Assembly (NCBI RefSeq): GCF_001661675.2 | Contig: NZ_CP019602.1 | Coordinates: forward strand, 2,829,501 to 2,893,500 | Length of the DNA: 64,000 nt | Origin: Croceicoccus marinus | Lineage (GTDB): Bacteria > Pseudomonadota > Alphaproteobacteria > Sphingomonadales > Sphingomonadaceae | Direction of reading: 5' to 3' | Shown: positions 1 through 64,000 of the stretch, one piece after another | How the letters are laid out: each line of letters starts with the position of its first letter | How positions within the stretch are numbered: the stretch's first letter is position 1 | The notes under the pieces: model-generated | Told to the model about the DNA's origin: nothing | The model's input: the letters and a program-made list of their open reading frames with translations, nothing else | The model's database searches: none | Translations under genes and position numbers: made by a program

Positions 1-154
1 GCTTCTCCCGCTCTTCCAGCGCCTCCAGCACGGAATCGCGGTCGAGCGCGTAAACCGAGGCGAAACGGTCCGCCAGCGCTTCGAGCACTCCCTGCTTGTC
101 CGCCGCGTCGCAAGTCGCGACTGCCGCGGGATCGAGTACGAATAGCGATGTCAT
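1..154 (-). CDS. ptsN: PTS IIA-like nitrogen-regulatory protein PtsN (N-terminal part, cut by window edge)
   Basis: The first 51 codons can be read on the minus strand from an ATG at 154-152 (MTSLFVLDPAAVATCDA...), and the frame stays open to the window edge. The N-terminal pattern, a short lead followed by a helix of the type KQGVLEALADRF and then LDRDSVLEALEERE, fits EIIA-Ntr proteins. These are phosphoacceptors of the nitrogen PTS that tune potassium and nitrogen responses in the cytoplasm. The active-site histidine lies outside the window. The position just downstream of hpf on the same strand is the usual place for ptsN in proteobacteria and is the main support for the call. Confidence 0.7.
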   Translation of the reverse strand, partial: MTSLFVLDPAAVATCDAADKQGVLEALADRFASVYALDRDSVLEALEEREK

Positions 155-421
155 CGTTTCGTTTTCATCATGTCTGCGGCCCCCCAAGGGGGCCATCCCA
201 GGTCCGAATGCCCGTATCGTGCCGGGCAAGAGCCTGCAAGGCAGGCCCATCGCGACGGGCGCGCCCTGCGGGCAGGATCCATTGCCCACCTCGGCGGGCG
301 CACCCTGCGCCGATGGCTTCATCGCATGGAAGCCTTGGCAAATTGCTAAGAGCTGCCTGCAGAAGCATCATCGGCAAGGGGCCGGAGTTCTGTCCGGTCC
401 GGGCGCGAAATCGGCCCGAAA

Positions 422-1006
422 TCAGCTGGCCGCGGACGGTTCCACCCAGCCGATCGTCCCGTCAGAGCGGCGATAGACCATATTATGCCGGCCAGTGCCA
501 GCATTTTTGAAGAACAATGCCGGGGTGTCGCGCAGGTCCAGCATCATCACCGCGTCCGACACCGAGGTTTCGGGAATATCGGTGCGCGTCTCGGCCACAA
601 TCGCGGGTGCATCGTCGCTGCCGTCGACTTCATCATCGGTATCCGCTTCTGTAACGGAAAAGACGGTATAGGCCGCACTTTCTTCGCGCAAAGCGTGATC
701 CGCCTGCGAATGCCTGTCCTTGAGCCGGCGCTTGTAGCGGCGCAACTGCTTTTCGATCTTGGCGACGGCCTGGTCGACCGCCTGATGCGCGTCGCGCGCC
801 TTGCCGTGACCCTTCAGGATCAGGCCCTGCATGACATGGGTGACGATGTCGGCGGTAAAGCTGTCATGCGGACCGCGCCCAAGCGTGACCTGCGATGAGA
901 TGGCGCGATTGAAATATTTGTCGACGATTCCCGTCAGCCGTTCCGCGGCATGTTCCTGAAGGGCTGCACCGGTTTCGACCTGGTGACCGGAAACGCGAAT
1001 ATCCAT
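422..1006 (-). CDS. hpf: Long-form ribosome hibernation promoting factor
   Basis: The product is 194 aa, the length of the long HPF form that joins two 70S ribosomes into inactive 100S dimers. Residues 1 to about 100 form the S30AE/RaiA ribosome-binding domain (MDIRVSGHQVE..., KYFNRAISSQVTL...). An acidic linker follows at about 115-145, then the C-terminal dimerisation domain, which contains DAVMMLDLRDTPALFF and ends near GTIGWVEP. An AAGGAG motif sits 5 bases before the ATG. The gene lies 69 bp downstream of dnaQ and upstream of ptsN on the same strand, a common hpf-ptsN arrangement. It is probably induced in stationary phase or starvation, inferred from the family. Confidence 0.93.
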   Translation of the reverse strand: MDIRVSGHQVETGAALQEHAAERLTGIVDKYFNRAISSQVTLGRGPHDSFTADIVTHVMQGLILKGHGKARDAHQAVDQAVAKIEKQLRRYKRRLKDRHSQADHALREESAAYTVFSVTEADTDDEVDGSDDAPAIVAETRTDIPETSVSDAVMMLDLRDTPALFFKNAGTGRHNMVYRRSDGTIGWVEPSAAS

Positions 1007-1075
1007 CGACTACTCCTTCGTCTTATTTCCGCCCCTTATCGTGGCGGGGGGCTTGCCGCCGTTCAGGGTCGCCGC

Positions 1076-1792
1076 TCACGCCCTCCTCGCCGGAGGCTGG
1101 GCGACGCCCATATCCCAGATGGGGTCGGTCAGCGTCGCTATAAAGGCCGAATGTGCCGCCAATTCGGCATCGCTGGCAAAATGCGGGCGCGGTTCGCGAT
1201 AAGGCCGGTCGACCCGCACCGCAGCTGCGGTGGTCCGCTGCGCGGGCGCGGCCATCTCGGCCGCCAGTTCCAGCCCGATCTGCCGCCCGCCGGTCAGCTC
1301 GACATACAGCTGCGCCAGAAGTTCCGCGTCGAGCAGCGCGCCATGCCGGGTGCGGTGCGACCGGTCGATGCCGTAACGCGTGCACAAGGCGTCCAGCGAA
1401 AGCTTCGCCCCCGGATGCCTGCGCCGGGCGATCGCGACCGTGTCGACCATGCGCGTCATGCACACCGCGGTCCGCTGGCAAAATTCCAGCTCGGTATTCA
1501 GGAAGCCGAAGTCGAAGCCCGCATTATGCGCGACCAGCGGGGAATCGCCGATGAACTCCAGCAGTTCGTCCACCCGCTCGTGAAAGCGGTGCTTGTCGGC
1601 CAGAAAGGCTTCGGACAGGCCGTGCACGGCCTCCGCCTCGGCCGGCATCGACCGGTCGGGATTGAAATAGGCGTGGAACACGTTTCCCGTGGCCACGCGG
1701 TTTATCATTTCGATGCAGCCGATCTCGACAAGGCGGTCGCCGTTACGCGGGTCGAGTCCGGTCGTCTCGGTATCGAAGACAATCTCGCGCAT
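1076..1792 (-). CDS. dnaQ: DNA polymerase III epsilon subunit (3'-5' proofreading exonuclease)
   Basis: This 238-aa DnaQ-type DEDDh exonuclease proofreads replication in the Pol III core. The acidic pair D7 and E9 lies in FDTETTG, D94 in HNAGFDFGFL, and H150 and D155 in HGALLDAE, so the catalytic set is complete. The frame is open a further 222 bases upstream, but that extension overlaps the divergent exonuclease gene and carries no family sequence, so I place the start at MREIVFDTETTG. A QIGLELA stretch and an Ala/Arg-rich tail follow the catalytic domain. In Caulobacter dnaQ follows coaE near the origin; here it is about 30 kb away, beside hpf. Confidence 0.93.
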   Translation of the reverse strand: MREIVFDTETTGLDPRNGDRLVEIGCIEMINRVATGNVFHAYFNPDRSMPAEAEAVHGLSEAFLADKHRFHERVDELLEFIGDSPLVAHNAGFDFGFLNTELEFCQRTAVCMTRMVDTVAIARRRHPGAKLSLDALCTRYGIDRSHRTRHGALLDAELLAQLYVELTGGRQIGLELAAEMAAPAQRTTAAAVRVDRPYREPRPHFASDAELAAHSAFIATLTDPIWDMGVAQPPARRA

Positions 1793-1910
1793 GGTGATTT
1801 TATGCGCCGCCCCGCCGCGAGAGGCAAGCATAACCGGCACGCGGAACGAAGCTTCGTGGCAGCGCATTTCAGCACCATGTCGGTTGCCCGTTTCCCAATG
1901 CGCCTCCCCC

Positions 1911-2912
1911 ATGCGTGACTTCGGCTGGATCCGCGCCGAACCGCACGGCATCCATGTCGTGCCCTGCAATGCGTGGATCGATCCGGCAAAACCGGTCGAG
2001 CGCGCCCTCATCACCCACGGCCACGCCGACCACGCGCGTGGCGGTCACGGCGAGGTATTCGCCACCCCCGAGACGCTGGCGATCATGGGGCTGCGCTATA
2101 ATACCGGCGAGGAGGGCGTAGGCGTGCCCCTGCGCGAGCCCCTGGATCTGGGTTGCGGCGTGACAGCAAGCTGGCACCCGGCGGGCCATGTGCTGGGCAG
2201 CGCGCAGATCCTGCTGGAACATGCCGGGGAACGCGTCGTCGTGACCGGGGACTACAAGCGCCGCCCCGATCCGACCTGCCCGCCCTTCGAGGTGGTCCCC
2301 TGCGACATCTTCATCACCGAGGCGACCTTTGGCCTGCCCGTCTTCCGCCACCCGCCGATCGAGGAGGAGATCGCCAAGCTGACCAATGCGCTTGCCGCCG
2401 CGCCCGATCGCTGCGTCGCGGTCGGCGCCTATGCATTGGGCAAGGCGCAGCGGGTGATCGCCGAACTGCGGCGGCTGGGGCACCACGATCCGATCTATCT
2501 TCACGGCGCGCTGGAAAAGATGTGTGCGCTTTACGAAGAACACGGCATTTCGCTTGGCGAACTGCGCCCCGCGACCGGCGCCGCCAAGGACGAGATGCGC
2601 GGACACGTCGTCGTCTGCCCGCCCTCCGCGCTCAACGATCGGTGGAGCCGGCGCCTGCCCGATCCGATCACCGCGATGGCCTCGGGTTGGATGCGCGTTC
2701 GCCAGCGCGCGCGGCAGCGCAATGTCGAACTGCCGCTGATCATCTCGGACCATGCCGACTGGGACGAGCTGACCGCCACGATCCAGGAAGTCGACCCGCA
2801 GGAAAGCTGGATCACCCATGGGCGCGAGGAAGCGCTGCTGCGCTGGTGCCAGCTCCACCAGCGCCGCGCCCGCGCGCTGGCCCTGATTGGATACGAGGAC
2901 GAAGATGACTAG
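1911..2912 (+). CDS. Ligase-associated DNA exonuclease (metallo-beta-lactamase fold)
   Basis: The 333-aa protein has the metallo-beta-lactamase metal site HGHADH at residues 36-41 within THGHADHARGG. Later conserved blocks include WHPAGHVLGSAQ, VVTGDYKRRPDPTC and SDHADW, as in the beta-CASP-like exonucleases found next to ATP-dependent ligases. It probably trims DNA ends before sealing by the ligase encoded 12 bp downstream; this is inferred from the family name and the conserved pairing. The open frame extends upstream to 1689, but that part runs antisense through dnaQ, so the ATG at 1911 (MRDFGWIRAEP) is preferred. The other usual partners of this cassette, a DEXH helicase and a phosphoesterase, are absent. 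Confidence 0.85.
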   Translation: MRDFGWIRAEPHGIHVVPCNAWIDPAKPVERALITHGHADHARGGHGEVFATPETLAIMGLRYNTGEEGVGVPLREPLDLGCGVTASWHPAGHVLGSAQILLEHAGERVVVTGDYKRRPDPTCPPFEVVPCDIFITEATFGLPVFRHPPIEEEIAKLTNALAAAPDRCVAVGAYALGKAQRVIAELRRLGHHDPIYLHGALEKMCALYEEHGISLGELRPATGAAKDEMRGHVVVCPPSALNDRWSRRLPDPITAMASGWMRVRQRARQRNVELPLIISDHADWDELTATIQEVDPQESWITHGREEALLRWCQLHQRRARALALIGYEDEDD

Positions 2913-2924
2913 GGGGGACGACTG

Positions 2925-4520
2925 ATGCAGGCCTTTGCAGCCCTCCTCGACCGGCTGACCTATACCAATTCGCGCAATCGCAAGCTCGAGCTGATTGCCG
3001 ATTACCTGCGCGTCACGCCCGACCCGGATCGCGGCTGGGCCCTGGCCGCGCTGACCGGAGAGCTCGACTTTACTGCGGTCAAGTCCAGCATCATCCGCAA
3101 CCTGCTGACCGAACGCGTCGATCCGGTGCTCTATACGCTGTCGCGCGATTACGTCGGCGACACCGCCGAAACCGCCAGCCTGCTGTGGCCCGAACCGCTG
3201 GGCGAACAGCCGCCAGAACCATCGCTGGACGAGACGGTGGCGCTGCTGCGCGGCATGACGCGCGCCAATGTCGCTATGGAACTACCCCGCCTGCTCGACC
3301 GGCTGGACGCGAACGGACGCTATGCGCTGATCAAGCTGGCGACCGGCGCGATGCGGATCGGCGTGTCGGCGCGGCTGGCCAAGACGGCCTTCGCGCAGGC
3401 GTTCGAGGTAGATGTCGAGGATGTCGAGGAATATTGGCACGGCGTCGATGCGCCCTACGAACCGCTGTTCGACTGGGCCGCGAAGGGCGCCGATCCGCCG
3501 CGCCTCGACCTTGTCCCGCTGTTCCGCCCCTTCATGCTCGCCCACCCGCTGGAAGAGCGCGAGGTCGATCTGTCGGACTATGCCGCCGAATGGAAATGGG
3601 ACGGCATTCGCGTGCAGATCGTCCACACGGCGGGCAAGACCCGCGTCTATTCGCGTTCGGGCGACGACATATCGGACACTTTTCCCGAAATGGCCGAAGC
3701 GCTGCCCTTTCCTGCGGTGCTGGACGGCGAATTGCTGGTGCTCGGCAGCCATCAGGGCGGAGAGGAAGGCGGCGCAGCCAGCTTCAACGCGCTGCAGCAG
3801 CGGCTGGGCCGCAAGACCGTGTCGAAGAAGATGCTGCGCGACTATCCCGCCTTCGTGCGCCTGTATGACGCGCTGCTGATCGATGGAGAGGATCTGCGCG
3901 AACGACCGTGGAGCGCGCGAAGGCTTGCGCTGGAATCGCTTATGGAACGGCTTGATGATGGCAGATTCGACCTGTCATCGCTGATTTCGGCGCAGGATTT
4001 CACTACGCTTTCCGATCTGCGTGAGAAGGCGCGCGACTCCGCGATCGAGGGCATCATGCTCAAGAAACGCGATTCGCCGTATGTGGCGGGCCGTCGGTCG
4101 GGCCTGTGGTACAAGTGGAAGCGTGACCCGCTGCTGATAGATTGCGTGCTGATGTATGCCCAGCGCGGCAGCGGCAAAAGGTCCAGTTTCTACTCAGATT
4201 TCACCTTCGGCTGCTGGGACGGCGATCCGGATCAGGGCGCCGAGCTGCTGCCGGTCGGCAAGGCCTATTTCGGCTTCACCGACGAGGAACTGAAATTTCT
4301 CGACCGCCATGTCCGGCAGAACACGGTGAAACGCTTTGGCCCGGTGCGCGAGACGGACAAGTCGCTGGTCTTGGAAATCGCCTTCGATTCGGTCCACGCC
4401 AGCAAGCGGCACAAATCGGGTCTAGCCATGCGTTTCCCGCGCATCCACCGCATCCGCCGCGACAAGCCGGCGCACGAAGCCGACCGGATCGCGGCGCTGC
4501 AGGTCATGGTCAAGGACTAG
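2925..4520 (+). CDS. ATP-dependent DNA ligase
   Basis: The 531-aa product has an N-terminal helical DNA-binding domain (about 1-200), an adenylation domain with the AMP-accepting lysine K224 in EWKWDGIR, and a C-terminal OB-fold domain from about 400. Nick sealing uses ATP, unlike the essential NAD-dependent LigA, so a repair role is likely. A strong Shine-Dalgarno sequence (AGGGGGG) precedes the ATG. The gene follows the exonuclease gene by 12 bp, so the pair is almost certainly co-transcribed. It converges with wecB across an 10-bp gap. There is no polymerase or Ku domain, so this is not a LigD NHEJ enzyme. Confidence 0.92.
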   Translation: MQAFAALLDRLTYTNSRNRKLELIADYLRVTPDPDRGWALAALTGELDFTAVKSSIIRNLLTERVDPVLYTLSRDYVGDTAETASLLWPEPLGEQPPEPSLDETVALLRGMTRANVAMELPRLLDRLDANGRYALIKLATGAMRIGVSARLAKTAFAQAFEVDVEDVEEYWHGVDAPYEPLFDWAAKGADPPRLDLVPLFRPFMLAHPLEEREVDLSDYAAEWKWDGIRVQIVHTAGKTRVYSRSGDDISDTFPEMAEALPFPAVLDGELLVLGSHQGGEEGGAASFNALQQRLGRKTVSKKMLRDYPAFVRLYDALLIDGEDLRERPWSARRLALESLMERLDDGRFDLSSLISAQDFTTLSDLREKARDSAIEGIMLKKRDSPYVAGRRSGLWYKWKRDPLLIDCVLMYAQRGSGKRSSFYSDFTFGCWDGDPDQGAELLPVGKAYFGFTDEELKFLDRHVRQNTVKRFGPVRETDKSLVLEIAFDSVHASKRHKSGLAMRFPRIHRIRRDKPAHEADRIAALQVMVKD

Positions 4521-4530
4521 GCGCGAACGG

Positions 4531-5652
4531 TCAGGCCGTCAGCGCCATCTCGCGGGCCAGCAGGTCGCGCGCCAGGCGCGAGGCGATACGCTCGGCAGCC
4601 TGCCCGTCGCCGAAGACATGGCTGGGTCCGGGCGCGGGCCGGGCAAGCGCGGCCTGCGCCTCGTCCAGCAGCAGCGCGGGATCGGCGCCGACCAGCCGCG
4701 CGGTGCCGGTCATCACCGCCTCGGGCCGTTCGGTCTCGCTGCGCAGCACCAGCAGCGACCGACCCAGCGCGGTCGCCTCCTCCTGCACTCCGCCGCTGTC
4801 GGACACGATCAGCCGCGACGCGCGCATCAGCCGCAGGAACGCGAAATAGCCCAGCGGCTCGACCACATGAATGCGCGGCACGCGGCCCAGCAGGTCGCGC
4901 AGCACCTCGTTCTCCGCCCGCGGGTGCAGCGGCATGACCAGCTCCACCTTCTCGCGCGCGACCAGGGCGCGCAGCCCCTCGGCGATGGCGCGCAGATCGC
5001 CTTCGGCCAATTCGCGGCGATGCACCGTCGCCAGCACGATCGGCCGCTTGCCCGCCCGCGCTAGCAGCGGCGCGATGTCCGCGCCCAGCGTATCGTCGGC
5101 ATCGATCCGCCCCAGCGCCCAATAGAGCGCATCGATCACCGTATTGCCGACATGATCGACGAAAGGCTCGTCGATTCCTTCGGCGACCAATGCCTGCGCC
5201 GCGGCCCGCGTGGGCGCGAAATGCCAGTGCGCGATGCGCGAGACCATCCGGCGATAGCCTTCTTCGGGCCACGGCCTGCCGATATGGCCCGACCGCAGGC
5301 CCGCCTCGACATGGGCGACCGGGATCTGGCGATGAAAGGCGGCCATGGCTCCGGCCAGGGCAGTGGCGGTATCGCCCTGCACCACGACCGCGCGCGGGCG
5401 CTGCCTGTCCAGCGCGGCGCCGATACTGGTCGTCAGACCTGCCACAAGCGCGCCAATATCGGGTGCAACCGGGCGCATCAGTCGTTCGTCGGGGACGATC
5501 CCGGCGGCATCGAGGACGCCCTGCCCCAGTTCCTCGTGCTGACCGCTATGGCAGAAGCGCACCCGCATGCTGCCGGCATTCGCCAGCGCCTGCACCACGG
5601 GGACAAGCTTGATGATCTCCGGACGCGTTCCGGCAACGACGAGCACTGACAA
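4531..5652 (-). CDS. wecB: UDP-N-acetylglucosamine 2-epimerase, non-hydrolysing
   Basis: At 373 aa this matches the WecB/MnaA family, which interconverts UDP-GlcNAc and UDP-ManNAc for surface polysaccharide synthesis. Family blocks visible are VVAGTRPEIIKLVPV at the N-terminus, SGQHEE, VQGDTAT, HVEAGLRSG with PWPEEGYRR, HRRE and SDSGGVQEEA. No ATG is available. The best start is TTG at 5652, with AGAGGG 9 bases upstream; a GTG two codons later is the alternative. It is a single gene preceded by an AT-rich stretch (about 5700-5745) that stands out from the GC-rich surroundings and probably holds its promoter. It could supply precursor to the exopolysaccharide locus at 52-64 kb, but that is inference. 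Confidence 0.9.
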   Translation of the reverse strand: MSVLVVAGTRPEIIKLVPVVQALANAGSMRVRFCHSGQHEELGQGVLDAAGIVPDERLMRPVAPDIGALVAGLTTSIGAALDRQRPRAVVVQGDTATALAGAMAAFHRQIPVAHVEAGLRSGHIGRPWPEEGYRRMVSRIAHWHFAPTRAAAQALVAEGIDEPFVDHVGNTVIDALYWALGRIDADDTLGADIAPLLARAGKRPIVLATVHRRELAEGDLRAIAEGLRALVAREKVELVMPLHPRAENEVLRDLLGRVPRIHVVEPLGYFAFLRLMRASRLIVSDSGGVQEEATALGRSLLVLRSETERPEAVMTGTARLVGADPALLLDEAQAALARPAPGPSHVFGDGQAAERIASRLARDLLAREMALTA

Positions 5653-5746
5653 GGATTGCGACCCTCTTGATATGGCGCCACCAGAACCCGATGCCGCTAA
5701 ATCCTTGTTTCAACATATGTTTAAATATTCAACCCACAGCGTGTAA

Positions 5747-6297
5747 TTATTCCGCAAGCGCTTGCAGGTGGCTGCGGGCATTCTCGACATAATGCTCCAC
5801 GCCTTCGGCCATCCCAGCCAGCGCATCGTCGGGAAGTTCGCGCAGGAACCTGGCCGGACGCCCGACCCACAATTCGCGCGGGCCGATCCGCTTGTTCTCG
5901 GTCACCATGGCACCGGCCCCGACCATGCCCTGCTCGCCGATCACCACGCCGTTCATCACGATCGCGCCCAGCCCGACGAAGCCCGCGCGTTCGATGATGC
6001 AGCCGTGGATCATCGCCATGTGGCCGATCAGAACATCATCGCCGATGATGGTCGGCCAGCCATCGGGCTGCCCGGGCTTGGGACTGTCGCAATGGACGAC
6101 GCTGCCGTCCTGTATGTTGGTCCGCGCACCGATGCGGATGGCGTTGACGTCGGCGCGAATGACGCAATTGTACCAGATGCTGGCATCGGGCCCGATCTCG
6201 ACATCGCCGATGATCCGGCAGCCCGGCGCGACGAAGGCGCTGGGGTGGATGCGCGGCGTATGGCCGTTGATAGACACTATGGTGACATCGGGTCGGT

Positions 6298-6301
<4 letters not shown>
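5747..6301 (-). CDS. Gamma-carbonic-anhydrase-like hexapeptide-repeat protein
   Basis: The 184-aa protein is a left-handed beta-helix of hexapeptide repeats (GCRIIGDVEIGPDASIWYNCVIRADVNAIRIG...). Three histidines sit at the zinc-ligand positions of the gamma-carbonic-anhydrase family: H70 in SVVHCD, and H94 and H99 in IGHMAMIHG. Many bacterial members (YrdA/PaaY type) have no proven carbonic anhydrase activity, so the substrate is left open. The start is the second ATG (MNRPDV): the codons after the upstream ATG form a GGAGG ribosome-binding site, and the chosen ATG overlaps the stop of the upstream acetyltransferase as ATGA. It ends the minus-strand run M23-hemB-GNAT. Confidence 0.85.
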
Positions 6302-9486
<3,185 letters not shown>

Positions 9487-9684
9487 GTTCAGGGCGCAGG
9501 TTGCTGCGCGCCTTTCGTGTGAGCATCGATCCTGCCGCGCCGAAACTTAATCCACGCTCAAATTCGCGGAGGGATCGACGAACGGAGACGGACTTGCGGC
9601 AAACCGTTGTATTTGAACCCGATGGGGATTGCCGCCTGCCGATCCCTTGCGGGGGCGGGCGGGCGATGCCACATTCGGCAGGCG

Positions 9685-12297
9685 ATGAGTTCGCCTTCCA
9701 TCAAGGCCGTTCTGGGCCCCACCAATACCGGCAAGACCCATTTGGCGGTGGAACGGCTTTGCGCCCATTCCAGCGGCGCGATCGGCTTTCCCCTGCGGCT
9801 GCTGGCCCGCGAGGTCTATGACCGGGTGGTCGCGATCAAGGGCGCTCGGCACGTGGCACTGATCACCGGGGAAGAGCGGATCGATCCGCCCGGCGCGCGG
9901 TGGAAGCTGTGCACGATGGAAGCGATGGACCGCGACGCCGACCTCGCCTTCATCGCCATCGACGAGGCGCAGCTGGGCGCGGACCGCGAACGCGGCCATG
10001 TCTTCACCGAGCGCCTTCTGAATGCGCGCGGCCGCGAGGAGACGATGATCCTGGGCTCATCCTCGCTCACCCCGATGGTGCAGGCGCTGGAGCCCGAGGC
10101 CGAGATCGTCACCCGCCCGCGTTTTTCCACGCTCAGCCATGCCGGGCCGGTGAAGCTGTCGCGCCTGCCGCCGCGCAGCGCGGTCGTCGCCTTCTCGGCC
10201 GAGCAGGTCTATGCGGTCGCCGAAATGCTGCGCCGTTTCCGCGGCGGCGCCGCGGTCGTCATGGGCGCGCTTTCGCCGCAGACGCGCAACGCCCAGGTCG
10301 AGATGTTCCAGTCGGGCGAGGTCGATTATATCGTCGCCACCGACGCGATCGGCATGGGCCTCAACCTCGACGTCAACCATGTCGCCTTTGCCAGCCTGGC
10401 CAAGTTCGACGGCGAGCGGCGGCGCAGGCTGACCATCGCCGAAATGGCGCAGATCGCGGGCCGTGCCGGGCGCCACCAGACCGACGGCACCTTCGGCACT
10501 CTGGCCGGCGACGGCGACGCGGAATTTCGCGACGACGAGATCTTCGCGATCGAGAATCACAGCTTTCCCGCGCTTCAGCGGCTCTACTGGCGCGATGCGC
10601 GGCGGCGGCTGACCTCGCTCGACACGCTGATCGAGGATCTGGAGATGCCGCCCGATCATCCGGCGCTGGCGGCCGCGCCCGAGGCGATCGACCTGACCGT
10701 CGCGCGCATGCTGGCCTCGGAACCCAGGATCGCCGAAGCCGCCCGCGGCAAAGCGATGGTTGGGCGGTTCTGGGATGCCTGCTCTTTGCCCGATTTCCGC
10801 CAGCTGGGGGCCGAGCACCACGCCCGCTTCGTCGCGCGGCTGTGGCAGGAACTGTCCAGCGGCAGCGGCCATATCGCGCATGATTTCGCCGCCGCCCGCA
10901 TTGCCGAGCTGGACCGCACCAGCGGCGATATCGGCACGCTGCAGGGCCGGATCGCGGCGATCCGCAGCTGGTCCTATATCGCGCAGCGACCCGACTGGCT
11001 GCTGCAGCGCGAGGAGATGGCGGAGCGCGCGCGCGGCGTCGAGCGCAAGCTGTCAGAAGCGCTCCACGCCCGGCTGACCGAGCGGTTCGTCAATCGCCGC
11101 ACCGCCGTGCTGATGCGCAAGCTGGGCGCGGATGCCGGGTTGCTGCCGGTCACATTGGGCGAAGGCGATGCGGTATTGGTCGATGGCGAGGAGATCGGCC
11201 GGCTGGAGGGTTTCGCCTTCCAGGTCGATCCGCAGGCAAGGCTGGAGATGCGGCGCCTGTTGCTGGCGGCGGCGGAGAAGCATCTGCCCGCGCTGCTCGA
11301 CAAGCGGGCCAGCGAGCTGCTGGCCGACACGGCGGAGAGCCGGAACCTGGCATGGAATGGCGCGAAACTGGCATGGAATGGTCACGATTTGGCGCAGCTG
11401 CGCCCCGACCGCGACATGCTCGAGCCGGTGATCGTGCTCGCACCCGGCCTTTCCCTGCTGAATCCGGCGCGCAGGGCCGGGATCGAGGCCGCGCTGGGCG
11501 ATTGGCTGGCGAAGGAGCTTCGATTGCTCGACCCGCTGCGCAAGGTGGCCGAAGCGGCGAAGGACCTGGCGTCGGGTCCCGAGCTGCGCGCGCTGCTGAT
11601 CCGGCTGGCCGAGCAGGGCGGGATCGCCGACCGCGATGCCTCGGGCCTTGTCGATCTGTCGCCGGAGCAGCGACAGATGATGCGCAGGCTGGGCGTGAAG
11701 ATCGGCGCGCTCGATGTCTTCATGCCCGCGATGCTGCGCGCAAGGCCGCTTGACCATTGGGCCGCGCTGGCGAGGCTTTTCGGGCAGCAGGTCGCGCCCG
11801 TCGAACCGTCGATGGCGGCGGCCATGCCGGCGTCCAGGGGGCCGGTTCCGCTGGGTTACCGCAAGGCGGGGGACCGCTTCGTGCGGATCGACCTTGCCGA
11901 GCGGTTGCTGCATGCCGCGCATCAGCGCCGCAGCCGCTGGGCGGAGACGGGGCGCAAGCGGCACCGCAACCCGCCGCGTTTCGCGCTGGACCCGACCATG
12001 GCGCTGTCGATGGGCCTGACCACCGGCGCCTATGCCCATTTGCTGCGGCAGGCGGGCTTTACCGCCGACGCGCCCGCCAGCTGGCCCGAGGGCAAGTTCG
12101 GCCCGCCCACTCCGCCGCGCTGGCGGTGGCGGCCGCGCCGGGCCGACCCGGCGCAGCGCCCCGCATCCGGAGTGAAACCCGGAACGAAATCGGGGCCGAG
12201 GACCGGAAAGGGCGACCGCGGCGGCAGGCCCGCGCGCCCGGCCCCGCGCCCGGTGCCCGGCAATCCGTTCGGCGATCTGGCGGAACTGCTTTCGTGA
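9685..12297 (+). CDS. SUV3/MgpS-like ATP-dependent RNA helicase
   Basis: This large superfamily-2 helicase has 870 aa. Walker A is GPTNTGKT (residues 11-18), directly followed by HLAVERL and GFPLRLLAREVYDRV, the signature of the SUV3 group. Motif II is AIDEAQLG near 93, and the second RecA domain has DAIGMGLNLDV and QIAGRAGRH. The C-terminal half is long and helical and ends in a basic Arg/Pro/Gly-rich tail. Mitochondrial SUV3 unwinds RNA for degradation; the bacterial role is less settled. The ATG at 9685 is chosen because family sequence starts there. Its stop overlaps the GTG of the S4-domain gene, so the two are translationally coupled. Confidence 0.88.
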   Translation: MSSPSIKAVLGPTNTGKTHLAVERLCAHSSGAIGFPLRLLAREVYDRVVAIKGARHVALITGEERIDPPGARWKLCTMEAMDRDADLAFIAIDEAQLGADRERGHVFTERLLNARGREETMILGSSSLTPMVQALEPEAEIVTRPRFSTLSHAGPVKLSRLPPRSAVVAFSAEQVYAVAEMLRRFRGGAAVVMGALSPQTRNAQVEMFQSGEVDYIVATDAIGMGLNLDVNHVAFASLAKFDGERRRRLTIAEMAQIAGRAGRHQTDGTFGTLAGDGDAEFRDDEIFAIENHSFPALQRLYWRDARRRLTSLDTLIEDLEMPPDHPALAAAPEAIDLTVARMLASEPRIAEAARGKAMVGRFWDACSLPDFRQLGAEHHARFVARLWQELSSGSGHIAHDFAAARIAELDRTSGDIGTLQGRIAAIRSWSYIAQRPDWLLQREEMAERARGVERKLSEALHARLTERFVNRRTAVLMRKLGADAGLLPVTLGEGDAVLVDGEEIGRLEGFAFQVDPQARLEMRRLLLAAAEKHLPALLDKRASELLADTAESRNLAWNGAKLAWNGHDLAQLRPDRDMLEPVIVLAPGLSLLNPARRAGIEAALGDWLAKELRLLDPLRKVAEAAKDLASGPELRALLIRLAEQGGIADRDASGLVDLSPEQRQMMRRLGVKIGALDVFMPAMLRARPLDHWAALARLFGQQVAPVEPSMAAAMPASRGPVPLGYRKAGDRFVRIDLAERLLHAAHQRRSRWAETGRKRHRNPPRFALDPTMALSMGLTTGAYAHLLRQAGFTADAPASWPEGKFGPPTPPRWRWRPRRADPAQRPASGVKPGTKSGPRTGKGDRGGRPARPAPRPVPGNPFGDLAELLS

Positions 12298-12605
12298 CGA
12301 GCCAGCCGGTCGCGCCCGCTGTTGCCTCGCTGCGGATCGACCGGCTCTTGTGGATGCTGCGGCTTGCGGCCAGCCGCGGCGCAGCGCAGGATATCGTCGC
12401 GACAGGCCATGTGCGCCGCAACGGCCAGCGCGTGACCCGCATGGCGCAGCCGGTCTGCGCGGGCGACGTGCTGACGGTGCCGGTGGGCCGATCGATCCGC
12501 GTCATCGCGCTGGATTCGCTGCCCGCGCGGCGCGGTCCCGCCGCCGAGGCGCAAAGCCATTACCGCGATCTTGCGAACCACACGCAAGAGAAGCCAATCG
12601 CTTGA
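12294..12605 (+). CDS. S4-domain RNA-binding protein (Hsp15/HslR-like)
   Basis: The 103-aa protein is read from a GTG at 12294 whose last two bases belong to the stop of the helicase gene (GTGA overlap). The S4 domain is at about 13-75: LRIDRLLWMLRLAASRGAAQDIVATGHVRRNGQRV, then a GDVLTVPV strand. The HslR family binds stalled 50S subunits carrying nascent chains after heat shock. Here the C-terminal tail is short and less basic than in E. coli HslR. Coupling to an RNA helicase suggests a shared role in RNA or ribosome rescue; this is inference from position only. Confidence 0.85.
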   Translation: MTSQPVAPAVASLRIDRLLWMLRLAASRGAAQDIVATGHVRRNGQRVTRMAQPVCAGDVLTVPVGRSIRVIALDSLPARRGPAAEAQSHYRDLANHTQEKPIA

Positions 12606-12674
12606 CGATCGGGAATCGGCCCCATAGCAGACCGGATGGAAAAGCCACTCGGGGCCTCTGAGGGATAGATTGAA

Positions 12675-13013
12675 ATGACTTACGTCGTCACCGATGCCTG
12701 CATCAAATGCAAATACATGGACTGCGTCGAGGTTTGCCCCGTCGACTGCTTCTATGAGGGTGAGAACATGCTGGTGATCAATCCCAGCGAGTGCATCGAT
12801 TGCGGCGTGTGCGAGCCGGAATGCCCGGCCGAGGCGATCCTTCCCGATACCGAGAACGGGCTTGAGAAATGGCTTGAGATCAACACCCAATATTCCGCCG
12901 AATGGCCGAATATCACGATCAAGCGCGAACCTCCCGCCGATGCCGACGAGCATAAGGGCGAAGAGGGCAAGTTCGACAAGTATTTCACCACCGAACCCGG
13001 CCAGGGCGACTGA
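12675..13013 (+). CDS. fdxA: 7Fe ferredoxin FdxA ([3Fe-4S][4Fe-4S])
   Basis: The 112-aa ferredoxin begins [17 protein letters not shown] and carries nine cysteines in the cluster region: C9, C12, C17, C21, C25, C40, C43, C46 and C50. That is the FdxA arrangement for one 3Fe-4S and one 4Fe-4S cluster. The C-terminal extension ([16 protein letters not shown]) is also typical of the Azotobacter FdI group. It is a small cytoplasmic electron carrier whose partner is unknown. The gene is preceded by a 69-bp gap after the S4-domain gene and lies upstream of carD, a neighbourhood commonly seen in alphaproteobacteria. Confidence 0.96.
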
Positions 13014-13355
13014 TTCCGCACCCCTGACGGCGCATATGCGTCTGAAAACTGGTGGAAAATGACATCATGTTAACCGCGTAGTTCCGCGCGGTTGCGGGCT
13101 CTTTTGCGTTTTGCGCACGAGACTCGCTTTTCCCGTCATTTTATGGTAAAAAACGCAACGGCTGGCGGAAATTACTCCGACCAGTCTCGTCAGGAAAGGC
13201 GATTATTCCCGCAGGCACAGCTTCGCATTGGGCCGATGACCTCGGCGCAAGAAGGAGATTTGGCTTCCCCCCGGACAAGGCGGCTTCAGCCGTCTTTTCT
13301 ACGCCGGACCCGGATGAAGCTGCAGCGGGACGCATTGCCAGAGAAAGGACTCTGC
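13014..13355 (+). other. 342-bp fdxA-carD intergenic region and carD leader
   Basis: There is no convincing gene here. Visible features are a 10-bp perfect palindrome CGCATATGCG at 13033-13042 just after fdxA, an AT-richer stretch around 13131-13155 that could hold the carD promoter, and a terminator-like hairpin at 13279-13300 described separately. Nothing resembles a tRNA or a known riboswitch. Confidence 0.5.
13279..13300 (+). terminator. Terminator-like hairpin in the carD leader
   Basis: GGCGGCT and AGCCGTC form a 7-bp stem (one G-T pair) with a 2-base loop, followed by TTTTCT. It lies 55 bp upstream of the carD start codon. It may end a short upstream transcript or attenuate carD expression. 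The very tight loop lowers confidence. Confidence 0.4.
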
Positions 13356-13886
13356 ATGACTGCCAAGGCACTTGCCTTCGACGTCGGTGACTATGTCGTT
13401 TACCCCAAGCACGGTGTCGGCCGCGTGATCGAGCTGCAAAGCCAGGAGATCGCCGGCATGCAACTCGAACTCTATGTTCTGCGCTTCGAGAAGGAACGCA
13501 TGACCCTGCGCGTTCCGGTCAACAAGGTCGAATCGATCGGCATGCGCAAGCTGTCGTCGGACAAGACGCTGCGCGAGGCGATGGACGTTCTCAAGTCCAA
13601 GCCCAAGGTGAAGCGCACCATGTGGTCGCGCCGCGCGCAGGAATACGAAGCCAAGATCAATTCGGGCGACCTGGTGTCGATCGCCGAAGTGACGCGCGAC
13701 CTGTTCCGCGCCGACGACCAGCCCGAGCAGAGCTATTCCGAACGCCAGATCTTCGAAGCCGCGTCCAGCCGCCTGGCGCGCGAACTGGCCGCGATGGAAA
13801 AGACCGACGAACCGGCCGCACTCGCCAAGATCCTCGAGATCCTGAACGAATATGCGCCGAAATATTACGAGCAGCAGACCGCCTGA
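13356..13886 (+). CDS. carD: CarD-family transcription regulator
   Basis: The 176-aa protein has an N-terminal RNA-polymerase-interaction domain (about 1-65: FDVGDYVVYPKHGVGRVIELQSQEIAG). An all-helical DNA-binding C-terminal domain contains KPKVKRTMWSRRAQEYEAKINSGDL. CarD binds the RNAP beta subunit and stabilises open complexes at rRNA and other promoters. An AGAAAGGA motif 8 bases upstream fixes the ATG at 13356. The longer open frame upstream has no family sequence and crosses the leader hairpin. The gene is followed by a clear intrinsic terminator, so it is probably monocistronic. Confidence 0.95.
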   Translation: MTAKALAFDVGDYVVYPKHGVGRVIELQSQEIAGMQLELYVLRFEKERMTLRVPVNKVESIGMRKLSSDKTLREAMDVLKSKPKVKRTMWSRRAQEYEAKINSGDLVSIAEVTRDLFRADDQPEQSYSERQIFEAASSRLARELAAMEKTDEPAALAKILEILNEYAPKYYEQQTA

Positions 13887-13911
13887 TCTGCCTGCACGCA
13901 AGCCTGTCGAA

Positions 13912-13943
13912 GGGGCCGCCGGAGCGATCCTGCGGCCCTTTTC
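13912..13943 (+). terminator. Intrinsic terminator after carD
   Basis: GGGCCGC and GCGGCCC form a perfect 7-bp stem at 13913-13919 and 13932-13938 with a 12-base loop, followed by TTTT. It lies 26 bp after the carD stop. Confidence 0.8.
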
Positions 13944-14074
13944 GCTGGTTGCCGGTAATGACGGGGCCGGTAATGATGATGACCGGGCGTTGTCCGGCCG
14001 AAGTCGTTGGCAGAGCGTCATCGCCCGTTCGCCGATCCCGGGCGCCCCTGCCTTGCGGAGCCATGGGTCCATAG

Positions 14075-14094
14075 TGTATTGCATCTGTAATACA
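14075..14094 (+). promoter_or_regulatory. 20-bp inverted repeat upstream of the head-GIN gene (putative operator)
   Basis: TGTATT-N8-AATACA is a perfect 6-bp inverted repeat ending 15 bp before the start codon. A possible -35 (TTGCGG at 14053) lies 16 bp before TGTATT, so the repeat would overlap the -10 element, as expected for a repressor site. Promoter and repressor are inferred; the symmetry is seen. Confidence 0.45.
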
Positions 14095-14109
14095 GTTATG
14101 GAGCAGACC

Positions 14110-14910
14110 ATGTCCGACAAGCGGCCAATCGACAATCTGGGCGATTTCATCTCGGCAGTGGCCGGGGCGGCAATGACCAAGGCGTTCACCAATCTCGACA
14201 AGTTCGACGTCGACCTGAAGAAGGTCGGCAGCAATTTCGGCAATTTCGGCGAAAGCATGCGCGCCGCCTGCGAAACGGGCGTGGCGCTGCACGAACTGGA
14301 CCTGACCGAGGCGAATATCCGCAATGTCGCGGTCCTGGGCCCCGACGATGTCGCCATCACCCGCGGCGACCGGGCGGCGATCGTGGTCGAGGGCGACGAG
14401 GGCGCGGCCAATGCGATCCGTTTCCAGCTGGAAGACACCAAGCTGTCGGTGATGCGCCTTGGCGGCAGGCGCCAGAACGGCAGCGCCACGGTCAGGATCA
14501 CCCTGCCCCGGCTGCGCAAGATCGCGGTGGCGGGATCGGCGTCGGTCCAGTGCGACACGATCACCGGCAAGAAGGCGCGGATCTCGATCGGGGGATCGGG
14601 CAGCGTGCACTGCGAGGAGATCGAGGTCGAGCAGCTGAAGATCCGGATCATGGGCTCAGGCTCGGTCACCGCGAAGGGCCGCGTCGGCACGCTGTCGCTG
14701 AAGATGGCGGGATCGGGCAATGTCGCGATGGCCGGCGTCAGCGTCGACACCGCCAATGTCAGTATGGCGGGGTCGGGCAATGCCAGCTTTGCCAGCGACG
14801 GCGACGTGTCGGGCAGCATGGCGGGATCGGGCAATGTGACCGTAAAGGGCCGCGCGCGCTGCGCGGTCAGGGGTGTCGGATCGGGCCGGCTGGTGTGCGA
14901 ACCGGCCTGA
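14110..14910 (+). CDS. Head-GIN-domain (DUF2807) protein
   Basis: The 266-aa protein has no signal peptide or membrane segment. A helical N-terminal part (about 1-65) precedes a C-terminal GIN/DUF2807 beta-helix from about 70 to the end. That part has repeated turns of the type GSASV, GSGSV, MAGSGNV and MAGSGNA. Function is unknown; related proteins are often exported, which this one does not appear to be. The ATG at 14110 is preferred over 14098 because GGAG lies 6 bases upstream. An inverted repeat just upstream suggests dedicated control. Confidence 0.75.
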   Translation: MSDKRPIDNLGDFISAVAGAAMTKAFTNLDKFDVDLKKVGSNFGNFGESMRAACETGVALHELDLTEANIRNVAVLGPDDVAITRGDRAAIVVEGDEGAANAIRFQLEDTKLSVMRLGGRRQNGSATVRITLPRLRKIAVAGSASVQCDTITGKKARISIGGSGSVHCEEIEVEQLKIRIMGSGSVTAKGRVGTLSLKMAGSGNVAMAGVSVDTANVSMAGSGNASFASDGDVSGSMAGSGNVTVKGRARCAVRGVGSGRLVCEPA

Positions 14911-15001
14911 GGCCGCGCATTTTACCGGGTACATCCGGCCGGTTCATCATTCGTCCATCGGTCGGGATCATGCTAGGCGGCATTCGAAGGAGAATGCCCC
15001 C

Positions 15002-15331
15002 ATGCGTCTGCGCCTAGCCTTGCCGGTTGTGATGATTGCCCCGCTGCTGACCGGTTGCCTTGGCACCGTGGTCGATGTCGTCACCTTGCCGGTCGATATC
15101 GCCAGCAGCGCCTTCGACGCCGCGACCACCAGCCAGAGCGAGGCGGACGAGAACCGCGGCCGCGAATTGCGCAAGCGCGAGGAACGGCTGGGCAAGCTGG
15201 AGCGGCGCTATGGCAAGGAAATGGACGACTGCGAACGCGGCGACGAAAAGGCGTGCGAGGAAGCGCGCCGCATCTATGCCGAAATCCAGGAGCTTCTGCC
15301 CTCGGTCCCGGTCGAGCCTTCGCGCCGGTAG
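15002..15331 (+). CDS. Small predicted lipoprotein
   Basis: The 109-aa protein has a lipoprotein signal peptide (MRLRLALPVVMIAPLLTGC) with lipobox LLTGC and the lipidated Cys at residue 19. After TVVDVVTLPVDIASSAFDAATT comes a charged helical segment (about 45-100), likely coiled coil, with two further cysteines (DDCERGDEKACEEA). No aspartate follows the lipobox Cys, so by the E. coli rule it would go to the outer membrane. Function is unknown. A GGAG motif precedes the ATG. It is 91 bp downstream of the head-GIN gene and converges with the Sua5-like gene. Confidence 0.75.
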   Translation: MRLRLALPVVMIAPLLTGCLGTVVDVVTLPVDIASSAFDAATTSQSEADENRGRELRKREERLGKLERRYGKEMDDCERGDEKACEEARRIYAEIQELLPSVPVEPSRR

Positions 15332-15343
15332 CCTTGGGGTCGA

Positions 15344-16303
15344 TCAGGCCGCGGCGCGGGCAAGCCGGTCGTTGATCGCGGCGCCGATGCCCGCCTTCGG
15401 GATCGGCGCGACGGCGATGCGCGGCTGCGCGCTCTCCGCCGCGCGGTGGAGGCAGGCGTAGAGGCGCGCGGCGGCTTCGAACAGATCGCCGCCGGGCGAA
15501 AGGCTGGTGTCGCCCGCGATATCCGCGAAACCGATGTGATATTCGTCGCCGCGGGCCTGTGCGGCGTTCAGGCGCACGGGCTTGCCGGGGGCGTAATGGC
15601 TGTCAAGCTGGCCGGGGGCTTCGATCGCGCCGCCGGTGGGCCGGGTGTCGGGGTCGGTGCCCAGCACTTCGCGCAATTGATCCGCCGTGACCGGTCCGGG
15701 GCGCAGGATACGCCAGCCCCCGGCGTCCAGCGCGACGATGGTCGATTCGATCCCCTGCTGCGCCGCGCCTGCATCGATCACCAGGCCGATCCTGCCGTTC
15801 AAGGAACGGGCGACATGCTGGGCCGTGCTGGGGCTGATCGCGCCGCTGCGATTGGCCGAGGGTGCGGCCAGCGGAAAGGCGCAGCGCCGCAGCAGCGCCT
15901 GCATCGCGGGATGCGCGGGGCAGCGGAGCGCGACCGTCGGCAGGCCCGCCGTCACCGCATCGGCGAGCGGCGCGCCGGGCAGGCGGGGAAGCACCATCGT
16001 CAGCGGTCCGGGCCAGAAGCGCGACGCCAGATCGGCGGCGCGCCGGTCGAACCCGGCGAGGCGGCGGGCCGCATCGCTATCGGGCACATGCACGATCAGC
16101 GGGTTGAAGCTGGGCCGCCCCTTGGCCGCATAGATCGCCGCCACCGCCGCATCGCTGTCCGCGCGGGCGGCAAGGCCATAGACCGTCTCGGTCGGGACGG
16201 CGACCGGCTGGCCAGCTTCCAGCGCGCTGGCGGCGCGTTGCAGCGCGCCCTCTCCCATCGGGAGGATCTCGGGTCCTGCGGGATCGGCATTGGCAGCGCT
16301 CAT
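15344..16303 (-). CDS. Threonylcarbamoyl-AMP synthase, Sua5 type
   Basis: The 319-aa enzyme makes threonylcarbamoyl-AMP from threonine, bicarbonate and ATP for the t6A37 modification of ANN-decoding tRNAs. The YrdC domain (about 15-205) shows VAVPTETVYGLAARA, KGRPSFNPLIVHV, FWPGPLTMVL and the conserved APSANRSG. The C-terminal Sua5 domain follows PGQLDSHYAPGKPV, so this is the long Sua5 form rather than the short TsaC form. It is divergent from the DUF815 ATPase gene with a 64-bp gap, and is probably monocistronic. Confidence 0.92.
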   Translation of the reverse strand: MSAANADPAGPEILPMGEGALQRAASALEAGQPVAVPTETVYGLAARADSDAAVAAIYAAKGRPSFNPLIVHVPDSDAARRLAGFDRRAADLASRFWPGPLTMVLPRLPGAPLADAVTAGLPTVALRCPAHPAMQALLRRCAFPLAAPSANRSGAISPSTAQHVARSLNGRIGLVIDAGAAQQGIESTIVALDAGGWRILRPGPVTADQLREVLGTDPDTRPTGGAIEAPGQLDSHYAPGKPVRLNAAQARGDEYHIGFADIAGDTSLSPGGDLFEAAARLYACLHRAAESAQPRIAVAPIPKAGIGAAINDRLARAAA

Positions 16304-16367
16304 GCGCGCTCGCTATAGGGTCTGGCAGCCAGCGACAAGATCATCCGATTGAAGGCCGCCACCCGAC

Positions 16368-17210
16368 ATGTCCGATAGCGAAACCAATTCCCTGCTTGCC
16401 CGCATCGCCGCCGCGCTTGAACGGATCGCCCCTGCCGATGACGGGGCGAGCGATCCCGATGCGCTGCCCGCCTATGGCTGGGATGGTGCGGTGCTGCGCG
16501 GGCACGATCGGATCGACGCGCCGCCCCTGCCCCTGCTGCTTGGGATCGACCGGCAGCGCGATGTGATCGCCGCCAATGTTCGCCGCCTGGCCGAAGGAGC
16601 CGAGGCGCATGACATGCTGCTGTGGGGCGCGCGCGGCATGGGCAAGTCGGCGCTGGTGCGGTCCTCGGTCGTGGCGGCGCGGGACACGGGCGACATCGCG
16701 CTGGTGCAGGCGGCCAGCGACGTGCTGCACACGCTGCCCGCGCTGTTCGCCCGGCTGAAGGGGCGCGTGCGGCGCTATCTGGTGTTCATCGACGATATCG
16801 GCTTCGACAGCGAGGAAGACGCCCGCGCGCTGCGATCGATGCTGGAAGGCGGCGTGACCCCCCGCCCCGGCAATGTGCGGATCGCGGTGACCAGCAATCG
16901 CCGCAATATCGTCGCCCGTACGCAGGGGCAGCAGGACGACCCGGTGAATGCGCGCGACGACATGGACGATGCGCTGGCGCTGGCCGACCGGTTCGGCCTG
17001 TCGGTCGGCTTCCACAAATGCGACCAGGACGACTATCTCGCCATCGTGGCGGGCTATGCCCGGCATTACGGGCTGGACTGGAACCGCGACGACCCGGACA
17101 ACCGGGACGAGGCGCTGAACTGGTCGCGCAGGCGCGGTTCACGATCCGGCCGGGTGGCGCGGCATTATGTCGCCGAACTGGCGGGCCGCGCCGGGCGCGC
17201 GCTCGACTAG
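16368..17210 (+). CDS. DUF815-family AAA+ ATPase
   Basis: The 280-aa cytoplasmic ATPase has Walker A GARGMGKS near residues 87-94 and Walker B YLVFIDDIGF near 136-145. An arginine-rich sensor region (IAVTSNRRNIVA) and DRFGLSVGF further on fit the DUF815 (COG2607) family. The cellular role of this family is not established. The stop codon overlaps that of the converging dehydrogenase gene through a shared CTAG, so the two transcripts overlap at their 3' ends. Confidence 0.88.
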   Translation: MSDSETNSLLARIAAALERIAPADDGASDPDALPAYGWDGAVLRGHDRIDAPPLPLLLGIDRQRDVIAANVRRLAEGAEAHDMLLWGARGMGKSALVRSSVVAARDTGDIALVQAASDVLHTLPALFARLKGRVRRYLVFIDDIGFDSEEDARALRSMLEGGVTPRPGNVRIAVTSNRRNIVARTQGQQDDPVNARDDMDDALALADRFGLSVGFHKCDQDDYLAIVAGYARHYGLDWNRDDPDNRDEALNWSRRRGSRSGRVARHYVAELAGRAGRALD

Positions 17211-18580
17211 TTGTCGGCGGGTTCCTGGCTGGCGGCGGCGGGGGTGCCGGTCACGCGCCAGATGATGCCGCCGGTATCGTCGCTGACCAGCAGGCCGCCC
17301 GCATTGTCCCAAGCCAGCCAGGTGGGGCGGCCATGGGTCGTCTCCAGGTCATCGCCCAGGAAGCCGGTCAGCACCGGGACCGGGGGGACGTCCTGCGGAT
17401 TGCCGCGCTCGTCAAAGGGGACGAACACCACGTCGTATCCCGCCGGCGGCGAGCGATTCCACGACCCGTGCCGCGCGACGAAGGCGCCGCTGGTGAACGG
17501 CTGGCCCAGCGCTCCGTCATTGGCGAACACCAGCCCCAGCGGCGCGACATGCGCGCCAAGCGCATATTCCGGCCAGCGGGTATATTCCTGCAGATATTGC
17601 GGGATCGCCGTCTCCACCCGCTCGTCATAATTGAAGCGCCAGTAGATCCACGGCCAGCCATATTGCGCGCCGATCGGCACGTTGGTCAGATAGTCGGGCG
17701 GCACGTCGGGGCCCAGCATGTCGCGTTCGTTCACCGTGGTCCACAGCTCGCCGCTGTCGGGGTTGAAGGCAAGGCCCATGGGGTTGCGCATCCCGCTGGC
17801 GAACTGGCGGCTTGTCTGGGTGGTGAAATCATATTCGTAGATCGCGGCGCGGCCCTGTTCGGCGGCCATGCCGTTCTCGCCGATATTGCTGGCCGAACCG
17901 ACGGTGACATACAGCCGCTCGCCGTCCGGGCTCAGCAGCAGGTTGCGCGCCCAATGGTTTCCGCCGCCGGGAAGCGCCATCAGCTGCCATTCCTGGCCCC
18001 TGGCGATGGTGGTGTCGCCCGGCGTGAAGGGAAAGGACAGCACCGCGTCGGTATTGGCGACGATCAGCCGCCCGTCGCGCACAGCCATGCCGAACGGCGA
18101 CTTCAGCCCGTCCAGCAGCACGCTCTGGCTATCGGCGGATCCGTCATTGTCGGTATCGCGCAGCAGCACGATGCGGTCGGGCGAAGGCACCCCTGCCCCT
18201 GCCCTGCCCATCAGCCAGCCCGCCACGCGGTCGGTGAAGCTGGCGGGCGGCCCGGGCTGGCGATTGGTCTCGGCCACCAGCACGTCGCCATTGTCCAGCA
18301 CCAGCATCGATCGCGGATGGGTCAGCCCCTCGGCAAAGCGGGAGACGTTCAGGCCCTCTGCCGGGGTCGGCGATGCGCCTTCGTCCCAGCCCACCGGATC
18401 CATGATCCCGATGGAGGGGATCGTCTCTTCCTGGATCTCGGCGATCAGCGGATCGGTGCCGGTCAGTTCCTCGTCGCCATATTTGGCGGTATTGGGCTGA
18501 AGCAGGTACCAGCCGATGGCGACAATCGCGGCGATGACGATCACGGCGATGATGAGCGATTTGCGAAGCGTGGGAGACAT
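17207..18580 (-). CDS. Sorbosone-dehydrogenase-like PQQ-type beta-propeller protein
   Basis: The 457-aa protein is anchored by one N-terminal membrane segment (about 8-27). The periplasmic part is a six-bladed propeller of the GDH/L-sorbosone dehydrogenase family. Recognisable blocks are EGLTHPRSMLVLDNGDVLVAE, LKSPFGMAVRDGRLIVAN, GMRNPMGLAF, ERDMLGPDVPPDYLT and ARHGSWNRSPPAGYDVVFVPF. Such enzymes oxidise sugars or alcohols using PQQ; no PQQ synthesis gene is in this window. The substrate cannot be inferred. It is divergent from msrC and convergent with the DUF815 gene. Confidence 0.82.
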   Translation of the reverse strand: MSPTLRKSLIIAVIVIAAIVAIGWYLLQPNTAKYGDEELTGTDPLIAEIQEETIPSIGIMDPVGWDEGASPTPAEGLNVSRFAEGLTHPRSMLVLDNGDVLVAETNRQPGPPASFTDRVAGWLMGRAGAGVPSPDRIVLLRDTDNDGSADSQSVLLDGLKSPFGMAVRDGRLIVANTDAVLSFPFTPGDTTIARGQEWQLMALPGGGNHWARNLLLSPDGERLYVTVGSASNIGENGMAAEQGRAAIYEYDFTTQTSRQFASGMRNPMGLAFNPDSGELWTTVNERDMLGPDVPPDYLTNVPIGAQYGWPWIYWRFNYDERVETAIPQYLQEYTRWPEYALGAHVAPLGLVFANDGALGQPFTSGAFVARHGSWNRSPPAGYDVVFVPFDERGNPQDVPPVPVLTGFLGDDLETTHGRPTWLAWDNAGGLLVSDDTGGIIWRVTGTPAAASQEPADN

Positions 18581-18659
18581 GCCGCCCTAGATAGAGTGCG
18601 GATCATGAACCGGCAACGACCATTGCCATGATGGGCATGCCGGGCGTAAAGCCAGCGCC

Positions 18660-19142
18660 ATGTTCGACTTTTCACCCACCGATCCCGCCGACAAGCCCCT
18701 GCGCTACCGCGAATTATGCGAAGCGGCCGATGCCATCACCGCGGGCGAGCCCGATGGCGTGGCCAACATGGCCAATGTCGCCGCGCTGATCTGGTATTTC
18801 GTGCCGGGGCTGAACTGGGGCGGTTTCTATCGCAGCGTCGGCGCGGAACTGGTGCTGGGGCCGTTCGTCGGACTGCCCGCCTGCATCCGCATCCCGTTCG
18901 GCAAGGGCGTGTGCGGCACGGCCGCGGAAACCGGCACAAGCCAGCTGGTACCGGACGTGCACGCGTTCCCCGGCCATATCGCCTGCGACGCGCGCAGCCG
19001 GTCGGAACTGGTCGTTCCCGTCCTGCGCGGAGGCGAGGCCATCGCCGTCATCGACTGCGACAGCCCCGAGCCCGACTTCTTCGACGAGCAGGACCGCGAG
19101 GGCCTGGAACGGCTTGCGGCGATCCTTTCGGAGCGGATCTAG
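18660..19142 (+). CDS. msrC: Free methionine-(R)-sulfoxide reductase (GAF domain)
   Basis: The 160-aa single-GAF-domain protein matches the fRMsr family, which reduces free Met-R-sulfoxide in the cytoplasm. The three redox cysteines are at C75 (LPACIRIP), C85 (GKGVCGTA) and C109 (GHIACDA), followed by SRSELVVPV and IDCDSPEPDFFDEQD. This motif set separates it from ordinary sensory GAF proteins. No good Shine-Dalgarno sequence is visible. The stop shares a CTAG with the converging parB stop. Confidence 0.93.
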   Translation: MFDFSPTDPADKPLRYRELCEAADAITAGEPDGVANMANVAALIWYFVPGLNWGGFYRSVGAELVLGPFVGLPACIRIPFGKGVCGTAAETGTSQLVPDVHAFPGHIACDARSRSELVVPVLRGGEAIAVIDCDSPEPDFFDEQDREGLERLAAILSERI

Positions 19143-20122
19143 ATTTCTCCGCCGGTCAGCCGCTGGCACACCAGGTCAAGCTGGTCGAGCGTCTTGTAGC
19201 GAATCGTCACCGTCCCCGATGCGGGATCGGCATCGACCTGGATGCTGACCGGCAGGCCCAGCGCATCTTCGAGCTGTGTCTGCACCGCAGCGATATCGGC
19301 ATTTTCCGGACCGCGCGGTTCACGGGCGGCTCGGCGAGCCGGCTGCGCGGTTTCGCCCGCGGCCTGCTTGCGGACCATCTTCTCGACATCGCGGACCGAC
19401 AGCTTCTTGGCGACGGTCTTGTCGGCGATCGCCTGGGCATCGGGGCAATTGATCAGCGCGCGGGCATGGCCCATCGACAGATCACCCTTCTCCACCAGGG
19501 TCAGCACCGGCTGGGGCAGCGCCAGCAGTCGCATCAGATTGGTGACATGGCTACGCGACTTGTCGACCAGCCGGGCAATTTCGGACTGCGCCATGCCGTC
19601 GCGGTCCGACAGCCGGTGATAGGCGCGCGCTTCCTCGACCGGGTTCAGGTCTTCGCGCTGGATATTCTCGATCAGCGCGAGCGCGGTGACCTCGCGGTCG
19701 TCGAGTTCCCGGATTATCGCTGGGATTTCATGGAGTTGCGCCTTCTGGGCGGCCCTCCACCGGCGTTCGCCCGCAACCAGCTGATAGCGTCCGCCGCCCG
19801 CCGGCCGCACGATCACCGGCTGGATCACGCCGCGCGATGCGATCGACGCCGCCAGCTCCTCAAGCGCGCCCTCCTCGAACTCGACGCGCGGGTTTTCGGG
19901 ATGCGGTTCGATCGATGCGATCGCCAGCAGGGCGAGCCCGCTGGTAACGCCCTCGGGCGCAGGCTCGGGCGCGCGGGCACTCGGTTCCTGCGAACGCTCC
20001 TGCGGGCGGGACACCGGCTCCTCTCGCTGCGCATCGCCCAGCAGCGCGCCCAGGCCGCGGCCCAGGGCTGCGCGGCGCTTGGCTGCAGGTTTGGTGTCTT
20101 CCTTTGCGGCGGTCTTGCTCAT
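19139..20122 (-). CDS. parB: Chromosome partitioning protein ParB
   Basis: The 327-aa parS-binding CTPase clamp has a basic N-terminal tail (RRAALGRGLGALLGD) for ParA interaction. Its CTP-binding domain contains LVAGERRWRAAQKA and the box LIENIQREDLNPVEEA. The helix-turn-helix region (GMAQSEIARLVDKSRSHVTNLMRLL) follows, then a C-terminal dimerisation domain. It is last in the mnmG-rsmG-parA-parB chain; its ATG overlaps the parA stop. Four parS-like sites lie 0.9-3.4 kb upstream. Together they form the chromosomal partition system acting next to the origin. Confidence 0.97.
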   Translation of the reverse strand: MSKTAAKEDTKPAAKRRAALGRGLGALLGDAQREEPVSRPQERSQEPSARAPEPAPEGVTSGLALLAIASIEPHPENPRVEFEEGALEELAASIASRGVIQPVIVRPAGGGRYQLVAGERRWRAAQKAQLHEIPAIIRELDDREVTALALIENIQREDLNPVEEARAYHRLSDRDGMAQSEIARLVDKSRSHVTNLMRLLALPQPVLTLVEKGDLSMGHARALINCPDAQAIADKTVAKKLSVRDVEKMVRKQAAGETAQPARRAAREPRGPENADIAAVQTQLEDALGLPVSIQVDADPASGTVTIRYKTLDQLDLVCQRLTGGEI

Positions 20123-20895
20123 GCCGCTTTCCTCCGTTTGGGCAGCCGGTCGATCAATTCACGTGCCAATTCCATATAGGCACGCGAACCGGCGCAATTG
20201 TGATCGTAGACAAGCGCTGGCACGCCATGGCTGGGCGCTTCGGATAGCCGGACGTTGCGCGGGACGACGGTGTCGAACACCAGATCGCCCAGCACTTCGC
20301 GCACATCCTCCGCCACCTGGTCGGTCAGGCGATTGCGCCGGTCGAACATGGTCAGGGTGATGCCTACGATGCCCAGACGTTCGTTGAAGCGCTGCTGGAC
20401 CTGCTCGACCGTCTGGAGCAACTGGCTGAGCCCTTCGAGTGCGAAGAACTCGCACTGTAGGGGCACGAGCAGCTTGTCGGCGGCGGCCAGCCCATTGAGG
20501 GTCAGCAGCCCTAGCGATGGGGGGCAATCGATGAAGGCGATGTCGTAATCCGCTGCGCCATCGAGCGCCCGGCGAAGCCGCTGCGTGCGGTCGATGGCAC
20601 CGACCAGCTCGATCTCGGCACCGGAGAGATCGACCGTGGCCGGAACGATGTCGAGCAGTGGTATCGAAGTCGGGCGCGAACAATCGGCCAAAGCGACATC
20701 GTCGAGGAGAAGTTCGAAGCTGGAATTCTCGCGATTATCGCGCTCGATACCCAGCCCAGTCGAGGCATTGCCCTGGGGATCGAGGTCGATGAGAAGCGTG
20801 CGCCACCCCGAAGCGGCAAAAGCCGTCGCAAGGTTGATGGCCGTCGTCGTCTTGCCCACGCCGCCCTTCTGGTTGGCGATTGCCGTAATAATCAT
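20119..20895 (-). CDS. parA: Chromosome partitioning ATPase ParA
   Basis: The 258-aa ATPase has a deviant Walker A (KGGVGKTT, residues 10-17), Walker A' (LLIDLDPQGNASTGLG) and Walker B (IAFIDCPPSLG). It has no N-terminal DNA-binding extension, which marks a chromosomal Soj/ParA. ATP-bound dimers on the nucleoid pull ParB-parS complexes apart. The start is placed at [12 protein letters not shown]; a longer frame to 21003 would overlap rsmG by more than 100 bases. The ATG overlaps the rsmG stop and its stop overlaps the parB ATG, so translation is coupled on both sides. Confidence 0.97.
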   Translation of the reverse strand: MIITAIANQKGGVGKTTTAINLATAFAASGWRTLLIDLDPQGNASTGLGIERDNRENSSFELLLDDVALADCSRPTSIPLLDIVPATVDLSGAEIELVGAIDRTQRLRRALDGAADYDIAFIDCPPSLGLLTLNGLAAADKLLVPLQCEFFALEGLSQLLQTVEQVQQRFNERLGIVGITLTMFDRRNRLTDQVAEDVREVLGDLVFDTVVPRNVRLSEAPSHGVPALVYDHNCAGSRAYMELARELIDRLPKRRKAA

Positions 20896-21572
20896 CGACG
20901 CACCCCGCCTTTGCTTCGTGATCCAGCCTGTCCAAGCCGACCGACGATGATCCCCGATTCGTCGTCCGTAACAGAGGGTTCCACGTGGAACATCGATTGC
21001 CAACCCGGCTCTGCCCCTAATTCGTCAGCAGCACTGCGGCCCTTCGGAAGAATCCACAGGGTTGTCCCCGAAGCGAAGCGTTTTGCCAGTTCGACCAGCT
21101 TCAACATGGGAGCAAAAGCGCGGGCAGTGATCACATCGAATATCTGATCGGGTACGGCCGATGCGGGGCCGGTAAAAACCGTGACATTGTCCAGTCCAAG
21201 CTCCGATGCTGCGCGCTGAAGCCAACCCGTTCGCAATGGTCGCCGCTCGACCAGCGTGAAATGGCTCGCCGGGTCGAGGATCGCGTTCACCAGCCCCGGA
21301 AGGCCCGCGCCCGACCCGAGATCGATCCATCGCGAAGATGTTCCACGTGGAACATGAAGGAGGAGCTGCGCACTATCGATGATGTGCCTTGTCCAGATAA
21401 TGGGTTGGGTCGCGCGCGCGATCAGGTTCTGATTTTCAGCCTCTTCCAGCAGCATACCGACAAAGCGATCCAATTGCTGCAGCGTATTCGCGTCGGTACC
21501 AAGATTTTGTTCGAGCCATGCAATGGCCTTGGCGCGATCTTCGGGATCAACGCTGTTCTGGGTGTTGGTCAT
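20892..21572 (-). CDS. rsmG: 16S rRNA (guanine527-N7)-methyltransferase RsmG
   Basis: The 226-aa methyltransferase modifies G527 of 16S rRNA. The SAM-binding motif is [10 protein letters not shown] at about 84-93, with [10 protein letters not shown] upstream and [12 protein letters not shown] downstream as family markers. The ATG at 21572 overlaps the mnmG stop (ATGA); upstream in-frame sequence belongs to mnmG. Two parS sites lie inside the gene: one encodes HVPRGT near residues 73-78, the other encodes FHVEP near the C-terminus, where sequence is poorly conserved in the family. Confidence 0.95.
20977..20992. promoter_or_regulatory. parS-like site A (inside rsmG 3' part)
   Basis: GGTTCCACGTGGAACA differs from a perfect TGTTCCACGTGGAACA palindrome at one outer base. 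It matches the ParB-binding parS consensus and lies within rsmG, 82 bp upstream of the parA start. Confidence 0.8.
21339..21354. promoter_or_regulatory. parS-like site B (inside rsmG)
   Basis: TGTTCCACGTGGAACA is a perfect 16-bp palindrome matching parS. It is read in rsmG as part of LLHVPRGTS. Confidence 0.88.
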
Positions 21573-23428
21573 GCCGCTCGGCTGTTGGTCTGCTTGCGCA
21601 GGTTCACCACCAGCGTCGCCAGGGCCGAGGGGGTTATCCCCGCTACTCGACCCGCAGCAGCGACCGAACGGGGGCGAGCCCGGCTGAGTCGCTCGACCAT
21701 TTCGTTCGACAATCCGGGCAGAGCGGAATATTCGAACCACGATGGGATCTCGGTGGTTTCGGCGGCCCGCAGATCGCGTAGCTCCGCCTCCTGCCGCTCA
21801 AGGTAGGGTGCATAGAGCAGATCTTCCTCGATCTCGGCCATCAGGTCGCTATCGTGGCAGATATCGTCTTCTGCGGCCCATCTAGTGAACGAAGATCGAA
21901 CTTCCTCGAACCTCGCCCATTGCTTGAGGGGCATAGAACCGAGGTTTGATCGAACCGGTGTTCCACGTGAAACAATTACCGAAGGGTGGAAGTAGCGGTC
22001 GAGCCAGCTTTCGACCGCAGTTCGATCTTCTGTCCGGCGCTCGAACCATTGACGACGCTCCGGTCCGATGCAGCCGATGTGGAGGCCGATCCCGGTAAGC
22101 CGCGTTGTCGCATTATTCGCCCGAAGACGCAGCCGGTATTCCGCGCGAGCGGTCAGCATGCGATAGGGTTCAGTCACACCGTGCGGCGTCAGATCGTCGA
22201 CCATCACCGCCAAATAGCTGTTGGCCCGGTCGAGCGACGGTCCTTCCCGACCAAGGACATTCGCGGCCGCATGTAGACCTGCGAGAAGGCCTTGCGCGGC
22301 GGCTTCCTCATAGCCGGTAGTCCCATTGATCTGGCCGGCACAGAACAGGCCGGGCATCGCCTTCAACTCAAGCTGGCTGGTCAGCGCGCGCGGATCGATG
22401 TGGTCGTATTCGACGGCATAGCCCGGTTCGACGATCCTGACTTGCTCCAAGCCCTCGATCGTGCGCAGCATGCCGTGCTGGATATCCACCGGCAGCGAAG
22501 TGCTGATGCCGTTGGGATAGATCAGCGTACTGTCCAGCCCTTCCGGTTCCAGAAAGATCTGGTGGCCATCGCGGTCGGGGAAGCGATGGATCTTGTCCTC
22601 GATCGACGGACAATATCGCGGTCCGCGCGAATCGATGGCACCCGAAAACAGCGGCGACCGATCGAGTCCGCCCCGGATGATGTCATGTGCCTGCTCGTTC
22701 GTGCGGGTGATCGCGCAGAACAGTTGCGGGTTCGATCGGCCATTTGACAAGGGCGACATCAGCCATTGATCGCTATCCGAAGTCTGGCGTTCCAGGCTCT
22801 GCCAATCCACGCTGCGCCCGTCGAGCCGCGGCGGCGTGCCGGTCTTGAGCCGCGCCATCGGCAGGTCGGCTGCGCGCAATTGCTCGGCCAGTCGCTTGGC
22901 GCCGCTTTCACCGATCCGGCCGCCCTCGAACCGCTCCTCTCCCCGGAACAGCCGTCCGCCGAGAAACGTGCCGGTGCAGAGGATAACAGCCCCCGAAGCA
23001 AGCCGCGTTCCATCGGCGAGGATGACGCCGCCGACACGGTCGCCTTTCAGGATAAGGGCCGCCACCTCGCCCTCGATCTCGGTGCAATTGTCGGTCTTGG
23101 CGATCATCGCCTGGATGGCTTCGCGGAAGAGGCGGCGGTCGGCCTGGACGCGCGGGCCCTGCACCGCGCTACCCTTGGAGCGATTGAGCATGCGATAGTG
23201 GATCGCCGCATGGTCCGCCGCCCGCGCGATCAGCCCGTCGAATGCATCGACTTCGCGGACCAGATGCCCTTTGCCGAGCCCGCCAATCGCTGGATTGCAG
23301 GACATGGCGCCCGTTTTCGCCTTGTCGAAGGTCACCAGCGCGACGGATGCACCCATGCGGGCAGCGGCGGCGGCCGCCTCGCAACCGGCATGACCGGCGC
23401 CCACGACGATGACATCGAATTGAAGCAT
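21569..23428 (-). CDS. mnmG: tRNA uridine-34 carboxymethylaminomethyl-modification enzyme MnmG (GidA)
   Basis: The 619-aa FAD protein works with MnmE to install cmnm5 groups on U34 of certain tRNAs. The FAD-binding start is [21 protein letters not shown]. Family blocks [76 protein letters not shown] and [15 protein letters not shown] are all intact, and length is normal. It is separated from mnmE by 78 bp holding a parS site; its stop overlaps the rsmG ATG. A third intragenic parS (site C) encodes VSRGTPV. Confidence 0.97.
21959..21974. promoter_or_regulatory. parS-like site C (inside mnmG)
   Basis: TGTTCCACGTGAAACA fits the alphaproteobacterial consensus TGTTNCACGTGAAACA exactly. It lies in mnmG, where the minus strand reads VSRGTP. 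Confidence 0.88.
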
Positions 23429-23488
23429 GGTCCGCCCATACAGCGCGTCAATCGGACCGTCAAAGCGGAAGCGACAGCCCGCCCCGGA

Positions 23489-23504
23489 TGTTCCACGTGG
23501 AACA
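23489..23504. promoter_or_regulatory. parS-like site D (mnmE-mnmG gap)
   Basis: TGTTCCACGTGGAACA is a perfect palindrome in the 78-bp gap between mnmG and mnmE, two bases from the mnmE stop codon. Confidence 0.88.
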
Positions 23505-23506
23505 TC

Positions 23507-24790
23507 TCATTTGCCGATGCAGAACCGTCCGAACAGGGCGTCGAGCATATCCTCGGTCCCGGTGCGCCCCAATAGCTGGTCGAAAGCGGTGCGTGCGCGC
23601 CGCAAGCCTTCTGCGACGAGAAGGAGATCGTGGTTGCCGCCCGCATCGATCAAGGCCTCGTGCGACCGCGCGATCAATCCCGCCTGGCGATCGTGCAGCG
23701 CGATCTGTCCCGGCTTGGGCATGGCTTCCCGCGCCTGATCGACCAGCGCCGTGCGAAGCGCATCGATGCCCTCGCCCGTCGCCGACGATACGCGGAAGTC
23801 GGCACTTGGGCGCTCGCCCGGCTCAATGTCGATCTTGGTCGCGATCTGCCAACTCTCATCCGGTCCCTGCCCCGGCTCCCCCAGCCAGAGCACCAGATCG
23901 GCACGCGCCAATTCATCCGCAGCACGCTGGATACCGATAGCCTCAATCACATCGCCTGTATCGTCGCGGAGACCAGCCGTATCGACGAACAGGAACGGCA
24001 CCCCGCCAAGTGCGACCGGGCGGTGCAATGCGTCGCGGGTCGTCCCCGCGATGGGAGTTGCGATGGACGCGTCTTCTTCGATCAACGCGTTGAAAAGGCT
24101 GCTTTTCCCGGCGTTCGGCGGACCGCCGATCGCCACGCGATAGCCTTCGCGCAAAATCTCCGCGCGCGGGGCGTCAAGCCATTCGCCAAGTCGCTCTGCC
24201 AGTTGCAGGCAATCACCGGCGAACCCGGCGTCGAGCGATCCGGCATCCTCCTCGTCGGCGAAGTCGATCGCGGTTTCGACCCGTGCCGAAATGCCCAGCA
24301 ATTCCTCGCGCCATGCCTGAACCCTCTGAGACAGGACGCCCTCGCTCAGCGCCTGCGCATTGCGCAATTGCAGTTCGGTCTCGGCGCTGAGCAGATCGGC
24401 CAGGCCCTCGGCCTCGGCCAGGTCGATGCGTCCGTTGCGAAAGGCGCGCAGGGTGAACTCGCCCGGTTCGGCGCGGCGTAATCCGTCGATACGGGACAAC
24501 ACCTGCTGCACCCGCGCGACGAGGGCGCGCCCGCCATGCAGATGGAGTTCGGCGCAATCCTCGCCCGTCGCGCTGGCCGGTCCGGGTAGCGAGAGGACCA
24601 GCGTCTCGTCCAGCAGGCTGCCATCGGCGGGATCGCGCAGCCGCATCACGCTTGCGCGGCGGGGACGCGGTATACGCCCGCCCAGCAGTTCCAGAACATC
24701 GGCGGCGCGGGGCCCGCTGATGCGGATGACCGCTATGCCCGCGGGCGGATTACCGCTCGACAGCGCGAAGATCGTGTCATTGCCAGCCAT
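23507..24790 (-). CDS. mnmE: tRNA modification GTPase MnmE (TrmE)
   Basis: The 427-aa protein has an N-terminal tetrahydrofolate-binding domain (DTIFALSSGNPPAGIAVIRISGP) and a helical domain containing GEFTLRAFRNGRIDLAEAEGLADL. An inserted G domain follows (G1 GGPPNAGKSSL, G2 IAGTTRD, G3 DTAGLRD). The C-terminal FCIGK supplies the catalytic cysteine. It partners MnmG in U34 modification. The ATG at 24790 (MAGNDTIFAL) starts the family sequence; a 32-codon upstream extension would overlap the small gene before it. Confidence 0.96.
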   Translation of the reverse strand: MAGNDTIFALSSGNPPAGIAVIRISGPRAADVLELLGGRIPRPRRASVMRLRDPADGSLLDETLVLSLPGPASATGEDCAELHLHGGRALVARVQQVLSRIDGLRRAEPGEFTLRAFRNGRIDLAEAEGLADLLSAETELQLRNAQALSEGVLSQRVQAWREELLGISARVETAIDFADEEDAGSLDAGFAGDCLQLAERLGEWLDAPRAEILREGYRVAIGGPPNAGKSSLFNALIEEDASIATPIAGTTRDALHRPVALGGVPFLFVDTAGLRDDTGDVIEAIGIQRAADELARADLVLWLGEPGQGPDESWQIATKIDIEPGERPSADFRVSSATGEGIDALRTALVDQAREAMPKPGQIALHDRQAGLIARSHEALIDAGGNHDLLLVAEGLRRARTAFDQLLGRTGTEDMLDALFGRFCIGK

Positions 24791-24848
24791 GACCACGCCC
24801 CTGCCCCCGCGAGGCGCCGCGGTCCAGCCCGAATCGAGCCGCCAGCGG

Positions 24849-25106
24849 TCAGTTGGTCGACTTGTTGCCCTTGCCAAAGGCGGCAAGCGCCCCGGTTTCC
24901 ATCATCTGCTGGAACATCTTCATGCCAAGTTCGCCCATCGGGGTGAACTGCTTGATCATTTCCTGCAGCTGCTCGATGTTGCCGGTGCCCTTCATGGAAT
25001 TGATCACCGTGTCGACATAGAACTCGTTTACGCGGGTCACGTCGGGCAGGCCCAGAAAGCGTCGCGCCTCTTCGGGCGAGCAATCGAATTCGACATTCAC
25101 TTTCAT
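24849..25106 (-). CDS. Small conserved hypothetical protein (DUF6489-like)
   Basis: The 85-aa protein starts MKVNVEFDCSPEEARRFLGLPDVTRVNEFYVD, followed by a helical part with Met-rich segments (MIKQFTPMGELGMKMFQQMMETG) and a Lys/Asn tail. It resembles small sphingomonad proteins annotated as DUF6489, from memory of the N-terminal pattern; function is unknown. A GGGGAAAG stretch upstream supports the ATG at 25106 over the earlier in-frame ATG. It is 58 bp upstream of mnmE on the same strand and may be co-transcribed. Confidence 0.7.
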   Translation of the reverse strand: MKVNVEFDCSPEEARRFLGLPDVTRVNEFYVDTVINSMKGTGNIEQLQEMIKQFTPMGELGMKMFQQMMETGALAAFGKGNKSTN

Positions 25107-25221
25107 CGGCTTTCCCCGTGGAGCAATTTCCGTTCTCATACGCTGTCACAGACAGGTGGCAAAGTCCATCCACGCTTCCTATGCATTAGGAAACCGATCA
25201 CGCCCCGACAGGAGATACGCC

Positions 25222-25920
25222 ATGGAATTCGCAACCTCGATCCCCACGCTGGATAATGACGGCAGTTTCGGAGTCTATGTCGCGCGTCCAGAGGGTGCGC
25301 CCAAGGCGGCGATCGTCGTGATCCAGGAGATTTTCGGCGTGAACGCGGGCATCCGCGACAAGTGCGACCTGCTTGCAAGGGACGGCTATCTGGCCGTGGC
25401 GCCAGATCTGTTCTTTCGCTTCTCTCCCGGGATCGAGCTCGATCCCGATGTCGATGAGGAGATGCAGCAGGCGCTCGACTATTTCGGCAGGTTCGATTTC
25501 GACCAGGCGGTGAAGGATCTTGAATCGACGGTTCGTTGGATCCGCCGCGAACAGGGCGTGCCGAAGGTCGGCTGCGTCGGATACTGCGCGGGCGGGCGGC
25601 TTGCCTATATGATGGCGACCCGCACCGACGTGGATGCCTCTGTCGGCTATTACGGCGTGATGATCGACCAGATGCTGAACGAAAGCCACGCCATCGCCAA
25701 GCCGCTGATGCTGCATGTCCCGACCGCGGACGGCTTCGTCAGCCCCGAAGCACAAAAAGCGATGCATGAGGGGCTGGACGATCATCCTCGCGTTACCCTC
25801 CACGATTATAAGGGGCTCGATCACGGCTTCGCGACACAATTCGGCAACCGCCGGGACGAGGAAGGCGCGCAGCTGGCCGACAAGCGCACCGCGGAATTCT
25901 TCGCCAAACATCTGGCCTGA
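25222..25920 (+). CDS. Dienelactone hydrolase family protein
   Basis: The 232-aa alpha/beta hydrolase has the DLH catalytic triad: C122 in GYCAGGRLAY, D169 in TADGFV and H200 in LDHGFA. IQEIFGVNAGIRDKCD at about 34-49 is also typical. True dienelactone hydrolases open lactones in chloroaromatic degradation; most chromosomal homologues have unknown substrates, and no catabolic genes are nearby. AGGAG lies 6 bases before the ATG at 25222. The next gene (glutamate-synthase-like) begins 8 bp after its stop, so they are probably co-transcribed. Confidence 0.9.
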   Translation: MEFATSIPTLDNDGSFGVYVARPEGAPKAAIVVIQEIFGVNAGIRDKCDLLARDGYLAVAPDLFFRFSPGIELDPDVDEEMQQALDYFGRFDFDQAVKDLESTVRWIRREQGVPKVGCVGYCAGGRLAYMMATRTDVDASVGYYGVMIDQMLNESHAIAKPLMLHVPTADGFVSPEAQKAMHEGLDDHPRVTLHDYKGLDHGFATQFGNRRDEEGAQLADKRTAEFFAKHLA

Positions 25921-25928
25921 GGGCGGCC

Positions 25929-27542
25929 ATGCAGAACAGGGCCAGTTGGCGCAGTTCCGCCGACCTGTATTCGCGCTTCGTCGTCCCTGCCCTGCTGCTG
26001 CTGCTGACGCTGGCGGCGCTGGCATGGCCGCCGATGGGATGGCTGGCGTTCGTCACGCTTCCGCTGCTGGCGGTTGCGCTGTGGGATTTCCTGCAGAAGA
26101 AACATACACTGCGGCGCAATTATCCGCTGATCGCGCGCTTTCGCTGGCTGATGGAGGATTTCCGGCCTTATTTCAGGTCCTATCTGATCGAATCCGATCT
26201 GGAAGGACGCCCGTTCAACCATGACCAGCGCGCGCTGATCTATGCGCGCTCGAAGGACCAGCTCGATTCGCATCCGTTCGGAACCGAACTCGACGTCTAT
26301 TCCGAAGAATATGAATGGCTTGGCCATTCCATCGCGCCCACCGCCGATGCGCCGCATGAATGGCGCTGCCAGGTGGGTTCGGACCAGTGCAGCCGGCCCT
26401 ATTCCGCATCGCTGCTCAATATTTCGGCGATGAGCTTTGGGTCGCTGTCGGCCAATGCGATCATGGCGCTGAACAGGGGCGCGGCCAGCGGCGGGTTCTA
26501 TCACGACACCGGCGAAGGCGGCATCTCGCGCTATCACAAGTCGCATGGCGGCGATCTGGTGTGGGAACTGGGCAGCGGCTATTTCGGCTGCCGCAACAAG
26601 GACGGCACTTTCGACCCCGGCATGTTCGCCGAAAACGCGCAGGGCGAGACGGTCAGGATGATCGAGGTGAAGCTGAGCCAGGGCGCCAAGCCCGGCCATG
26701 GCGGCGTCCTGCCCGGCAGCAAGGTCACCGAGGAAATCGCCGAGGCTCGCGGCGTATCGGTGGGAGAGGACTGCATCTCGCCCCCGGGACATTCGGCCTT
26801 TTCCACGCCTATCGAGATGGTCGAATGGTGCGCGAAATTGCGCGATCTCTCAGGCGGCAAGCCCGTCGGGCTGAAGCTGTGCGTCGGACAGCCGCATGAG
26901 GTGATGGCGATCGCCAAGGCCATGCTGCAGACCGGCATCACGGTCGATTACATCGTCGTCGACGGCGGCGAAGGCGGCACCGGGGCGGCACCCGTGGAAC
27001 TGTCCAACCGGGTCGGCATGCCGATGCGCGAAGGCGTGATCATGATGCGCAACGTGCTGGTGGGAACCGGGCTGAAGCCGCAGATCAGGATCGCGGCGGC
27101 GGGCAAGGTGCATTCGGGCGCCGGCCTTGCGATGAATTTCGGGCTGGGCGCGGATTGGAGCAATGCCGGGCGCGCCTTCATGTTCGCGCTGGGCTGCGTG
27201 CAATCGATGAAATGCCATACCGACGAATGCCCGACAGGGGTCGCCACGCAGGACGCCACGCGCCAGCGCGGGCTGGTCGTGATGGACAAGGGCGAGCGTG
27301 TCGCACGGTTCCAGCGCCATACGCTGCACGGGCTGCGCGAGATCGTGATCGCCATGGGCCTCGACGATCCCTGGCAGATCCAGCCGCATCACATCGGCGA
27401 GCGGTTCAATTCGGTGCGGTCCGATTCGATGGACCAGTTCTATCGCTTCCTGAAGCCGGGCGTGCTGCTGGACGACCCCGACAGCACGCAATACGCCCGC
27501 CACTGGAAAGCGGCGAGCGCAGAGACGTTTCGCATGGTCTGA
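25929..27542 (+). CDS. FMN-binding glutamate-synthase-family protein, membrane anchored
   Basis: The 537-aa protein has two N-terminal membrane segments (about 17-60, rich in Leu/Ala) followed by a GltB central/FMN domain. Blocks visible are ISAMSFGSLSANAIMALNRGA, NTGEGG-like HDTGEGGISRYHK, KPGHGGVLPGSKV, VDGGEGGTGAAP and a cysteine-containing CHTDECPTGVATQD. The glutaminase and GltD parts are missing, so it is not a full glutamate synthase. It belongs to the stand-alone GltS-domain oxidoreductases of unknown substrate. It converges with rho over a 36-bp gap with a strong hairpin. Confidence 0.88.
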   Translation: MQNRASWRSSADLYSRFVVPALLLLLTLAALAWPPMGWLAFVTLPLLAVALWDFLQKKHTLRRNYPLIARFRWLMEDFRPYFRSYLIESDLEGRPFNHDQRALIYARSKDQLDSHPFGTELDVYSEEYEWLGHSIAPTADAPHEWRCQVGSDQCSRPYSASLLNISAMSFGSLSANAIMALNRGAASGGFYHDTGEGGISRYHKSHGGDLVWELGSGYFGCRNKDGTFDPGMFAENAQGETVRMIEVKLSQGAKPGHGGVLPGSKVTEEIAEARGVSVGEDCISPPGHSAFSTPIEMVEWCAKLRDLSGGKPVGLKLCVGQPHEVMAIAKAMLQTGITVDYIVVDGGEGGTGAAPVELSNRVGMPMREGVIMMRNVLVGTGLKPQIRIAAAGKVHSGAGLAMNFGLGADWSNAGRAFMFALGCVQSMKCHTDECPTGVATQDATRQRGLVVMDKGERVARFQRHTLHGLREIVIAMGLDDPWQIQPHHIGERFNSVRSDSMDQFYRFLKPGVLLDDPDSTQYARHWKAASAETFRMV

Positions 27543-27555
27543 AGGGCCGGTCGCA

Positions 27556-27581
27556 TGATCTGCGGCTGGCCCCGCAGATCA
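27556..27581. terminator. Hairpin between converging gltB-like gene and rho
   Basis: A perfect 10-bp stem (27556-27565 with 27572-27581, arm TGATCTGCGG) and 6-base loop fill the convergent gap, and the right arm includes the rho stop codon. There is no T tract on either strand, so it may act as an RNA 3'-end stabiliser or a weak bidirectional terminator. Confidence 0.5.
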
Positions 27582-28832
27582 CTGGTTCATGGTGGCGAAG
27601 AAGTCCTCGTTGGTCTTCGAATCCTTCATCTTGTCGAGAAGGAATTCCATCGAATCGATCGTGCCCATCTGCATCAGGATGCGGCGCAGGACCCACATCT
27701 TGGACAGCTGCTCCTTGTTGACCAGCAGCTCTTCCTTGCGGGTGCCGGACTTGCCGACATCCAGCGCGGGGAAGATGCGCTTGTCCGCGACCTTGCGGTC
27801 GAGCACGATTTCCGAGTTGCCGGTGCCCTTGAACTCTTCGAAGATCACCTCGTCCATGCGGCTGCCGGTGTCGATCAGTGCGGTCGCGATGATGGAGAGC
27901 GAACCGCCCTCCTCGATGTTGCGCGCCGCGCCGAAGAAGCGCTTGGGGCGCTGCAGGGCGTTCGCGTCGACACCGCCGGTCAGCACCTTGCCCGACGAAG
28001 GCACCACGGTGTTGTAGGCACGGCCCAGGCGCGTGATCGAATCGAGCAGGATCACCACGTCCCTCTTGTGCTCGACCAAGCGCTTGGCCTTTTCGATCAC
28101 CATTTCGGCGACCTGCACGTGACGCTGCGCGGGTTCGTCGAAGGTCGAGGAGATGACCTCGCCCTTCACCGAGCGCTGCATGTCGGTCACTTCCTCGGGC
28201 CGTTCGTCGACCAGCAGGACCAGCAGGAACACTTCGGGATGGTTGTCGGTGATCGCCTTGGCGATGTTCTGCAGCAGCACGGTCTTGCCCGTGCGCGGCG
28301 GTGCCACGATCAGCGCGCGCTGGCCCTTGCCCTGCGGCGAGATGATGTCGATCACCCGCGCCGACTTGTCCTTCACGGTCGGGTCCACGGTGTCGAGCAC
28401 CAGCTTCTCGTCCGGATAGAGCGGCGTGAGATTGTCGAAATTGACGCGGTGACGAACCACGTCGGGGTCGTCGAAATTGACCTTGAGCAGCTTCGTCAGC
28501 GCGAAATAGCGTTCGCCGTCGCGGGGGGCGCGAATCTCGCCCTCGACCGTGTCGCCGGTGCGCAGCTGGAACTTGCGGACCTGGTTGGGCGAGACATAGA
28601 TGTCGTCGGGCCCGGCGAGATAGTTCGCCTCGGGGCTGCGCAGGAAGCCGAAACCGTCGGGCAGCACTTCGATCGTGCCGATGCCCAGGATTTCCTCTTC
28701 CTCGGCAACCTCTTTCAGAATGCCGAACATGATGTCCTGCCGCCGCAGGGTCGACGCGCCCTCGACACCCAGTTCCTCGGCCATTTCGACCAGCTCGGCG
28801 GGGGTTTTCTGCTTGAGTTCCTTGAGATGCAT
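27579..28832 (-). CDS. rho: Transcription termination factor Rho
   Basis: The 417-aa hexameric RNA helicase has an N-terminal region starting [22 protein letters not shown] and a cold-shock-like RNA-binding domain ([22 protein letters not shown]). Its RecA-type motor has Walker A APPRTGKT and Walker [18 protein letters not shown]. Length and motifs are normal. It follows hemE and hemJ in the leftward direction away from the putative origin, the alphaproteobacterial order. A promoter with 17-bp spacing lies 148 bp upstream of the start codon; the long leader may allow autoregulation by Rho itself, as known elsewhere. Confidence 0.97.
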
Positions 28833-28979
28833 ATTCTTTTTTCCGATTAAGGAGATCCGCTTGGCGTCCTTGAACCGGAAATTCGCACGCAGTTCGGCGA
28901 TGGCAGGACGTTATTCGGTTTTTAAAGGCTGGAGCGAGTACCCTGCATGGTCCGCAGGGATCGCTGAAAGACAGGGCCC

Positions 28980-29008
28980 AAGATAAGGTCACCGCGGCGC
29001 AAGGTCAA
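28980..29008 (-). promoter_or_regulatory. Putative sigma-70 type promoter for rho
   Basis: On the minus strand TTGACC and TATCTT are separated by exactly 17 bp. The elements lie in the hemJ-rho gap, leaving a leader of about 140 bases before the rho ATG. Confidence 0.5.
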
Positions 29009-29064
29009 TCGCCCTTCGCCTCTTATGTGTCCACCACTGGTCGCAAACCGGCGATGCGGGCGGC

Positions 29065-29490
29065 CTAGAACGGTTTGACGACCACCAGCACCACGATCAG
29101 CGCCAGCAATATGCCGGGCGCCTCGCCCCACATGCGCAGCTGCCGTTCCGACAGCGGGCGGTCGCCGCGCGCCATCTTCCTCGCCTTGCCGACCATCACG
29201 CCGTGATAGGCGGTCATCAGCACGACCAGCAGCAGCTTGGCATGCAGCCATCCCTGGTCCCACGCCCCCAGCGTGAAGGCGAGCGCGATGCCCAGCACCC
29301 ATACGACGACCAGGCTGGGCGTCAGGATGATCTTGCGCAAAAGGCCGGTCCGCTTGGCCCACAAGGCTTCCTCGTCCGAGCCCGGCGCGGCGGGGTGCAT
29401 GTAGATCATCTGGCGCGGCAGCATCAACAGCCCCGCCAGCCAGAACACCACGAAGATGATATGCCCGGCCTTCAGCCAGAGGTAGATCAT
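29065..29490 (-). CDS. hemJ: Protoporphyrinogen oxidase HemJ
   Basis: The 141-aa inner-membrane protein has four predicted membrane helices and starts MIYLWLKAGHIIFVVFWLAGLLMLPRQM, close to known HemJ N-termini, with the haem-ligand histidine at H10. It oxidises protoporphyrinogen IX to protoporphyrin IX in bacteria lacking HemG/HemY. The ATG at 29490 is chosen over 29508 because GAGG lies 8 bases upstream and family sequence begins there. It is downstream of hemE, giving two late haem steps together. Confidence 0.92.
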   Translation of the reverse strand: MIYLWLKAGHIIFVVFWLAGLLMLPRQMIYMHPAAPGSDEEALWAKRTGLLRKIILTPSLVVVWVLGIALAFTLGAWDQGWLHAKLLLVVLMTAYHGVMVGKARKMARGDRPLSERQLRMWGEAPGILLALIVVLVVVKPF

Positions 29491-29593
29491 GGAAAGCGCC
29501 TCTTGCATGGCCGCCTAGATAGCGGGGCCGCGTGGCCGGTTGAAGGGGGTAGTGAGGGCAACTGGTCAGGTCAGGTTAGATCAGCAGGTCAGC

Positions 29594-30622
29594 TCAGGGC
29601 CGTTGCCAGCCGCGCACGGCCGCCAGCAGCGCCTCGACATGTTCGATCGGGGTGAACTGGCCGATCCCGTGGCCCAGGTTGAACACATGCGGCCGATGCG
29701 CGCAGGCATCCAGGATGAAGCGCACCCGGCTCTCGAGCTCCGGTCCGCCCGCCAGCAGGCGCAGCGGATCGAGATTGCCCTGAAGCGGCATGTTCTCGGG
29801 CAGTTCACGCGCTGCCCACGCGATATCCACCGTCTCGTCCACACCCACCGCGTCGACCAGGGTCTCCTTGGCATAGGACACCAACTTCTCGCCCGCGCCC
29901 TTGGGGAAGCCGATGATCGGAACGCCGGGACAGCGCTGGCGTACGGCACTCACGATGCGCGCGGTCGGCGCGATCACCCAGCGGCCGAACTCGTCGGGCG
30001 CGAGGCTGCCGGCCCAGCTGTCGAAGATCTGCACCGCTTCGGCCCCCGCCTCGATCTGGCCGACCAGATAATCGCTGGTGACGTCGACGATGGCATCGAT
30101 GATCGCCTGAAAACCTTGCGGATCGCCATAGGCCATGGCGCGGGTCTCGTGCTGGTCGCGGCTACCCTCGCCGTTGACCATATAGGTCGCGACCGTCCAC
30201 GGCGCCCCCGCAAAGCCCAGCATGGTCTGCTCAGGGCCAAGCTGGGCCCTTACCCGCTCCACCGTACGATAGATCGGGGAAAGGCGCTGTGGCACGGCTT
30301 CCAGCGCCTTCAGCGCATGATCGGCAAGCTTGGGCGAAAGCCTTGGTCCCTCGCCCGCCAGGAATTCCAGGTGCTGACCCATCGCATGGGGCACGATCAG
30401 GATGTCGGAAAACAGGATGGCCCCGTCGAAACCGAAGCGCCGCAAGGGCTGCATCGTGATTTCGGCCGCGGCCTCGCTGTCATACACCAGCGCAAGGAAT
30501 CCGCCCTTTTCCGCGCGCAATGCGCGATATTCGGGAAGGTAGCGCCCCGCCTGCCGCATCATCCAGATCGGGCGACGGTCGAGATTCATGCCCTTGAGCG
30601 TATCGAGAAGAGGACCTGCCAT
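29594..30622 (-). CDS. hemE: Uroporphyrinogen decarboxylase
   Basis: The 342-aa cytoplasmic enzyme converts uroporphyrinogen III to coproporphyrinogen III. The signature RRPIWMMRQAGRYLPEYRALR is near the N-terminus, with GFAGAPWTVATYMVNG and FDSWAGSL further on and a C-terminal FNLGHGIGQFTPIEHVEAL. Length is normal. It is the first gene leftward of the candidate origin, as hemE is in Caulobacter. Upstream on the minus strand are an AT-rich stretch (TATAAG) and a GGAG ribosome-binding site. Confidence 0.97.
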   Translation of the reverse strand: MAGPLLDTLKGMNLDRRPIWMMRQAGRYLPEYRALRAEKGGFLALVYDSEAAAEITMQPLRRFGFDGAILFSDILIVPHAMGQHLEFLAGEGPRLSPKLADHALKALEAVPQRLSPIYRTVERVRAQLGPEQTMLGFAGAPWTVATYMVNGEGSRDQHETRAMAYGDPQGFQAIIDAIVDVTSDYLVGQIEAGAEAVQIFDSWAGSLAPDEFGRWVIAPTARIVSAVRQRCPGVPIIGFPKGAGEKLVSYAKETLVDAVGVDETVDIAWAARELPENMPLQGNLDPLRLLAGGPELESRVRFILDACAHRPHVFNLGHGIGQFTPIEHVEALLAAVRGWQRP

Positions 30623-30673
30623 GATTCTCCAAAAGAAAGATTCTTATAATTGGTTGAAGGACTCTGTTGGTCC

Positions 30674-30682
30674 TGTGGATAT
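30674..30682 (-). promoter_or_regulatory. DnaA-box-like site
   Basis: TGTGGATAT is the reverse complement of ATATCCACA, one base from the consensus TTATCCACA. It lies next to the AT-rich edge of the hemE-ppsR gap. Confidence 0.5.
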
Positions 30683-30927
30683 CGGGGATTGCCGCGATTG
30701 CCCGAATTATCACCGCATGACCACCGCAAATTGCCGATCCCGAATCCGCACCGGCCTTGAGTCAAACGCAAGTTCTTCGCCTTATGAACAGGCTGTGGGC
30801 GAATGGGGGCCCCTGTCCAGAACTCGGCGCGAACAGGACTCGCAGTGGGGACGGAATCGGTCGTTTTGCTTGTCCCCGGCTTCGTCCCATGATTTATCGG
30901 CCTGATCGTCCACAGGCTGCCGAACCG

Positions 30928-30991
30928 GCCTGCCCGCTATCAGGCCTGCCCGCCAACAGGCCCGCCCGAAAACAGGCCCGCCCGAAAACAG
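30928..30991. repeat. Four tandem 16-bp repeats in the candidate origin
   Basis: Units are GCCTGCCCGCTATCAG, GCCTGCCCGCCAACAG, then GCCCGCCCGAAAACAG twice. The last two are identical. They run directly into the ppsR upstream region; a degenerate partial unit may precede them at 30916. They look like iterons for an origin-binding protein, or a recent slippage expansion. Confidence 0.85.
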
Positions 30992-31007
30992 GAATGCCCC
31001 TAGCGCA

Positions 31008-31853
31008 ATGACTCGCCTGCACCTGCATCTTCTGTCGGATTCCACGGGCGAGACGCTGGAAATGATCGCCAAGGCGGCGCTCGCGCAGTTCGAGGGGGCC
31101 GATGTCGACCGCCATTTCTGGCCGATGGTCCGCTCGCACCAGCATCTCGACCGCATCATGGGCGAGATCACGCGCAATCCGGGGCTGGTGCTGTTCACCC
31201 TGGCCAATATGGAAATCCGCGAACGGCTGGAAGCCAAGTGCCGCGACGCCGGACTTGCCACCGTGTCCGCGCTGGATGAGGTGACGCGCCGGCTGTCCAG
31301 CCTGCTGGGGCAGGAAGCGCATGCGCGCCCCGGCCGCCAGCACCGCATGGACGAAGCCTATTTCGCGCGGGTGGAAGCGATCCAGTTCACCATCGCCCAT
31401 GACGACGGGCTGATGTGGGAGGAGTGGGAGGAAGCCGATATCGTGCTGGCGGGCGTATCGCGCACGTCGAAGACGCCGACCTCGATCTATCTGGCCAATC
31501 GCGGGTTTCGCACCGCCAATATCCCCATCGTGGTCGAATCGCCGCCGCCCAGGACCCTGTTCGGTCTGAAGAAACCGCTGGTGGTGGGGCTGACCACCTC
31601 GCCCGACCGGCTGATCCAGATCCGGCGCAACCGCCTGCTGTCGCTCAACCAGGCGCCCGAGACCGATTATGTCGATCACGACCGGGTGGAAAAGGAACTG
31701 AAATTCGCGCGGCGCATGTTCGCCGACAACGGCTGGCCGGTGATCGACGTCACCCGCCGCTCGATCGAGGAAACCGCCGCGGCGGTGATCAACCTGGTGA
31801 ACGAGCGGCAGAGCGGCCTGTCCAAGGGCAATACGGGTCCCAAGCCGGTATGA
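31008..31853 (+). CDS. ppsR: Bifunctional kinase/pyrophosphorylase of the PPSR/PDRP (DUF299) family
   Basis: The 281-aa protein starts [25 protein letters not shown] and has the P-loop [12 protein letters not shown] at about 147-158 followed by [14 protein letters not shown], all typical of DUF299. The family phosphorylates and dephosphorylates PEP synthase or pyruvate phosphate dikinase using ADP and phosphate; which target applies here is not visible. It is the first gene rightward of the candidate origin, equivalent in position to CC_0001 of Caulobacter. Its stop overlaps the maf ATG. Confidence 0.93.
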
Positions 31854-32428
31854 TCGTGCTCGCATCGAAAAGCGCCTCGCGCCAGGCGATGCTGCGCCAG
31901 GCCGGTGTCGCTTTCGAGGCGCGCCCCGCCGATATCGACGAGCGCGCGCTGGAAGCGGAGATCGCCGGAGCGAGCCCTTACGCGATCGCGCTGGCATTGG
32001 CCGAGGCGAAGGCGCTGGCGGTGCATGAGCCGGGGCGCGTGGTGCTGGGCAGCGATTCGCTGCTCGACGTCGAGGGCCGCCGTTTCGACAAGCCTGCCAG
32101 CCGCGACGCCGCCGCCGAACATCTGCGCTTCTTCTCGGGCCGGACGATGCATCTGCACAGCGCGGCGGCGCTGGTTCGTGATGGCGCGACCATATGGAGC
32201 CATGCCGCCACCGCGCGCCTGCAGGTGCGAGAGCTAAGCGCGGATTTCATCGACGATTATCTCGATGCCGAATGGCCCGAAGTGTCCTGGTGCGTAGGCG
32301 TCTTCCGGATCGAGGCGCTGGGCGTGCAATTGTTCGATGCCATCGACGGCGATTATTTCACCGTGCTGGGCATGCCGCTGCTGCCGGTGCTGGGCGCGCT
32401 GCGCGAATTGGGGGAACTGCCGCGATGA
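31850..32428 (+). CDS. maf: Maf-family nucleotide pyrophosphatase
   Basis: The 192-aa protein starts [20 protein letters not shown] with the SxSxxR motif at residues 6-11, and has [18 protein letters not shown] and a C-terminal [19 protein letters not shown]. Maf proteins hydrolyse non-canonical or modified nucleoside triphosphates; the exact nucleotide class is not resolved here. ATGA overlaps join it to ppsR and to aroE, so the four genes ppsR-maf-aroE-coaE behave as one coupled operon. Confidence 0.92.
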
Positions 32429-33309
32429 GCCTGCCCTATGCCCCGCACGCCCCATACGCCCCATACGCCGAGGTGATCGGCGATCCGATCGCGCAGTCCA
32501 AGTCGCCGCTGATCCACCGCTTCTGGCTTGAGCGTCTGGGCATCGAGGGCGATTATCGGCATTGCCATGTGAAGCCCGGCGAGCTGGCCGATTACATCGC
32601 GCGCCGCCGCGGCGATCCCGACTGGCGCGGGTGCAACGTCACCATGCCGCACAAGCAGGCGGTGATGCCGCTGCTCGACCGGATCGACCCGGTGGCAAAT
32701 GCGATCGGCGCGGTGAACACGGTGGTGCGCGAGGATGACGGATCGCTGGCCGGGTACAATACCGATGCGCCTGGTTTCCTCGAGCCGCTGCTGGACGAGC
32801 TGAAGCAGCCGCATCTGTTCCGCATGGCGCGGATCGTCGGTAATGGCGGCGCGGCGCGCGCCATGGTCAGGGCCTTGGCCGACCACGGCTTCGTTATCGT
32901 GATGTTCGGCCGAGATCCCGCCCGGGGCCGCGCCTTGCTCGACGATCTGGACCCCGAGGGCGAGCATCATACCGCGCCGCTGGACACGCTGGCGGCACCG
33001 ACCGACTTCGCGTTCGACGACCGTGTCGGCTGCCTCGACCTTGTGGTGAACGCCAGCCCGCTGGGGATGACGGGCAATCCCCCGCTGGCGATCCATCCTT
33101 CCCATATCCCCCCGCGCTCTATCTGTTACGAGATCGTCACCAGCCCGCGTGAGACCGAGTTCCTGAAAACGGCGCAGCAAGCCGGATTCCGCACGATCGA
33201 CGGGTTCGCCATGCTGATCGGGCAGGCGGCCTATGCGTTCGGGAAGTTCTTCGGCCAGCCCGCCCCGCGCGCAGACGACGACGAACTTCGCGCCCTGTTG
33301 ACCGCATGA
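32425..33309 (+). CDS. aroE: Shikimate dehydrogenase
   Basis: The 294-aa NADPH enzyme reduces 3-dehydroshikimate in aromatic amino acid synthesis. The catalytic pair is K77 in NVTMPHK and D114 in [20 protein letters not shown] gives the substrate-binding serines, and [10 protein letters not shown] the nucleotide motif. The first residues carry an unusual PHAPYAPYA repeat encoded by a short tandem repeat, not part of the normal fold. The gene overlaps maf and coaE by ATGA at both ends. Confidence 0.95.
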
Positions 33310-33902
33310 GCCGAAGGCGCCCCTATATCCTTGGGCTGACGGGATCGATCGGCATGGGCAAGTCGACCGTCGCGGCGATGTTCCGCGATTGCGGCGTGCC
33401 CGTCTTCGACGCCGATGCCGAGGTGCACAGGCTGCAGGGCCCCGGCGGATTGCTGGTCCCGGCCATCGAGGAAGCCTTCCCCGGCACCACCGGCCCCCAA
33501 GGCGTGAAACGGGCCGAGCTTGGCGCCATCGTCTTCGCCGACCCGCAGGCGCTGAAGCGGCTGGAGGCCATCGTCCACCCCGCCGTCGCGGAAGAGCGCT
33601 TTGCCTTCATGGAGGCGAACCGCGATGCGCCGCTGATCGTGTTCGACATTCCGCTGCTGTACGAAAAGACCGGCACACGCGGGCTGGACGCTGTCGCCGT
33701 CGTATCGGCCCCTCCCGCAGAGCAGCGCCGCCGCGTGCTTGCGCGCCCCGGCATGACGGAAACGAAATTCGCCGAGATCCTGGCGCTGCAGGTGCCCGAC
33801 GCGGAAAAGCGCGAGCGCGCGGATCATGTCATCGAAAACGGCGGATCGCTGGACGACACCCGCAAGCAGGTCGAGGCATTAGTCAGGACACTGACCTCAT
33901 AG
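33306..33902 (+). CDS. coaE: Dephospho-CoA kinase
   Basis: The 198-aa kinase performs the last step of coenzyme A synthesis. The P-loop GLTGSIGMGKST is at residues 10-21. Downstream blocks VPVFDADAEVH, HPAVAEER and FDIPLLYEKTG are all present. It ends the ppsR-maf-aroE-coaE chain. In Caulobacter dnaQ comes next, but here clpA follows in the opposite direction, so synteny breaks at this point. A strong shared terminator lies just after the stop. Confidence 0.95.
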   Translation: MSRRRPYILGLTGSIGMGKSTVAAMFRDCGVPVFDADAEVHRLQGPGGLLVPAIEEAFPGTTGPQGVKRAELGAIVFADPQALKRLEAIVHPAVAEERFAFMEANRDAPLIVFDIPLLYEKTGTRGLDAVAVVSAPPAEQRRRVLARPGMTETKFAEILALQVPDAEKRERADHVIENGGSLDDTRKQVEALVRTLTS

Positions 33903-33905
33903 CAA

Positions 33906-33932
33906 AAGGGCGGCCCCGCAAGGCCGCCCTTC
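33906..33932. terminator. Bidirectional terminator between coaE and clpA
   Basis: An 8-bp perfect stem GGGCGGCC/GGCCGCCC with a 6-base loop sits in the 51-bp convergent gap. On the minus strand it is followed by TTTTGC (for clpA), on the plus strand by a weaker TTCGCATTT. Confidence 0.8.
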
Positions 33933-33953
33933 GCATTTCCAGCCCTGGCCGGA

Positions 33954-36350
33954 TCAGCTGTTGCCAGCGTCCTCGTCCTCGTCCGATTCGGTAGAACCTT
34001 CGGACTTGTCGGCGGTCTTGGGCGCGGCTTTCTTCTTGCGGCGCTTCACGATCTTGGGCGGTGCGGGCGTCAGTTCGAAGGCCAGCTCGGGCTTTGCGTC
34101 CTCGCCCTCCTTGATGCTGACATGCACCTCGCCGCCTGCGGACAGCTTGCCGAACAGCAGTTCCTCGGCCAGCGGCTGCTTCACCTTTTCCTGGATCACG
34201 CGGCCCATCGGGCGCGCGCCATACAGCCGGTCGTAACCGCGATCCGCCAGCCAGCTGCGGGCGTCGCCGTCGAACTGGATGTGGACGTTCTGGTCGGCCA
34301 GCTGAAGCTCCAGCTGAAGGATGAACTTGTCGACCACGCGGCTGACGATTTCCTTGCCCAGATAGGCAAACGGCACGATCGCATCGAGACGGTTGCGGAA
34401 TTCGGGGCTGAACATCTTCTTGACCGCCTCGTCCCCGGCGTCCGCCTTGGAGATGTCGCCAAAGCCGATGCCGTTGCGCGCCATGTCCGCCGCGCCCGCA
34501 TTGGTGGTCATGATGAGGACGACATTGCGGAAATCGACCGTCTTGCCGTGGTGGTCGGTCAGGCGTCCGTTATCCATGACCTGCAGCAATATGTTGAACA
34601 GGTCGGGATGCGCCTTCTCGATCTCGTCCAGAAGCAGCACGCAGTGCGGCTGCTGGTCGATGGCGTCGGTTAGCAGGCCGCCCTGGTCGAAGCCGACATA
34701 GCCCGGAGGCGCACCGATCAGGCGCGATACCGAGTGCCGCTCCATATATTCCGACATGTCGAAACGCTGCAGCGGAATGCCCATGATGTCGGCCAGCTGG
34801 CGCGCGACCTCGGTCTTGCCGACGCCGGTGGGGCCGCTGAACAGGAACGAGCCGATCGGCTTGTCCGCATCGCGCAGACCCGCACGCGACAGCTTCATCG
34901 CGGTCGACAGCACCTCGATCGCCTTGTCCTGCCCGAACACCACCTGCTTCAGGTCGCGTTCCAGGTTCTCCAGCGCCTTCTTGTCGTCCTTCGACACCGA
35001 TTTGGCCGGAATGCGCGCCATGGTCGAGATCACCTTCTCGATCTCGCGAGCGGTGATCGTCTTCTTGCGGCGGCTGGGCGGGACCAGCATCTGCATTGCG
35101 CCCACCTCGTCGATCACGTCGATCGCCTTGTCGGGCAGCTTGCGGTCGTTGATGTAGCGGGCCGACAGCTCGACCGCGGTCTTGATCGCGTCGGGCGTGT
35201 ACTTGACCTTGTGGTGTTCCTCGAACGCCGAACGCAGGCCGCGCAGGATCTTGATCGTATCCTCGACCGTGGGTTCGTTGACGTCGATCTTCTGGAACCG
35301 GCGCAGCAAGGCGCGGTCCTTTTCGAAGTGGTTGCGGAACTCCTTGTAGGTGGTCGACCCGACGCAGCGGATCGCACCCGACGACAGTGCGGGCTTCAGC
35401 AGGTTGGAGGCATCCATCGCCCCGCCGCTGGTCGCGCCCGCACCGATGACGGTGTGGATCTCGTCGATGAACAGGATCGCCTCGGGCATTTTCTCAAGCT
35501 CGGAAACGACCTGCTTCAGCCGCTCCTCGAAATCGCCGCGATAGCGGGTGCCTGCCAGCAGCGCGCCCATGTCGAGCGAATAGATCACCGCTTCGGCTAG
35601 CACTTCGGGCACGTCGCCCTCGACGATCTTGCGCGCGAGGCCTTCCGCGATGGCGGTCTTGCCGACGCCCGGATCGCCCACATAGAGCGGGTTGTTCTTG
35701 GATCGGCGGCACAGGATCTGGATCGTGCGGTCCACTTCGGGCCCGCGCCCGATCAGCGGATCGACCTTGCCGGCCAGCGCCTTGGTGTTGAGGTTGACCG
35801 TGAACTGGTCGAGCGCCGAATCCTTCTTGTTCTTGGAATTCGGCTCGGCCTTTTCCTCGGCCTTGGGATCCTCGTCGCTGCCCTTGGGCGAGCGCTGTTC
35901 GACCTGCTTGCCGGTCTTGCCGATGCCGTGGCTGATGTACGACACCGCGTCCAGCCGGCTCATGTCCTGCTGCTGCAGGAAATAGACGGCATAGGAGTCG
36001 CGTTCCGAGAACAACGCGACCAGCACGTTGGCGCCGGTCACCGTGTCCTTGCCGCTCGACTGCACATGCAGGATCGCGCGCTGGATCACCCGCTGGAAAC
36101 CGGCGGTGGGCGACGGATCGGCCTTGTCGCTGGTCTTGAGCGACTGATATTCCTGGTCGAGATATTGTTTTACCACGCCGGTCAGCTCGGGAAGCTCGAC
36201 CCCGCAGGCCTCCATGACCTGCGCGGCGTCCTCATCCTCGATCAGGGCGAGAAGAAGATGTTCCAGAGTCGCATATTCATGCGCGCGCTCTGCAGCGTTG
36301 GCGAGCGCGGTGTGAAGCGTCTTTTCGAGGCTCTGGGCAAAAGATGGCAT
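33954..36350 (-). CDS. clpA: ATP-dependent Clp protease ATP-binding subunit ClpA
   Basis: The 798-aa AAA+ unfoldase feeds substrates to ClpP. It has the N-domain ([36 protein letters not shown]), a charged linker (about 145-175), and D1 with Walker [15 protein letters not shown]2 follows with [13 protein letters not shown] and [14 protein letters not shown]. Length is slightly above E. coli ClpA because of a C-terminal Lys-rich then acidic tail ([15 protein letters not shown]...DEDEDAGNS). No coiled-coil M domain is present, so it is ClpA rather than ClpB. clpS, often upstream, is not seen here. Confidence 0.96.
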
Positions 36351-36614
36351 TGGGCGCTATTTCCTATCCAAAGGGAACCGGAGTCGCGATCATGGGCCGA
36401 TTCCCACCAACTGTAGGATCATGACCATGAACGTAAGGCGAAAGCGTTAACACGAGGCGACCACCGCCTGTTTCGCGATCGCTGGTGGGTCGGCTGCTCG
36501 CCCCGGTCGGTTCGCGCAGTGGCGCGTCTGACACATGGCTTGCAGTCCGTGTTGCAACAATATGCACCGCTTCAGTTCTGGCCCGGTCCGATCGGGCAAA
36601 GGCGGTGCGGGCGA

Positions 36615-36836
36615 TCATGCTGGGGGCTTCTCCGGCGATCCGAAGAAAGCTTCGGCAGCACGACGGTGCTTGTCCGCCCGTTCCATATGGGTCCGGGTCC
36701 GGACGATTTCCAGTTCCAGCAAGGCGATGCGCTCTTCCAGCTCGTCCTGCGACAGCGGGTCGAGGTTCTCACTCGCGAGACGGGCCGCGAGCTCGCCAGG
36801 GTGGCCAGCCGGCCGGGGGCGATCATCGTCGAACAT
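36615..36836 (-). CDS. DUF1192-family small protein
   Basis: The 73-aa protein starts MFDDDRPRP and has LDPLSQDELEERIALLELEIVRTRTHMERADKHRRAAEAFFG, a single coiled-coil helix characteristic of DUF1192 (COG5509). Function is unknown. It is a single gene, 264 bp upstream of clpA in the leftward direction and divergent from the quinone oxidoreductase gene. The 264 bp between it and clpA show no gene or clear signal. Confidence 0.85.
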   Translation of the reverse strand: MFDDDRPRPAGHPGELAARLASENLDPLSQDELEERIALLELEIVRTRTHMERADKHRRAAEAFFGSPEKPPA

Positions 36837-37082
36837 TGCAAAAATCGATCATGCCGCTGTTTGCCTTGCTGTCAATGCACCTTGCGGTTAACCGCATGGC
36901 CGCAGGCGGAAATCCACAGCCTGCACGGACGATACGCAGCCAGGCGTGTTCGCCCGATCACAGATTAGCGGCCACGGATCGCCAGTTCGCGGATCACCGG
37001 TTCACGGTCATGGTCCAAGGGTCTTTTCGGGGGGGTGGAATTGACAGGAAACGCCAGCAGCAATCCGCGCATCGCCGAAAGC

Positions 37083-38093
37083 ATGACCGCCATCGCCATC
37101 GATGGCGGCGGAAACGATGGCGGCGGAGGCAATAACGGCGGGGGCGGGCCCGAAGTGCTGGTTCCGCGCCAGATCGCGGTGCCCGTGCCCGGTGCCGGGG
37201 AAGTGCTGCTGCGCGTCCATGCAGCGGGTGTCAATCGCCCCGACGTCATGCAGCGCGCGGGTCTGTATCCGCCGCCTGCCGGTGCGCCGGACACGCCCGG
37301 CCTGGAAGTGGCGGGCGAGGTGGTGGCGATCGGCGAAGGCGTCGACCCGGTGATGATGGACACTCGCCAATGCGCGCTGGTCGTAGGCGGCGGCTATGCG
37401 CAATATTGCCTGGCGAAGGCCGACCACTGCCTTGCGGTCCCCGAAAGCCTGTCGATGGAGGAAGCGGCCGCGCTGCCCGAAACGCTGCTCACCGTGTGGA
37501 GCAACGTGTTCGAACGCGGCATGGCGGACGAGGGCGACTGGCTGCTGGTCCATGGCGGCACCAGCGGGATCGGCACCATGGCGATCAAGCTGGCTGGCCT
37601 GTTCGGCCTGAAGATCATCGTGACCTGCGGCAGCGACGACAAATGCGATGCCGCCCGCGCGATGGGCGCGAATCATGCGATCAACTACAAGACCGGCGAT
37701 TTCGTCCAGGAGGTGCAGCGCATCACGGGCGGGCGCGGCGTCGACGTTGTGCTCGACATGATCTCGGGCGAATATGTCGCGCGCAACATCGCCTGCATGG
37801 CCGAGGATGGCCGCCACGTGACCATCGCGGTGCAGGGCGGCGTCAAGGCGGAGATCCCGATGCACAAGGTGCTGACCAGGCGGCTGACGCTGACCGGATC
37901 GACGCTGCGCCCGCGTTCCGACGGTTTCAAGGCAGCGGTGGCGGACGAGATCCGGAGCGAGGTCTGGCCCTTCGTCGCCAGCGGGCAATTGCGCCCGGCG
38001 ATGGATTCGACCTTCCCGCTGGAACGCGCCGCCGATGCGCATCGCCGCATGGATGAGGATCACATTGGCAAGATCGTGCTGACCGTGTCATGA
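37083..38093 (+). CDS. NAD(P)H-quinone oxidoreductase, PIG3/zeta-crystallin type
   Basis: The zinc-free medium-chain dehydrogenase has about 336 aa from ATG 37083 (MTAIAIDG). A GTG at 37035 would add 16 residues, and its upstream GGGGGG stretch is a possible ribosome-binding site, so the start is uncertain. Family blocks are VHAAGVNRPDVMQRAGLYPPP, LPETLLTVWSNVF and the NADPH fold HGGTSGIGTMAIKLA. An abnormal Gly/Asn run (GGGNDGGGGNNGGGGPEV) interrupts the first beta strand where relatives have a simple GGPEV. It overlaps the GST gene by ATGA. Confidence 0.88.
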   Translation: MTAIAIDGGGNDGGGGNNGGGGPEVLVPRQIAVPVPGAGEVLLRVHAAGVNRPDVMQRAGLYPPPAGAPDTPGLEVAGEVVAIGEGVDPVMMDTRQCALVVGGGYAQYCLAKADHCLAVPESLSMEEAAALPETLLTVWSNVFERGMADEGDWLLVHGGTSGIGTMAIKLAGLFGLKIIVTCGSDDKCDAARAMGANHAINYKTGDFVQEVQRITGGRGVDVVLDMISGEYVARNIACMAEDGRHVTIAVQGGVKAEIPMHKVLTRRLTLTGSTLRPRSDGFKAAVADEIRSEVWPFVASGQLRPAMDSTFPLERAADAHRRMDEDHIGKIVLTVS

Positions 38094-38731
38094 CCGCCCA
38101 CTCTTTACCGACCGCCCTGCCCTCGCCCCTGATCCTTCACGAGGATCCCGTCAGCGGCAATTGCTACAAGATCAGGCTGACGGCGGCGCTGCTGGACATC
38201 CCGATCGAGCGCCGGTTCTATGACATCACCAAGGGCGAAACCCGCACCGAGCGGTTTCTGGCCGAAGTCGATGCCAATGGCCGCATTCCGGTGCTGCAGG
38301 TGGGCGAGCGATTCCTGCCCGAAAGCAATGCCGCCTGTTTCTATCTGGCCGACGGATCCGACCTGATCCCCTCGGGCCGGTTCGAACGCGCCGCCATGCT
38401 GCGCTGGATGTTCTTCGAACAGTACCAGCACGAACCCAATATCGCGACCATGCGATACTGGCTGCACGTCCTTGGCGAAGCGAATCTGTCGGACGAACAG
38501 CGCGGCCTGATGCCGATGAAACGCAGCGGCGGCGAAGCGGCTCTGGCACTGATGGACCGGCATCTGGCGCGCCGCGACTGGTTCGTGGGCGATGCCTGCT
38601 CGCTCGCCGATATCGTGCTGTTCGCCTATACCAATGTGGCGCACGAAGGGGGCTTCTCGCTGGACGAATATGACGCGGTTCGCGGCTGGATCCGGCGCAT
38701 GCGCGCCCTGCCCCGTTTCGCGGCGATGTGA
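38090..38731 (+). CDS. Glutathione S-transferase family protein
   Basis: The 213-aa protein has a thioredoxin-like N-terminal domain (LILHEDPVSGNCYKIRLTAALLDIPIE..., with NGRIPVLQVGERFLPESNAACFYLA giving the cis-proline and ES glutathione site) and an all-helical C-terminal domain containing GDACSLADIVLFAYTNVA. The substrate is unknown. Coupling by ATGA to the quinone oxidoreductase suggests a joint role in detoxifying electrophiles or quinones; this is inference. An intrinsic terminator follows 71 bp after the stop. Confidence 0.9.
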   Translation: MTAHSLPTALPSPLILHEDPVSGNCYKIRLTAALLDIPIERRFYDITKGETRTERFLAEVDANGRIPVLQVGERFLPESNAACFYLADGSDLIPSGRFERAAMLRWMFFEQYQHEPNIATMRYWLHVLGEANLSDEQRGLMPMKRSGGEAALALMDRHLARRDWFVGDACSLADIVLFAYTNVAHEGGFSLDEYDAVRGWIRRMRALPRFAAM

Positions 38732-38802
38732 CGCTGAATCGGGGCCGCAAGCGGGAACCCCTTGCCTGCACGGGCCGGATCGCCTAGATGCGAAAGGCAA
38801 GC

Positions 38803-38837
38803 GGCCGCTCCGGTAAGGGGCGGCCCTTATCGTTTTT
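38803..38837 (+). terminator. Intrinsic terminator after the GST gene
   Basis: GGCCGCTCC pairs over 9 bp (one T-G) with GGGGCGGCC around loop GGTAA, followed by CTTATCGTTTTT. Confidence 0.8.
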
Positions 38838-38914
38838 CCGCCCCGCGCATCGCCGGATTTTCCCCGAAAGAATGTCCGGCCCGCGCCACGGGGCCCATGC
38901 GAAAGGTTCACTTC

Positions 38915-39619
38915 GTGAGCACGAAACAGGCCACTCCGCTGATGCCGCACGCGACCGCCAGCTGGCTGATCGACAACACCGGCCTTACGTTCGAGCAGAT
39001 CGCCGAGTTCTGCGGCCTCCACATGCTGGAGGTGCAGGCGATGGCCGACGATCTGGCCGGCGCGAAATACACCGGCCGCGATCCTGTCCGCGCGGGCGAA
39101 CTGACCCATGAAGAGATCGAGAAGGGCCAGAACGACCCCGAATATGTGCTGAAGATGCACCGGGCGCCGGTTCAGGTCCAGCGTACCAAGGGACCGCGCT
39201 ATACCCCGGTGTCCAAGCGCCAGGACAAGCCCGACGGCATCGCCTGGCTGATCCGCAACCACCCCGAGATTTCGGATGCGCAGATCGGCAAGCTGATCGG
39301 CACCACGCGCAACACCATCGGCGCGATCCGCGACCGGTCGCACTGGAACATCCAGAACATCAATCCCAAGGATCCGGTGACGCTGGGCCTGTGCTCGCAG
39401 CGCGAACTGGACGCGGCGGTGGCAAAGGCGTCCAAGAACCTGCCCGAAGGCAGCCAGCCGGTGACCGATACGCGTCTGGTCGATGACCGCCAGGCGCTGA
39501 TCGACGAGCTGAAAAAGGAGCGCGAGGACGCTGCCCGCGCCGCCGTCGAAGCCGCGCAGGAGGCCGAGGCCGAGGCATGGCTCGCCGCCCGCCGCGCCGA
39601 GGGCGTGCCAGAGGAATAA
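38915..39619 (+). CDS. trcR: Cell-cycle transcriptional regulator TrcR (DUF1013)
   Basis: The 234-aa protein matches the alphaproteobacterial TrcR/DUF1013 family: MPHATASWLIDNTGLTFEQIAEFCGLHMLEVQAMAD at the N-terminus, then a second helix-turn-helix-like unit DGIAWLIRNHPEISDAQIGKLIGTTRNTIGAIRDRSHWN. It ends in a long Glu/Ala/Arg coiled-coil tail. The family is tied to cell-cycle transcription. GTG at 38915 is preferred because AAAGG lies 8 bases upstream and homologues begin close to this point; ATG 38897 is the alternative. It is monocistronic, bounded by terminators on both sides. Confidence 0.9.
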   Translation: MSTKQATPLMPHATASWLIDNTGLTFEQIAEFCGLHMLEVQAMADDLAGAKYTGRDPVRAGELTHEEIEKGQNDPEYVLKMHRAPVQVQRTKGPRYTPVSKRQDKPDGIAWLIRNHPEISDAQIGKLIGTTRNTIGAIRDRSHWNIQNINPKDPVTLGLCSQRELDAAVAKASKNLPEGSQPVTDTRLVDDRQALIDELKKEREDAARAAVEAAQEAEAEAWLAARRAEGVPEE

Positions 39620-39650
39620 GCGCCCGCCCGCAATTGCGGCATGAAACGAC

Positions 39651-39684
39651 AAGGCCCGGTGCGACAGCGCGCCGGGCCTTTTTC
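39651..39684 (+). terminator. Intrinsic terminator after trcR
   Basis: A 10-bp stem GGCCCGGTGC/GCGCCGGGCC (one T-G pair) with a 6-base loop is followed by TTTTTCG. Confidence 0.88.
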
Positions 39685-39782
39685 GTTGCGCGCTGCAAAT
39701 AGCGCCGCAGATGCGAAGGCGATCCCGCAGCTGCGAGGCGGCTATCTTGCCGAAAATCCGCGCAAAAGGCACAATAACGCCC

Positions 39783-41519
39783 ATGAACGCGCATAATATC
39801 GGGGAGAACAGGCCGCCGCCCGAATGGCCCGTCTGGAACGACAGATGGCTGGATGCGGGCGGCCGATACCGTCATCCCGTCGAATGGCAATCCGAATTCA
39901 AGCCGCTTTCGGTCCCCGACATGTTCGACCGCGGCGTGACCCTGGCGGGCAAGGAACCGATCGCCGATTTCCTGGGCAAGCGGACCAGTTACCGTGAAGC
40001 GATGGCACAGGCGCGCCGGATCGCGGCCGCGCTCCAGCGGTCAGGGATAGGCAAGGGGGACCGGGTCGGGCTGTTCCTGCCCAATGTGCCGCTCTACCTC
40101 ACAGCCTATTACGGCATCATGATCGCGGGCGCGACGGCGGTGAACTTCTCGCCCCTGTACACGGCGCAGGAATTGTCCGCGCAAGTGGCCGATTCGGGCG
40201 TCACGATGCTGTTCACCGTCAATTCCAGCGCGCTGCTGCCCACCGCGATCGAGGTTCTGGACCAGTCGGCGGTCGACCGGCTGGTCGTCGGCGATCTGCC
40301 GTCGATGATGCCGTGGTGGATGGGGCTGGCGATGCGGCTGCTGAAAGGCAGCGAGCTGACCGCCCTGCCCGCCGACCCGCGGATCACGCCGATCGACGCC
40401 TTCACTCGCGGCGTGGGCGAACCTGTTCCCGTCGCCATCGATCCCGAACGCGACATCGCCTTGCTGCAATATACCGGCGGCACGACCGGCAGGCCCAAGG
40501 GTGCGATGCTTTCGCACCAGAACCTGACGGCAAATGCGCGCCAGAGCCTGCGGATCGATCCGCATCGCGGCGAGCGCGACGTGATGATCGGCGTGCTGCC
40601 GCTGTTCCACGTGTTCGCCAATACGGTGGTGCTGAACCGCACGGTGCTGAACGGCGGGATGATCGTGATGCTGCCGCGCTTCGATGCGAAGCAGACGCTG
40701 AAGGCGCTGAACCGCACGCAGGCGACCGCGTTGCCCGGCGTGCCCACCATGTACCAGGCGCTGCTGGACTGCCCGGCGGTCGCCAGCACCGATTTCACCT
40801 CGCTGCGGGTGTGCATTTCGGGCGGCGCGCCCCTTCCCCTGCCGCTGAAGCACAAGTTCGAAAGCGTGACCGGCGCGCATGTGGTCGAAGGCTATGGGCT
40901 GACGGAAAGTTCGGGGGTCGTGTCGACCAATCCCTTCGGCAGCCCGGAGGACGAGAAGCCCGGCACGATCGGGCAGGTCATGCCCGGCACCAGCATCCGC
41001 CTGCTGGACAAGGAGGACCCGGAAAGGCTGGCCGCTCCGGGCGAGCCGGGGGAACTGGCGGTGAAGGGCCCGCAGATCATGCTTGGCTACTGGAACCGGC
41101 CCGAGGGGCACAGCGTCTTCCAGGACGGCTATCTGCGCACAGGCGATGTCGCGGCCATCGACGAGGACGGCTTCCTCAGCATCGTCGACCGCATCAAGGA
41201 CATGATCGCGGTCGGCGGCTTCAAGGTCTTCCCCAGCCAGATCGAGGAAGTGCTGCTGGACCGCGCCGGCGTGCGCGAGGCGCTGGTCGTCGGCGTGCCC
41301 GACGATTACCTGGGCGAAGTGCCCAAGGCCTTCATCACGCTCGATCCCGGCAGCACCGACGATGCGGAAACGCTGAAGTCATGGGTCAACAGCCGCGTCG
41401 GCAAGCACGAGCGGCTGGCGGATGTGGTGATCCGCAAGGAATTGCCCAAGACGATGATCGGCAAGCTGGACCGCAAGGCGCTGCGCGACGAGATTGCCGC
41501 CGAAGCAGGCTCGGCCTAG
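39783..41519 (+). CDS. Long-chain acyl-CoA synthetase (AMP-binding)
   Basis: The 578-aa adenylating enzyme activates fatty acids to acyl-CoA. The ATP motif YTGGTTGRPKGAMLSH is near 231, then GVLPLFHVFANT, the acyl-pocket GYGLTESSGVVSTNP, GYLRTGDVA, and the C-terminal KDMIAVGGFKVFPSQIEE and GKLDRKALRDE. It is closest in pattern to FadD-type ligases. The ATG at 39783 follows the trcR terminator by about 100 bp. Its stop shares CTAG with the converging bactofilin gene. Confidence 0.92.
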   Translation: MNAHNIGENRPPPEWPVWNDRWLDAGGRYRHPVEWQSEFKPLSVPDMFDRGVTLAGKEPIADFLGKRTSYREAMAQARRIAAALQRSGIGKGDRVGLFLPNVPLYLTAYYGIMIAGATAVNFSPLYTAQELSAQVADSGVTMLFTVNSSALLPTAIEVLDQSAVDRLVVGDLPSMMPWWMGLAMRLLKGSELTALPADPRITPIDAFTRGVGEPVPVAIDPERDIALLQYTGGTTGRPKGAMLSHQNLTANARQSLRIDPHRGERDVMIGVLPLFHVFANTVVLNRTVLNGGMIVMLPRFDAKQTLKALNRTQATALPGVPTMYQALLDCPAVASTDFTSLRVCISGGAPLPLPLKHKFESVTGAHVVEGYGLTESSGVVSTNPFGSPEDEKPGTIGQVMPGTSIRLLDKEDPERLAAPGEPGELAVKGPQIMLGYWNRPEGHSVFQDGYLRTGDVAAIDEDGFLSIVDRIKDMIAVGGFKVFPSQIEEVLLDRAGVREALVVGVPDDYLGEVPKAFITLDPGSTDDAETLKSWVNSRVGKHERLADVVIRKELPKTMIGKLDRKALRDEIAAEAGSA

Positions 41520-41899
41520 GTCGCCAGCGACAGCTTCGGCTCGCTTTCGGCGTCAGCGCCGCTCCTTGCGGGCGCCGAGCCATGCGCGCGCTGGGCGAAC
41601 TTTCCCTCGACACTCGCACCCTGTTCGATGGTCAGCGTGTCGTAATGCACATCGCCGGTGATGCGGGCGGTCTTCAGGATCACCAGAGTCTTTGCCGTGA
41701 TCGATCCGTCCACCGTGCCGGCAAGCCGCGCGCTATCCGCCTCGATCGCGCCGTTCACCACGCTGGATTCGCCCTGCACCAGCGATCCGCAATGGATGTC
41801 GCCGTCGATGCTGCCATCGACATGCAGGTCTTCGCTGGCGCTGATATTGCCGGTAATCTTGATGTCGGAGCCAAGGACGGAGAAGCTGGAGGATGCCAT
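41516..41899 (-). CDS. Bactofilin-family cytoskeletal protein
   Basis: The 127-aa bactofilin has a short N-terminal tail and a beta-helical DUF583 core (FSVLGSDIKITGNISASEDLHVDGSIDGDIHCG...TLVILKTARITGDVHYDTLTIEQGASVEGKF), then a disordered tail. Bactofilins polymerise without nucleotide and place wall enzymes. It starts 4 bp after the M23 peptidase stop on the same strand, the well-known bactofilin-M23 pairing, so the two proteins probably work together in shaping the envelope. Confidence 0.93.
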   Translation of the reverse strand: MASSSFSVLGSDIKITGNISASEDLHVDGSIDGDIHCGSLVQGESSVVNGAIEADSARLAGTVDGSITAKTLVILKTARITGDVHYDTLTIEQGASVEGKFAQRAHGSAPARSGADAESEPKLSLAT

Positions 41900-41903
41900 G
41901 GTA

Positions 41904-43085
41904 TTAGTGGTCGGCCGCGGCGAAGCGGTCGGTTTTTCCTGTTTCGAGAACACGTCTTGCTCCAAGAATGCTGGCGCCCTTTTCCAGCATGGGGCGCGGA
42001 TCGACCGCGCGATTGTTGATACGGACTTCGAAATGCAGATGCGGCCCGGTCGAACGCCCGGTGCTGCCGATCCGGCCGACGGTCTCGCCGGCCTCGACCC
42101 GGTCGCCGACGCGCGCATCGAACTTCGACATGTGTGCATAGCGGGTCATCACGCCATTGCCATGGCGAATCTCGACCACATTGCCATAGCCGCCCTTGCG
42201 CCCGACGAAGCTGACGCGGCCCTTGGCGGCGGCGCGGATCGGCGTGCCGGTCGCGCCGCGGAAGTCGAGGCCCGAGTGCATCGCGGCGCGGCCCGTGAAC
42301 GGATCGCGGCGATAGCCGAAGGGGGAGGAGATCATGTCGCGGCGGCCGGGCAGCACATTGGGAATGCCTTCCAGCCCGCGTTCCAGCGCGGCCATGCGCG
42401 ACAGCGAGCTGGCCAGTTTCTCGAACCGGGGGTCTAGCGCGTCGTCGCCCGAACCGAACGCCTCGAACGGGCCGCCCATCGCGGTGTTCTGCAGGTTCAT
42501 GCGCGCGACCGTCGCGGGATCGAGGCCGAGCGTCCGGATCGCCCTGGCCGCATCGTCGGCGCGCTTGTCGGCCAGGCGGGTCAGCCCTTCGACAAAGGCG
42601 AGCTGGCGCGCCTCGAGCCTGGCGAGGCCGGCAGCCTCGGGCAGGACGGCGCTGACCTTCTGGACCGTACGGCGGGTCTCGGCGGTGGAGTCCTGGACGC
42701 CCTGTACCGCGCCGGTGCCGGGCATCTCGCCCAGATGATCCCCGACCATGTCCTCGATAAAGGCCTGGCGGCGCGACAGATCGTCGGCAACCTCGTCAAG
42801 CCCGTCGCGATAGGCGCTGACCCAGCTTTCGGCGGTGGCGACCTTGGCGGCGCGGGCATTCAGCTCGGCGGCATTGGTGCGGGTGTTCCATTCGCTGACC
42901 AGCGCGACACCCATCGTGGCGGACCACACCATCGCCAGCGCGGCGGCGCCGCCGGCCGCCTTCATCTGAAGCGATGAGGAAATCCGTACGAAACGGACCT
43001 GCCCCTGCGAGCGCATGATGAACTCGCGGTCAGGAAACCAGCCCCTTATCCGGGCGGTAAGCGTGCTTTGGGCAGCTTGCGCCAA
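41904..43085 (-). CDS. M23-family peptidase paired with bactofilin
   Basis: The 393-aa protein has a basic cytoplasmic N-terminus (REFIMRSQGQVRFVRISSSLQ), one membrane helix (about 42-63), a periplasmic coiled coil (about 70-190) and a LytM domain near 245-370. Its zinc motifs are intact (MHSGLDFRG, GPHLHFEV). It is thus a plausible active murein endopeptidase. No ATG fits; the start is TTG at 43085 with a GGGGG run 7 bases upstream, and the alternative ATG at 43016 would remove the conserved REFIMRS lead. It is translated just ahead of bactofilin. Confidence 0.9.
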   Translation of the reverse strand: MAQAAQSTLTARIRGWFPDREFIMRSQGQVRFVRISSSLQMKAAGGAAALAMVWSATMGVALVSEWNTRTNAAELNARAAKVATAESWVSAYRDGLDEVADDLSRRQAFIEDMVGDHLGEMPGTGAVQGVQDSTAETRRTVQKVSAVLPEAAGLARLEARQLAFVEGLTRLADKRADDAARAIRTLGLDPATVARMNLQNTAMGGPFEAFGSGDDALDPRFEKLASSLSRMAALERGLEGIPNVLPGRRDMISSPFGYRRDPFTGRAAMHSGLDFRGATGTPIRAAAKGRVSFVGRKGGYGNVVEIRHGNGVMTRYAHMSKFDARVGDRVEAGETVGRIGSTGRSTGPHLHFEVRINNRAVDPRPMLEKGASILGARRVLETGKTDRFAAADH

Positions 43086-43405
43086 GGTAGACCCCCGTAG
43101 ATCCCAAACGAGCCTCGCAAGGGGGTTGCGAAGCTTTCCCGTCCAGCTTTCGCTAGCAGGGAGAAGGTTAAGTTGAAGTTTCCATTGTCCGCTTAGCGGT
43201 GAACCGTTTCACCGACGGGACGAAATGCAACAAAAGTCGGGAACACTTGTCAATCTGCTGGAACGAATATCTTGACCGGGTGTTTGGATGCCCAATCCCG
43301 GCGATAGCTGACTTGCGATCTGGCCGTGCTGCGCCACGGTCCCCGATCCGGCTTTTTTCCTGTCGTACCCTGACAAATGCGTCCCGAATTGCTAGGTAAC
43401 AGGCC
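43086..43405. other. 320-bp divergent region between M23 peptidase and proA
   Basis: There is no gene. It contains a 7-bp inverted repeat CGGTGAA-N4-TTCACCG at 43197-43214 and a somewhat AT-richer stretch at 43240-43275 (TTGTCA-N15-TATCTT reads toward proA). It probably holds both divergent promoters. Confidence 0.45.
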
Positions 43406-44701
43406 ATGGACACTGTAATCGAAAAGCAAACCGAAGCCCCCCTTTCCGCCGAAGACAGCGCCGCGCTGATCGACAGGCTGGCCCGCAAGGCGCGTAACGC
43501 GCAAAAGGTGCTGGCCAGCATGAGCGACGCCGAGAAGGCCGACGCCCTGCGCGCCGCCGCCGCCGCGCTGCGCGATCATGCCGGTGACATCCTGGCCGCC
43601 AACGCCCGGGATATCGCCGCGGGCGAGGAACGCGGATTGTCGGGCGCGATGCTGGATCGGCTGCGCCTGGACGAGGACAGGCTGGAAGGCATCGCCGCCG
43701 CGGTCGAGAATGTGGCCGACCTGCCCGATCCGGTGGGACAGGTGATCGACCGCTCCGAACGACCGAACGGCCTGCAGTTCGCGCGCGTGCGCGTTCCCGT
43801 CGGCGTGATCGGCATCATCTATGAAAGCCGCCCCAACGTGACCGCCGATGCGGCGACGCTGTGCGTGCGCGCCGGCAATGCGGCGCTGCTGCGCGGCGGA
43901 AGCGAGGCGGTGCATTCCAACCGCGCGATCAACAAGGCGCTGGCCGAAGGCCTGGCCAAGGGCGGCGTGCCCGAAGGCGCGGTGCAGCTGATCCCGACGC
44001 AGGACCGCGCCGCGGTCGGCGCGATGCTGAAGGCGGCGGGCCTGATCGACATGATCGTTCCGCGTGGCGGCAAGTCGCTGGTCGCGCGCGTGCAGGAAGA
44101 GGCGCGGGTCCCCGTGCTCGCCCATCTCGACGGCATCAACCACACCTTCGTCCATGCCAGCGCCGACAAGACGATGGCGGAGGACATCGTCCTCAACGCC
44201 AAGCTGCGCCGCACCGGCGTTTGCGGGGCGATGGAAACGCTGCTGATCGACAGGAACTATCCCGATGCGGCGGGTGTCGTGAAGAAGCTGCTCGACGCCG
44301 ATTGCGAAGTTCGCGGCGATGAAGCTGCGCGCAAGCTGGACGAGCGGGTCAAGCCCGCGGATGACGAGGATTGGGATACCGAATATCTCGAAGCCATCGC
44401 GTCCGTCGCCATCGTCGACGGCATGGACGCCGCGCTCGACCATATTGCGGCGCATAGCTCGGGCCATACCGATGCGATCGTCGCCAGCGACGCCGACGCG
44501 GTCGAGACTTTCCTCAACAACGTGGACAGCGCCATCGTGATGGCCAATGCCTCCAGCCAGTTCGCCGATGGCGGCGAGTTCGGGCTGGGCGCGGAAATCG
44601 GCATCGCCACCGGGCGGCTGCATGCCCGCGGGCCGGTCGCGCTGGAGGGGCTGACGACCTATAAATGGCAGGTGCGCGGCAGCGGCCAGACCCGCCCCTG
44701 A
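43406..44701 (+). CDS. proA: Gamma-glutamyl phosphate reductase
   Basis: The 431-aa NADPH enzyme makes glutamate-5-semialdehyde for proline synthesis. The catalytic cysteine is C273 in RRTGVCGAMETLL. IPVGVIGIIYESRPNVTADAA-type sequence (here VPVGVIGIIYESRPN), LRGGSEAVHSNRAI and HLDGINHTFVHASAD are standard. proB, often adjacent, is not in this window. A clear terminator follows, so it is transcribed alone. Confidence 0.96.
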   Translation: MDTVIEKQTEAPLSAEDSAALIDRLARKARNAQKVLASMSDAEKADALRAAAAALRDHAGDILAANARDIAAGEERGLSGAMLDRLRLDEDRLEGIAAAVENVADLPDPVGQVIDRSERPNGLQFARVRVPVGVIGIIYESRPNVTADAATLCVRAGNAALLRGGSEAVHSNRAINKALAEGLAKGGVPEGAVQLIPTQDRAAVGAMLKAAGLIDMIVPRGGKSLVARVQEEARVPVLAHLDGINHTFVHASADKTMAEDIVLNAKLRRTGVCGAMETLLIDRNYPDAAGVVKKLLDADCEVRGDEAARKLDERVKPADDEDWDTEYLEAIASVAIVDGMDAALDHIAAHSSGHTDAIVASDADAVETFLNNVDSAIVMANASSQFADGGEFGLGAEIGIATGRLHARGPVALEGLTTYKWQVRGSGQTRP

Positions 44702-44724
44702 TCCCAGACGATCAAACCATGCAG

Positions 44725-44754
44725 AAGGCGGCCCATCCAGAGGCCGCCTTTTTC
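44725..44754 (+). terminator. Intrinsic terminator after proA
   Basis: An 8-bp stem AGGCGGCC/GGCCGCCT with an 8-base loop is followed by TTTTTC. Confidence 0.88.
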
Positions 44755-44768
44755 TTCGGGAGAGACCC

Positions 44769-45812
44769 ATGCGCTATAATCGCCTTGGCCGCACCGGCCT
44801 GTTCGTATCCGAGCTTTGCCTTGGCACCATGACCTTTGGCGAGGGCGAGGGCATGTTTGCGCAGATGGGCGCGCTGAAGCAGGCCGACGTCAACCCGCTG
44901 GTCAAGGCGGCGATCGATGCGGGCGTCAATTTCATCGACACGGCCGACATCTATTCCGCCGGCAAGTCCGAGCAGAGCGTCGCCCGCGCGATCCGCGAAC
45001 TGGGGCTGAACCGCGACGAGCTTGTGATCGCGACCAAGGCGCTGGGCCCGATGGGCGAGGGCGTGAACGCGCGCGGCGCATCGCGCTATCATCTGCTGAA
45101 CGCGATCGACGCCAGCCTTGCGCGGCTGGAGATGGATCACGTCGACCTTTACCAGATCCACGGCTGGGATCCGGCCACGCCGATCGAGGAAACCCTGCGC
45201 GCTCTCGACACCATCGTGCAGTCGGGCCGCGCCCGCTATGTCGGCGTGTCGAACTGGGCGGCGTGGCAGATCGCCCGCGCCATCGGCAAGACCGAGCAGT
45301 TCGGCCTGGCTCCGCTGGCGTCGCTGCAGGCCTATTATTCGATGATCGGACGCGACATCGAGCATGAGATCGTCCCGATGCTGGAGGCCGAAGGGCTGGG
45401 CCTGATGGTCTGGTCGCCGCTGGCGGGCGGTTTCCTGTCGGGCAAGTTCCGGCGCGGACAGGAAGGCGAGGGGCGGCGCGCGGGCTTCGATTTCCCGCCC
45501 ATCGACAGGGACCGGGGATATGACGCGGTCGAGGCGATGGACGACATCGCGGCCAGCCACGGCGCGACCGTTCCGCAGGTCGCGCTGGCATGGCTGCTGG
45601 CCAAGCCCGCCGTGTCCAGCGTGATCGTCGGCGCGCGCAAGCTGTCCCAGCTCGAGGATAATCTGGGCGCCTGCGACGTGCAGCTGTCGCAAGAGGAAGT
45701 CGCCCGGCTTGACGGTGCCGATCCGCGGCGAGTGCAATATCCCGGCTGGATGATCGATCGCCAGGCCGCCTTTCGCAGGGGCGGCAAGGTCGGCGGCGAA
45801 CCGACCGACTGA
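44769..45812 (+). CDS. Aldo/keto reductase
   Basis: The 347-aa TIM-barrel NADPH reductase starts [24 protein letters not shown]. Catalytic tetrad residues are visible in [15 protein letters not shown] (Asp, Tyr), IATKALG (Lys) and LYQIHGWD (His). The NADPH site is near [16 protein letters not shown]. The physiological substrate is unknown. A GGGAGAG motif precedes the ATG directly after the proA terminator. nadD begins 5 bp after its stop, so they are probably co-transcribed. Confidence 0.92.
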
Positions 45813-45817
45813 CGCGC

Positions 45818-46471
45818 ATGCGCACGGGGCTATTGGGCGGCAGTTTCAATCCTGCCCACGGGGGGCATCGCCGCATCACCCTGTTCGCGATCGACGCGCT
45901 GGGGCTGGACGAGGCGTGGTGGATGGTGTCGCCCGGCAATCCGCTGAAGACAAAGGCGGGCATGGCGCCGCTGGCCGCGCGCATGGCGTCGGCACGCAAG
46001 CAGGCAAGGCGCGCGCCGATCCGCGTCACCGCGATCGAACAGCAACTGGGCACGCGCTTTACCGCCGACACGCTGCGCCACCTCAAGCGGCGCTATCCCA
46101 AGCGGGAATTCCTGTGGCTGATGGGCAGCGACAATCTCGCCCAGTTCCACCTGTGGCGCGACTGGCGGTTGATAGCGCGCTCCATGCCGATTGCGGTGAT
46201 CGCCCGGCCGGGTTATGATGCTGCTGCCATGACGAGCCCCGCCATGGCCTGGCTCCGGCGCTACCGTGTACCGGCAGCCAGCGTACGCAAACGGGGAAGA
46301 TGGAGCGCGCCGGCACTGGTGTTCCTGCGTTTCGATCCCGATCCGCGCTCGGCCACCGACCGGCGCAAGGCCTCGCCCGACTGGGCCGCCGCTTATGCTG
46401 GAGCAAGCCCGCGCGATGCGGTCACGCACCGGTCCATCGGCCTTGGGAATTCGCAGGGAAACCGGGCTTGA
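45818..46471 (+). CDS. nadD: Nicotinate-mononucleotide adenylyltransferase
   Basis: The 217-aa enzyme converts nicotinate mononucleotide to deamido-NAD. The nucleotidyltransferase signature GGSFNPAHGGH (HxGH at residues 14-17) starts the protein, with WWMVSPGNPLK, FLWLMGSDNLAQFHLWRDW and a C-terminal region where the usual SSTxIR motif is replaced by RSATDRRK. That replacement, seen as RSATDRRKAS near residue 172, is worth noting but may be an alignment variant. It lies upstream of rsfS, the usual nadD-rsfS-rlmH order. Confidence 0.9.
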   Translation: MRTGLLGGSFNPAHGGHRRITLFAIDALGLDEAWWMVSPGNPLKTKAGMAPLAARMASARKQARRAPIRVTAIEQQLGTRFTADTLRHLKRRYPKREFLWLMGSDNLAQFHLWRDWRLIARSMPIAVIARPGYDAAAMTSPAMAWLRRYRVPAASVRKRGRWSAPALVFLRFDPDPRSATDRRKASPDWAAAYAGASPRDAVTHRSIGLGNSQGNRA

Positions 46472-46634
46472 ACCCCCGGGGCACCAACGCGTTTCCTGTC
46501 ATGCCAGGCCCCATGCCCATGTGCGGCGTTTGCCTTTTGCCCGTTTCGGGTGCAGGGCGCGCGCAAATGGCTGTTCCCGATTCCTTTCAAGCGTATTCAG
46601 TGGGCATGCAGCCAAAGGAGTATAGAATACCCCT

Positions 46635-47042
46635 ATGAATCAGGCTCAACACATGCCGGAAAAATCCGGTTTCGTACCGACGGGCGACATTGCCGACTTC
46701 GATGCCGAGGCGGGAAGCCTGCACGAACTCGTGCTCAAATCGCTCGACGACGACCAGGGACAGGACATCATCTCGATTCCGCTGGCGGGCAAAAGCTCGA
46801 TCGCGGACCACATGGTGATCGCCAGCGGCCGTTCCAGCCGCCAGGTCGCCGCCATGGCCCAGAAACTGGGCGAGCGCGTGAAGAAGGGCGGCTTCGGCCC
46901 GGTCCGCATCGAAGGTCTGCCCGCGGCGGACTGGGTGCTGATCGATGCGGGCGACGTGATCGTCCATCTGTTCCGTCCCGAAGTGCGCAGCTTCTACAAC
47001 CTTGAGCGGATGTGGGGCTTTGGCGAGGGCGGCAACGCCTGA
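46635..47042 (+). CDS. rsfS: Ribosomal silencing factor RsfS
   Basis: The 135-aa protein binds uL14 and blocks subunit joining in poor growth. The core VLKSLDDDQGQDIISIPLAGKSSIADHMVIASGRSSRQVAAMAQKL and WVLIDAGDVIVHLFRPEVRSFYNLERMW are canonical. The N-terminal 25 residues are variable. AAAGGAG lies somewhat far (about 15 bases) from the ATG at 46635, and ATG 46653 is an alternative. It follows nadD by 163 bp. Confidence 0.95.
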   Translation: MNQAQHMPEKSGFVPTGDIADFDAEAGSLHELVLKSLDDDQGQDIISIPLAGKSSIADHMVIASGRSSRQVAAMAQKLGERVKKGGFGPVRIEGLPAADWVLIDAGDVIVHLFRPEVRSFYNLERMWGFGEGGNA

Positions 47043-47125
47043 TCCGGCTCCGTTCGGCGGGGCATCGTTCCACATGGGACGAGGCCCTGCTGGATTTCCG
47101 GCGATCCGCGCGATAGCAGGGTGCC

Positions 47126-47548
47126 ATGCGGCTTCATGTCATCGCACGCGGAAAGATCGGCCGTTCGCCCGAGGCGGAGCTGGTCGCGCGCTATGAAAAG
47201 CGCATCGGCTGGCCCTTCAGGGTGACCGAACTGCCCGATAGCGGCGGCACGATACCCGCGCCGCTGACCCCGGCGAAGGACGTGCTGCTGGACGAGCGCG
47301 GCAAGCTGATGTCGTCCGAGGATTTCGCCGCGCTGCTCGGTCGCTGGCGCGACGACGGCATGCGCGAGGCGCGCTTCCTGATCGGCGCCGCCGACGGCCA
47401 CGGGGACGAGGCGCGGGACAGCGCCGACCTGCTGCTCGGCTTCGGCGCCATGACCTGGCCGCATCTGATGGTCCGCGCGATGCTGGCCGAACAGCTCTAC
47501 CGCGCGACGACGATCATCGCGGGCCACCCCTATCACCGTTCGGGCTAG
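47126..47548 (+). CDS. rlmH: 23S rRNA (pseudouridine1915-N3)-methyltransferase RlmH
   Basis: The 140-aa SPOUT methyltransferase acts on pseudouridine 1915 of 23S rRNA in assembled ribosomes. The trefoil-knot region FLIGAADGHGDEARDSADLLLGFGAMTWPHLMVRAMLAEQLYRA and terminal GHPYHR are intact. It lies 83 bp after rsfS and 4 bp before the envC-like gene, forming a conserved nadD-rsfS-rlmH-envC-ctpA block. Confidence 0.96.
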   Translation: MRLHVIARGKIGRSPEAELVARYEKRIGWPFRVTELPDSGGTIPAPLTPAKDVLLDERGKLMSSEDFAALLGRWRDDGMREARFLIGAADGHGDEARDSADLLLGFGAMTWPHLMVRAMLAEQLYRATTIIAGHPYHRSG

Positions 47549-47552
47549 GACC

Positions 47553-48710
47553 ATGCGGCGCACGTTCGTCCTGGCCATCGTCCCCCTTGCCGCCGCGCTG
47601 GCGCTGGTCCCGGCATCCGCGCAGATCGCGGGCGACGCCATTTCCGCCGACAGCCTGGCCGAGGCGCAGGCCGCCCGGATCGAGGCGCGGGAGCGTGCCC
47701 GCACGCTTGCCGACCGCGCCGCGACGATCGAGGACACGGCGCTGAAGGCCGAGGCGCAGGCGGAAGCGCTGTCGGCCCGCATCGCCGAATCGGAAGCCCT
47801 GATCGAGGAAGCGCGCCAGCAGGAAACCCTGGCCGCCGACCGGCTGGGGTTCCTGCGCGAGCGATTCGCGCGCCAGCGCGCGCCACTGTCGCGCATGCTG
47901 GCGGCGCTGCAGCGACTGGCTCGCAGGCCGATGGTGCTGCTGGTGCTGCGCCCTTCATCGGTGCGCGATTATGTCCGCACCCGCGCGATGGTGGCCGCGA
48001 TCACCCCTCAGATCGCGCGGCAGACGCGTTCGGTGCGCGGCGATCTGGCCGAGATGCGCGCATTGGCACAAGGCAGCGCCGCTGCGCGCGTCACGCGGCA
48101 GGAAGCAGCCACCGAACTGGCACGCCAGCGCGCCGAATTGCGCGCAAGTGGCGCCGAAAGCCGCCTTGCCGCGCGCGCGCTGGAACAGGCGGCGGGCGAG
48201 GCGCGCCGCGAGGCCACGCTGCGCGATGTCGAGGCGGACAGCATCGCCGCGCTCGCCGCGCGGCAGAGCCGCAATCGCCAGACCGAGGCGAGGCTGGCCG
48301 AACTGATCGGGCCGATCCTTCCGGCGGGGCGAGCGGAGGCAAGGTCCTCGTCGATTCGCCCCGTCATGCCCGTGCAGGGCGCGGTCCTGGCGGGCTATGG
48401 CGAACGCGATGCCGCCGGTGGCCGCTCGCGGGGGCTGAGCATCGCTCCGCAGCCGGGCGCGGCGGTCGCGGCGCCGCTGGCGGGTGAGATCGCATTCGCG
48501 CGTCCGTGGCGCGCCTATGGCACGCTGGTCATCATCCGGCACAAGGGCGGACTGCTCAGCCTGGTCGGCGGGCTGGCCGACGCGCGGGTCCGGGAAGGGC
48601 AGGCGGTGGCGCAGGGCGATGTGCTGGGCCGCGCGCCGCAGCGGGACCCCAGCGTGCTGTACGAATTGCGCCGCGCGGGCAGGCCGGTACACCCGCTGCT
48701 GGCGGTCTGA
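47553..48710 (+). CDS. envC: EnvC-like murein hydrolase activator (degenerate LytM)
   Basis: The 385-aa periplasmic protein has a signal peptide (about 1-25, ending ASAQ), a long coiled coil (about 25-240, Ala/Glu/Arg-rich) and a C-terminal LytM fold (about 265-385). The zinc ligands are gone: the HxxxD position reads RGLSI and HxH is replaced by VLYEL. That matches EnvC/NlpD activators, which switch on amidases at the division site rather than cutting murein. It sits between rlmH and ctpA, the standard alphaproteobacterial order. Confidence 0.9.
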   Translation: MRRTFVLAIVPLAAALALVPASAQIAGDAISADSLAEAQAARIEARERARTLADRAATIEDTALKAEAQAEALSARIAESEALIEEARQQETLAADRLGFLRERFARQRAPLSRMLAALQRLARRPMVLLVLRPSSVRDYVRTRAMVAAITPQIARQTRSVRGDLAEMRALAQGSAAARVTRQEAATELARQRAELRASGAESRLAARALEQAAGEARREATLRDVEADSIAALAARQSRNRQTEARLAELIGPILPAGRAEARSSSIRPVMPVQGAVLAGYGERDAAGGRSRGLSIAPQPGAAVAAPLAGEIAFARPWRAYGTLVIIRHKGGLLSLVGGLADARVREGQAVAQGDVLGRAPQRDPSVLYELRRAGRPVHPLLAV

Positions 48711-48840
48711 GCGGAAAAGCACGGCCAAGCCTCATCTGGCGTTAAGCCGCCGTGCGCGATAGAGTGAGTTGAAATTGACGATGGGCGGAGTGCGCCGGGC
48801 GAAGTCCGGCGGCGCGCCCGTGGAAAGGTACGACATCCCG

Positions 48841-50184
48841 ATGGCGATCCGCTTTGCTCCCCTGCTGCGTTCTGCGGCGCTGGTCACCGCGCTGGCCATG
48901 CTGCCCGCGACGACGGCCGGCCTGGCCGCGGTCGATGGCCGCAGCGCGCCCGAATTCGGCAAGCTGATGCTCGTCTACCAGCGGGTGAAGGCCTATTACG
49001 TCGACGACGTCACCGACGACCAGCTGATCCGCGGCGCGATCGACGGCATGCTGGCCAGCCTCGACCCGCACAGCTCGTATCTCGACGGCACGGCGGCAGA
49101 GAACCTGCGCACGCAGACCGAGGGCAGCTATGGCGGGCTTGGCCTGTCGGTCACGATGGAAGACGGGGTGGTCAAGATCATCGCGCCGACCAAGGGCACG
49201 CCCGCCGACATCGCCGGGCTGAAGGCGGGGGACTACATCACCCATCTGAACGGCAAGCTGCTGTATGGCGGCACGCTGGACGAGGCGGTCGAGGAGATGC
49301 GTGGCCCTCCCGGCACGGCGGTCGACCTGACCATCTATCGCCCCGGCCGCGACGAGCCGCTGGACGTGAGCGTCGAGCGTGCGATCATCGATCTGAAGCC
49401 GGTGGAATACACCGTCGATGGCAAGATCGGCATCATCACCGTATCGAGCTTCAGCGCCCATGTCGGGCGCGAGGTCCAGAAGGCGATGGCGGGCATCCGC
49501 GGCGATCTGGGCGGCGCCATGCCCGAAGGGCTGGTGATCGACATGCGGTCGAACCCCGGCGGCCTGCTGGACGAGGCGGTGGCGATGAGCGACCTGTTCC
49601 TGGAACGCGGGCAGATCGTGTCGCAGCGCGGCCGTTTCGCGCGCGACAACGAGAGCTATTCGGCAAGGCCCGGCGACATCGCCAAGGGCGTGCCCATCGT
49701 GGTGCTGATCGATGCGGGCACCGCCTCTGCGTCCGAGATCGTGGCCGGCGCGCTGCAGGACCATCATCGCGGGCTGGTGATGGGTGAGCGCAGCTTCGGC
49801 AAGGGCAGCGTGCAGACCGTCGTGCAGATCAGCGCCGACAGCGCGCTGAAGCTGACCACGGCGCGCTATTTCACCCCGTCGGGCCGTTCGGTGCAGGAAG
49901 GCGGGATCGAACCCGACATCAAGGTACCGCAGATGTCCGACCCCGACGCCCGCGCCCGCGCCAAGAGCGCGATCCGCGAATCGGACCTGCGCGGCCATCT
50001 GATCAACGAGCTCAGCATCGAGGATGCAGAGCTGGAAGAGGATGCGACGCAGGATCCGCGCTTCAAGGTGACGGCGGAAGAGCTCGAGGCGCAGGGGATC
50101 GAGGACTTCCAGCTCGACTATGCGCTCAAGACCCTGCGCAACACCCGGCTGGCAAGGCTGAGCGGGACCGGCAGCGTGCAGTAA
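48841..50184 (+). CDS. ctpA: C-terminal processing peptidase (S41 family, CtpA)
   Basis: The 447-aa periplasmic serine protease has a signal peptide (MAIRFAPLLRSAALVTALAM..., about 1-30), a PDZ domain (about 95-175) and the S41 catalytic domain. The nucleophile is S298 in GTASASE and the general base is K321 in FGKGSVQ. The C-terminal tail is acidic. The ATG at 48841 is chosen because it gives a clean signal peptide; in-frame TTG 48769 and ATG 48781 would add an Arg-rich lead. It probably processes envelope proteins together with the EnvC-like neighbour. Confidence 0.92.
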   Translation: MAIRFAPLLRSAALVTALAMLPATTAGLAAVDGRSAPEFGKLMLVYQRVKAYYVDDVTDDQLIRGAIDGMLASLDPHSSYLDGTAAENLRTQTEGSYGGLGLSVTMEDGVVKIIAPTKGTPADIAGLKAGDYITHLNGKLLYGGTLDEAVEEMRGPPGTAVDLTIYRPGRDEPLDVSVERAIIDLKPVEYTVDGKIGIITVSSFSAHVGREVQKAMAGIRGDLGGAMPEGLVIDMRSNPGGLLDEAVAMSDLFLERGQIVSQRGRFARDNESYSARPGDIAKGVPIVVLIDAGTASASEIVAGALQDHHRGLVMGERSFGKGSVQTVVQISADSALKLTTARYFTPSGRSVQEGGIEPDIKVPQMSDPDARARAKSAIRESDLRGHLINELSIEDAELEEDATQDPRFKVTAEELEAQGIEDFQLDYALKTLRNTRLARLSGTGSVQ

Positions 50185-50428
50185 CACCGCCGGTCGCGGG
50201 ATCGGGTGACGGCGCAGAAGCCGGTCCTGCGGGATGGCAGCGCGCCGGCGTCCGGCGGCACCCGATCGCCAGTTCCGCGCCGAAGGGGCCATCGGTTCGT
50301 TTGCTTCGCCGGAGTCGGGGCTGGATTTCGCGCACCGACCTTCCTAGACCTTCTTTCGCAAACGCCCGGTTGCAGGCAGACATCCTCTGCCCCTGATCTG
50401 CGGGCGCTGGATCGAGAGCTTTAGAACG

Positions 50429-50920
50429 ATGCTGTCCCCGAACCTTGCGATTGCCCGGGCGATCGCGCTGCTGGTCCCGGCCTCGCTGCTGGCGGGGGCC
50501 TATGTCTCGCAATATGGCTTTGGCCTGTATCCGTGCGAGATGTGCTGGTGGCAGCGCTATGCCCATTTCGCGGTGCTGGTGCCCGCGCTGCTGGCATTCG
50601 TGGCGCGCGGTGAGTTGCGGCTATGGCTCGTGCGGCTGGCGGGCGTGCTGCTGCTGATCGCGGCCATGCTGGGCGGCTATCACGCGGGCGTCGAATATGG
50701 CTGGTGGGAAGGCATCACCACCTGCGCCACCACCGCGGCGGCAGGCGGCGACCCGCTGGAGGCGATCCTGAACGCGCCCATCGTGCGCTGCGACACGGCG
50801 CCGTGGGACCTGTTCGGCATATCGCTGGCGGGCTGGAATTTCCTGATTTCCGGGGCGGCGGCACTGGCCGTCCTGATTCTTTCGGCACAGAGCGGGCGCA
50901 AGGGCGTTCTAGGATCATGA
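50429..50920 (+). CDS. dsbB: Disulfide bond formation protein DsbB
   Basis: The 163-aa inner-membrane protein has four membrane helices. The first redox pair is C36/C39 in YPCEMCWWQR, the second C99 and C121 in the periplasmic loop (GITTCATT ... VRCDTAPWDLFGISLAGWN). It reoxidises DsbA using ubiquinone. Its stop overlaps the start of coq7, a ubiquinone-synthesis gene, which fits its use of quinone. The 244 bp upstream show no gene. Confidence 0.93.
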   Translation: MLSPNLAIARAIALLVPASLLAGAYVSQYGFGLYPCEMCWWQRYAHFAVLVPALLAFVARGELRLWLVRLAGVLLLIAAMLGGYHAGVEYGWWEGITTCATTAAAGGDPLEAILNAPIVRCDTAPWDLFGISLAGWNFLISGAAALAVLILSAQSGRKGVLGS

Positions 50921-51438
50921 CCATGCGCAGGAACGATATCGAGGCGATGATCCGGGTCGACCAGGCCGGGGAATACGGCGCGACCCGCATCTATGCCGGG
51001 CAGATCGCGGTCATGGGCGACCGCGCCCCGGGATCGGGCGAAGTGGCATCGATGGCGATGCAGGAAGCCGAGCACCGCGAGAAATTCGATGCGCTGCTGA
51101 CCGAACGCGGCGTTCGCCCCACCTTGCTGCAGCCGTTGTGGGACCGCGCGGGCTTTGCGCTGGGCGCCGTGACCGCGCTGATCGGGCCCGAGGCCGCGAT
51201 GGCCTGCACCGCCGCAGTCGAGACCGAGATCGACCGCCATTACAGCGAGCAGTTGGACGAGCTGGGCGATTCCGACCCGCAGCTGTCCGCCATGGTCGAG
51301 AAATTCCGCGACGAGGAGCGCGAGCATCACGATATCGCCATCGCGCAGGGCGCCGAACGCGCCCCTGCCTATCCGGTGCTGACCGGCGCGATCCGGCTGG
51401 GCTGCCGCGCCGCCATTGCGCTGTCGAAGCGGATCTGA
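50917..51438 (+). CDS. coq7: Demethoxyubiquinone hydroxylase Coq7
   Basis: The 173-aa di-iron protein hydroxylates 2-polyprenyl-3-methyl-6-methoxybenzoquinol in ubiquinone synthesis. Iron ligands are E19 (GEYGA), E50 and H53 (EAEH), E102 (VETEI), and E134 with H137 (EEREHH). ATG 50917 overlaps the dsbB stop as ATGA; ATG 50923 would serve equally. It is a peripheral membrane enzyme. Confidence 0.94.
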   Translation: MTMRRNDIEAMIRVDQAGEYGATRIYAGQIAVMGDRAPGSGEVASMAMQEAEHREKFDALLTERGVRPTLLQPLWDRAGFALGAVTALIGPEAAMACTAAVETEIDRHYSEQLDELGDSDPQLSAMVEKFRDEEREHHDIAIAQGAERAPAYPVLTGAIRLGCRAAIALSKRI

Positions 51439-51542
51439 TGGCGCTCAGCTATCGTTCAGACGTCGTGCGGCCTAATTTCGGGCCGCGGGACGACGACCCG
51501 ACACAAGACCGACCGACGCGCTGGGAGGCGCCGCCACAATGA
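51438..51542 (+). CDS. Possible 34-residue small protein
   Basis: ATG 51438 shares its A with the coq7 stop (TGATG) and the stop TGA at 51540-51542 overlaps the ATG of the next gene (ATGA). The reading frame gives MALSYRSDVVRPNFGPRDDD and ends TRWEAPPQ. Overlap at both ends is what one expects of a coupled gene, but the length is short and no homologue is known to me. It may be chance, or a ribosome path that couples coq7 to the secreted protein. Confidence 0.35.
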   Translation: MALSYRSDVVRPNFGPRDDDPTQDRPTRWEAPPQ

Positions 51543-52114
51543 AGACGACAACCGCACTTGCCGCCCTGGCCTTCACCGCCATCTGGGCCACCCCTGCCGC
51601 CGCGCAGGACGCGCCCAATGGAGAGCGGGTCAACCAGGTCATCGTCTATGGCGACCAGCCCTGCCCCGAAGCGCGCGACGACAATGAGATCGTCGTCTGC
51701 GTCCGGCAGGAGGATCCCTATCGCGTGCCGCAGGACCTTCGCGAAAGCGGGGCGCCGCAGAACGAGGCCTGGGCCAACCGGGTCGCGGCCAATGCGGATG
51801 TCGGGGCGACCGGCGTGGGAAGCTGCTCGACCGTCGGGCAGGAAGGGCAGACCGGCTGCCAGATCGACATCATCGAACAGGCCTATGCCGAGAAGGAGAC
51901 CGCCGACAGCGTCCGCTTTGGCGAGCTTATCGCCGAGGAACGCGCACGCCGGCTGGAAGCGATCGACGCCGACGCCGCTGACGAGCAGGAACGGGTTGAA
52001 GCGCTGGAGCGCGAGTATGAAGCGCGCCGCACCGGGCAGGCGCCGAACCCTGAAACCGGCAATGTGATCGAACCGTCGGATGCGGAGCCGATCGCGGCCG
52101 ATCCGGGCGAATAG
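51539..52114 (+). CDS. Secreted hypothetical protein
   Basis: The 191-aa protein has a signal peptide (MKTTTALAALAFTAIWATPAAAQD, cleavage after AAA-Q or nearby). Its mature part has four cysteines (PCPEARDDNEIVVCVR and SCSTVGQEGQTGCQ), which could form two disulfides, then an acidic coiled coil (about 118-165). The first block resembles a motif common in uncharacterised sphingomonad periplasmic proteins; no function is known. GGGAGG lies about 10 bases before the ATG. Placement after dsbB and coq7 fits a disulfide-bonded periplasmic product. Confidence 0.75.
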   Translation: MKTTTALAALAFTAIWATPAAAQDAPNGERVNQVIVYGDQPCPEARDDNEIVVCVRQEDPYRVPQDLRESGAPQNEAWANRVAANADVGATGVGSCSTVGQEGQTGCQIDIIEQAYAEKETADSVRFGELIAEERARRLEAIDADAADEQERVEALEREYEARRTGQAPNPETGNVIEPSDAEPIAADPGE

Positions 52115-52369
52115 GCGTCCATCGCCCCGTCCGCGCAGGGCGGGGCTGCCCATGCCGGCTTACCCTTTGTTGACAGCGGCGCGCATCGTTAACCTTCATA
52201 ATGCCCGTAACAGCGCTGTAATCATCTGAAAACGCGTGATTTCGGGACCCAGCCTGGGCGAGTGAGCCTATCTACTCTTAACGGCTAGGGCGATGCGAAA
52301 TGGCGTTATGCCGCTTGAACCGGGCAGGGCGCAGGGGCCATAACAGGTGCGCAACATGAGGGGCGTACG

Positions 52370-53782
52370 ATGTATCTCCACGCAGACAGATCGATTGCCC
52401 GGCATTCCCAGGCACTGACGGGCGACGAAACGACCAGCCTGCCGCGCGTGCAGGACCGCCGGATGCAGCGCATTCGCAGCTATCTGACGCTGGCGCTGGC
52501 CGATTTCGTCGCGCTGGTCGTTTCGTTCGTGGCAGCGAACACGATCTATCTGCAGCAGCCGGCGGCGGACCACGGGTTCACCGTGCTGCTGGTCATGGTC
52601 CCGATCTATTTCTGTTTCGCCGCGATCAACTCGTCCTATGGCGGCGAGGCGCTGCTGCGCCAGGAAAAGAGCTTCACGCGCTCGGCCCAGGCCGTGCTGT
52701 TCGCGGGGACCGCCGTGGCGCTGATCGTGTTCCTGCTGAAGGCAGGTAACGAGGTTTCGCGCGCGGTGTTCGTGATCGGCTGGGTGCTGGCGATCGTCGG
52801 CGTTCCGATGCTGCGCCTTGCGATTGCCCGCCCCTTGCTGAACCGCATGGGGGGCACGCCCTATTCGCGTGTGGTGATCGTCGACGGGGTCGATTATTCG
52901 CCAGCACACGACGATATCGTGATGCAGCTTTCGCGCATCGGTTTCGATCCGGCATCGACCGATCCGCACGGCTTCCACGCGCTGGCCGCCGCTGTGACCA
53001 ATGCCGACCGCATCGTGATCGCCACCATGCCAGAGCGCTATGCCGCGTGGTCCACCGCTCTCAAGGGTATCGCGGTAAAGGGCGAACTGCTTTCGCCCGG
53101 TGACGACAAGCTGGGCATCGTGGGCGTTGGCCGGCACCAGAACCGCCCCACCATGGTCATCAGCCACGGCCCGCTGACGCTGCGCGACCGTATCACCAAG
53201 CGGCTGTTCGACATGGTGATTGCGTCGATCGGACTGGTCGCAGCGTCGCCCGTGCTGCTGGCGGCCGCCATCGCGATCAAGCTGGAATCCAAGGGTCCGA
53301 TCCTGTTCATGCAGAAGCGGATCGGGCGCGACAACAAGATCTTCGAATGCTGCAAGTTCCGCAGCATGTATACCGACCGCTGCGACGCCGATGCCGCGCA
53401 GCTGACCACCAAGAACGATCCGCGCGTGACCAAGGTGGGCGATTTCATCCGCAAGACCAGCATCGACGAGCTGCCGCAGCTCATCAACGTGCTGCGCGGC
53501 GAGATGAGCATCGTGGGTCCCCGCCCCCACGCGATGAGCGCCAAGGCCGCCGACCAGCTCTATTGGGATGTGGATACGCGCTATCGCCATCGCCATTCGA
53601 TGAAGCCGGGCCTGACCGGGCTGGCGCAGGTGCGCGGCTTCCGCGGCCCGACCGACCGGACCGAGGATCTGACGAACAGGCTTGCGTCCGATCTCGAATA
53701 TGTCGATCGTTGGTCGATATGGATGGACTTCTACCTGGTGGCTCGCACCGCGACCGCGCTGTTCGGCAAGAACGCCTTCTAG
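52370..53782 (+). CDS. Exopolysaccharide initiating sugar-phosphate transferase (polyprenyl glycosylphosphotransferase)
   Basis: The 470-aa membrane protein has an N-terminal region with four to five membrane helices (about 35-155), a soluble middle part and the C-terminal bacterial sugar transferase domain from about 270. Motifs are KRLFDMVIASIGLVAASPVLL, FMQKRIGRDNKIFECCKFRSMY, RKTSIDELPQLINVLRGEMSIVGPRPH and PGLTGLAQVRGF. It moves a sugar-1-phosphate to undecaprenyl phosphate, starting a polysaccharide repeat unit. GAGGGG precedes the ATG. It heads the polysaccharide locus after a 255-bp non-coding stretch containing TTGACA at 52170. Confidence 0.93.
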   Translation: MYLHADRSIARHSQALTGDETTSLPRVQDRRMQRIRSYLTLALADFVALVVSFVAANTIYLQQPAADHGFTVLLVMVPIYFCFAAINSSYGGEALLRQEKSFTRSAQAVLFAGTAVALIVFLLKAGNEVSRAVFVIGWVLAIVGVPMLRLAIARPLLNRMGGTPYSRVVIVDGVDYSPAHDDIVMQLSRIGFDPASTDPHGFHALAAAVTNADRIVIATMPERYAAWSTALKGIAVKGELLSPGDDKLGIVGVGRHQNRPTMVISHGPLTLRDRITKRLFDMVIASIGLVAASPVLLAAAIAIKLESKGPILFMQKRIGRDNKIFECCKFRSMYTDRCDADAAQLTTKNDPRVTKVGDFIRKTSIDELPQLINVLRGEMSIVGPRPHAMSAKAADQLYWDVDTRYRHRHSMKPGLTGLAQVRGFRGPTDRTEDLTNRLASDLEYVDRWSIWMDFYLVARTATALFGKNAF

Positions 53783-55503
53783 AACCGAAGCGGAGATCCT
53801 GGCGATCCGACCGGCGCGCCTTCCTGCTGGGAGGGGCCGCCGTTTCGGGGGCGCTGACCATGGCGGGCCATGGCTCCGCCGCGGCGGCCGCTGACAGGCC
53901 GATCGATGGGCCGGTCGACTGGCCGGACTGGGCACCCGATCTCACCGATCATTATCGCACCATTGACCACCTTCGAGCGCTAGCCCGCGACGTGCGCGAA
54001 TTCGGCGCCGCGCTCGACGGGACGAGCGACGACACGCAGGCGATGCAGCGGGCCGTCTCGTCCGGCGCAGAGGCTCTGTTCATCCCCCCCGGCAAGGGCC
54101 TGCGGATGACAGGCAGCGTCGACATCGGCTCGGCGATCGCGATCCTGGGGGACGAACGATCGGCCCCCATCATCTGGGAAGGGCGCGAGCGGCAGGCCTT
54201 CCTGGTCCAGCCGCCCGCCCAGCGGCTGGACGATTTCGTCGACGATGTGCTGTTCGACCAGATCGGCATCGTGCGGGCCGACGGGCTGGCTGCGGCGGGA
54301 CATCTGGTCTCTGCCCGCAATTTCAGGCGGCTGCGCGTAACGCGCTGCCGCGCCGAGCGGGTGAGCCTGTGCTATATGGGCCATCTGCGCCAGTTGAACG
54401 ACAATTACGACAGGCGGAACGGATCGGCCGATGTCGATCCTGCCGTGCTGGCCGGCTTTGCGCCCGACCATGACCGCGACCTCAACGATCATGCGCTGAT
54501 CGCCGACAACCGGGTCGACTTCGGCGAATACCAGGGCACGGTGGCGCGCATCAATTTCAGCAAGCACGTGGTGGTGTTCCGCAACCGCGGCAGGTTCGCC
54601 AATGTCAGCTGGTGGGGCGGAGGCGCTCGCCGGGCGGAGGGCGGCAATCTGCGGTTCCTGCGGCGGGTAAGGCATTGTTACATCGCCGAAAACTTCGTCA
54701 CCGGGTGCAATGGCGGGGTCTATGGCAACAACGGGCAGCACATCGTCGTCGCGCGCAATATCGTGCGGGACATGACCGATGCCGGGGTCGATTTCGAGGG
54801 CTGCTTCGATTGCACCGCCTATGGCAACCGGGTCAGCAATATCGGTAATTTTGGCTTGGCCACGTTCTATGCGGCCCGCAATATCGTGTTCCACGACAAT
54901 TATGTCGAGCAGAACGGCGATGCGGCCACGCTGCATGTGCGGTTCGGCAAGGGGCGCATCGGCAATCCCAAGGGCATTTTCGTGGTGGGCCTGCGCAGCA
55001 GCGGCTTTGGCCGGGGCGACGACGGGGTCAACGTGATCTTTCGCCGCAATCGCTTCGTCTGGACCGGCGCAAGCGGGCGGGGGCGAGTTCTGGGCAGCTT
55101 TTTCTCGACCCTTGTTTTCGAGGAGAATCGGTTCGACAATGTCACCTGTGACATCCGCTATCGCCGGACCGAGCATCTGACGGTGGCGGGCAACCGTTTC
55201 CTGATGACGCAGGCCGCCGACGAACCCACCAATATCATCGGCGGGTCTGCCGAACGGGTCGATATCCTCGACAATGTCATCGAATGTCGGGCAAGGATGC
55301 CGGATGACGCCGCGGCCATTTTCAGATCCATCCCGATGACGGAAAATTCGCAGACACGCATCACCGGCAATGTCCTGACCGGAACGGCCCGCCGGCTGGC
55401 CATCCTGGTCACTGGAGAGCCGGTCGATGCATCCGCGCTGCGCATCGCGGATAATCGCAACCTGCCGGTGCGCGTGGAAAACACCATCCTTCGCGAAGGC
55501 TAG
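53719..55503 (+). CDS. Tat-exported right-handed beta-helix protein
   Basis: About 594 aa from ATG 53719, which lies inside the end of the sugar transferase gene (64-base overlap). No other start codon precedes the twin-arginine signal SDRRAFLLGGAAVSGAL. The alternative ATG 53860 would cut that signal away. The mature part begins with REFGAALDGTSDDTQAMQRAV, the pectate-lyase-3 style opening, then many parallel beta-helix turns with Asn/Gly ladders (NFVTGCNGGVYGNN, NRVSNIGNFGLATFYAARNIVFHDNYVEQNGD). It is likely a periplasmic polysaccharide lyase or epimerase acting on the product of this locus; catalytic residues are not identified. Confidence 0.78.
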   Translation: MDGLLPGGSHRDRAVRQERLLEPKRRSWRSDRRAFLLGGAAVSGALTMAGHGSAAAAADRPIDGPVDWPDWAPDLTDHYRTIDHLRALARDVREFGAALDGTSDDTQAMQRAVSSGAEALFIPPGKGLRMTGSVDIGSAIAILGDERSAPIIWEGRERQAFLVQPPAQRLDDFVDDVLFDQIGIVRADGLAAAGHLVSARNFRRLRVTRCRAERVSLCYMGHLRQLNDNYDRRNGSADVDPAVLAGFAPDHDRDLNDHALIADNRVDFGEYQGTVARINFSKHVVVFRNRGRFANVSWWGGGARRAEGGNLRFLRRVRHCYIAENFVTGCNGGVYGNNGQHIVVARNIVRDMTDAGVDFEGCFDCTAYGNRVSNIGNFGLATFYAARNIVFHDNYVEQNGDAATLHVRFGKGRIGNPKGIFVVGLRSSGFGRGDDGVNVIFRRNRFVWTGASGRGRVLGSFFSTLVFEENRFDNVTCDIRYRRTEHLTVAGNRFLMTQAADEPTNIIGGSAERVDILDNVIECRARMPDDAAAIFRSIPMTENSQTRITGNVLTGTARRLAILVTGEPVDASALRIADNRNLPVRVENTILREG

Positions 55504-55613
55504 CCGGGCATAGACCCTTGCCCGCCCTTGGCCATTGCAAGATGACCGGCCAAATGGCCGCCCGATTGCGGTCATGACAATCCGGCCGTTACCCAGGAAA
55601 GACCCGAACCCAC

Positions 55614-56828
55614 ATGCCGATTGGTAACCAGCTTCGCCGGATGAAGGAGGCAGCCTCTATCCAGCCGGAAACGATCCTGCCCTTCCTGGCGCAGCGCATC
55701 GGCACGGTCGCCTCTGCCGAAATGGCCAAACGCAAGGGCGGCTATGTCAGCCATTACGGCGCGTGGCACGGAAATGCGGGCGACGTTATGATCGCTTTTG
55801 CCGAACATGCGCTGTTCGACAATCGCTTCGGCAAGCAGAGCTGGCTGGTCGAGAACCACCAGCGCAAGGTCACGCATGAGGATGTGGAGCGCATCAATGC
55901 ATCGGCCAGGGCGGTCGTGGTCGGCGGCGGCGGGCTGATCATTCCGGACCATTATCGCTATGTCGAGAATACCGACAGCGACTGGCAATGGAACATCTCG
56001 CTGTCCGACCTGGCCGCGATCCGCAGGCCGCTGCTGGGCTTTGCGCTGGGCTATAACCGCATGGCGGGGCAGGCGGATTTCAAGCCGTTCTTCCGCGACC
56101 ATATCGCCGCCGTCGTCGACCAGTCGGTGTTCTTCGGCCTGCGCAACGGGGGCAGCATCGCGCGGCTGTCCGACTATCTGCCGCCGCATCTGCATTCGCG
56201 GTTGTCGCTGCAGCCGTGCCCCACCAATCTGATGTCCATGATCCGCCCCGAAAGCTGGGCCGCCACGCGCGATCCGCAGGAACGGTCGGTCACCTTCGTC
56301 CTGTTCATGGGCTTCCAGCGGCTGGGCCTGGTCGAGAAGAGCGAGAATATCCGCCGCATTGGCGATCTGGCGAAGCGCCTGCACCGGGACGGCTGGACCA
56401 TCCATGTCGCGACCCACACTGCCGAGGAACTGGCCGCTGTGCCGATGTTCCGTAAGGCCGGGGTGCCCTTTACGCTGAAGATGCTCGACATGATGTCGCC
56501 TGAGGGCATCGCGCAGTATTACCGCAGCAAGAGCCTGGTCATCGGCATGCGCGGTCACGGCGTCATGCTGCCCTATGGGCTGGGCGTGCCGGTCATGGGG
56601 ATCATCAACCACGTGAAGGTCCGCTATTTCCTGGAAGAGGTGAAGCTGGGCGATTACGCGGTCGATCTCGAGGATCCGCACATGACCGACAAGATGATCG
56701 AGCGGGTAGGGCGGTTCGACGCCGACCGACCGGCATTCTACCGCGTGATGGACCGCGAGAAAGAGCGCCTGTGGGACATCACCCAGCGAAATCTCGACAC
56801 TCTGGAGCCCTATTTCCGGCAGGGCTGA
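55614..56828 (+). CDS. Polysaccharide pyruvyl transferase family protein (intact)
   Basis: The 404-aa protein has the PPT pattern: YGAWHGNAGDVMIAFAEHALF near the N-terminus, VVVGGGGLIIPDHY, and a C-terminal GT-B-like half with SKSLVIGMRGHGVMLPYGLGVPVMGIINHVKVRYFLEE. Members add pyruvate ketals to sugars of surface polysaccharides, or are related transferases. AGGAAAG lies 12 bases before the ATG. It is followed by the flippase gene in opposite orientation. Confidence 0.82.
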   Translation: MPIGNQLRRMKEAASIQPETILPFLAQRIGTVASAEMAKRKGGYVSHYGAWHGNAGDVMIAFAEHALFDNRFGKQSWLVENHQRKVTHEDVERINASARAVVVGGGGLIIPDHYRYVENTDSDWQWNISLSDLAAIRRPLLGFALGYNRMAGQADFKPFFRDHIAAVVDQSVFFGLRNGGSIARLSDYLPPHLHSRLSLQPCPTNLMSMIRPESWAATRDPQERSVTFVLFMGFQRLGLVEKSENIRRIGDLAKRLHRDGWTIHVATHTAEELAAVPMFRKAGVPFTLKMLDMMSPEGIAQYYRSKSLVIGMRGHGVMLPYGLGVPVMGIINHVKVRYFLEEVKLGDYAVDLEDPHMTDKMIERVGRFDADRPAFYRVMDREKERLWDITQRNLDTLEPYFRQG

Positions 56829-56853
56829 CGCACCGGTCCGGCCGGATGCGCGC

Positions 56854-58329
56854 CTATTCGCCGGTGGCGGGCGCTGCGGGGCGACGCCGCGATGCAAGCG
56901 CCAGCGCGCTGGGCAGCGCGGCCAGCAGGACGGCCCCTGCGAACAGCAGGCCGACGCTGCCGCGATAGGCGATCGAGGTCATGGCGAATGGGGGCAGGTC
57001 GGACAGCAGCGCGAAGACCAGCGCCGCCGCCGCGGTGATCGCGCAGATCGCGAAGATCAGCCCGAAGCGGTGCGGCGTATGTTCCAGCCTGCGCATGGCG
57101 ACCACGCTGCCGACCAGCGTCAGCGCCGAGGCCGCCGCGCCTGCCCAGGCCGCCGCCGCGATGCCCAGCGCGGGGATCAGCACGACATTGGCGGCCACCG
57201 CGACCAGCGCGGGGATCGTCGTCACCGTGCTGACGATGCCGGGCCGCTTGTGGAACAGTATCTCCTTGTTGAACTGCAGCGCCGCGCCGCCCAGGAATGC
57301 CGTCAGCACCAGCGGCGGGATCAGCACCGCCGCCGCGCCATAGGATGCGGGCGCCAGGACGCGGACCAGTTCGGGGCCGATCATCATCGTGCCCGTCACG
57401 ATCAGCGCCAGGGCCGCCACGATGATGGTGTCGATCTCGGCCAGCCTGTTAAGGTCGGCATTGCCGCTGCGCCTTTGTTCGTAGAAATAGGGCAGATAGG
57501 CCGAATTGAAGCTGCCCAGCAGGATGACGAGCGGCGCGATCCCGCTGGCCGCGACCTGATAGACGGCCAGGTCGATCATCGTCAGCAGCCGGCCGATGAT
57601 GATCCGGTCCGCCAGCCGCTTGAGCCAATGGGTAACGCCAATTGGGACAGATCTCACGCCATAGCCAAGCAGCTTGAAGGACAGGCTCCAGTCCAACGGG
57701 CCGTGCGGGGTGTGAGCTTGGACGAACAGCCATCCCACGACAATGGCCGTCGCGGTGCCGCCAATGAACAAACCCCACAGCGGGCCCGCCGCGCCCCAGC
57801 CCGCCAGCACCAGCGCCGCGCTGGCCGCGGCCTGGATCACCGATTGCGAGACCTGGATGCGGATGAACTGCGCCGGATTGCGCGCCGCCCGCGCGCTGGC
57901 CAGATTGAACGACACGATGCCCTGCACGATCATGCAGCCGATCAGCAGCGGCAGGAAGGGCATCAGCGCAAGCTCGTTCCCCGTGACCAGGCCCCAGGAC
58001 AGAACCATAATCGGGGCCAGCAGCAGTCCAGCTCCCAGCACCGTCGCGATGCGGGTGACGAAGCCGACGAACAGGAAATCAGAGCGCTTCTTGGCTTCAT
58101 CCTCTTCGTAGAACAACCTTGTCGTAGCAGCATCTAGGCCCATGTCACCGACTATGAACATTGCCTGCAGGATCGCCATGGCATAGCCCCATTTGCCGAA
58201 CTCCACCGGCGACATGGCGCGGGTGTAGAGCGGCAGGAGCAGGAATGGGAAAATGCGGTTGAGGACGGTGCCGAACAGATAGACGCCGGCTTCGCGGGCT
58301 ACTCGGCTGCGCAGGACACCTAATCGCAT
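56854..58329 (-). CDS. Wzx-type polysaccharide flippase
   Basis: The 491-aa inner-membrane protein has about 12-14 hydrophobic segments and the MOP-superfamily start (REAGVYLFGTVLNRIFPFLLLPLYTRAMSPVEFGKWGYAMAILQ). This fits oligosaccharide-lipid flippases that carry undecaprenyl-linked repeat units across the membrane. It lies 28 bp downstream of the frameshifted pyruvyl transferase on the same strand, so they likely share a transcript. Specific gene naming (wzx) is not justified beyond the family. Confidence 0.88.
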   Translation of the reverse strand: MRLGVLRSRVAREAGVYLFGTVLNRIFPFLLLPLYTRAMSPVEFGKWGYAMAILQAMFIVGDMGLDAATTRLFYEEDEAKKRSDFLFVGFVTRIATVLGAGLLLAPIMVLSWGLVTGNELALMPFLPLLIGCMIVQGIVSFNLASARAARNPAQFIRIQVSQSVIQAAASAALVLAGWGAAGPLWGLFIGGTATAIVVGWLFVQAHTPHGPLDWSLSFKLLGYGVRSVPIGVTHWLKRLADRIIIGRLLTMIDLAVYQVAASGIAPLVILLGSFNSAYLPYFYEQRRSGNADLNRLAEIDTIIVAALALIVTGTMMIGPELVRVLAPASYGAAAVLIPPLVLTAFLGGAALQFNKEILFHKRPGIVSTVTTIPALVAVAANVVLIPALGIAAAAWAGAAASALTLVGSVVAMRRLEHTPHRFGLIFAICAITAAAALVFALLSDLPPFAMTSIAYRGSVGLLFAGAVLLAALPSALALASRRRPAAPATGE

Positions 58330-58357
58330 TCCCGTTTCCCGTTCCGCGCCCAGGGCG

Positions 58358-59651
58358 TCAGCCCGCCAGATCGCCCCGCAGGGCAGAAGCTTCGGCGCAC
58401 AGCCTTTGCGCCACGCGCGTAATCCGTTCTCGCTGTGCGCCGCCCGCTTCTAGCAGGGCCGCGCCCCTTTCGACAATCGCGCGGCAATCGGCCATGTCGG
58501 GCGCGACGGGAAATTCATGCGGATCGGCATATTCAAGCTGCTGCTGGATGCTGAGCGTCTTGTGCGAATTCGACCTCAGGAACACGCAAGGCGTTCAGCG
58601 ACGCCATGATCGACGGGTGCCAGCGCCCGCTGATGAACAGCCGCGCCTGTGCCAGCACCGCCACCGCTGCCGCGATGGGGGTGCGCACCGGAATGAACGC
58701 GGCGCCGCTTTCGCGTGCGACGCCGCGCAGGAAGCTGTCGCCGTGGCAGGATTCGACCAGCACGACGCCCAGGCCAAGCTTCTTCACCTCGGCCACAAGG
58801 TTGCGATAGGATTCGCGCGCCTTGTCCAGCTGCCAGAGCGCGGCCGAACTGCCGCCGATGGCGACATAGGGCCTGGTGACCTGATCGGGCAGCGACACGC
58901 CGGACTTGTCGAAATGGGTCCACAAGGCGCTGGGCCGGAACCGCGCATGCGGATCGGCGTCGGCGAACATGAGCTGCCAGGTATAGACCGCGTCGGGGCG
59001 CATCACCGTCTTGACGTCCGGCATGCGCTGTTCCTGGAACGCCTTGGACACGGATTCGCGCAGAGTCAGAAGGTCGGCACGGCCGAAAACGTCCCGCGCG
59101 AGCGCCAGCGTTTCCCGATTGATACCGGTGCGCGGATCGGCGGACAGCATGCCGTTCAGCACATAGACGCGCTTGCCCGCGTTCTTCGCCAGATGGATCA
59201 GCGTCAGGAAGAACAGCAGATGGCGGCGCGGCTGGGCGGGGAAGATGCCGTCGCCTTCCATGTTCATCATCAGCGCATCGCAGCGGTCGATGTCGCCCAA
59301 GGCGCGCGCGACTTCCGGATGATGCCGCGCCGCGCGCCGCACCAGCGCTTCATTGCGGTCGAGGTCGTGGGTCATCGCGCGCGGCGTGCCCAGCGCGGCC
59401 AGCAAGCCGCCGGAAAGGCTGCCGACCCCCGGCAATTGCTTCACCTTCTGCCGGTCCATGACCGCGCACAGCCCTTCGTAGACGGGCAGCGGCACGGCCC
59501 GGGCGTCGCGGTACCACCTGCCCATCGGGCCGGAGCGAACCGCGCCGATCACCTCGTGGTCCTGCTCGATGATCTGCCGCAGTGCCATGCTGGTGGCGCG
59601 TGCGCCCCAGTTCGGCTTGGTGACGTTCTCGCGAACGTAGAGGACCTTCAT
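58358..59651 (-). pseudogene. Polysaccharide pyruvyl transferase family gene broken by a frameshift
   Basis: The first part (59651 to 58533, starting MKVLYVRENVTKPNWGARATSMALRQI) reads as a PPT protein through SGRWHPSIMASLNALR, then loses family sequence and stops after about 20 foreign residues. The next frame carries the expected continuation from about 58590: VFLRSNSHKTLSIQQQLEYADPHEFPV and on to 58358. Joining the frames near 58585-58592 would give about 430 aa, a normal length. One base has been gained or lost; this may be a true inactivating mutation, phase variation or a sequencing error. No homopolymer run longer than two is at the site. Confidence 0.8.
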
Positions 59652-59675
59652 CGGCGTTTCGGCTCCGGCATTGGG

Positions 59676-60800
59676 TTAGATCGAGATCCGCTCGCCGCGC
59701 GCATCGACCGACGGGCGGCGGCTGGTGCCGGACATCAGCCTGCGCGCGGGCTCCTCGAACAGGAACAGCGACAGATAGCCCACCACGGCGACCAGCGGAA
59801 AGGCCAGCAGCGTCCACACGGTCAGCCCCATGCCGTCAAGCGCCAGCAGTTTTCTGCCGATCAGGACGATGAAGACCGATTGCACGACCGGGTGCAGCAT
59901 ATAGATCGAATAGGTCAGCCGCCCGCCCGGCGCGAGCGAGCGGACCAGCGGGCCGACCCGCCCCTGCATGTCCGCCGCCACGCCCAGCAGCGGGATCAGA
60001 TAGGCAAGCGGCAGCAGCCATGGCTTGCCGGTCCCGGCGATGGCGGCGGCGCCGAACAGCACCATCGCCGCAGCCAGCCACCAGCGCGCGCCGGCGATGC
60101 GCGCCAGACGATCGCGATGGCGATAGAGCAATATCCCGAAGCAGAAGCCCGGAAACGCGCGCAGCACGCCCAGATTATAGGTCCGTTCGGCCCAGAACTG
60201 GTCCCCGCTGAACAGATAGAGCGCGGCGACCAGCGCGGCGAAAAACAGTGCGAAACCGGTGACGGAGCGGGTCGCGGCCCAGAACAGCAGCGGGAAGGCA
60301 GCATACATCGCCATTTCCGCGCTGATCGACCAGCTGACCGAATTGAAGCTGGGTCCGCCGCAGACGCCCCACGCGTGGATCATCAGCAGGTTGGGGACAA
60401 GGCAGTCGAAATCGTATTTCTCCGCCCGGTCGAAGCTGGCGCCGACCGCGGTGCCAGCGGCCCATGCCAGCACGAAGAACAGCAACGTCGCCCAGTGCAG
60501 CGGCACCAACCGCGCGACGCGCTTGCGCAGGAACCGGCCATAGCTGCCCAATCCGTCGATCCGGTCGCGGTAGACCCACGAGATCACGAACCCGGAAATG
60601 ACGAAGAACAGGTCCACGCACAGCGCGAAGCTGTCGAGATTGCGGGCAATCGCCTCGCGCCCGGCGAAGGGGGACAGGAGATTGGTGCGGAAATGCACCA
60701 GCACGATGCCATAGGAGGCCAGGAGGCGCAGGAAGTCGAGATGGAGCAGATCGGGCGATTCCGGTCTTAGCGAAGGCAAAAGCTTCCCCAATCCCGACAT
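59676..60800 (-). CDS. OafA-type acyltransferase (AT3 family)
   Basis: The 374-aa membrane protein has about ten hydrophobic segments. AT3 marks are LDFLRLLASYGIVLVHF (with the conserved His), DLFFVISGFVISW, KRVARLVPLHW and WSISAEMAMYAAFPLL. It probably O-acetylates or otherwise acylates a sugar of the exopolysaccharide. Start MSGLGKLLP at 60800 is preferred; an ATG at 60875 would add 25 basic residues. It is 24 bp upstream of the broken pyruvyl transferase gene in the leftward run. Confidence 0.88.
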   Translation of the reverse strand: MSGLGKLLPSLRPESPDLLHLDFLRLLASYGIVLVHFRTNLLSPFAGREAIARNLDSFALCVDLFFVISGFVISWVYRDRIDGLGSYGRFLRKRVARLVPLHWATLLFFVLAWAAGTAVGASFDRAEKYDFDCLVPNLLMIHAWGVCGGPSFNSVSWSISAEMAMYAAFPLLFWAATRSVTGFALFFAALVAALYLFSGDQFWAERTYNLGVLRAFPGFCFGILLYRHRDRLARIAGARWWLAAAMVLFGAAAIAGTGKPWLLPLAYLIPLLGVAADMQGRVGPLVRSLAPGGRLTYSIYMLHPVVQSVFIVLIGRKLLALDGMGLTVWTLLAFPLVAVVGYLSLFLFEEPARRLMSGTSRRPSVDARGERISI

Positions 60801-60900
60801 GCCGACAATCCCCGAAATCGATCCGGCGGCTTTGCCCCGCCATCGTGCCCGCCGCCTTAAACCCGCGCATGGCATAAAGCAATCGGCGCGGCCCGCGCCC

Positions 60901-62256
60901 TCACGCGCCGTGGTGGCCGGCCTCGCGTTCGGCGATCATCGCGGCAACGGCCTGCGCGCAGCGAGCGGTTGCCTGGCCGTCGATGGTCCCGATCTCGTCC
61001 TCAAGCACCGACAGCGGCACGAGGGCGGGGGCCTGACGGTCGAATGCCTGGACGGTATCGGCGATCTCGGGACCATCGCGGGCCAGCAGCGCGCCGCTGC
61101 GGGCCATCCATTCCTGCTTTTCCGCCTCGGACCGTTCGGCGAAGGCGGGGGCGGGAATCGGGATGCACAGCACCGGGCGCGACAGGATCATCGCCTCCAG
61201 CAGTCCGCTGGAATAATGGCCGATCACCAGATCATGCGCGGCAATCGCCTGTTCGATCGGGTCGGTGCACGGGTCGACATCATGCGGCATGTCCAGCGCG
61301 GCAGTCAGATGCGCGACGCTTTCGGGGGTGGAGCGGGGGTGGATGCGGATCGTCAGTGCCAGATCGCGGCCATGGGCGGCGCGGTTCAGCCCCTCGATCA
61401 TCGCCAGCTGCGTGGAACGGGCGACCTGCGGATCGACCTTGCCATGTTCGCCGAACGGCTGGAACAGGTAGAGCAGCCGCAGCGGGCCGGAGGACGGTCG
61501 GGGCTGCGCCTCCGCGCGCAGATCGGCCCCCCGTAGATCGGCCCCGCGCAGATCCGCAAGCGGATCGTATCGCGGAACGCCGCCCACCTTGATGCGAGCG
61601 GGGGCCATGCCTGCCGCGACGAACCGCTGGCGATAGGCGGGCGAGGGCACCACGAGAAGCTGATGACCCGCGAAGCCATAGGGGACGATCGCGGGCACCA
61701 GCCCGCTGCGCGTCAGCAGCGGCGCAAGCGCGTGCTTGATCCGCAGCGCGCCGCTTTGCGGCGTGTCCGCCCCGATATGGACGAACGGCCCTTCCTGCAG
61801 CAGCACGCTGGGCGTCCCCAGCCGCGCCGCCGCCCGGACGAAGGCCTGTTCGATATAGAAGCGGTCGTGCACCATGATCATCGCGTCGTGCCGCCGGCCC
61901 AGCATGCGGGCGGCGTAATTTTCCAGTCGCCGCATCATCAGCGGCCCGCCGTTCAGCAGCAGGTTGATCGTCAGGCTGGAACTCAGCCGCCGCGTGCCCG
62001 CGTCCTCCATGGCGGTGTCGGTTCGCTCGCCCGATCCGGGATAGGCGGTACGCCCGCCGGTGCGCAGGTTGAACGGCTGGGTGTCGATGAAATGGAAGCG
62101 GGTGTCGCCCAGCGCCTGCCGCAGCCCTGCCTCCAGCGCCGCCAGCGTGCGGCCCGACGAGCCGCCTGTTCCGATCAGCACGATGGAGCGCGGCCGGCCT
62201 TCACGGCCTGTGGCGGAATGCTGGCCGCCTGCCGGGCCGATTGCGTCTGGATTCAT
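60901..62256 (-). CDS. Capsule/glycosyltransferase-like protein
   Basis: About 451 aa from MNPDAIGPAGG. The pattern is GT-B-like: IVLIGTGGSSGRTLAALEAGL near the start, VLLQEGPFVHIGAD in the middle, RLLYLFQPFGEHGKVD, TIRIHPRST, and DLVIGHYSSGLLEAMILSRPVLCI toward the end, as in CDP-glycerol and capsular polysaccharide transferases. The donor and product are unknown. A DLRGADLRGADLRAEA repeat (around residue 240) looks like a recent 15-bp tandem duplication. ATG 62301 upstream is an alternative start. It heads the leftward polysaccharide run. Confidence 0.7.
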   Translation of the reverse strand: MNPDAIGPAGGQHSATGREGRPRSIVLIGTGGSSGRTLAALEAGLRQALGDTRFHFIDTQPFNLRTGGRTAYPGSGERTDTAMEDAGTRRLSSSLTINLLLNGGPLMMRRLENYAARMLGRRHDAMIMVHDRFYIEQAFVRAAARLGTPSVLLQEGPFVHIGADTPQSGALRIKHALAPLLTRSGLVPAIVPYGFAGHQLLVVPSPAYRQRFVAAGMAPARIKVGGVPRYDPLADLRGADLRGADLRAEAQPRPSSGPLRLLYLFQPFGEHGKVDPQVARSTQLAMIEGLNRAAHGRDLALTIRIHPRSTPESVAHLTAALDMPHDVDPCTDPIEQAIAAHDLVIGHYSSGLLEAMILSRPVLCIPIPAPAFAERSEAEKQEWMARSGALLARDGPEIADTVQAFDRQAPALVPLSVLEDEIGTIDGQATARCAQAVAAMIAEREAGHHGA

Positions 62257-62473
62257 GACCCCGGTCCCTTGTGGGCGGCAATGCCGATATGCACCCGCCA
62301 TGGCGCTGTAACGGAAGCCGCTTTGTCAGGGCAACATGGCGTGCGCGGTTTGCCGGGGGCTAACCCGCGCGGTTTCGGCGACATTGAATGGGCGGCCTTG
62401 CCCGATGCTTATGGGCCGCTCTGCCGCCGCGGGGCCTTGTCATCGTCCTGGCGCGGGCCTAGCCATAAGGCGT

Positions 62474-62498
62474 GGCGGCTTTGCATGGGCCGCCTTTT
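62474..62498 (+). terminator. Orphan intrinsic terminator ahead of the O-antigen ligase-like gene
   Basis: GGCGGC/GCCGCC form a 6-bp stem with a 9-base loop followed by TTTT, reading rightward. The gene to the left is on the other strand, so nothing known is terminated here. It lies 24 bp before the next start codon and may attenuate it or end a short RNA. Confidence 0.55.
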
Positions 62499-62522
62499 GC
62501 TTTGATGATCGATCGGCTGCAG

Positions 62523-64000
62523 ATGATGTCACGTAAATTGCCGGAGGGAGGCGGCGGAGCAGGCAACTGGCGTGCTCCCTCCGGCTGGCAGACCGAAACG
62601 CCGGATGCCGGCGATCAGGCGGGCGATCGAGCAGGGGATCGCGACGCCGACCGGGATGCCGACCGGCCCCGGCCCGAAAGGCGCAGGCGCGAGGGCGGCA
62701 GCCGCCGCCATGCTCCGCCGGCAAGGGCCGCATCGCGCGGGCCGTTCGCGCTGTCGTCGGAAAACGTGCGGCTGGCGGTCTTCGCGTTGCTGTTCACTTC
62801 CATCGCCTTTTTCGGCGGATCGGCACGGGCGGACGTGAACTGGCTGCTGCCGCTGCGCCCGATCTGCCTGTTCGCCATCGCGGTCCTGGTCGTCCTGCCG
62901 CTGCGCGAGCGGGCCCATGCGATGACGGTCCCCGCCGTGCTGCTGGCGGCGCTGGCGCTCAGCATCGCGGTGCAGCTCGTCCCGCTGCCGCCCGAGATCT
63001 GGACATCGCTTCCCGGCCGCGCCCGCTTTGCCGAGGCTGCGGTGGTCGCGGGTCTGGACCAGCCGTGGCGGCCGGTTTCGCTGGTGCCGTGGCTGACGTG
63101 GAATTCGCTGTTCGCCCTGCTTCCCGCGCTGGCGGTGATGACCGCCTTGTGGGGCATCGGCCCGCGCCACCGCGACAGGGTGATCCTGGGCTTCCTGGCG
63201 TTCCTGGGGGTCAGCATCCTGCTGGGGATCGCGCAGGTGGCGGGGGCGCTGAACGGCCCGCCGCTGCATTACCGCTTCTTCGCGCAGGATTCGGCGATCG
63301 GCTTCTTCGCCAATCGCAACCATGCCGCCGCCGTGCTGGCGACCGGCTTTCCGGTGCTGCGGCTGTGGTCGCTGACCGCGCCGCTGGGCCGCGCGGGCGC
63401 CAGGCGCAGGATCTTCGCGCTGGTCGCGGCGCTGGTGCTGCTGGTGATGATCGTGGTCACCGGATCGCGCACCGGCATGCTGGTGGGTTTCGCCGCCTTT
63501 GCCGCATCGCTCGCCATGGCCCCGCTCGACGAGCTGGGCGCAAAGCTCGATCCGCGCAAGGCGTGGATGGTGCGCGTGGGCGTGGTCGCTGTCCCGCTGC
63601 TGGTCGTGGTGCTGCTGGTGCTGTTCGGCAAGGCGGTGGCGCTGGACCGCATCGTCGACGACGATCTGCTGGCGGAGCAGCGCGTGATGTATCTTCCGCT
63701 GCTGCTGGATCTGATGCGGGGTTTCCTGCCCTTCGGGTCGGGGTTCGGCACGTTCGATCCGGTCTATCGCAGTTTCGAGCCCGACTGGGCGATCACCACC
63801 AAATATCTCAACCATGCGCATAACGATCTGCTGGAACTGCTGATGACGGGCGGCGTGTTCGCCCTGGCGGTGCTGGCGGGGTTCATCGTCTGGATCGCGG
63901 TGCGCCTGTGGAAGACGCGCAGCGATGCGCGCGCGGCGGAAGCGATCTCGGTCAGGGCGGGGGCGATCATGGCAGCGGCGCTGCTGGGCGCCAGCCTGAC
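62523..64000 (+). CDS. O-antigen ligase/polymerase (Wzy/WaaL) family membrane protein, cut by window edge
   Basis: The frame is open from ATG 62523 to the window end (492 codons); ATG 62505 is an equal alternative, and neither has a good ribosome-binding site. The first 75 residues are hydrophilic with a GDRAGDRDADRDADR low-complexity stretch, unusual for the family. About ten membrane segments follow, the family motif FFANRNHAAAVLATGFP near 265, and a large loop with LPLLLDLMRGFLPFGSGFGTFDPVYR and HAHNDLLELLMTGG. This is the Wzy_C region. It probably polymerises or ligates the repeat units of this locus. Confidence 0.85.
   Translation, partial: MMSRKLPEGGGGAGNWRAPSGWQTETPDAGDQAGDRAGDRDADRDADRPRPERRRREGGSRRHAPPARAASRGPFALSSENVRLAVFALLFTSIAFFGGSARADVNWLLPLRPICLFAIAVLVVLPLRERAHAMTVPAVLLAALALSIAVQLVPLPPEIWTSLPGRARFAEAAVVAGLDQPWRPVSLVPWLTWNSLFALLPALAVMTALWGIGPRHRDRVILGFLAFLGVSILLGIAQVAGALNGPPLHYRFFAQDSAIGFFANRNHAAAVLATGFPVLRLWSLTAPLGRAGARRRIFALVAALVLLVMIVVTGSRTGMLVGFAAFAASLAMAPLDELGAKLDPRKAWMVRVGVVAVPLLVVVLLVLFGKAVALDRIVDDDLLAEQRVMYLPLLLDLMRGFLPFGSGFGTFDPVYRSFEPDWAITTKYLNHAHNDLLELLMTGGVFALAVLAGFIVWIAVRLWKTRSDARAAEAISVRAGAIMAAALLGASL

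Follow-up and report, generated by a model that had tools for sequence, protein, structure and literature searches.

The window analysed here is a 64-kb stretch of DNA, bases 2829501-2893500 of the 3,001,363-bp contig C1 in a genome of three contigs. It contains a 385-bp intergenic region (30623..31007), our proposed oriC, flanked exactly by hemE on the minus strand (29594..30622) and by ppsR, which we take to be DUF299/COG1806, on the plus strand (31008..31853). The genes thus run outward on both sides, as the original prediction had it, and the gap occupies the hemE-COG1806/ppsR intergenic position of the hemE-linked alphaproteobacterial oriC. Both flanking products pass the NCBIfam cut-offs, as do Rho and CoaE. 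Between 19139 and 24886, ParB (by a domain model), RsmG, MnmG and MnmE also score above cut-offs. All the neighbours named in the original prediction were found, yet four of them stay under curated cut-offs: ParA, and HemJ, AroE and Maf, whose best matches are those families. Four parS-like GTTYCACGTGRAAC palindromes lie in the parA-rsmG-mnmG region beside parB (20978..23503), 7.1-9.6 kb from the gap; the claim that the stretch from mnmE to parB and parS lies inside 10 kb holds for parS but not for the far end of parB, which is 11.5 kb off. With up to two mismatches, six further parS-like sites are spread across the genome, against two for a reversed control. The G+C content of the gap is 0.58, compared with 0.646-0.670 in pieces of the window. 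In one relative with a single contig (G036:C1), ppsR is found at bases 60-854, and in another (G027:C1) dnaA is found at 58-1380; their depositors seem to have used different conventions for base 1.

The strand asymmetry of the chromosome switches at or near the gap. We sampled 39 stretches of C1 (35 of 20 kb, plus the window as four pieces) and obtained a mean GC skew of +0.0136 to the right of the gap (n=19) and of -0.0109 to its left (n=20). This signal is weak and noisy. With the terminus fixed half a contig away, the fit is best for an origin at 2.86 Mb, the gap being at 2.8603 Mb (permutation with the position left free, 0.016). The polar octamer GGGNAGGG, the E. coli KOPS octamer, was picked before counting: in the same stretches it occurs 61 times on the plus and 10 times on the minus strand to the right of the gap, and 12 and 83 times, respectively, to the left, and its strand preference reverts near 1.36 Mb, diametrically opposite the gap. 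When the gap is taken as the origin, the most polar 8-mer is GGGCAGGG (87 versus 14). The GC-skew check proposed with the original prediction, applied to sampled stretches, turned out in its favour in two relatives as well: the fit lies at 2.82 Mb for a gap at 2.824 Mb in one close relative (G005; permutation 0.006), and at 1.46 Mb for a gap at 1.508 Mb, 48 kb off, in another (G009; 0 of 500 permutations). Inside the window, the copies of GGGNAGGG at 38115-40831 still have the minus orientation and plus copies begin at 48592, which puts the local switch 10-18 kb right of the gap. Because of this local offset, skew and octamer place the origin within tens of kilobases, not to the base.

To compare the gap among relatives, we gathered loci from a HemE search (80 named loci, from which those without ppsR beside hemE were excluded) and from a PpsR search (matches in 39 of 40 related genomes, 30 loci taken). 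Merging identical family gaps left 65 distinct ones. The gap contains a conserved core (30666..30916, plus strand, 251 bp) that runs from a GTTGG block to the DnaA box called D below. The core measures 235-254 bp in 38 aligned family sequences, its ends being defined by that alignment. Among its 236 well-filled columns, 10 show no variation over the 38 sequences and 42 reach 90% agreement or more; at four-fold sites of the same set the corresponding counts are 0 and 5 of 106 (0 and 3 of 52 in ppsR, 0 and 2 of 54 in hemE). In a subset of 27 sequences, 33 of 247 core columns are invariant, compared with 0 of 62 and 0 of 64 four-fold sites, and with 7 of 269 and 14 of 337 third codon positions overall. 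This subset, which also underlies alignment A1 and the core model R1, omits 11 of the 38 sequences (near-duplicates and the most divergent ones), an omission that raises the invariant count from the 10 of 236 obtained with all 38. Mean identity is alike throughout, 0.665-0.683 in the core and barely less (0.629-0.660) at four-fold sites, so that conservation sits in islands. These include TGTGGA in box A, a GANTC site, TTGTC, TTTAT and TCCACA in box D. Conserved blocks were also delineated on the plus strand at 30699..30711 (TGCCCGAATTATC, perhaps a weak DnaA site), 30761..30774 (GTCAAACGCAAGTT), 30812..30822 (CCTGTCCAGAA, another possible weak DnaA site), 30869..30877 (CTTGTCCCC) and 30885..30898 (TCCCATGATTTATC, consensus TCCCGTGGTTTAT).

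Searched against its own genome, R1 gives a single match at E-values up to 10 (3.8e-44; 150 of 1365 candidates scored). Across 147 genomes of the order, 71 have a match at E<=0.1, 60 of them from the family to which the window belongs, and the match reaches 1e-10 in 35 of the 71; among the genomes listed, at least four members of the family are without a match. hemE and ppsR flank every one of the best 30 matches, that of the own genome among them. Among 28 loci that were not part of the alignment, L033 alone is matched convincingly by R1 (6.9e-6) and two others weakly (0.058 and 0.061), which indicates that the position is kept more widely than the sequence. Boxes A and D stand 234-239 bp apart in 48 of the 57 gaps counted, a set that omits the 8 of 65 gaps lacking one of these boxes by pattern; the nine exceptions include cases where box D is spelled otherwise or where the pattern falls elsewhere. 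In one member of the genus (L103, genome G011), the gap extends to 675 bp, with about 300 extra bp between box D and ppsR, and its core aligns.

Four DnaA-like sites with at least seven matching positions were counted in the gap, one at 8/9 (30674, minus strand) and three at 7/9 (30625, 30782 and 30906), in agreement with the 8/9 and the 7/9 site noticed originally; just one box is within one mismatch of the consensus. Box A, the predicted 8/9 DnaA box ATATCCACA (30674..30682, minus strand), is embedded in the conserved block GTTGGyCCTGTGGA. Pair C (30782..30801, plus strand) associates TTATGAACA with an inverted CTGTGGGCG; it is a 7/9 site here and comes nearer to the consensus in several sister species, where it reads, for example, TTACCCACA or TTATCCCCA. 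Box D, TCGTCCACA (30906..30914, plus strand), is a 7/9 site that fits exactly the Caulobacter DnaA consensus [TC][TCG][AG]TCCACA, as given in an extract of PMC2877005. Scored with the E. coli consensus only, the gap stands out moderately: of 686560 stretches of 385 bp sampled, 1331 reach its box score, and all the 385-bp stretches that do so in the 64-kb window overlap the gap. Perfect boxes number 11 genome-wide, with none in the gap, and a reversed control pattern likewise gives 11.

The original prediction had regarded such few and weak boxes as unusual for an oriC. The boxes are indeed weak in the window alone, but the objection is answered by the relatives, and by Caulobacter, whose origin has weak DnaA boxes itself (PMC4468827, extract). 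Over the 65 family gaps, DnaA boxes cluster well above chance, with 1.52 sites per gap within one mismatch (0.065 after shuffling) and 4.4 within two (0.67 after shuffling); seven of the 65 have no box within one mismatch. This suggests that the apparent want of strong boxes reflects sequence drift in individual species.

The AT-rich edge that was also pointed out originally is present at 30624..30663, with 12 G+C in 40 bases, and we propose it as a DNA unwinding element. G+C as low as this is found in 5253 of 678674 sampled 40-mers, a background from which one low-GC stretch was left out. That stretch (L005, C1:700001-720000) has a G+C content of 0.459 in a genome near 0.65 and is perhaps foreign DNA. 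In relatives, the 40 bases to the left of box A have a median AT content of 0.725 (lowest 0.325, n=61, four of the 65 gaps having been dropped for want of a usable box A). The repeats of the original prediction correspond to four 16-bp units, arranged head to tail in the stretch that separates box D from ppsR (30927..30990, plus strand). No such tandem is seen in any of 64 relative gaps, and single units are scattered elsewhere (11 matches in the 700 kb sampled). For these reasons we rejected the repeats as origin machinery and treated them as a recent tandem expansion.

GANTC, the CcrM methylation site, is strikingly dense in the gap. Seven sites fall within 30623..30858 (at 30623, 30639, 30660, 30742, 30759, 30837 and 30854), while the frequency over 700 kb sampled from this genome predicts 0.48 in 385 bp; the sample amounts to 23% of C1, and the dnaA stretch was included in it for holding dnaA. 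The alignment column of the site at 30742..30746 (plus strand) reads GANTC in 26 of 27 sequences. The 65 family gaps together contain 303 sites. Seven patterns with the letters permuted give counts of 19-127, and composition predicts 1.25 GANTC per gap; no family gap is without a site, nor is any of the 32 gaps from other taxa. Just two other places in the 35 sampled stretches reach seven GANTC per 385 bp, C1:2017028 and C1:2983997. The former sits at the 5' end of a CcrM-like gene, whose product carries CcrM's RAMA domain, and a perfect DnaA box adjoins it; there (L222:2675-2858, equivalent to G000:C1:2017008-2017191) the seven GANTC are packed into 164 bp. The latter (C1:2983997-2984374, in L149 and L129) lies upstream of dnaA, where up to eight sites occur in 385 bp. 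The densest 385 bp upstream of dnaA hold 4-8 GANTC in all 13 genus members checked, this genome among them, 4-6 in five of five other family members, and 0-5 in 11 members of other families with 800 bp available. A GcrA homologue is present in the genome.

Features of other origin types were sought in the same gaps. The search for CtrA sites in relatives, suggested with the original prediction, came out negative: the window's gap contains no TTAA, and none of the 65 family gaps has an exact full site TTAA-N7-TTAA, whereas 6 of 32 gaps of other taxa do. The exact IHF consensus WATCAANNNNTTR is likewise found in 0 of 65, a count of exact matches beside which degenerate sites are possible. In this the family differs from the Caulobacter origin, Cori, for which extracts report five CtrA sites and one IHF site; judged by exact sites, the gap does not look like a CtrA-controlled origin of the Cori type. 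The literature is split on how widespread CtrA sites are: PMC4468827 (extract) does not see them in other origins, whereas PMC1914354 (extract) predicts them in Wolbachia. DnaA-trios beside the anchoring box score no better than shuffles in 61 gaps (median p 0.49), which speaks against an origin of the basal unwinding system (BUS) type; deviant trios are allowed for in an extract of PMC8287927.

Could the gap be something other than an origin? hemE and ppsR diverge from it, and DnaA boxes and GANTC occur at promoters too, as at the 5' end of the ccrM-like gene; the gap might then be a divergent promoter region under DnaA and CcrM methylation and not an origin at all. We hold this to be very unlikely. 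In loci L030 and L033, where no ppsR was found and maf comes directly after hemE, the spacer nevertheless keeps the AT-rich edge, the GTTGG block and the closing TCCACA (R1 scores L033 only), and a promoter would hardly account for the near-fixed spacing of 234-239 bp in 48 of 57 gaps, for a location at the skew switch with a second switch at the antipode, or for the use of the same junction by the mapped Caulobacter origin, at least as extracts describe it.

An origin elsewhere nearby might lie, for instance, 124 kb to the right, ahead of dnaA, or at 41-48 kb in the window, where GGGNAGGG switches locally (40.8-48.6 kb). dnaA is the classical neighbour of the origin in other phyla, and upstream of it GANTC is as dense as in the gap. 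Yet in the 800 bp upstream of our dnaA, measured from the profile match, there is no box within one mismatch, so the check for a dnaA-linked origin speaks for the hemE-ppsR gap. Relatives point the same way: among 29 dnaA loci, one has 57 upstream bases, 25 have no box and three have one or two, and we rejected a dnaA-upstream origin, box-free in its own genome and with boxes in 3 of 28 relatives. Stretches of the window that do not overlap the gap fall short of its box score, and the skew fits best at the gap. An extract of PMC8116508 also reports that dnaA is not conserved close to ori in Sphingomonadales. An origin elsewhere nearby appears very improbable.

We conclude that the 385-bp hemE-ppsR gap is very probably the oriC of the 3.0-Mb main contig; its activity as an origin is what we infer from the skew switch, the conserved element and the single match of the model in the genome, which together uphold the original prediction. 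As a whole, the explanation that accounts best for the data, and in which we have high confidence, is an oriC where a DnaA complex would form on a near-fixed core and melting would take place at the AT-rich edge. DnaA would bind box A, pair C and box D, plus weaker sites in between, and assemble into a complex on the core, whose length hardly varies. Starting at box A, DnaA would melt the adjoining AT-rich edge on the hemE side, where the helicase would be loaded and from which two forks would depart outward; ParB bound at the parS cluster close by would then move the new copies. The clustered CcrM sites would leave the origin hemimethylated after firing, along with dnaA and ccrM, and this may help to time re-initiation.

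A broader reading, which we put forward as a speculation with rather low odds, is that origins in this family are near-fixed DnaA platforms of about 250 bp, free of CtrA control, IHF or trios and timed by CcrM, with the GANTC clusters of oriC and upstream of dnaA and ccrM being reset as one hemimethylated set. Such a CcrM-timed system would be a counterpart of Dam/SeqA control. Without ccrM, Caulobacter cells in minimal medium have a wild-type-like DNA content, according to an extract of PMC3973325. The work gives the origin of this chromosome a very probable place, together with a model that locates the corresponding junction in draft genomes of relatives. Most worth following are the core with its nearly constant length and the GANTC clusters held in common, and the conserved blocks and dense methylation sites can be tested one by one.

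How does this locus compare with known origins? In Sphingopyxis granuli TFA, oriC was assigned at hemE, where the intergenic region is reported to have conserved candidate DnaA boxes and a candidate unwinding element (PMC4741004, extract), and in Novosphingobium PP1Y three DnaA boxes near hemE mark oriC (PMC4059872, extract). Both predictions concern the same locus beside hemE as ours, so this kind of origin is already known in sphingomonads; as far as the extracts go, they derive from software and from comparison within Sphingopyxis. Our additions are the family-wide geometry of the core, the GANTC density and the CtrA, IHF and trio tests, with possible overlap with the supplements of these two papers; the GANTC clusters at the origin may already have been described elsewhere. 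The gap resembles BUS origins in that an AT-rich region adjoins a conserved DnaA box, and differs from them in its trio signal. Another close counterpart is the Cori of Caulobacter crescentus, mapped to the hemE-COG1806 interval, which includes an AT-rich stretch (PMC1914354, extract), in a gene order that the original prediction had recognised; several GANTC motifs are reported for Caulobacter origins (PMC3973325, extract). Likened by description and not by sequence, the two share the hemE-COG1806 junction, an AT-rich stretch, weak boxes and several GANTC sites.
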